29,213 bases of DNA, taken from NCBI GenBank assembly GCA_002179805.1, contig NAVB01001219.1, positions 1-29,213 on the forward strand. Direction: 5' to 3'. How positions within the stretch are numbered: position 1 is the first letter of the stretch; every line of letters begins with the position of its first letter. The position numbers were made by a program, and so were the translations under genes. Below the pieces are notes generated by a model. The model was not told the DNA's origin, made no database searches, and saw nothing but the letters and a program-made list of their open reading frames with translations. The DNA comes from Acanthamoeba lenticulata (lineage: Eukaryota; Discosea; Longamoebia; Acanthamoebidae). Positions 1-29,213 of the stretch are shown here, piece after piece.

Positions 1-1549
1 CGAGTGGGGTCTGCTGCTCCTCCTGCTGCTCCTCCTGCTCCTCCTGCTCCTCTTCCAGAGGCGTCTGCGGTTCCACCTGCTGTTCCTGTTGTCTGTCGCG
101 CTCGAGTGGTGCATCATGCTCCTCGTGCTCCTGTTCGAGCTGCTGAGCAGCGGGACGAAGGTGGTGATGCTCCGCCACTTCCGTGGCTCCCGCTGGGGGC
201 TCTTCATCATCGTCCTCCTCCTCCTCCTCCTCCTCCGCCGCCGCCGCTTCTTCTTGCCTCTCTCCCCGTGGCCACTCCTCCGCCTCGTCCTCCATCGGCG
301 GGGCCGCCTCCGCCTCCGCCTCTTCCTCCTCGTCCTCGTCCTCCACCTCGGCCTTCTCGGGGGCCGGCCGCAGCTCGAGGCGCGTCTGCAGCTGTTGGTC
401 ATGTTCATGGCCCTCTTCTTCCTTTTCGACCGTCTCCTCCTCCTCCGCCATTTCGTCCATGGGATCATCATCCTCCTCTATCTTCTCCTCTTCCACTTGT
501 CGCTGCTGCTGCCGCTGTTGCTTCTCCTCCTCCTCCTCCTCCTCTTCTTCTTGTTCGTCCTCCCGCTTCTCGTCCCCTTCTGGCTCGTCATGGCGCGTCC
601 CTTCCTGCCCCTGCTGCTTCCCCTCCTCCTCCTCCTCCTCATGCCCGCCGTCCTCCTTCTGGTGCCGGGGGCGCTGGCGCGCTTCCGGCGCCTCCCCCGC
701 GAGTTCTTCGGCCCTCTCGTGGTGCGGCTGCTCGTCTTCCTCCTCCTCCTCCTCCTCCTCCTCTCGCTTTGGTTCCTTGTTGTTGTTGTCCTTTGCCGCT
801 TCCTCTTCCTCCTCCTCCTCCTCCTCGTTGTTGGTGTTGTCCGCCGCTCGGTTGTTTTCTGCCGGGAGGGCCTCCTCCTCCTCCTCCTCCTCTTCTTCTT
901 GTTCGTCCTCCTGCTGCACCTCGCCATCATGGCGCCCCTTCGCATGCGCGCCGTTGAGATCGGGCCACAACAGCTCCCCCGCGCGCTGTTGACTCTCTGC
1001 CTGGAGCGGGGGCCGCGCGAGGAGAGGCACAAGGCCCCATGACGCATTCGAGGCCCCGTCCACCCGCTGGTCTCGTTCCTTGGTCTGCTGCTCGACGGCA
1101 GACAAGGGCTCCGATCGCCGGCTCTCGTCCTCCCCACGAGGCTCCTCTTCTTCTTGTTGTTGCTGCTGCTGCTGTTCCAATAGCACTGCTTGCTGCTGGA
1201 GCTCTCCCTCCCGTCGGCTTTGGCGCCGTCGCTCTCGTTCTTCTTGCTGCCGCTCGAACTGCTTTTGTGCCTCTTCTTCGTCTCCTTCTTGTCGGTGCCC
1301 CTTCTGCGCTTCCTTTCGTCTCTCCTCGACTTCCTTCTGCCCCTTTTCGTCTCCTGCTGAGGGTGGAGGAACCTTGGTTGGAGTCCCCTCGAGCAGGGTT
1401 GATGAATTGGCAGTCGCGAGAGGTTGACGAGGAGGAAGAGCAGCCTTGTGGCCCATGGCGTGCTCATTGCGCGCCTTCCGCACGAGCCACCAACCAACCA
1501 CAATGGCGGCGAGAGTACAGATGGTAGCCAGCAGGAAAAGGATGTCCAT
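1..1549 (-). CDS. Membrane-anchored, Glu/Gln-rich low-complexity protein (5' part; runs off the window)
   Basis: Open without a stop from the ATG at 1547-1549 to the window edge, about 516 codons in this frame. I do not recognise a family. Residues 1-24 begin MDILFLLATICTLAAIVVGW and form one hydrophobic segment followed by a basic LVRKAR stretch, which looks like a type III signal anchor leaving the rest in the cytosol. The remainder is overwhelmingly Glu, Gln, Asp, Arg and Lys, with long poly-Glu runs, several poly-Gln runs and short heptad-like stretches, so coiled coil or intrinsic disorder is expected. No intron is needed. The other frames of this GAG/GAA-rich stretch also stay open and give meaningless poly-Pro, poly-Leu or poly-Ser proteins. 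This frame is preferred because it alone begins with a clean membrane anchor and has the acidic/Gln bias of real low-complexity proteins. Confidence 0.7.
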   Translation of the reverse strand, partial: MDILFLLATICTLAAIVVGWWLVRKARNEHAMGHKAALPPRQPLATANSSTLLEGTPTKVPPPSAGDEKGQKEVEERRKEAQKGHRQEGDEEEAQKQFERQQEERERRRQSRREGELQQQAVLLEQQQQQQQEEEEPRGEDESRRSEPLSAVEQQTKERDQRVDGASNASWGLVPLLARPPLQAESQQRAGELLWPDLNGAHAKGRHDGEVQQEDEQEEEEEEEEEALPAENNRAADNTNNEEEEEEEEEAAKDNNNKEPKREEEEEEEEEDEQPHHERAEELAGEAPEARQRPRHQKEDGGHEEEEEEGKQQGQEGTRHDEPEGDEKREDEQEEEEEEEEEKQQRQQQRQVEEEKIEEDDDPMDEMAEEEETVEKEEEGHEHDQQLQTRLELRPAPEKAEVEDEDEEEEAEAEAAPPMEDEAEEWPRGERQEEAAAAEEEEEEEDDDEEPPAGATEVAEHHHLRPAAQQLEQEHEEHDAPLERDRQQEQQVEPQTPLEEEQEEQEEQQEEQQTPL

Positions 1550-2068
1550 CTTTTTTCCTCTAGCTACTTTAGCATACGCTAGCTGCGGCCCAAACGAGGT
1601 TGACGATGGTGCCAATTCAAGTGGCACCTCCCGTGTGCGCGTGTCTCTCTCGGCCCGGGGGGAGGGTGTGCACAGCTAGCTGACGCGTTGGGGCAGCGGC
1701 GATTTGTGGTGGCCAAAACCGGCCCTATTTGCTTGTCCCGCGCGGCAAGAGAACCTTCACTCTATGCCTCCTCAAGTCTATCTGGCTGGTTGCTGGGTGG
1801 GGCCGTTGGTGTGTGAACTTTATTGGTGGCCTGGCCTGCCAAATGTGTGGCCGCGTTGTGCAAGGTCGCGACACTCTCGGGGGGTGGGGGGTGAGTGCCT
1901 GCCCGCCTGTCTGCTGGGCGCAGCACACAGCGCGAACGAAAACAAAACTGTCTCAGGCCTCACGACGCGTGCGCCTGAGCGAGCGCTTGCGCCCGCCGAT
2001 AGATCTCGGGTTGTCCGCGTATTTCTGTTTGCCGCAGAAGCAACGGAGATGATGGGGGGGGGAGGGGG
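1550..2068. other. Intergenic region upstream of the Glu-rich gene
   Basis: 519 bases between the start of the Glu-rich membrane protein gene and the stop of the PPR gene, both on minus. It should hold the promoter and 5' UTR of the first and the 3' UTR of the second. There are two copies of GCTAGC (near 1579 and 1675), G-runs near 1880 and 2052, and no convincing coding potential or RNA gene. Short open frames here have no recognisable content. Confidence 0.5.
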
Positions 2069-3771
2069 TTAACATTGTGGTTTTGATCGATGGCCAAAGA
2101 GAAAAAGGGAAGCACCCGCGATCGATCGAAAGGCCCGCAGAGCAGGATCCGTTAGCCCCACACCAGCGGCATCCATTTCTTGCAACAGGCTAATGCAGCG
2201 ATCGTGCTCCTGTGGGAGACACCCGCTAACATCAGAGGGGGCCACTGGTGTGTGCCGTATGAAGGGGCCCGGGGGGAGGGGGGTGGAAGGAGGGAGGCAG
2301 GAGAGAACAAAAGGCAAGCCAGCAGCCATTGCGCACCCCTTTTCGAAAGTGGAAGAGGACGAATGAGGTGTACACCAAGCTGTTGGGTTTGCAGTCCGTG
2401 CCTCTACGGCTAAACATGCGAAGGGTATTGTAGGCCTGACCAGACACGCGCAGGTGAGCAATGCCACGGACCTGCGGGGAAGGGGAGAGGGAGAGAGAGA
2501 GAAGCGACAGCTTAGACCCGAAGTCGCACCTCTTTCTCTTTGTCGTTCGTTAAATAGGTGTTGATCAGCGCGTGGGCAATGTGAATATTGGGCTGCAGGC
2601 CCATCTTGACCATGTCGGTAAGCACCGTCGCTGCCCTGAGGGCACAACAAGTAGATGGACGGGGGAGGAGGAGGCTCAGTAAGGAAGGCTCGGCCAGCTG
2701 GTCCCTGCTAGCTTGAGATCCATTGAATTGAAGCGTGCACGTACTCGCGCACCACGTTGCTATCCTTGACTTGAGAGAGGGCGACCAAGAGCGATCCGAT
2801 AATGCGCAGGAAGGTCTCTTTGTCAAGCTTCACCTGCAAAGAAGAGAAGAAGAAGAAGAAGATGGAAGGAAGAGACCGCCAGGCCGTCATCACAACGGAT
2901 GCCATATGTATCAAGGGCCGCAGGAAATCGGGGCTACCTGGCCAAAATCACGCTTGAAGTGCTCGTAATGCTTCAGGACTGGGCCTGTGCCCGTTGATGC
3001 GGTAAAGCGAGCGTAGTTCTTGAAGATTGCCAGATACGTGATTGGCGTTGGCTTGACGCCTGCAGGGCTGCAGGGTCAGTTGGTCCTTTCCCTCACAAGA
3101 AAAGGAAAGGCCACGGTGTCCTCGACAGATAAGAACAGAGAGCCAAGAAGTAGAAGTAGTAGTACCGGAATTCTGCATGTGGTGCAGCATGCTTTCGAGG
3201 TGTCGCGCGTGGGCACACGTCGCCAGCAGGGATGTAAATGCTTCCACGCCAGGCTCTAGCAAGGAGAAGAGCTCATGAGTGAAAAGCAAAGAAAAAGAGA
3301 AGGGAGAGGGGAGGGGAGGCAACACTCACCCACTCCATTTTTCTTCATTCGCAAGAAGACTTGGTAGGCCCACGCCTCAGTATCCCGGTTGACCACGCGA
3401 CCAAAGCCGTGAATAAATGCTACGTAGATGGCAAGAGTTGCCTTGTTGTTCTCTTCGTACGAATCCAGCAGGGCGAACGCCAAGTCGGGCCGGCGTTGAG
3501 CGGCACATCTTGCTATGAATTGTTTCAACGGAAAAAGTTTGTCGAGGTCAGCCTTGTATGTTTGTAGTTCCTCTTCCAAGTTGGTGCTCTTTGGCCGAAG
3601 GGTGAAAGATCGGGATGAGATTAGGGGAAGATTAGATGAAAGAAGAGGGGCTGCTCGTTGCATTCGCGCGCCTCCCGAACAGTATAATAGAGGGATTGTC
3701 CCAGCACGCGTCCATTGGAGATGGAGCGAGGTGCGAAAGCACTGCGCTGAGCGAAGAGAAGCACCAAGCAT
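2069..3771 (-). CDS. Pentatricopeptide repeat (PPR) protein, probably mitochondrial
   Basis: Phase-checked 7-exon model on minus: 3771-3330, 3255-3166, 3059-2938, 2833-2745, 2635-2530, 2471-2337 and 2209-2069; 1125 nt, 374 aa. The N-terminus (MLGASLRSAQCFRTSLHLQW, then more Arg/Ser-rich sequence) has almost no acidic residues and resembles a mitochondrial presequence. The body is helical-repeat sequence with PPR signatures, for example AYQVFLRMKKNGVEPGVEAF, HHMQNSGVKPTPITYLAIF, TVLTDMVKMGLQPNIHIAHA and LLQEMDAAGVGLTD. I count about six repeats. PPR proteins bind organellar RNA one base per repeat and act in its processing, stability or translation; the target cannot be read here. All introns are GT-AG. 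The start follows an A/T-rich stretch and lies only 67 bases from the upstream gene's stop. A start further upstream in the same frame is possible but would be less like a presequence. Confidence 0.8.
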
Positions 3772-3838
3772 CTGTGGCGCCCAAAAAAAAAAACTGAGAA
3801 GGAAACAAAGAAGCGGAAGAAAAAAATTTCTGCACGCA

Positions 3839-4723
3839 TTAGTGATTTCGAGGTAAAAGCGCCACAGCTCTTGGCCAGTAGCCACAGCTAAACCACATCA
3901 GCCACGACGAAGAGTAGTCCTGGTCCCCTTCTTCTTCTTCTTCATTCTCCTTTTCAGACTGTACGTTTTCACGGGCACAGTCACGGACAACAGTTCTCTC
4001 TTCCTGCTGAAAGCTTCCATTGGCTTCGTCCTCCTCGTCGTCCTCCTTCACCTCTTGTTCTTCGTACTGCCAGTACCGAAGAATCGGAATATCGTCCATC
4101 TCTGCACGAGCCACTTCGTCGTCCGGACACACAGCCCCACTTGCGGGATGGTGCTCCCGAAAGAGCAGTAGTCTGCCACGTTCCTCTTCGCGGTCCCGTA
4201 ACCGTTCTTCGGCTTGACGTTCCTCGTGGACGTCACTGTCGCTACTCAGTCCAACGTGGCCCCACGGGTCTACCGACCGTGCTCGCGTGACAGCGCAAGC
4301 GCGGGTGGCTTGCTTGCGTTCTTTCTCCCGACGACGCTGTAGGCCCTCAAGGCGTCGTTCTAACTTCTCTAGATAGGCGCGGTGCTCGGCCTCGTCCGTT
4401 GCACGACGCTCGTCGTCGGTCATGAATGCTGGTGAAGAAGGAAACACTGCGGCCACAACTGCACCAGGAAGGTGCACCTCACGAAACTTGGTGGTGCTCT
4501 TGGTTGGACGCCCAACCGAGGCACTCGGTGTGTCTGCCGAGAAAGCGCGCTGCAGAAGGCCGTCGCCAAGAGGGGGACTGGCGCACGAGGGTGCAGCATT
4601 GGGCGGGGCTTCGCGTAGTGTCGTGTCAGATGACTCGCGTTGGGCTTGTTGGCTCGCAGAAGAAGCCTCTACCTCGATACTATGCCGCCACCAACCCTCT
4701 TCCATGCACTCTGTGGTCACCAA
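3839..4723 (-). CDS. Uncharacterised charged, coiled-coil protein
   Basis: Single open frame of 294 aa with no recognised family. The first 90 residues are Ser/Ala/Pro-rich and probably disordered. Residues of about 100-195 are strongly charged, with an Arg/Lys/Glu stretch (EKLERRLEGLQRRREKERK and later ERQAEERLRDREEERGR) likely to form a helix or coiled coil. Next come acidic runs (KEDDEEDE, ENEEEEEGD) and a short aromatic C-terminus, WLMWFSCGYWPRAVALL, which could be a membrane-facing or buried helix. It is divergent to SmD1 with 159 bases between the starts, and lies 67 bases upstream of the PPR gene on the same strand. A splice into the PPR reading frame cannot be excluded, but the PPR gene has its own presequence-like start. 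Confidence 0.55.
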   Translation of the reverse strand: MVTTECMEEGWWRHSIEVEASSASQQAQRESSDTTLREAPPNAAPSCASPPLGDGLLQRAFSADTPSASVGRPTKSTTKFREVHLPGAVVAAVFPSSPAFMTDDERRATDEAEHRAYLEKLERRLEGLQRRREKERKQATRACAVTRARSVDPWGHVGLSSDSDVHEERQAEERLRDREEERGRLLLFREHHPASGAVCPDDEVARAEMDDIPILRYWQYEEQEVKEDDEEDEANGSFQQEERTVVRDCARENVQSEKENEEEEEGDQDYSSSWLMWFSCGYWPRAVALLPRNH

Positions 4724-4882
4724 AATGCTGGTGTTTTATCTTTATTGTGTTTTCCTTTCAAATGTGCTGTTTTTCCGCCGCTAGCAGCTTTAGGTCTGCG
4801 CAGGTTATGGGACGGTTTTTGCAGAGACCTGGTTTTCTTCTTTTCGCCCCTCGAGATCTCGCGTCCCTGTTGAACACACAAG
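4724..4882. promoter_or_regulatory. Divergent promoter region (charged protein gene / SmD1)
   Basis: 159 bases separate the two start codons, so both promoters and 5' UTRs must fit here. The left half is T-rich and the right half contains pyrimidine tracts leading into the SmD1 start. I see no certain TATA box. Confidence 0.45.
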
Positions 4883-5269
4883 ATGAAGCTTGTTCGCTTC
4901 TTGATGAAGCTGTCCAACGAGACGGTGACCATTGAACTCAAGAATGGTTCCATCGTTCAGGGCACGATCACTGGCGTCGACATCAGCATGAACACGCACC
5001 TTAAGGCAGTAAAATTGACCCTTAAGGGTAAGAATCCGATCAATCTCGACACGCTCAGCATCAGAGGCAACAACATCAGATATTACCTCCTTCCTGATAC
5101 CCTGAACCTCGACACCCTTCTGGTTGACGACACACCCCGGCCCAAGGCGAGCAAGAAGGTCGGCGAAGCTGGCGCTGGACGAGGGCGTGGCAGAGGTGCC
5201 GCGAGAGGCCGCGGTGGTCCCAGGGGACGCGGAGCTGGTGGCCCCCCGAGGGGGCGCGGCAGGCGCTGA
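4883..5269 (+). CDS. SNRPD1: Small nuclear ribonucleoprotein SmD1
   Basis: Intronless, 128 aa. It is nearly colinear with SmD1 from other eukaryotes. The Sm1 motif region reads [19 protein letters not shown], followed by the Sm2 motif with [16 protein letters not shown] and LDTLLVDD. The C-terminus is a Gly-Arg tail (GRGRGRG and RGGPRGRG type), the usual target of symmetric arginine dimethylation by PRMT5. SmD1 is one of seven subunits of the heteroheptameric ring that assembles on the Sm site of U1, U2, U4 and U5 snRNA, so it acts in spliceosome assembly in cytoplasm and nucleus. Length matches the family (about 115-130 aa). Identification is secure. The lack of introns stands out among intron-rich neighbours. 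Confidence 0.97.
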
Positions 5270-5406
5270 GCGCTCAAAGACGATGTTACGCCGTTAATTT
5301 CGAGTCGAGGGTGATTACGACACCATCTGGTGCGATTCCAGGCCCATTTTTCGGATGGCCCCTTTCCCGGATGGAGCAGGGGTCCTATGGGACGTGCATC
5401 TGCGAC

Positions 5407-5412
5407 AATAAA
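5407..5412 (+). terminator. Candidate polyadenylation signal AATAAA downstream of SmD1
   Basis: A perfect AATAAA hexamer lies 138 bases after the SmD1 stop and 52 bases before the convergent N-acetyltransferase stop. Position and strand suit SmD1. This is inferred from the motif alone. Confidence 0.4.
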
Positions 5413-5463
5413 AAGGTATATAAGCACAGTGCTTTGCTCTTCTCTCAATTTTCAACGAGGCCA

Positions 5464-6831
5464 TCACCACACGTTGGCGTTGCGTTTGGACTTTTCTAGA
5501 TCGAGCGCTTGCCGCTCATCTTCAGTCAGTGAGATACCGAACTCGCGCTGGAGCACGTTGAGGTATTTCTCCTTCTCGGTTGGGCCTGCTCCTTCGGGTG
5601 GCACTCCCACCTCCTCTCCTTCTCGTTCGTCTTCTTTGTCTTCGTCTGTAAGTAGGGCACGGGCACACCGGACAAGAGCGCAGGCAGGCAGCCCCAGGTA
5701 AGATCGTGCGCCCGTGTGGTGTCTCTGTGATACTGTGTCCATGGAAGTGAGAAAGGAGGTCGTGCCCAGCAGCATGATGTCGCGCTCCGTGCGCTGACCA
5801 TCAGCAAAAGTTGTGGTGATGAATCGGTGCGCGCCGCTCACAGTCTTCCGTTCGGTCGTTGTGATAGCCGAGATCAGGATGCGCTTGCTCAGGTGCGTTC
5901 CTTCGTCCGCTTGAACCGCCTACACAGTAACGACCCTCCCCCCCCTCGGGGGCCACAGTGAGAAATTGGAGGGGGGGGGGGCGGATTGTCCCTCGCCCCA
6001 CCAGCGCCCACAAGAAGCCAAAAGATCCGAGGGTGTACGTCGCAGTAGGGTTGCAGCTCTGCCGGCGTGAGCGCTTGCGTATAGATGAGGATGGCCTTGA
6101 GCCACCGGCCGTCAGCCTTGCTCTGGCGTTCCATCATTACGCACTCCTCCTCCTCCGAGTTGTCGCCAGCAAATTCGCCCTTGACTCGCGTCAGCCTGAA
6201 GCCCGCCCATTCGCCGTCGCCCGGCTGCTCGACGCCCAGCCAGTCATATCGTAGCGGCGTGTGTGGGCACGACGCGTAACCCACATCAGTGAGCCAGCGC
6301 TCTTCGCCACGAGCGTCGTGGATCGTAACGAGTGTGACGACGTGCGACTTGATGGAGGTCCAACTTCCCTCTGACTGCACCTGTGTGACACGCGGCGGTT
6401 GTGTTCAGACCACAGCCGCTCTTTCGTGGCGGGCAGTGCGTACCCGTGCAGAGTAGAGGACGACATCAAACCCTAACCTTTGCAACATTTCCGAGTAGAG
6501 GGAATTGAGCTGCAGACGAAATGGTCACCGTGAGCGGCACTGGCCCAGGGAGGAGAAGAGAGGGAACTTGCTTAAGTACTTCGAAGCAAAAGCCACCCCT
6601 TCCACGTTGGACTATCTTGCGATAAAGTACTCCAAAGTCGAGCTCTATGTGCCGACCGCAATGCTGGTCGAGGTTCTCAAAGGGCACGTGGCGCCCGTGG
6701 TACTGGTGCAGCTTGACCAGCGTCTCTAGTGTTGGTGCCGGCAGTGGCTGGTTTTCATCACTGTCCGTATTCACAAAGCCAACCCGACGAAGATAGAGAG
6801 CTAACTCGCGCGCTTCTTCCGTGGCGCTCAT
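5464..6831 (-). CDS. Arylamine N-acetyltransferase
   Basis: Phase-checked 4-exon model on minus: 6831-6580, 6509-6444, 6380-6012 and 5919-5464; 1143 nt, 380 aa. The NAT catalytic triad is complete: Cys82 in GRGGFCFELN (joined across intron 1), His119 in KSHVVTLV and Asp138 in RWLTDVGYA. The upstream HVPFENLDQH segment is also typical of the family. The enzyme moves acetyl from acetyl-CoA to arylamines, hydrazines or similar acceptors by a Cys ping-pong mechanism, in the cytosol. At 380 aa it is longer than the usual 270-290 aa; the extra length is an acidic C-terminal extension ending in REFGISLTEDERQALDLEK. An apparent intron at 5646-5733 in exon 4 was rejected because removing it breaks the good C-terminal frame. 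Intron 3 has paired C and G tracts. It diverges from an HGSNAT-like gene. Confidence 0.9.
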
Positions 6832-6950
6832 GGCGTGTTGGGCGGCGCAACAAGGGCAAGAGGTGTGCAGGGGGGGGGGGTTGGGAGGAGGGAAATAACT
6901 GACATTACTTTATTACGGGTTCTTTTTATTGCCGCGCTAGTAGCGTACCG
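6832..6950. promoter_or_regulatory. Short bidirectional promoter between two acetyltransferase genes
   Basis: Only 119 bases lie between the start codons of the arylamine N-acetyltransferase (minus) and the HGSNAT-like gene (plus). The stretch holds a G-run near 6870-6879 and an A/T-rich block (TTTATTACGGGTTCTTTTTA) at about 6909-6928 that could serve as an initiator or TATA-like element. Confidence 0.5.
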
Positions 6951-9033
6951 ATGAGGCACAAGAGCGGAGGAGGCCTGGAGACTGCTCCAAACTATGGTGT
7001 TCAACAACAAGACCTCCTCGACGTAGAATGCCACAATGGCGATTCTTCGTGTCCTCTGGTTCAGCCGGCAAAACCCGCCACCAAGCCCCGTCTGCTGAGT
7101 CTTGACGTCTTTCGTGGGTATGCGAGTCCTCTGTGTTGGTGGTGCCTGCCCAACCCGGCCTCACGGTTTCCAACCCCTTCAGAGTGACCATGTTGGGCAT
7201 GATCCTGGTCGACAACCAGGGCAACTTCGACCACGTTCTTCGCCCCTTGGACGAGAGTTCAGTACGCCGTACTCGCGCCTTTCTTTCGCGTCACCTTCCA
7301 ATGGTCTCACCACTCGTGGGGGGGGGGAAGAGTAGTGGGATGGCGTCCGACCCTCCGATTGCGTGTTCCCCTTTTTCCTCTTCATTTCAGGTTGGTCTCG
7401 TTCTATCCCGATCCGCGATGGGCTGGCTTTCGTGGTGGCAGACTGCGATCCATTAACATTGACACCCTGCGTCACACAGGATTCGCTGTAGCGCTGGCCA
7501 TGAACGGCTTCTGGGCCAAAAACCCAACTCGCATGGGCCAGGGTGCGTTTTTTCTCGCAGTACCTTTGCATCAGCCCTGGTAGTGCTGTACTCAGACCAG
7601 GACTCGCGGTGAATAGTCAAGGCGTGGGCGAGGATTCTGCAGCGGGTGGCCACTCTGTTCGTGGTTGGCCTGCTCCTGAACGCTTTCGGCAGCAACCCAT
7701 GGGACAAGTGGCCGAACTGGCATTTCCGTATCATGGGGTCTTCCCGCCCCCTTCCCTACTTGCGCTTCTTCTCGGTTCCTCACAGCCGCGACCCCCAAAT
7801 GGGGCTGTGTGGTGATCCTGGTCCTGGTGTGGGTCGAGGTGTCCCGCTAGGGTGCTCCAGCGCATTGCGCTCTGCTACGGCATGGTGACAGCCCTGTTCC
7901 TGGCTGCTCCAATAGCCCTGCAGAGGGCAGTGATGCTTGGATTTGCGACCATTTATGTGGGCCTCATGTATGGCTTGGACGTGCCCCACTGCGGTAAGTT
8001 GTCATCTCGACGCCAGCGTGGGCCAAGAGGACTCGAGAATTTTATTTATTTATTTATTTATTGAAAAAAAACTGTGATGGCTTTCATCGAGCAGGTCGCG
8101 GCAATCTCACGCCGGCGTGTAACGCGGGTGGATTCATCGACCGTTCCATCTTTGGAGACTGGATGATCCGCCCCAACGATCCAGAGGGCCTGCTCTCTAC
8201 CCTCACTGCGACTATCACGTGCTACTTAGGGCTCGAGTTCGGTCGAATCCTTCACCGCCACGGCCAGGATCCTCTGCAGGTCCGCCCACTCACAATTCGC
8301 GTAGTTGTTGTTGTTAACATGGACCTGATCTGGGCCTGAACGTCGTCACAGTTGGTCTGTCGGTGGATGATGCTCGCTCTGGGCCTGCTGGGTGCAGCGC
8401 TCTTCCTGTGGCTATGGATGCCCATCAACAAGAAGGTGTGGTCTGTCCCATTTGCTCTGCTCACCGGTGGCATCGGCGGATGCGCCATTTTCGCGTGCTA
8501 CTACAGCGGCACGCCCCCCCCCCCAAATCCAAAGTCTCTTTCGTTGCGCATTCTGATGAGCCCACTCCTATGTTGTGCGCAGTCGATGTCGTGGTAGCCA
8601 GCTGGCCCGCAGATAGCCGGCTGAAACGGCTTTGCAACGCCATTATTCAGTGCGCGTCTGACACCACATGCTACACACAGTAGGTTGATACTGATGGCTG
8701 TGGGTGAGGAAATAGGCCGCTCATTTGGATGGGGATGAACCCGTTGGCCATCTTCGTGCTCATGATCTTTGTGGAGATCCTCCTCCTCGACACAATTCGC
8801 TGGGATGGCGATAACCTATGGTACGTGCGGACTCTGGTCGCCAGTCCTCCACGCCCTGCACGTTGCCGCTCATACAAAACGCACCCGGCAGGAACTGGGT
8901 CTATTGGCACATGTTTCAGCCGTGGCTCGTGCAGAAGGAGATAGCATCTCTCGCGGTGTCGCTCGTCCACTTGGCACTGTGGGTTGGCTTTGCGTATCTC
9001 CTTTACGTCAAGAAGTGGTTTATCAAGGCCTGA
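6951..9033 (+). CDS. Heparan-alpha-glucosaminide N-acetyltransferase-like membrane acetyltransferase
   Basis: About 11 exons: 6951-7117, 7183-7261, 7336-7390, 7480-7542, 7617-7737, 7851-7993, 8095-8279, 8352-~8508, a small exon near 8583, 8716-8820 and 8892-9033; roughly 410 aa. Exons 1-7 are phase-checked; the 8500-8716 junctions are unresolved. Family landmarks appear in order: RLLSLDVFRG, VTMLGMILVDNQGN, WDGVRPSDCVFPFFLFISGF, VLQRIALCYG, then GRGNLTPACNAGGFIDRSIF with NDPEGLLSTL, WMGMNPLAIFVL and the final AYLLYVKKWF. Around ten membrane helices are expected. Human HGSNAT acetylates the terminal glucosamine of heparan sulfate across the lysosomal membrane using cytosolic acetyl-CoA; a similar endolysosomal role is inferred. 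The His normally just before W-[ND]-G in TM1-2 is absent: this protein has LDESSWDG. The N-terminus is hydrophilic with no signal peptide. Confidence 0.85.
8040..8062. repeat. (TTTA)n repeat in HGSNAT-like intron
   Basis: Five or six TTTA units followed by an A-run, upstream of the exon 7 acceptor. Confidence 0.85.
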
Positions 9034-9145
9034 CAAAAAAGTTCAAAAAAAAAAAGTAAGCCAAAAAAATCAAAAAACAAAACCTTGGCTTTTTTGGTTG
9101 GAGTACCTTGTAACGTTGTGACCCGAAGTACTGCGGCGGAAGAGG

Positions 9146-9628
9146 ATGCTGAACATTCGTCTCCTCGGCCTCGTCCTTGTGTGTCTCGTGCTTTTTGCGG
9201 CTGTCTCAGCTGAGCGAAGGGCCAGACGAAAGTATGGCAAGGGTAAGGCGCCGACTGTCGAAGAGGGCGCGAGCGAGGTAAGCGAAGATGTGGGCGGCCT
9301 CCGCGTTGAAATCATCCAACGACCGGACGCTTGTGAGCGCAAGACCGCTGCGGGAGACACCATTCACGTTCTGTACATGGGCACTCTGGCAGATGGCCAG
9401 CCGTTCGACGCTTCCGGAGGTAACAGGGACGAATCGCGTAAGATCACACTCGGGCGCAACGAGGTTCTCCCATCCTTCGAAGAGGGCATGCTCGGCATGT
9501 GTGTTGATGAAGTTCGGAAGGTCATCATCCCGCCGCAGTTTGCCTTTGGAGACCAGGGCTACCCGCCCACCATTCCCCCTCAGGCCACCCTGACTTACTT
9601 GGTCAAGCTCGCCGCCTTTGACTCGTAA
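9146..9628 (+). CDS. Secretory-pathway FKBP-type peptidyl-prolyl isomerase (FKBP2-like)
   Basis: Intronless, 160 aa. Residues 1-22 (MLNIRLLGLVLVCLVLFAAV, then SA) form a signal peptide with a likely cleavage after Ala22. A basic linker follows, then one FKBP domain from about residue 50 with VLYMGTLADGQPFDAS, GMLGMCVDEVRKVIIPPQFA and FGDQGYPPTIPPQATL. FKBPs isomerise X-Pro bonds; FKBP2/FKBP13-type enzymes act in the ER lumen on folding secretory proteins. The C-terminus AAFDS is not a KDEL-type retention signal. Several positions that line the FK506/substrate pocket of FKBP12 are changed but still aromatic: Trp59 to Phe (in PSFEEG), Tyr82 to Phe (in FAFGD) and Phe99 to Tyr (in LTYLV). It begins 112 bases after the HGSNAT-like stop on the same strand; that spacer is A-rich and probably carries the upstream gene's poly(A) region. 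Confidence 0.93.
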   Translation: MLNIRLLGLVLVCLVLFAAVSAERRARRKYGKGKAPTVEEGASEVSEDVGGLRVEIIQRPDACERKTAAGDTIHVLYMGTLADGQPFDASGGNRDESRKITLGRNEVLPSFEEGMLGMCVDEVRKVIIPPQFAFGDQGYPPTIPPQATLTYLVKLAAFDS

Positions 9629-10078
9629 GAGGCCCCTTGCGTCTTCCGCCGGCGCTCTTGTATTTTGCGCTTAAACAAGAACAAGACCAAGAGAAAGGTC
9701 GCACGTGATGATCACCACGAATGAGTGAAGTGTGGGGTGTTGTGTGTGTGTGTATTGTGCAATGTAGCGAGCCTATGCTCGAGCTGCCGCCCACGCAAAT
9801 TAAAAAACAAGAAAAGGGGGGTACAATCAAGCTGCCTCTTGCGCTTGCGCTGGTCTCTCCTCCGGGAGCGGCCAACCCGGGCAGCACGCTCAGGCCGCGC
9901 GAACGAAGCTGGCGAGCGCAGCAGTTCGCAGTGGTGGTAGTGGTTCGTCGGTGATAGATGAGGACGGATGGGTGGATGGATGGATGGATGAATGGATGGT
10001 GCACGTGTGTCAGCTGGGGCCCCGGTGCTCTCCTTTCTCTGGTTTGGTTGGTCCGTTGGTCCGTTGGTTCCTCCAAGC
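9629..10078. other. Convergent intergenic region with GGAT repeat
   Basis: 450 bases between the FKBP stop (plus) and the acyltransferase stop (minus). It should contain both 3' UTRs. It holds a short GT repeat near 9735-9752 and an imperfect GGAT repeat at about 9966-9999. Open frames across it are low-complexity and have no recognisable content. Confidence 0.5.
9966..9999. repeat. Imperfect (GGAT)n microsatellite
   Basis: About eight GGAT/GAAT/GGGT units in a row between the convergent FKBP and acyltransferase genes. Confidence 0.85.
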
Positions 10079-11821
10079 TCAGGAGGCACGGACGAGGGCC
10101 CACTCGATGAGGAAGTAGAGGGCGGTGAGGGCCGGCACGAAGAAGAAGCAGAAGGAAACGAACGACTTTTTCGTAGGAAGTCTCTTCTTCTCCTTCTTCT
10201 CCTTCTCCTTCTCCTCGCCCGCATCGCGCTTCAGACGGGTGGAGAGGCGCTTGGTGTAGCTCTCGCTGAACACCTGCGCATAACGGCGTTCGTGTTGGTG
10301 TACAGCCGCGCGCGAGGGCAAGGCAAGAGAGAGAGAGAAAGAAATGGGAGAGAGAAATGGGAGGAGGAGTAGTGAAAGGATGGGACGGGAAGGGACGTGC
10401 GCACCTCAAAGTAAAAGGTGGCGCCATACCACGTGCAGGCGCAGAACACGAAGAAGAGGAACGCCGAGTGCACGTAGAAGTAGCGGTAGGCCAAGTGCAT
10501 CGGAAGCAGCGTCAGCATCGTGTACACGAACTGAATCACTGTTGGTGGATCCCCCCCCCCACAAATCCCGTTGGCGCCGGGAAGGAAGGAAGTTGAGAGT
10601 TGGCCACCTCCCCACGCGACGATGACGGATGGAAGGGAAGAGATGGGATGGGATGGGATGGGATGGCCCATCGGAGGAGAAAGGCGGGGGGGGGGAGAGA
10701 GACCAGACAGGAAGGGGAGCTCCCTCCTCCCTCTTGCCCCTATAAAACAAAGATTGATGCGTGGGCGGGGGGTAAACGCACAGACGAGGAGGACGACGGG
10801 TTGAATGCGGATGCCACGCGCCAGGAGGGCCTTGTAGATCGGGTGGGGCTTGTCCTCTCGAATGAACCACCGGAGCGAGGTCATGATGGCGGTGTCAGAC
10901 TCGAGCTTCTTTTTGTCCATCAGCTCCGTCTTGAGGATGTAGAGGGCCTGCATGAATCCCCCCCCCCAAAACAGCACCCCACCATGGAAGGGTTGTGAGC
11001 CCACTCCACCCCCCTCTACCCCCCCCCCGGCTTTCACACCACGAATGGGGGGGGGGAAGAAGGGAAGCAGCACGGACCTGCCAGAAGGAGTAGAGGGTGA
11101 GGGGAATCCAGAAGGAGGCTGTCCACGAGATGGAGCACTCGGGGTCCTGGCACACCGTGAACTGTTCGCTGGGCCACCAGCGTAGGCAGTAGGTCACTTA
11201 AGGTCCCCCCCCGCGCAAACCGCCAGCACCACACCGACACTGCGTGTCAGGCACACCCACCTTGGTCTTCACGCAACTACGACTAGGACTAGAACTAGCA
11301 GTCACTCGAGTGAACGCACCGATGGGCGGATAGATGTGGATGAAGAGCGAGATCATCTTGTCGATGTCGTGAAACACGAGGCTGTTCTTCCACATCACGA
11401 TCGCTCCTGCCAGCGGCCCGTTGCTGTTCCCCCCCCCCCCAAAGTGCGTGCCATGAATTCAGTTTATACGAACGAGAGACAGAGAAGGGGGGGGGGCGAG
11501 GAAGGGGGAAAAGGGGTCACACCTCAAGCAGAACACAAACTGGAAGAAGATCGGGTTGGACGAGTGCCAGTAGATGAAGAACAGGAGCAGGATCTGGCAG
11601 TAGTAGCTATCAAGCAGCAGCAGCAGCAGCAGCACACGTGCCCCACCGACCCCCCCCTCGGCGGGTAAGTGTTGCTGCTGATTTAGCTCTGTTGCTACGA
11701 CTCTCCGCAAGGGACGCACCAGAAGTCGAGCATGAAGTAATGCCACTTCATGCGGTGGTACGACACAAAGCGGTAGACCATCAGCTGCAACCACGACCGC
11801 CACCGCCACCGCCACGAGTGT

Positions 11822-11859
<38 letters not shown>

Positions 11860-12690
11860 GTGAGCCAGTGAGAGAGCGCCTCCCCGCCGCTTAGGGAAAG
11901 GGGACGAGCACGCGGAACGGCTTCATGGGGAAGGGAGAATTGGGGGGAGGGGGGGGGAGACAGTACGGGAAACATGAGGGCGGTGTAGAACTGATACATG
12001 GCGTTGGGCTTGGTGAGTAGCGCTTCCGTAACGAGCATCAACAAGATGCCCACCGTGAAGCCCCTGGTGTCCGCAAACCGCAGTCGTGAGGTTCGCGTGG
12101 TGAGTGCCTCCGTTGGACGGGTTAGAGGACGCAAATTGGAGAACAACAGCAGCGCAGTTCCGCAGAAGGAGTGGTGCTGGTGGTTGGAGGACAGAACAGA
12201 AGGGTGGCGCGCGTACAGCTTGTCAATGGTGCGCACAAAGGGCGGCATGCTCATCCTGTCCGTCAGCTCTTTCTTCTTCTTGTCAATAAACTGCTTGTTG
12301 ATGAGCCGTTCACGCAACTTGTTGGTGCTGGAGCCCACAATCTCCGTTGCGCGCTTCAGGTGAGGCGATTGTTTTAGCTTATCGATCATCCTCCTGTTAG
12401 AGTTGGGGGGGGGGGAAACACGAGATGAGAAGGACAAAGCTTCGCTGGAGGGTAGAGGCATGGTACCGCTGGGCCCAGAGCACCGTAAACCGTTCAAAGA
12501 ACGACTTCTTGGAGACCTTGCCCCCCTCCTGAAAGCGCATGTCCATGTCTTCGCTGCGCATGGCGTGCGGATCGTGCTGTGTCTTGTGAAGCTGCTCGTC
12601 TTCGCTTGTGTGGAGTTCACTTTCATCGTGTTCCTTTGCCTTATCGACGAAGGTGTCGTGATCCTCAGCCACATCTTGAAGGGGCTCCAT
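10079..12690 (-). CDS. Glycerophosphocholine acyltransferase (GPC1 / DUF2838 family)
   Basis: Phase-checked 10-exon model on minus: 12690-12467, 12393-12217, 12063-11967, 11784-11720, 11606-11523, 11423-11320, 11196-11078, 10947-10782, 10538-10405 and 10273-10079; 1365 nt, 454 aa, matching the family length. Diagnostic segments are RFVSYHRMKWHYFMLDFCYY, PLAGAIVMWKNSLVFHDIDK followed by MISLFIHIYPPI, ASFWIPLTLYSFWQALYIL, TSLRWF and VVLLVLIQFVYTMLTLLP. Yeast Gpc1 and its relatives acylate glycerophosphocholine with acyl-CoA to lysophosphatidylcholine in the ER, recycling phosphatidylcholine breakdown products. About eight hydrophobic helices follow a hydrophilic acidic N-terminus of about 75 residues; the last 60 residues contain a Lys/Glu-rich loop and a final membrane helix. 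An in-frame ATG at 12786 would add 32 residues. Introns 5, 7 and 8 have the C-tract/G-tract arrangement. Confidence 0.88.
10641..10666. repeat. (GGGAT)n short tandem repeat in an intron
   Basis: Five GGGAT-type units inside intron 8 of the acyltransferase, between its C and G tracts. It resembles telomeric repeat by chance only; it is internal and short. Confidence 0.75.
11613..11633. repeat. (CAG)n repeat in acyltransferase intron 4
   Basis: Seven CAG units on plus, read as CTG on the sense strand, close to the intron acceptor. Confidence 0.85.
11819..11860. repeat. Compound (GT)n(GA)n microsatellite in acyltransferase intron 3
   Basis: About ten GT units followed directly by about nine GA units, close to the intron acceptor used on the minus strand. 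Confidence 0.85.
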
Positions 12691-12952
12691 GAGAGAATGG
12701 AAAGTGGCAGAGCGCGTAGTGCAAGGTTGTGGTCGATCCGGAGGTGCGCACCCAAGCGAGATCAATCTGCAAACAGCGGTCAACACTTACAAACCCTGAA
12801 GAAACGGGACCAGGAACGTGGGAAAAGCAGGTGTCGGCACAAAAAAGGAACAGACTGGATGGGCCGTTGGGCCTTCCTCTCTCGCCTGGCCCACCGCGCG
12901 TGCTCTCCTTCTCTCTTTGAGTTCGCGCAAGTGGCACACGCACCAGCCAGCC
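12691..12952. promoter_or_regulatory. Divergent promoter region (acyltransferase / alpha-amylase)
   Basis: 262 bases between the start codons of the minus acyltransferase and the plus amylase. The amylase side is pyrimidine-rich (CTCTCCTTCTCTCTTTG just upstream). No certain TATA box is visible. The left part may be coding if the acyltransferase starts at 12786. Confidence 0.4.
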
Positions 12953-14312
12953 ATGATGAGCATCAGAGCGACCAGCGCTTTGGCGCTGCTATTCACCTTC
13001 TTGTGTTTGCTTCTCTGCAGCGGTTATGGGGCAAGTCCGGACGCCTGGCGGTCCCGCACCATCTATCAGGCATGTGCCGCTCGCTGCCTCTTTTTTGTGT
13101 TGACGGCGAGCGTTGGTTATGGGTTGCACCCTCTTCCTCGGTGCTCTGACAATTGTTGCTCAGTTGCTCACTGATCGGTTTGCGCTCACCAACGACGGCA
13201 ACTTTGCGCCGTGCACCAACCTATCTGGCTACTGTGGGGGCACCTTCCAAGGCAAGTAAACCCCCACCAGAGTGAAGACACAAATTTAATTTTGTTTTTA
13301 TTTTATCATCATTTTTTTCCGTCCGCTTTTGAATTCGCGTTCGCTCTTTCTGCCTCGAGTTGGTGTTGGGTTGCACGTGACGTTTGGAGTTTCCTTGCAG
13401 GGGTCATCAACCATCTGGACTACATCGCGGGGATGGGCTTCGATGCCATCTGGATCTCGCCCGTCGTCACCAACACGCCAGGTGGCTATCACGGCTACTG
13501 GTCCAAGGACCTGTACGCGTCACGATGATGACGATGATCCGTGCCCCATGAATTAGTGCGCGCCACATGGTCTCACATGCACGCTCTCCCCGCTGGGTGG
13601 GTGAATCACTGGATGGGCGGGAGCACAGCTACGGGATCAATCCCCATTTTGGCACCGCCGACGACCTTCGCCAACTCATCAGCGTACGCTAAGACCCACA
13701 CGCCCGGGGGGGAGGCAGGCATGCAGGGGATCACATGGGCGCACTATATGTGCTCGTGATTCCGTAGAAACTCTCACGCGTGCCCCCCTCCACCCCACTG
13801 TTTGCAGGCGTGCCACGCGCGAGGCATCTGGGTCATGTTGGACGTGGTGGGGTGCCCCCCCCCAAATCGCTCTCTTCTCTTCTCTTCTCTCTTTTTCCCT
13901 CTTCTCTTGTCTCTTTGCATTCCGCACGTTGAGAAAGAAAACAAAAGCAACGCTGGCGACTCACGTGCACGGCGCGTCCATGCTTGTACGTATATGTGGT
14001 GGTGGTGTGTGTGTATGTTGTTGCAGGTGGCCAACCACATGGGAGGCAACGTGCCCATTTCGCAGTTGGTACGCGCCTGGCGCGATGTGCTCTGCCGCCA
14101 AGACCCAGGTGACTGACTGACGGAGACGACATTGTGTGTGCATGTGTGTATGTGTGCGTGGCCAATGATTGCCCTCCTTCACCTCTCCCTTCCCCCGAAA
14201 TGGCCTCAAGAGCCCATTCAACCAATCCGCGCACTACCACCAATGTACAGTTTGCCCCAGCAACTGCCAGATCAACGATTACACGGTGTCATCCTACTCT
14301 ACCTCTCTCTAC

Positions 14313-14343
<31 letters not shown>

Positions 14344-15648
14344 TCTTTCTCTCTTTCATTCCCCCCCCCTCTTTTTTCCTCAATCACATCATCACATCGC
14401 ATCAGTAGCATCACCATCACCATCATCTTCTTTGTTCTTGCCCTACTGAGGTTGCTGACTCGAATGCACGTGCCAATCAAGTGTTTCCAACCGGAAGTGC
14501 AGCTCTGCAAGCTGGCGGGACTTCCCGACCTCAACCAAACGGTGCCTCTCCCCTGCCCTTCCCTCTCTCCCCTGCTGGGATGCTCGCCCGTGGTGGTCGG
14601 TGCCTTGGCACGGCGCTGACCGGGCGCGGGTCCGGGTTTTGGGGATTGGGTTTTGGGGGGGGGGGATTTGCTGGCCATGTTGTTTATTGGCGTTTTATTT
14701 GAATATCACGTGATATGCGGGAGGCAGAACCCGTATGTCAAGAGCCAGCTGCTGAACTGGATACGCACGATGATGACGACCTACGGGTTCGATGGCCTCC
14801 GCATCGACACAGTCCCTGAGATCGAGCCGGGCTTCTGGGCCGACTTCGTGGCCGCCGCCGGCACCTATGCCGTACTGACTTGTCCTCCCCGAAATCCCCA
14901 AACAATCATGCGTCGTGCAATGTCCTCCCCCAATCCCCTCCATTTCTTATATGGTATTCTTGTATGTCTTATATGACCTGTCATGTAACGAATCGCGAAC
15001 CGCTGTGGGCCAGGTGGGCGAGGTGTTCTCCGACCTCGGGTGCTGCGCGTCGTATCAGGAGCAGGCGCTGCCGGGCGTGCTGTCATACCCGCTCTTCTGG
15101 ACCCTCCGCAGCGTCTTCCAGCAGAAGCAGTCCATGAACCAGCTCCAGGTCCCTCTCTCTCTCTCTCCCTCTTCTGCATTTCATATGTTCTTGTCTTTGT
15201 ATTTTGTGTATAATTTTGGTCCATTCTGCTTTTCCTCGCCGCGCGGGGCCCGAGCTCACAGATGGGGGGGGGGCGCCTTTGCCCATGTGTGGCGGCATGC
15301 ACAGAGCACGTTCTTCGGCTACAAGAGCCAGTTCCCTGACGTGGGCCTGCTCGGCACCTTCATCGGTAACTTGCTTCAGTCTATGCCCAGCTTGTACTTG
15401 ACTTGCCTGATGATCATCGCTCACTCTTTCTTTTCCGCCGCAGACAATCACGACAATGCCAGATTTTTAAGGTGCCCAATTATTGTCTCTTTGGACACGC
15501 ACCCGGTGATTAGTTTTTTTTTTCTCTTTTTTTTCTCTCTCGCTCTCCTTGCTGAGAGACCCCTCCCCCCCACACGTATTATTTGATTGGGGGGGGGGAC
15601 AGAGATCGCGGAGTGGGTGATATTGCGGAGGATCAAGTATGGGGGTAA
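12953..15648 (+). CDS. Secreted alpha-amylase (GH13, Taka-amylase type), C-terminally truncated
   Basis: Phase-checked 13-exon model: 12953-13069, 13164-13251, 13401-13518, 13629-13683, 13808-13846, 14027-14068, 14211-14285, 14482-14541, 14728-14871, 15014-15148, 15305-15365, 15444-15471 and 15603-15648; 1008 nt, 335 aa. Residues 1-25 are a signal peptide. GH13 motifs appear in order: [37 protein letters not shown] (region I), [10 protein letters not shown] (region II, nucleophile Asp225), VGEVFSD (region III, acid/base Glu249) and DNHDNARF (region IV, Asp315). All three catalytic acids are present. The frame stops about 20 codons after region IV, so strand 8 of the barrel and the C domain of a roughly 480-aa enzyme are missing. 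The sequence beyond belongs to a gene on the other strand. Introns 1 and 2 start with GC. It may be a recent pseudogene, a truncated protein, or an assembly or rearrangement break. Confidence 0.85.
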
Positions 15649-16783
15649 GGGGGAGTACTCGAAGATGGAGAAGGTTCCCGTCTTTCACGATGGCGTGCAC
15701 GGAGCGGTTGGCCGTGCGCTCCTGGACTTCAGCCAGCTCCTGCGGGCTGAGACCGAGGAAAGGACTGCTGCTGCTTCCGCTCTCGTCGTCGCTGTCCACT
15801 TCTCCGCCCCGGGGCGCCTGCAGCACCTCCCAACCCAGCCGCCATCACCGATGGCCGATCGGAGCACAGTGGTGAGAGAGAGAGAGAGAGAGAGTGATGT
15901 GCGCGCATCTCTTGTCGGATTGGTTTGGATCCGACTGGATTTAGGGATTTGGGGAGACCCCGTACGCGCCGTTTGGCTTTGCTCTTGTCCTCGACGCGGC
16001 CGAGGAGATTGCTCAGGAGGCCCGATGCTGCGGGCAGAGCCTGACCTTGCTGCCGCGTGAGTGCCCACACATTTTCCTCGAGGCTGGCCAGCCGCTTCTC
16101 TACGCTCTCCCAGCGATCCTGCTGTTGTTGAGGCTCCTGCTGGTCCACGCTTTCCCTCGGGCGCACCAGGCTGTACGCATCATGCCATGGCGCACACCAA
16201 AACACCCCCAAAACCACCACGACTCACGGTTATCGCGCGAGCCTCCGCCTATATGGGACCGACCCCATTGCCGGCCCCGCCACGCGCGCGTACCTCGAGG
16301 ATGAAACGACGCGGGCCGGGGTTGGCTGGCGCGGTGAAGCCGCCACCAGGCGTTGTTGTTGTTGTTGTTGATGCTGCTGAGTGGCCGGCACGATGCGAGA
16401 CGAGGAGGAGGTGGCCGGCGAGGCAAGTGCCGCGGGGTTGGCCTCAGAGGCAGCAGTTGTTCCTTCTCCTGACACTGGAGCCGATGTTTCCACCGACGCG
16501 CGGTCTGCATCATCAACCGCCGGGAGAACGCTGCGCAGTCGCTCCTCAAGCAAAAGTCGAAGGCGGCGCTCCTCCCGAAGCTCCGCCCATAACGTGGCCA
16601 GGTCCTGCCGCAAGGCGGATACGACTTGTGGCAGCTGCGCAGCTTCGTCGCAACTTGCCGCCTGGCCCTCCATACACTGCTACCTCCCTTCCTCCCCCCC
16701 AAGACAAAATGCCAGCACAAACAAACATCAATACACACCACGAGTGGAACAAGCGCGGCGATAAAGGAGGAGAAGAAGAACAC
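15467..16783 (-). CDS. Membrane-anchored coiled-coil protein of unknown function
   Basis: Phase-checked 4-exon model on minus: 16783-16739, 16676-16294, 16170-15966 and 15817 down to a stop at 15467; 984 nt, 327 aa. I do not recognise a family. Exon 1 encodes MFFFSSFIAALVPLV, a hydrophobic signal peptide or anchor. Exon 2 gives a coiled coil (LRQDLATLWAELREERRLRL, then LLEERLRSVL) followed by a Ser/Ala/Pro/Gln linker. Exon 3 has a second short coiled coil (RWESVEKRLASLEENVWAL). Exon 4 has an acidic patch (GGEVDSDDESGSSSS) and a helix LSPQELAEVQERTANRSVHA. The last 40 or so residues are low-complexity and overlap the amylase 3' end on the opposite strand, so splicing after about 15688 and a different true C-terminus are quite possible. 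The C-terminal boundary is the weak part. Confidence 0.5.
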
Positions 16784-17059
16784 GAATGGAGGTCTCCCTC
16801 CCCCACTCTGGAAAGGTGAGTTACCCCAACACGGCAGCTGTCTTGAGGTTTTTGGTTGTTACCGGCGACCTGAAGAAGACGGTAAACAACAAAGCAATTC
16901 TAAATCCAATAATTATTGCCCCCCTAATTTAGTACAAGGACAACAAAAAAAATCATCATTTCTCTTCTTCTTTCCCGGCAACCACTTTCACCACCGGCGG
17001 CGACGTCAGCAAGACTCCCGCTCAAGGTCGCGTCTGCCACTGGGTGGACACTGCCCCAC
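16784..17059. promoter_or_regulatory. Divergent promoter region (coiled-coil gene / multidomain fusion gene)
   Basis: 276 bases between the two divergent start codons. The middle (about 16880-16960) is A/T-rich with CCAATAATTATTG near 16907, an inverted CCAAT/TATA-like stretch. Just upstream of the fusion gene start it turns pyrimidine- and CGG-rich. Assigned from position and composition only. Confidence 0.45.
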
Positions 17060-20000
17060 TTGCCCCACCCAATGAACTACAACACCAGCAACAAGTCGAG
17101 CACCTGTGTGAAGGAAGGCCTGTCCCGGCTGGCCAGTGGCGGGTGGGCTCCGTTACAAGCATCGTTCTGCTCCCAGCTGGGGACGCAGCCTGCATCAGGG
17201 GCGTCAGCGGTGCGCCTTGTTGATCACTCGGCAGGAGTGGATGCCCAGGTCAGACTTCTTCCCTTTATAGGGCGCGCACACACGCGATGGCTCACGTGTT
17301 GCGGAAACAGGGTCGCTGTTGGTTATTTGGGGGCTTCGACGGAACTGCGCGCACCGTGAGGGGCTCGTTGTTGCGGTGGGATTTGGGCTGCGACGAAGAA
17401 GAGGAACTTGATGCCGACCGATGCCCGTCTGCTGTCGTGCAGTTCATTTCAAGTGATGGTGCGGGGGCAGCGCCCTCTGCTCGGAGTGCACACGCCGCTG
17501 CGATGACCCCGACCAAATTGTACACCCCCCCACCCGACCTGGCGCGCGTGCACGCTCTCTCTTTTGCCGCTCAAACTCCGGTTAAAATGCAACCATGCGT
17601 GAACTGGCGGGTGCCAGGTTTATCCATGGCGGACAGGGCAGCCAGACCTATGCTGACCTATTCTGCTATAGTTTCGGTGCGCGCACCCTTTCTTTTGTGC
17701 GCGAGATGTGCCCCCATCCCGCCCTTTTTTTCGCCCTCTCAACTTCCTCTTTTGGGGGAATGAAAACCCGCTACCCAGGGCTCGGGGTGTGGTCTTGCCT
17801 GCCGAACAAAGGCGCAACGGCACCGAGCGCCCGGAGTGGCCACACACTAGTCTGGCACGCTGAAGCCGATGCGGACCTCGAGGATGGCGCGCCCTTGTCG
17901 GAGCGTCGTGGCGGCCACCTCTACCTGTTTGGTGGCACTGACGGCACGACGGGCACCCACTGTTCGGCCCCCTTCTATCGTTACTCGCTCGGTACGTGCA
18001 CGGGTCCACATCCTCATGCCCGGCCTCCTATGGTGGTTGCTTTGCTTTGCTTTGCTTGATTGAGCATGGTGGTGGGGGAGGGCATGACGAACAGACCGAG
18101 GGGCTTGGGAAGAGGAGCCCGCTTACGGCGTGGTGCCCAACCGGTACGGTCACACAGCTGTGGTCGCCGACAACGCCATGTGGATCTTTGGGGGCGTCGA
18201 GGAAGGCAACTGCTACACCAACTCTGTCTACGTCTACCATTTTGGTAACCCCCCCCCCCCAATCCTTCCCCTTTCTCATTCCTCCTTCCCACAGCCTCGC
18301 CCCCACCATCACCACCCGCTCTCGGAGAGGAAAGGAAAGAGAGAGAAGGCGTGTGTGCAGACCGCAGGGGTTGGGCTGACTCGCACACATGTGATGGCGC
18401 GGTGGCTCTCATGCTGCTGCTGCTGCTGCTGCTGCTGCTGGGCGTGCGCGTTCCAGGGACGCGTAACTGGCAGCGCCTCTCGTGTTTTGGCGACTCTCTC
18501 CCGGCCCCCCGCACCCGCCATGCCGCAGCGCTCTACCAGGGGCGGCTCATGCTCGTCTCCGGTAGGCATTGTGCCCCCCCCCCCTCTCCCTCTCCGCCCT
18601 CCCCCTGATTGGGTGGGATGCCGGAGGAAGGGAGGGAGAGCCTTCCCTCTTGCACATGCATTTCCCCTGATGTCATTTCCATTGTATCTTTCTTTCGATC
18701 TTGGCGTGATGTGTTCCCAGGCGGCTGCAACCAAGAACGCTGTTTTGATGATCTGTGGGCCCTTCATCTGGGCTCAAGGACGTGGACTCGCCTGGGTCCC
18801 TGCTCTCCCTCTCCCTCTTCTTTACGGCCCGGACCTCCCTACCAGAAGGCCACTTCAGTTACCGACGACGAGGCGCGAGGAGCAGCTCAAACCGATGCTC
18901 CGCATCATCATCATGCCTCCGACACGCACCACCACCACCACCACCAACAACAACAAAAACAACAAAAACAAAAATGGCAGCAAGGCGGTGTTGTTGTTGA
19001 TGATGAAGAGGAGGAGGAGGAGGAGGAGGTAGAAGAAGAAAGGGAGCGGCTACGGGAGGACGAAGCAGAGGAAGTGAGCGAAGGCCAAGGAGAGTGGCGA
19101 CATTGGCCGTCGGCGCGGAGAGACCACAAGTTGGTGGTGTGGGGCGAGCGCCTCTTCATGGTAGGAGGCAAGGGCTTGGGCAGCTCCTATCCCGATCTCG
19201 ACTCCATTTCCCACTGCGTCCTGGGTGCTTCACCACCCTCCCCCTCCCCTCCCCCCCCAATCCACATCCCCCTCCTCGCCGCCACCACGAAGTGGAGGCA
19301 TCTGTATCTAGATAGAAGCGCTGCTGTGGTCTTTACAAGTGGCATATTGATCTCCTACCTGTCAATCACAAACAACCAATCAAAATATATCACGCGCTCG
19401 TCTGACTCGTGCCCACGTGTGATCGCCGTGATGTTACTGTGGTGAGGCGATGACTGCTGCTGCTGCTGTTGTTGCTGCTGCTGCTGCTTACAGGCCAGAA
19501 CCTCCTCCTGGCTGACGGGGTCGCCCAGTTTGCTGGTGGTGTTCCGCCCTCTAACGGCAGGGTCTACACTTTCGGGTTCGGCAAGCACGGCCAAGTACGC
19601 GCCTCCTCTTCTTCCCCTTCTTCTCCCTCTTTTTCTTCTTCTCCTCCTCCTCCTCCTCCTCCACCGAGGCTCCTCCGAGGAGGGGCGGGAGGAGCTTATT
19701 GGGGGTGAGGGGGGGGGGGAGAAAGAAAGAGGGACAGAGAATGAAGGCGCTGCGATTGCACGCGAAACACACGCACACACTCACTGGCTGTGTGGTGGCT
19801 CGTCTAGCTCGGCCATGGGACGCTTATGCACGCGACGGAGCCTGAACTTGTGCGAGCGCTCGGCGCCATGCAAATCGTCCGCGTAGCCTGCGCGGGCGCC
19901 AAAACATACGCTGTCTCCTCGCGTACGTTAACTGCTCAAAAAGAGAGAGTTTGCCTGGCGTGTGTCGTGTTGCTGAAAGCTCTCGTAGATCCTACTCTCG

Positions 20001-23000
20001 TAGGTCCCCTCCCCCCCACCACCACTTCTATAGACGTTAACTTGGCGGATGGGGGTGGGGGGTTGGATCACAGAGGGCAAGGTCTACCAATGGGGAGGCG
20101 AGGGAGAGAGAGCCACCTGGCGGTTCTTTGGCCATGAGGGAAAGCTGCTTCCACGGCCCGTTCAGGGCCTCCTCGCTCATCGCCAAGTGTCTTCCGTCGC
20201 GCCGGCTTGCCTCCACGTCGCTGCGCTCACGCACACAGGTTGCTACCGTATCTCTCTCCCTTTTTTTTTTTTTGTTTGTTCTTTTCCCTCTCTCTCTCTC
20301 TCTCATGTTTCGTGGGCTTCCTTTCCCTCCCGCTCGTATTCTCATCGCCACCTCCACCACCATCGGGACTTGTATGTGTTGTATGCATGTATGTGCTCGG
20401 TGATTTATCTGGTTTGTGATTTGTTTTGTTTATGCGCACGTATGTGTGTTTGTGTGTACTGGGGCGTGTCCAGGCGTGCGCGGATCCGAGCAGGTCTACC
20501 TCTGGGGCGAGGAAGCCGCCCCGATCCATAAGGGCAGCACGTCACCTCATCCATTTCTGCCTCTCCAGGGCCTCCGCGTGACTCAACTCGCCTCCACAGC
20601 TCTCTCCACACTCGCCATCACCGGTACTTCTCTTTTTTTTTCTTCTTCTTTTCTCCTCTCTCTCTCTCTGCGCTGCCCTGGACCTCTCTCCTCCTCCTCC
20701 TCCTCTTCCTCCTTGTCTTCCTGTGCCGCGCAGAGTCCCTCTCTCTCTCTGCTCTCTCTCTCTCTCTCTCTTCCATCCACCCGTCCTCAGTACGATCCAA
20801 AGAAGGGACATGCTGAGCGTGGAGGGCGGTCTCCTTCTTCTTCTTCTTCCTCCTCCTCCTCGCCCTCGTCCTTGTCCTCGCCCCCCGTCTCATGATTCGC
20901 CGGGCCAGAGGAGCACGTGGCCTACGCATGGACGCTAGGCCGCGACACCCAGATGCGCGTGATCCAGTCGCCCTTCAATGATAAGCCCCTTCCAGTGGTG
21001 GAAGTGGCTTGCGGAGGCTCCCACACTCTGTTCCTCACCCGTACTTGTTCCCCCCCCCATTGGGACTGTGTCCACACAAACACACAAACACACATACACA
21101 CGCACACGCACACGCACACGCACACGCACACGCACACGCACGCGCACGCGCACGCGCATACGAAAACGGAGCAAAACACAAAACAAAACAAACCCATTGG
21201 CCAACTTTGTCATGTGGGGGGGGGGGGAGGAGCAAAGATCAAGGACTCGTGTTCTCTCACGGCGGGAACAGTTACGGACAGGTTCTCTTCTCTGCTCTTC
21301 CCTCCTTTTTTGCTGCAAGATCTAGAAGAATGATGGGGCGTGCATATGGGGATATGGCTAACAAGAGAGTGCGCGCTCACTAGAGAGGCACAGGGAACAC
21401 AGAAGCAGACGACAGTCCCACGCTGGTGTCCACGATCTCGCACGTTCGTCGAGTGGCATGTGGCGATAATCACTCGCTCTGCGTAACGAGTGAGGGCATG
21501 CTCTACACCTTTGGCCAGGCACGTATCTCCTCCTCCCCCTTCCTGCCCCCTCCCCCCTTCCATATTTATTTATTTATTTATTTATATATCCGCCGACAGT
21601 TACTGACAGACTGCTCTCTCTCTCTCTCTCTCGCTCTTACGACAATAACCACAATGATGCTCTCTGTCTACTGGGACCATGTGCTCACCAACCAGGGTAA
21701 ACACGGGCAGCTCGGACACGGCACGCGCACCGACTGCTGGGTCCCCACGCGCGTTGAAGCGCTTTCCGACGTCGTGGAGGTGCGGGGGGAGAGAGGAGAG
21801 AGGAGGAGAGAGGAGAGAGGAGAGAGAGGCATAATCACGCACACATAAACGACCTCCAGTCCCTTGCTCCCCCCCCCCAAATCCTCCTCACCAATGGGGG
21901 GGGGTGGCACGTGCAGGTGGCCGGTGGTGGTGGTCTCGGCGTGTCGCACTCAGTAGCTATCACTGCACGGGGCGAATGCTTCACGTGGGGCGGTGCGCGT
22001 GCACTCCTCCCTCCTCCCTCCTTACTCCCTCCCCCCCCTCTTCCCGCTCCATATCACTCCCCTCCTCCCTCCCTCCACTCTGCTTGGGCCCTCTTCTCCC
22101 CCCCTCCCCCTCCCAAACAAGGAAGGATGTGAGCGCACTCATGAAGAGAACGAGACCAAACACACTCACTTGAGGATAGAGAGAGAGAGAGAGAAAGAAA
22201 GAAAGAGCGGGATGGATTGGATGGATCAAGTAGGTCGGTAGATTGACGAAGAACGAGAAGCCGAGGAGAGGGACGAAGAGAAGCAAGTTCTCTGCCTCAC
22301 ACCCACCCTCCAGGCGGGAAGTACGGGCAACTGGGGCATGGGCCCGCTTCCTCCCATGACGAGCTGGTGCCTCGCCTCGTGGCTGCGCTTGCCGGCAGGC
22401 GCGTGGTGGGTGCTGCTTGCGGGTGGCTACACACTGCCCTCCTCGTTGGTACCCCCCCCCCCGAATCGTCACCTTGGTCACCAGTGTGTATCTGTGTGCC
22501 AAACACCCACAAGGATATGTCTTTTTATGTCTAAATATATATTTGCACACACGCGCACACACACGGCGCTCACACTCGCACACCCACCACATTCGTATGG
22601 CGCGTGGCTGCCGGGGGTTCTCGCGTGGCCGGTTCTGTGCGTGTCCCAACATGTGTTTTGGATTATGCCGTGTGCAGATGAACCTCCCATGTTGGCGGCG
22701 ACCAAGTGCCTCATGCAGGCCCGTGTCGCGGTCCGAGAGTGCACCGCGCTCGGCCTGTTTGAGGCGCTTCCCAATGAGCTGCTCTTCCTTGTGTTCTCCC
22801 TCCTCGACCTGAAAGGGCTGGGCCAACTAGCTCGCATTAACTCAACGTTCAAGATTGTTTCCGAGGGTGCGCAGAACTTGTCTGCCTTCTGCCTGCTGCC
22901 TGCTGCTGCTCTGAATCATCATCATCATCAGCCTCGCCATCATGATGAGTTGCTGATGTGCACATTCTGTGGCCTATCAGACGATGAGCTGTGGAGGCCC

Positions 23001-25079
23001 CTCTACGTGGCCCGGCGCCAGCAGATTAATCCCTGGATCAGCCCGGCACAGATGGCCACAGAAGTGGGGGCCATCGCAGCTCAGAGGCAGCCCTGGAAGA
23101 TGGCCTTCCGCGCCTCCTACGCTACGAATAGTTCCTCGTCGTCTACGTGCGCCCTCCCTCTTGCTTGTCCCCTCTCGCCGACGTTCATTTTTTGCTCCGT
23201 TTTCTTGCTTTCTCAGCTGGCGAGCCGCCCATGAATTTTTTTTTGCGGGCGGGGGGGGGGAGGCGAGTAGGCAGAGCTCCAGAACGTCGCAATCGAGCTG
23301 GAAGTCGGGCGGCGGACTGGCCTCCTTCCTGGGTCGCTCGTTTGTTGGGCGCCTCCTTACCGGCCAACGCGAGGTGCGCCTCCTCATGGTCGGGCTTGAC
23401 GCCTCGGGTACGAACTTTTCCCCACATACGATTTCTATTTTTCCTAAAATATATATTTACAAAAATGTTCATTGGGATTCATGAACCTTTCTGCTCTGTT
23501 CTGCTTCAAATCAAATGAAAAGGGTCATATCATCAAAAAATCTCCACTCACCACACGCTCCATCGCCTGGGCAGGCAAAACGACGATCCTGTACCGCCTC
23601 AAGTTGAACGAGGTGGTCACCACCATCCCCACCATCGGCACGCGCTTGTTTCCTCCTCCTCCTCCTCCTCCTGCTCCTTCTCTTCCTCTTCTTTTCCTTC
23701 CTCTCCCCCATATACCCATAAACCCATACATGGGTGGGGCACTGGCTTGCGTTCTCTTTTCCTCTCAGACGTCCAAACTATTGCCGATTTGGGGATCCCC
23801 CCACGTGGCCTGACGATGATCCCCCCCTCTTCTCTCTCTCTCTCTCTCGTGCTCACAGGGTTCAACGTGGGTCCGTGCGGGGGCGGCTCTCCCAACCCCC
23901 CTCCCCCCTCCTTCCTCTCCCTAATTCGGATCTGGTTGGGAGGGGGCTCCTTTCTTCTTCCTGCGAGGCACCGGGATTGGATGAGAGGGGAGGTTATTTA
24001 TGTTGGTGGGGGTGGTGGAGTGGTGGTGGACTGACCTCTTTCGTTGGTCCTGTCGTGTCATGACGGCAGAAACGGTGGAGTATCGCAATTACAATCTGAC
24101 CTTTTGGTTGGTGCCCCTCCCCCCCACTCTTTTCTTTCGGGCGTTGTTGTGCTTTTGTGAACCACAAGAGAGCTCTTCCCCCCCGGGTTCTCTCGTGGTT
24201 CACACTGATGGGGTTCTTCTTCTTCTTGTGTCCCTGGCTCTGCTCGCGCGTGTGTTTGGGGCCCCGGGGGGCTTGGGGCGGGGCAGGGATGTCGGAGGAC
24301 CCGACAAGGCACGTGAATGCTCATTCACTTCCGCGCACGTTCCTCGAGGCTGAGCTAACACCCTCTCCCCTCATGTCAATTGGGCCATCGTCCTTGGGGT
24401 TGGCACTTACACCAAATGAAGATTCGACCGTTGTGGCGGCACTACTACTGCAACACGCAAGGCGTCGTGATGGTGGTGGACTCCAACGACCGGTATGTGG
24501 TCCCCTCCCGCTTCTTTCTGTTTTCTCTTTCTCTCCTCTGTCGCCACCCCGCTGTAGTAGTAGTACCAGTGGCCTGTTCTGGGGGTGTTTGGCGTTTTAT
24601 CAAAAGATGTCGTTGTCTCATTCTGCTCGTCCCCCCCCCCCTCTCCTCTACCCAGAGAACGCGTGAGCGAGGCGGCAGATGAGCTGCACCTAATGCTCGC
24701 CGAGGACGAGCTTCGCGATTGTGTGTGCCTCATCTACGCGAATAAGCAGGACTTGCCAGGCGTGCGTGTGCACCTCTAGATACACACACACACACACACG
24801 CACGCACATCATCCGATTTGAGCCTCACGCCCTCTCTTCTTTCTCCTCGATTGCCAGGCGATGAATCCGAGCGAGGTCGCAGAACATCTGCGCCTGAGCA
24901 GTTTGCGGCGCACTCACCTCCACCTGCAGCCCTGCAGTGGCATCAGCGGTGCGCAGCCTCTTTTCACATACAACCCCTCAAACACGGGCCCTGACACTAC
25001 GGGCACCATGACCACAGGGGAGGGACTCCTAGAAGGCGCGGAGTGGCTTGTGGCAGCGCTCAACCACAAGCGCGGCTAG
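17060..25079 (+). CDS. Four-domain fusion: Kelch propeller, RCC1 propeller, F-box, Arf-type GTPase
   Basis: Phase-checked 28-exon model, 3552 nt, 1183 aa. Exons: 17060-17248, 17311-17519, 17618-17676, 17779-17991, 18113-18244, 18457-18561, 18721-19224, 19494-19594, 19808-19922, 20074-20238, 20474-20623, 20909-21040, 21244-21281, 21384-21518, 21696-21779, 21917-21992, 22314-22448, 22678-22866, 22981-23146, 23217-23407, 23575-23637, 23859-23870, 24070-24106, 24287-24308, 24422-24492, 24656-24761, 24858-24948 and 25018-25079. Residues 1-470 hold six Kelch blades, 471-847 seven RCC1 repeats, about 875-925 an F-box, and about 990-1183 an Arf GTPase. F-box proteins recruit substrates to SCF ubiquitin ligases via Skp1; propellers usually bind the substrate. 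Frame and phase hold across every domain junction, and no in-frame Met lies between the F-box exon and the Arf P-loop region. ATG 17072 is an alternative start. No function is known for this combination. Confidence 0.82.
17311..19224 (+). other. Kelch propeller part of the fusion gene
   Basis: Exons 2-7. Kelch blades are seen as [82 protein letters not shown] and [20 protein letters not shown]. The usual GG doublet and R-x-GH/H pattern are present in most. Exon 7 adds, between blades 5 and 6, a low-complexity insert with His runs, Gln/Lys runs and a long Glu run (about 18880-19080). Six blades is the usual number for a closed Kelch propeller. Confidence 0.85.
18412..18440. repeat. (CTG)n repeat in fusion-gene intron 5
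   Basis: About nine CTG units just upstream of the exon 6 acceptor. A similar CTG-rich stretch lies near the acceptor of intron 7 (about 19454-19490). Both fall in the polypyrimidine-tract position. Confidence 0.8.
21065..21165. repeat. (CA)n / (CACACG)n microsatellite in fusion-gene intron 12
   Basis: About 100 bases of CA and CACACG units degrading into CGCACG, within the intron 21041-21243. Confidence 0.9.
21562..21586. repeat. (TTTA)n repeat in fusion-gene intron 14
   Basis: About six TTTA units. A similar TTTA array sits in an intron of the HGSNAT-like gene at 8040-8062. Confidence 0.85.
22678..23146 (+). other. F-box part of the fusion gene
   Basis: Exons 18-19, joined by removing 22867-22980. 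The motif reads [20 protein letters not shown], then [20 protein letters not shown] followed by DELWRPLY, matching the F-box pattern of L-P-x-E-L, hydrophobic L-D-L, L-x-x-V/I-N and final L-W. It is followed by the common F-box tail [11 protein letters not shown]. Leaving the intron in keeps the frame but interrupts the motif with Leu/His-rich sequence. Confidence 0.82.
23217..25079 (+). other. Arf-type GTPase part of the fusion gene
   Basis: Exons 20-28. G1 is VGLDASGKTT, switch I TTIPTIGFNVETVEY, G3 [18 protein letters not shown]4 ANKQD and G5 about PCSGISG. Identity to canonical Arf is high (MLAEDELRD and SNDRERV are Arf-like word for word). Just before G1, [19 protein letters not shown] parallels the amphipathic N-terminal helix of Arf, but it is internal here, so there is no N-terminal Gly to myristoylate. 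The Gln that catalyses GTP hydrolysis in Arf (Gln71 in Arf1) is Pro, codon CCC at 24300-24302. Introns starting with GC follow exons 21 and 24. Confidence 0.88.
24157..24203. repeat. Inverted repeat (hairpin) in fusion-gene intron 23
   Basis: Arms 24157-24171 (GTGAACCACAAGAGA) and 24189-24203 (TCTCTCGTGGTTCAC) pair over 15 bp with a single mismatch and a loop of about 17 bases containing a C-run. It lies inside the intron 24107-24286 between the switch I and switch II exons. It does not form a tRNA cloverleaf. Confidence 0.75.
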
Positions 25080-25167
25080 GAGCCGGGACAAGTCACACCC
25101 GAAGCCGGTCGGCGAGCAAGGAGAATTTGTTGCGGCCTGGGGAAATAGAAATAGAAGCACCGCCTGA
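25080..25167. other. Convergent 88-base gap
   Basis: The stops of the fusion gene (plus) and the DUF4139-ubiquitin gene (minus) face each other across only 88 bases, so the two 3' UTRs almost certainly overlap as antisense. Confidence 0.6.
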
Positions 25168-28100
25168 TCAGCTCGCCGTCAGGGCCTCTCGGGCAACGCG
25201 AGCGAGCTTGGTCAGGGCAAATTGGCGGTCACCGAGCTCCTTGTCGCGTTGTAGCTTCGCTGTTTCGATGGCGTCGATCTCCTTTCTCGTGCTGATCAAG
25301 TCGTCCTCTTCCACGTTGAGATCGTTCAAGTATCTCTTCATCAAGTCGGAGTTGGTCATCTTGTCCAGCGACCTGATATTCTCGCGGAGTCTGTTCTGGT
25401 TTTGGAAGACCTTATCGATGTGGCGCTTGTGGTTGTCAATCTGCCGTTGCATCTCCGCAGTCGCAGCCCTGAGCTCGAGCACTTTCTGGGCTGCCGTGAG
25501 GATCTTTTCGTCCAGCAGCTTTCCGCCAACTGAGGAACCGGACGCCCAATCGCTGACCTGGCGGTCTGAGAACCTACACACACACACACAGACGCCTCCA
25601 TCAGCCCTCGTTCGTTGCGTCGTCTCCTCATTGGCATCGATGTTGAGGTGAGGAGATGATGCATCATCGTCGTGCACTTGCACGTGCCTTCCTGACTCCA
25701 GAGATTGGAGCGCTGCGTGAGCCTCCTCTCGGATGATGATGCCCTTGAAGATGTCGAGCGTCTTCTCTTCCATGGCGACGGCTAGCAGCAGGTCCGGAGC
25801 GCGCTGCTTGACGAATTGGACGAGGCTGCCCGTAGTGAGCAGATCTGTCGTGTAGGTCGCTTCCTCTGCCACCACGAACTCGATCTCCCCTTGCGGCGGC
25901 AGATAGAACTGTGGTGCGTATGTGCGTATGGGCGTGGTTCCCATGGGACAAGGTCTCCCGATTAGAGAAGGTCGACACACATGAACACCCCCCCCCCACA
26001 CACACATGATCAAGTAATGACCATGACTGACCGGGACGAGCGGGCTCTTCCTTATTCCCCCCCCCCCAACCCCACAAGGGCAAATCCCCTCCCGATCCCA
26101 TCCCGGGCGGTGAGTACCTGGAATCGGTTGAAGCCCGTCACGGACTTGATGCAGCTCTCCATGGTCTTGATGACGAATCCGCCATGGTTAACGTCCGCGT
26201 TGTGATCGATGTAGAACTTGTTGATCGCTCTGTCCGTGGAGTTGTTTTTGACCGTATACCGCGTTCGCCTGACCTTCAAGTGGGTCTGGCGGCATCCGAC
26301 CGGCCTGCGGTTCGAGCCAGTGGAGTAGAGGATGCCGATACCCTTGATGTTGTCCTCCTGCAACTCGGACGGCATCGCCTTCACGATGCTGACGGTGGAG
26401 TCATAGCCGTAGGGGATCAGCTGGTCGTCCCCTATGTATGGATTAAGGGTCGCGTGCATTCCAAAAGGGGAGTGTGTGTGTGTGTGTGTGCGGATCGGTC
26501 GAGTTAAAACAACTGACCCCAAACCACCAATGGTGAGGAGGAGGGGGAGAGGGAGAGACAGAGAGAGAAAGGGAACGCACCAGGCAGCATCGGCGTAAAC
26601 TGGCTCTGTGACACGAACCGCCCGTCCTCGAGCACGGAGATGAGGCCCGGGGCGAGCACTTGGCCAGTCGAGTTCTTCAGGTGGACCGCGCGCACCGCGT
26701 TCAGCTCGTTGATGCGGGAGTCGTACACGAGCACGAGATCGCCCTCCACAGCCGACGATGCGATGGGCACCAGGCAGCTCTCCTTGGCCCTGATGGTAAC
26801 TGGCACGCTGATGTCGTAGATGACGTGCTTGGCCAGGCCGCTCATCTGGGCGGCGTCCAACGACTCGAACTCTTCGTCCCCGCTGCGAGAGGAGGCAGAA
26901 GAGGAGGAGGAGGAGGAGCTGGAGTTGGCGTCGTTCTCGCCCGCAACACATCCGCGCAGGCGGAGCACCAAGTGGAGGGTGGACTCCTTCTGGATGTTGT
27001 ACTCGGCGAGCGTGCGGCTCTCCTCGAGCTGCTTGCCAGCGAAGATCAAGCGTTGCTGGTCGGGAGGAATTCCTTCCTTGTCCTGCAGCTTGTGCTTGAC
27101 GGTCTCGATGGAGTCGGAGGAACTCACCTCCAGGGTGATGGACTTGCCGGTGAGGGTCTTGATGAAGATCTGCATCGAGCTGCCGGAGGCGCTGGTCCGC
27201 TCCGCCCCACTCCTGCTTCCTCCGCCTCCTCCGCCAGCGCCGGCAGGCTTCTTGACCTCGTTGCTGCTGATCTCGAGCTCGTTGGCCACCAGGCGCAGCC
27301 GGATGCTGTTCCAGTCCTGAGCCGAGGCGTTCTTCACTTGACCGAACATGTGGAGGTGAAGTTCGGGCTGGCCGCAGCTGCTGTTCTGCTCGGCCCCGGT
27401 TCTGCGTTCTTTGTCCTGATGCGGCTCCTCCTTGGCCCTTTCCTTGCCCTTGGCCAGTTCGTCGGCGCGGGCGCTGCGTTCGAGAGACTCGTCGCTGGGG
27501 ATCTCCAGGCGGTAACTGCACTTCCACTCCTCCGTGCGGTCGATGTAGGACACCTTGAAGTGGCCTCCCGCGCGCACGCCTGGGCCCGTGGTGGAGAAAT
27601 GGATGCTCGTGGTGCCCGTAGCGACCTGCACCGGCTTTCTGGCCTCGTAGAGCTTGGACAGCATCTGCAGCAGTTGGCCCTGCAGGTAGGTATCCAGCAA
27701 GCGGACGCTCTTCAAGTCCTTGAGCAAAACACGGCGAAGGTCATTGCCGTTAACCAATACGCACAGCTGCTTCTCCACGAGGGTGCCGTTTTCGATAGGC
27801 ACCACCCGATCCTCCACGGTGAACACGATCCCTGTTGTTGTATGTGTTTTGTAGGTAATAAATGTTGTGTTTTTTGGTTAGGGTCTTGAAAGGGGGATAG
27901 GCTTGGGCCCTAGCGTACCGCTGACGGTGTGGTCTTCCTTGGAGTCGGCCTGGGTAGTGTACTCCACAGGTGTGCCGGCACACGACTTGAGGAAGTCGGC
28001 GAAGGAGTCGCTCTTGAACTGGAAGGTCTCCTCGTGCCTGTCGCGCGCCTTTATCGTCTCGTGCAGCTCGCTGTCGTAGTTGACCAGCACCAGCCCAGGA

Positions 28101-28285
28101 GAGCGGACGGACAGAGTATCGACGATGAGGTTCTTGGACTTGAGGGGAATGTCCAACTTGGTGCAGAAGGTGGGAGGCGCAGAAGACGTTGCTGGGGTGG
28201 TGTCGTTGTTGGGAAAGGGGGCCACGAGCTCGTAGAACGCCAGGTCGTTCTTGTAGAGCGTCACGTTGGCGAGCTGCAGCGCCAT
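25168..28285 (-). CDS. DUF4139-type protein with an inserted ubiquitin domain
   Basis: Phase-checked 5-exon model on minus: 28285-27919, 27831-26581, 26431-26118, 25908-25688 and 25573-25168; 2559 nt, 852 aa. An in-frame ATG at 28366 would add 27 residues; 28285 puts [13 protein letters not shown] near the N-terminus. The surrounding protein follows the DUF4139 (mucoidy inhibitor A-like) beta-rich pattern: [19 protein letters not shown] before the insert, then [60 protein letters not shown] and [20 protein letters not shown]. Residues 342-417 are a full ubiquitin fold. The last 130 residues are a long coiled coil ([17 protein letters not shown]). Biochemical function of DUF4139 eukaryotic proteins is not established. 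No signal peptide or membrane segment is seen. The last intron starts with GC. It converges with the F-box/Arf fusion gene. Confidence 0.82.
26948..27175 (-). other. Ubiquitin fold embedded in the DUF4139 protein
   Basis: 76 codons beginning [17 protein letters not shown] and ending [11 protein letters not shown], with [16 protein letters not shown] in the middle. It is close to canonical ubiquitin. All seven lysines (6, 11, 27, 29, 33, 48 and 63) and Met1 are kept, as are Leu8, Ile44 and Val70 of the hydrophobic patch. Position 76 is Cys instead of Gly, and sequence continues into a Ser-rich linker and back into DUF4139. A Gly/Ser linker also precedes it. It lies wholly within one exon. Confidence 0.93.
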
Positions 28286-28442
28286 GTCTGAGGTTGCGAG
28301 GTGGAGTCGAGCAAAGGAGCGAAACAGCTCTGTGGCCAGTTTCTTGCCAGATAATGTCTGCTTCACTTAAACTTCTTTCTTTCAGGAAGGTTGGACGTCC
28401 AAATTCAAGAGTTACCCTGCAACCATTGCGGCACCGCGAACA
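28286..28442. promoter_or_regulatory. Intergenic gap between membrane protein and DUF4139-ubiquitin genes
   Basis: 157 bases between two tandem minus genes. It should hold the DUF4139 gene promoter unless that gene starts at 28366. A T-rich stretch (TTCTTTCTTTC) lies near 28373-28383. Confidence 0.4.
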
Positions 28443-29158
28443 TCATTTTGTGGCACCCCGGGCGGACCACCACAAGCGAAGGCTGCGCCACACAAGAAGG
28501 ACCAAGGGCCAGACGAGCACCACAGCCAGGAGGCACACGACGCAGAGGTTCAGCGCGAGAGCGAGAACCACCAGCGTGCTGTTGAACCCTTGGCTCTCCT
28601 GAAGCTCATCTGCATAGGTGGTGCCTTCAAGAAGGTAGCTCACGATCAGGCCCACCTGGCCGTGGTTCCGCCACGCCGTCTGCGCACTAAAGGTCACCGT
28701 CACCGTCAGAAGGGCCAGCTCCTCCATCCGATTCTCGATCACCTTTTTAAAGGGCTGCACCACATTCATTCATTCATGCCCCCCCCCCAACCCACACCCA
28801 CATCCACATCCGTGTAGCGCGTCAGTAGTCCGCGCACATACACGAGAGACAGGAACGAGAGAGAGAGAGAGAGAGAGAATAAAGAAAGAGACGAGAGAGA
28901 TCCCCTAAGGGTGGGGTCCGGGCCGAGAGAAGAGCGAGGAGGGGTCCGGGGAGGGAGGGAGGGAAGGGGGGCGGACGTGCCTGCATGATGAACTGGAAGC
29001 AGAGCGAGAAGAGAAGCACCACAAAGATGAGGCTCGCACGCCACGGGGTGTGAAGGGGCACGACGGAGATCACCAGGGCGAGCGCCAGGCGTCTCGCGAT
29101 CACCATCATCTCGAACCAGTAGTAGTCAGGCTTGTAGCAATAGTACAAGTGGCCCAGC
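28443..29158 (-). CDS. C-terminal part of a multi-pass membrane protein (gene continues beyond the window)
   Basis: Two exons on minus are readable: 29158-28981 and 28754-28443, joined in phase. They encode LGHLYYCYKPDYYWFEMMVI, ARRLALALVISVVPL, a second hydrophobic helix ending FQFIMQ, then PFKKVIENRMEELALLTVTV, and a last hydrophobic helix (LVVLALALNLCVVCLLAVVL) before the stop. The pattern of Tyr-rich, Y-W-F-E, R-R-L, then a PF-x(5)-EN-x-x-E element between helices resembles the C-terminal channel-like region of large extracellular-repeat membrane proteins of protists; I cannot name the family with certainty. The intron between the exons starts with GC (CAG then GCACGT) and has C and G tracts. 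The upstream part, including any ectodomain, lies outside the window. Confidence 0.65.
28858..28880. repeat. (GA)n repeat in the last intron
   Basis: About eleven GA units on plus, in the middle of the intron between the two readable exons of the membrane protein gene. Confidence 0.85.
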
Positions 29159-29213
29159 CTATTTAGCAATTAATTGTCCCCCGAGGCGCGTGAGTGGTGG
29201 TTTGTTGGGGATT

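Follow-up and report, generated by a model that had tools for sequence, protein, structure and literature searches.

Predicted gene structure and domain order of the locus

The window analyzed here, i.e., the whole stretch of 29,213 nucleotides, carries on its forward strand a predicted gene of 27 exons (17072-25079), in which one open frame passes through four domains, ordered in the full chain as Kelch, RCC1-like, F-box-like, and Arf according to Pfam. The gene model was assembled manually, guided by splice signals, by open frames, and by similarity at the protein level, and its features are compiled in Table 1. The predicted chain comprises 1201 aa with acceptor 23271 at the F-box to Arf junction and 1219 aa with acceptor 23217, both being in phase. 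All four domains named by the first-pass annotation were recovered, and the frame was found to be in phase throughout; however, the 28 exons and 1183 residues given there were replaced by the above values, and a different last acceptor was preferred. The junctions between Kelch and RCC1 (19224/19494) and between RCC1 and F-box (22448/22678) lie exactly where they had been placed, in phase. The N-terminus may correspond to either ATG 17072 or ATG 17287; the latter start lies in an extended exon 2 and likewise yields one frame, of 1150 aa.

Table 1. Features of the modelled gene, with positions in the window.
Feature	Position	Strand	Basis
Putative exon 1 (N-terminus)	17072-17248	+	Open frame, in-phase GT-AG splice
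Exons 2-7, Kelch propeller	17311-17519, 17618-17676, 17779-17991, 18113-18244, 18457-18561, 18721-19224	+	Pfam and phases
Exons 8-12, RCC1-like domain	19494-19594, 19808-19922, 20074-20238, 20474-20623, 20909-21040	+	Pfam
Exons 13-17, RCC1-like domain	21238-21281, 21384-21518, 21696-21779, 21917-21992, 22314-22448	+	Pfam
Exon 18, F-box exon	22678-23146	+	Pfam PF12937; LWRPLY and WKMAFRASY segments downstream of the F-box
F-box-like stretch, aa 874-904	22761-22853	+	Pfam match converted via the gene model
Intron 18, F-box to Arf junction	23147-23270 (alternative end 23216)	+	In-phase donor/acceptor pairs
Exon 19: linker, N-terminal helix region of Arf (no Met-Gly), beginning of the P-loop (GLDASG)	23271-23407	+	
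Arf GTPase domain, exons 19-27	23353-25055	+	PF00025; PDB
Exon 20 (20 residues), then GC-AG intron	23575-23637	+	
Exon 21, 12 nt, completes TIG-FNVETVEY	23859-23870	+	Exact match to the Arf switch region
Exon 22	24070-24106	+	
Exon 23, 22 nt, DVGGPDK, then GC-AG intron	24287-24308	+	
Pro codon CCC at the Arf1 Gln71 position	24300-24302	+	Sequence, alignments; nearest Gln codon differs by two bases
Exons 24-27, remaining Arf domain and stop TAG	24422-24492, 24656-24761, 24858-24948, 25018-25079	+	

The Kelch part matched the Pfam families PF24681 (141.3 bits) and PF01344 (78 bits) and features a His/Gln/Glu-rich insertion within exon 7. For the RCC1-like domain, 214.4 bits were obtained with PF25390 (aa 489-842) and 177 bits with PF00415, and the Arf domain reached 224.9 bits with PF00025 (aa 1048-1212), covering profile positions 8-172 of 174. 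By profile score, the F-box is the weakest of the four domains. Its F-box-like match (PF12937), spanning profile positions 1-33 of 47, scored 27.2 bits on exon 18 alone compared to 21.6 bits in the full chain, at a cut-off of 24.3.

GC-AG introns account for 3 of the 26 introns in the gene model (starting at 21519, 23638, and 24309), each opening with GCACG, and all nine introns modelled in two further genes of this genome (C1353 and C292, see below) are of the GT-AG type. The GC-AG introns and the 12-nt exon of the Arf part were placed by exact protein similarity. The very short exons 21 and 23 differ from the structure of 13 other Arf-type frames of the genome, which are single-exon.

No second copy of the four-domain gene was found among the 38 candidates, out of 210, that were scored in its own genome. 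Viral contigs and prokaryote genomes, for which no relatives were expected, yielded none, and a plasmid look-up of a window gene returned nothing. A neighboring frame on the opposite strand (26507-27877, minus strand) encodes a near-canonical ubiquitin at approximately 26954-27169 (PF00240, 102.7 bits) that ends in LRLRGC; this ubiquitin part sits inside the longer open frame, for which a weak DUF4139 match below the cut-off was also obtained.

The junction between F-box and Arf

The first-pass annotation had joined the F-box and Arf parts by splicing 23146 to 23217. This pair is in phase and still possible, but acceptor 23271 is preferred because of its better score, as calculated with a matrix built from the other modelled acceptors of the same gene. 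Donor 23146 scored 6.1, and the in-phase acceptors scored 5.8 (23271), 3.1 (23283), -0.2 (23217), -0.8 (23268), and -2.6 (23298). The resulting pair scores were 11.9 for 23146/23271, the preferred prediction for intron 18, and 5.9 for 23146/23217. The top acceptor, 23275 (9.7), cannot be joined in phase to the good donor 23146; of the donors with scores above 1.5, the weak GC donor 23219 is the only one that brings it into frame.

It had further been stated that no in-frame Met precedes the P-loop region. This holds for positions 23100-23385: in 23100-23419, the P-loop frame has its sole ATG at 23386, where the first GTPase strand is encoded. If unspliced, however, this frame has no stop as far upstream as 22957 and contains one ATG at 22984, which lies inside the F-box exon, where a different frame is used. 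These positions bear on an alternative with two neighboring genes, namely a Kelch-RCC1-F-box gene that continues beyond 23146 and stops at the TGA (23232-23234), next to an independent Arf gene starting nearby or inside the F-box exon, an arrangement that we consider quite improbable. In its favor, the unspliced F-box frame stops at 23234, only 88 bases beyond 23146 (ORF 22242-23234), the best-scored acceptor is the out-of-phase one, and the P-loop frame offers the upstream ATG just described. Moreover, ATG 23231 is out of the P-loop frame and separated from Arf by a run of ten G residues (23251-23260); one base more (or two fewer) in this run would bring it in frame, and a sequencing slip of one extra base would thus matter for a separate Arf gene. 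Neighbors of this kind do exist in the genome, since on C200 (L021) an Arf gene ending in a stop of its own lies ahead of same-strand RCC1 repeats; match positions had suggested an Arf-RCC1 fusion there, which was rejected because of this stop.

Two separate genes would, on the other hand, have to fit a terminator, a promoter, and a start into approximately 130 bases (23146-23275), or else the Arf transcript would begin within exon 18 and be translated through some 130 unrelated residues. In exon 19, linker codons precede the Arf N-terminal helix region and Met-Gly is missing; by contrast, 12 of the 13 single-exon Arf frames read in the genome start with Met-Gly. Chance neighborhood is also a poor account of the window gene because three further F-box-ARF genes were detected in the same genome. 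Judged from the genome sequence, it is very likely that Kelch, RCC1-like, F-box, and Arf are made as a single gene and transcript.

F-box-ARF genes of the genome and the catalytic residue of the Arf domain

The profilin encoded in the genome (48.5 Mb, 1825 contigs) aligned along its length with profilin II of Acanthamoeba castellanii (PDB 1f2k, E 3e-73), which assigns the window to an Acanthamoeba that is probably a species other than A. castellanii. This genome was searched for Arf, F-box, RCC1, and Kelch matches, which were compared by position among the matches listed. At least three further genes in which an ARF-family GTPase follows an F-box were identified, residing on C1353 (haplotig C1665), C292 (haplotig C1775), and, in pieces, C1022. 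The first encodes 309 aa in seven exons with GT-AG introns (F-box 32.0 bits, Arf 179.6 bits), its haplotig showing the same GGPDK, F-box, and P-loop motifs. The second encodes 456 aa (F-box 48.8 bits, Arf 163.5 bits), and its P-loop lies in the same open exon as the LW segment that directly follows its F-box. On C1022 (L022, reverse complement, approximately 3137-4870), an F-box of 42.0 bits is followed by ARF-family pieces that appear Sar1-like by eye, one of 25.3 bits and one, the middle piece holding a P-loop-like motif, matching no Pfam family; a putative N-terminal membrane segment or helix was also recognized by eye. The case that the first-pass annotation had set against a fusion, i.e., parts that are always separate neighboring genes, was not encountered for F-box and ARF inside this genome.

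The window gene shares an intron between W and D (phase 2) at the same Arf site with C1353 and an intron between K and IR (phase 0) at the same Arf site with C292. In a tree of 11 Arf rows, the grouping of the window Arf with C292 reached 68/69, which is below support, and C1353 was placed in an open fork; since the fused Arfs are unplaced in this tree, common descent of the fusions is without tree support. The genome-wide F-box list represents a lower bound, as 150 of 814 candidates were scored and the exons of the window gene and C1353 are absent from it. With a local F-box profile applied to the upstream stretches of 31 ARF-family loci, several of these stretches being short, only C292, C1775, C1022, and C1353 were above the inclusion threshold, three of the five training sequences having come from these matched genes, one from the window gene, and one from C1546. 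C1546/C945 was also considered as an RCC1-F-box gene and was rejected by eye on account of a Met/Pro-rich open frame in between.

The Arf fold of the window protein looks conserved because, outside of one lost residue, its identity amounts to 65% with Arf1 from the PDB, the best match there (E 1.2e-73), and to 63% with L027 of its own genome. The P-loop GLDASGKT, switch I TIPTIGFN, DVGG, and NKQD are kept. The N-terminal Met-Gly, the myristoylation site of most Arfs, is absent, the Arf domain being internal in the model with none before the P-loop. At the position of the catalytic Gln of switch II, Pro is encoded in the window gene (CCC) and in C1353 (CCG), and Leu in C292; in C1022, the stretch expected to contain the DxGG motif yielded none.

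As a control, the same position was compared in 21 other ARF-family loci of the genome, 19 of which feature Gln or the Sar1-type His, the exceptions being C752 (Leu) and C215 (Ser). That Gln or His was not found in four out of four F-box-ARF genes, versus 2 of the 21 others, corresponds to a Fisher p of 0.0012 (0.0049 without C1022), with the loci treated as independent, which they may not be. Merging L035 and L038, which were kept apart in the 21-locus control and are alike in 148 of 151 residues, changes these values to 0.0014 and 0.0056, respectively (2/20 others). Near-identical copies had been merged (L028/29/30, L031/32, L033/34, L036/37, and L045/46), and L040 and L052 were dropped, the residue not being covered. 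The control set was compiled leaving out weaker PF00025 matches among 99 (many of them other GTPases by judgement) as well as further loci such as C72, C780, C70, C34, and C853. An apparent Pro at the catalytic site of C440 was traced to a misaligned Sar1-type frame that actually has His.

The two exceptions have features of their own. C752 (L039, approximately 2989-3465 of the reverse complement) encodes an Arf that stands alone, begins with MGG, and has a degenerate switch I. In C215 (L044, 2691-3974), the ARF-like GTPase (84.5 bits) is preceded by a long extension at the N-terminus that looks like a coiled coil by eye, an arrangement reminiscent of the coiled-coil-ARF end of TRIM23.

Leu at the Gln71 position results in a GTP-locked Arf, and ARF proteins lacking this Gln can be regulated otherwise; to our knowledge, there is no assay for Pro at this position. 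A normal hydrolysis step is unlikely for the window Arf because Pro occupies the Arf1 Gln71 position, and for Pro we infer that GTP hydrolysis is probably slow or absent.

Proposed role of the four-domain protein

As the best explanation, to which we assign a probability of roughly 50%, the window gene would encode one SCF receptor protein carrying a slow or GTP-locked Arf as a membrane or effector tether. The F-box would bind Skp1 and thereby place the protein in an SCF ubiquitin ligase, while substrates would be chosen by the Kelch and RCC1-like propellers, the protein-binding domains found beside the F-box by profile matches. The C-terminal Arf would bind GTP and, with Pro for the catalytic Gln, hydrolyze it slowly or not at all. 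It may thus serve as a standing tether by which the ligase is recruited to membranes or partners of the Arf type, and not as a timed switch, because the P-loop, switch I, and guanine motif are kept but the Gln is lost and a Met-Gly start is missing; this role of the Arf is put forward tentatively, at slightly less than even odds. In HERC1, ARF1 is bound by the RCC1-like domains (RLDs), which may also free it of GDP (PMC6692442); the RCC1-like domain of the window protein could thus load the Arf in cis.

Both an Arf module in an SCF-type receptor and a receptor controlled by a GTP switch had been suggested at first. The former is supported, chiefly by the three other F-box-before-ARF genes of the genome; the latter is weakened by the Pro at the Arf1 Gln71 position, which a tether fits better. 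A real switch, in which the RCC1-like domain or a separate GEF/GAP would cycle the Arf and the GTP state would open or close the receptor, appears unlikely to us. The kept P-loop and guanine motif, the action of the HERC1 RLDs on ARF1 (PMC6692442), and the GTP-GDP cycling required by TRIM23 (PMC5794181) would agree with it, but the catalytic Gln is a Pro here, and Gln or His was found in none of the four F-box-ARF genes of the genome.

The F-box exon was also considered from the opposite side, namely as an F-box-like exon without Skp1 binding, so that the protein would be no part of a ligase and instead a propeller scaffold on an Arf anchor. The weak match, confined to the first 33 profile positions, and the long insertion ahead of the LW segment would be consistent with such a scaffold. 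PDB matches of the exon were insignificant (best F-box chain E 0.16), and its single-sequence fold was of low confidence (mean pLDDT 46.5), too poor for a structure search. On the other hand, a 13-residue stretch of the exon fits the F-box core consensus, the isolated exon clears the Pfam cut-off, and the F-box is the part beside the GTPase in all four genes. We regard a scaffold of this kind as very improbable, and binding of Skp1 by the predicted F-box as likely.

Beyond the single SCF receptor with its tethering Arf, a small Acanthamoeba class is conceivable, albeit doubtful, in which F-box receptors with an ARF-family domain devoid of the off-residue would provide GTP-locked addresses for SCF at membranes or coats. 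The window protein would be its most elaborate member, and its RCC1-like domain could load the Arf once, in cis. Should this hold, ubiquitin ligases would repeatedly have acquired fixed addresses made from ARF domains that once served as switches, offering a natural experiment on the behavior of an ARF domain unable to cycle, in contrast to TRIM23, for which cycling is required. RCC1-like domains, which touch ARF1 in HERC1, would then be tied to ARF in the same chain.

Comparison with known systems

Among more than 2,000 ARF family members, 75 multidomain sequences were reported by Vargova et al. 2021 (PMC8358228). Fusions of ARF with F-box or BTB form a class there, mostly lineage-specific, and are interpreted as having been recruited into ubiquitin circuits repeatedly. 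The F-box-ARF kind is therefore already known, and the predicted product of the window gene would resemble it in that an F-box is joined to an ARF-family GTPase, the two parts being in phase in the genome. It differs from what the main text of PMC8358228 covers, in which Kelch, RCC1, and Acanthamoeba do not occur, although an Acanthamoeba member could be among the 75 sequences; section 13 of that paper makes no mention of a loss of the catalytic residue. In the open-access literature (subscription papers and supplementary tables being outside this scope), neither a description of the order Kelch-RCC1-F-box-Arf nor a report of a shared loss of the catalytic residue in F-box-ARF genes was found. 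The first-pass annotation, which knew of no described protein with this order, is thus not contradicted within the open-access literature, but the F-box-ARF class and the E3-ARF fusion of TRIM23 had already been described. New here are probably the four-part variant of the known F-box-ARF fusions and, as it appears from the sequences, a loss of the catalytic residue that the F-box-ARF genes of this genome unexpectedly share. The genes on C1353/C1665, C292/C1775, and C1022 resemble the window gene in having an F-box followed by a GTPase, with the switch II Gln/His replaced or not found, but differ from it in that no Kelch or RCC1 lies beside them among the matches listed.

TRIM23/ARD1 is composed of RING, B-box, coiled coil, and ARF, and GTP-GDP cycling is required for its function (PMC5794181, PMC8358228). 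Like TRIM23 as presented in these sources, the window protein would have a ubiquitin-ligase part in front and an ARF1-like GTPase at the C-terminus; unlike TRIM23, it features a predicted F-box adaptor in place of a RING E3, propellers, and a Pro for the catalytic Gln. No RING or B-box family was matched in the window protein by Pfam at E values up to 0.01. FBXO24, an F-box and RCC1 protein interacting with SKP1 and CUL1 (PMC10932545), is similar in combining an F-box and an RCC1-like propeller in one SCF receptor, but two domains are given for it in that source, with no mention of Kelch or Arf in the passages concerned. In HERC1, which combines RLDs with a HECT domain, RCC1-like domains are likewise tied to ubiquitin ligation and to ARF1 (PMC6692442); there, however, the ligase is a HECT E3 and ARF1 a partner in trans, whereas the window protein has the Arf as a domain of its own.
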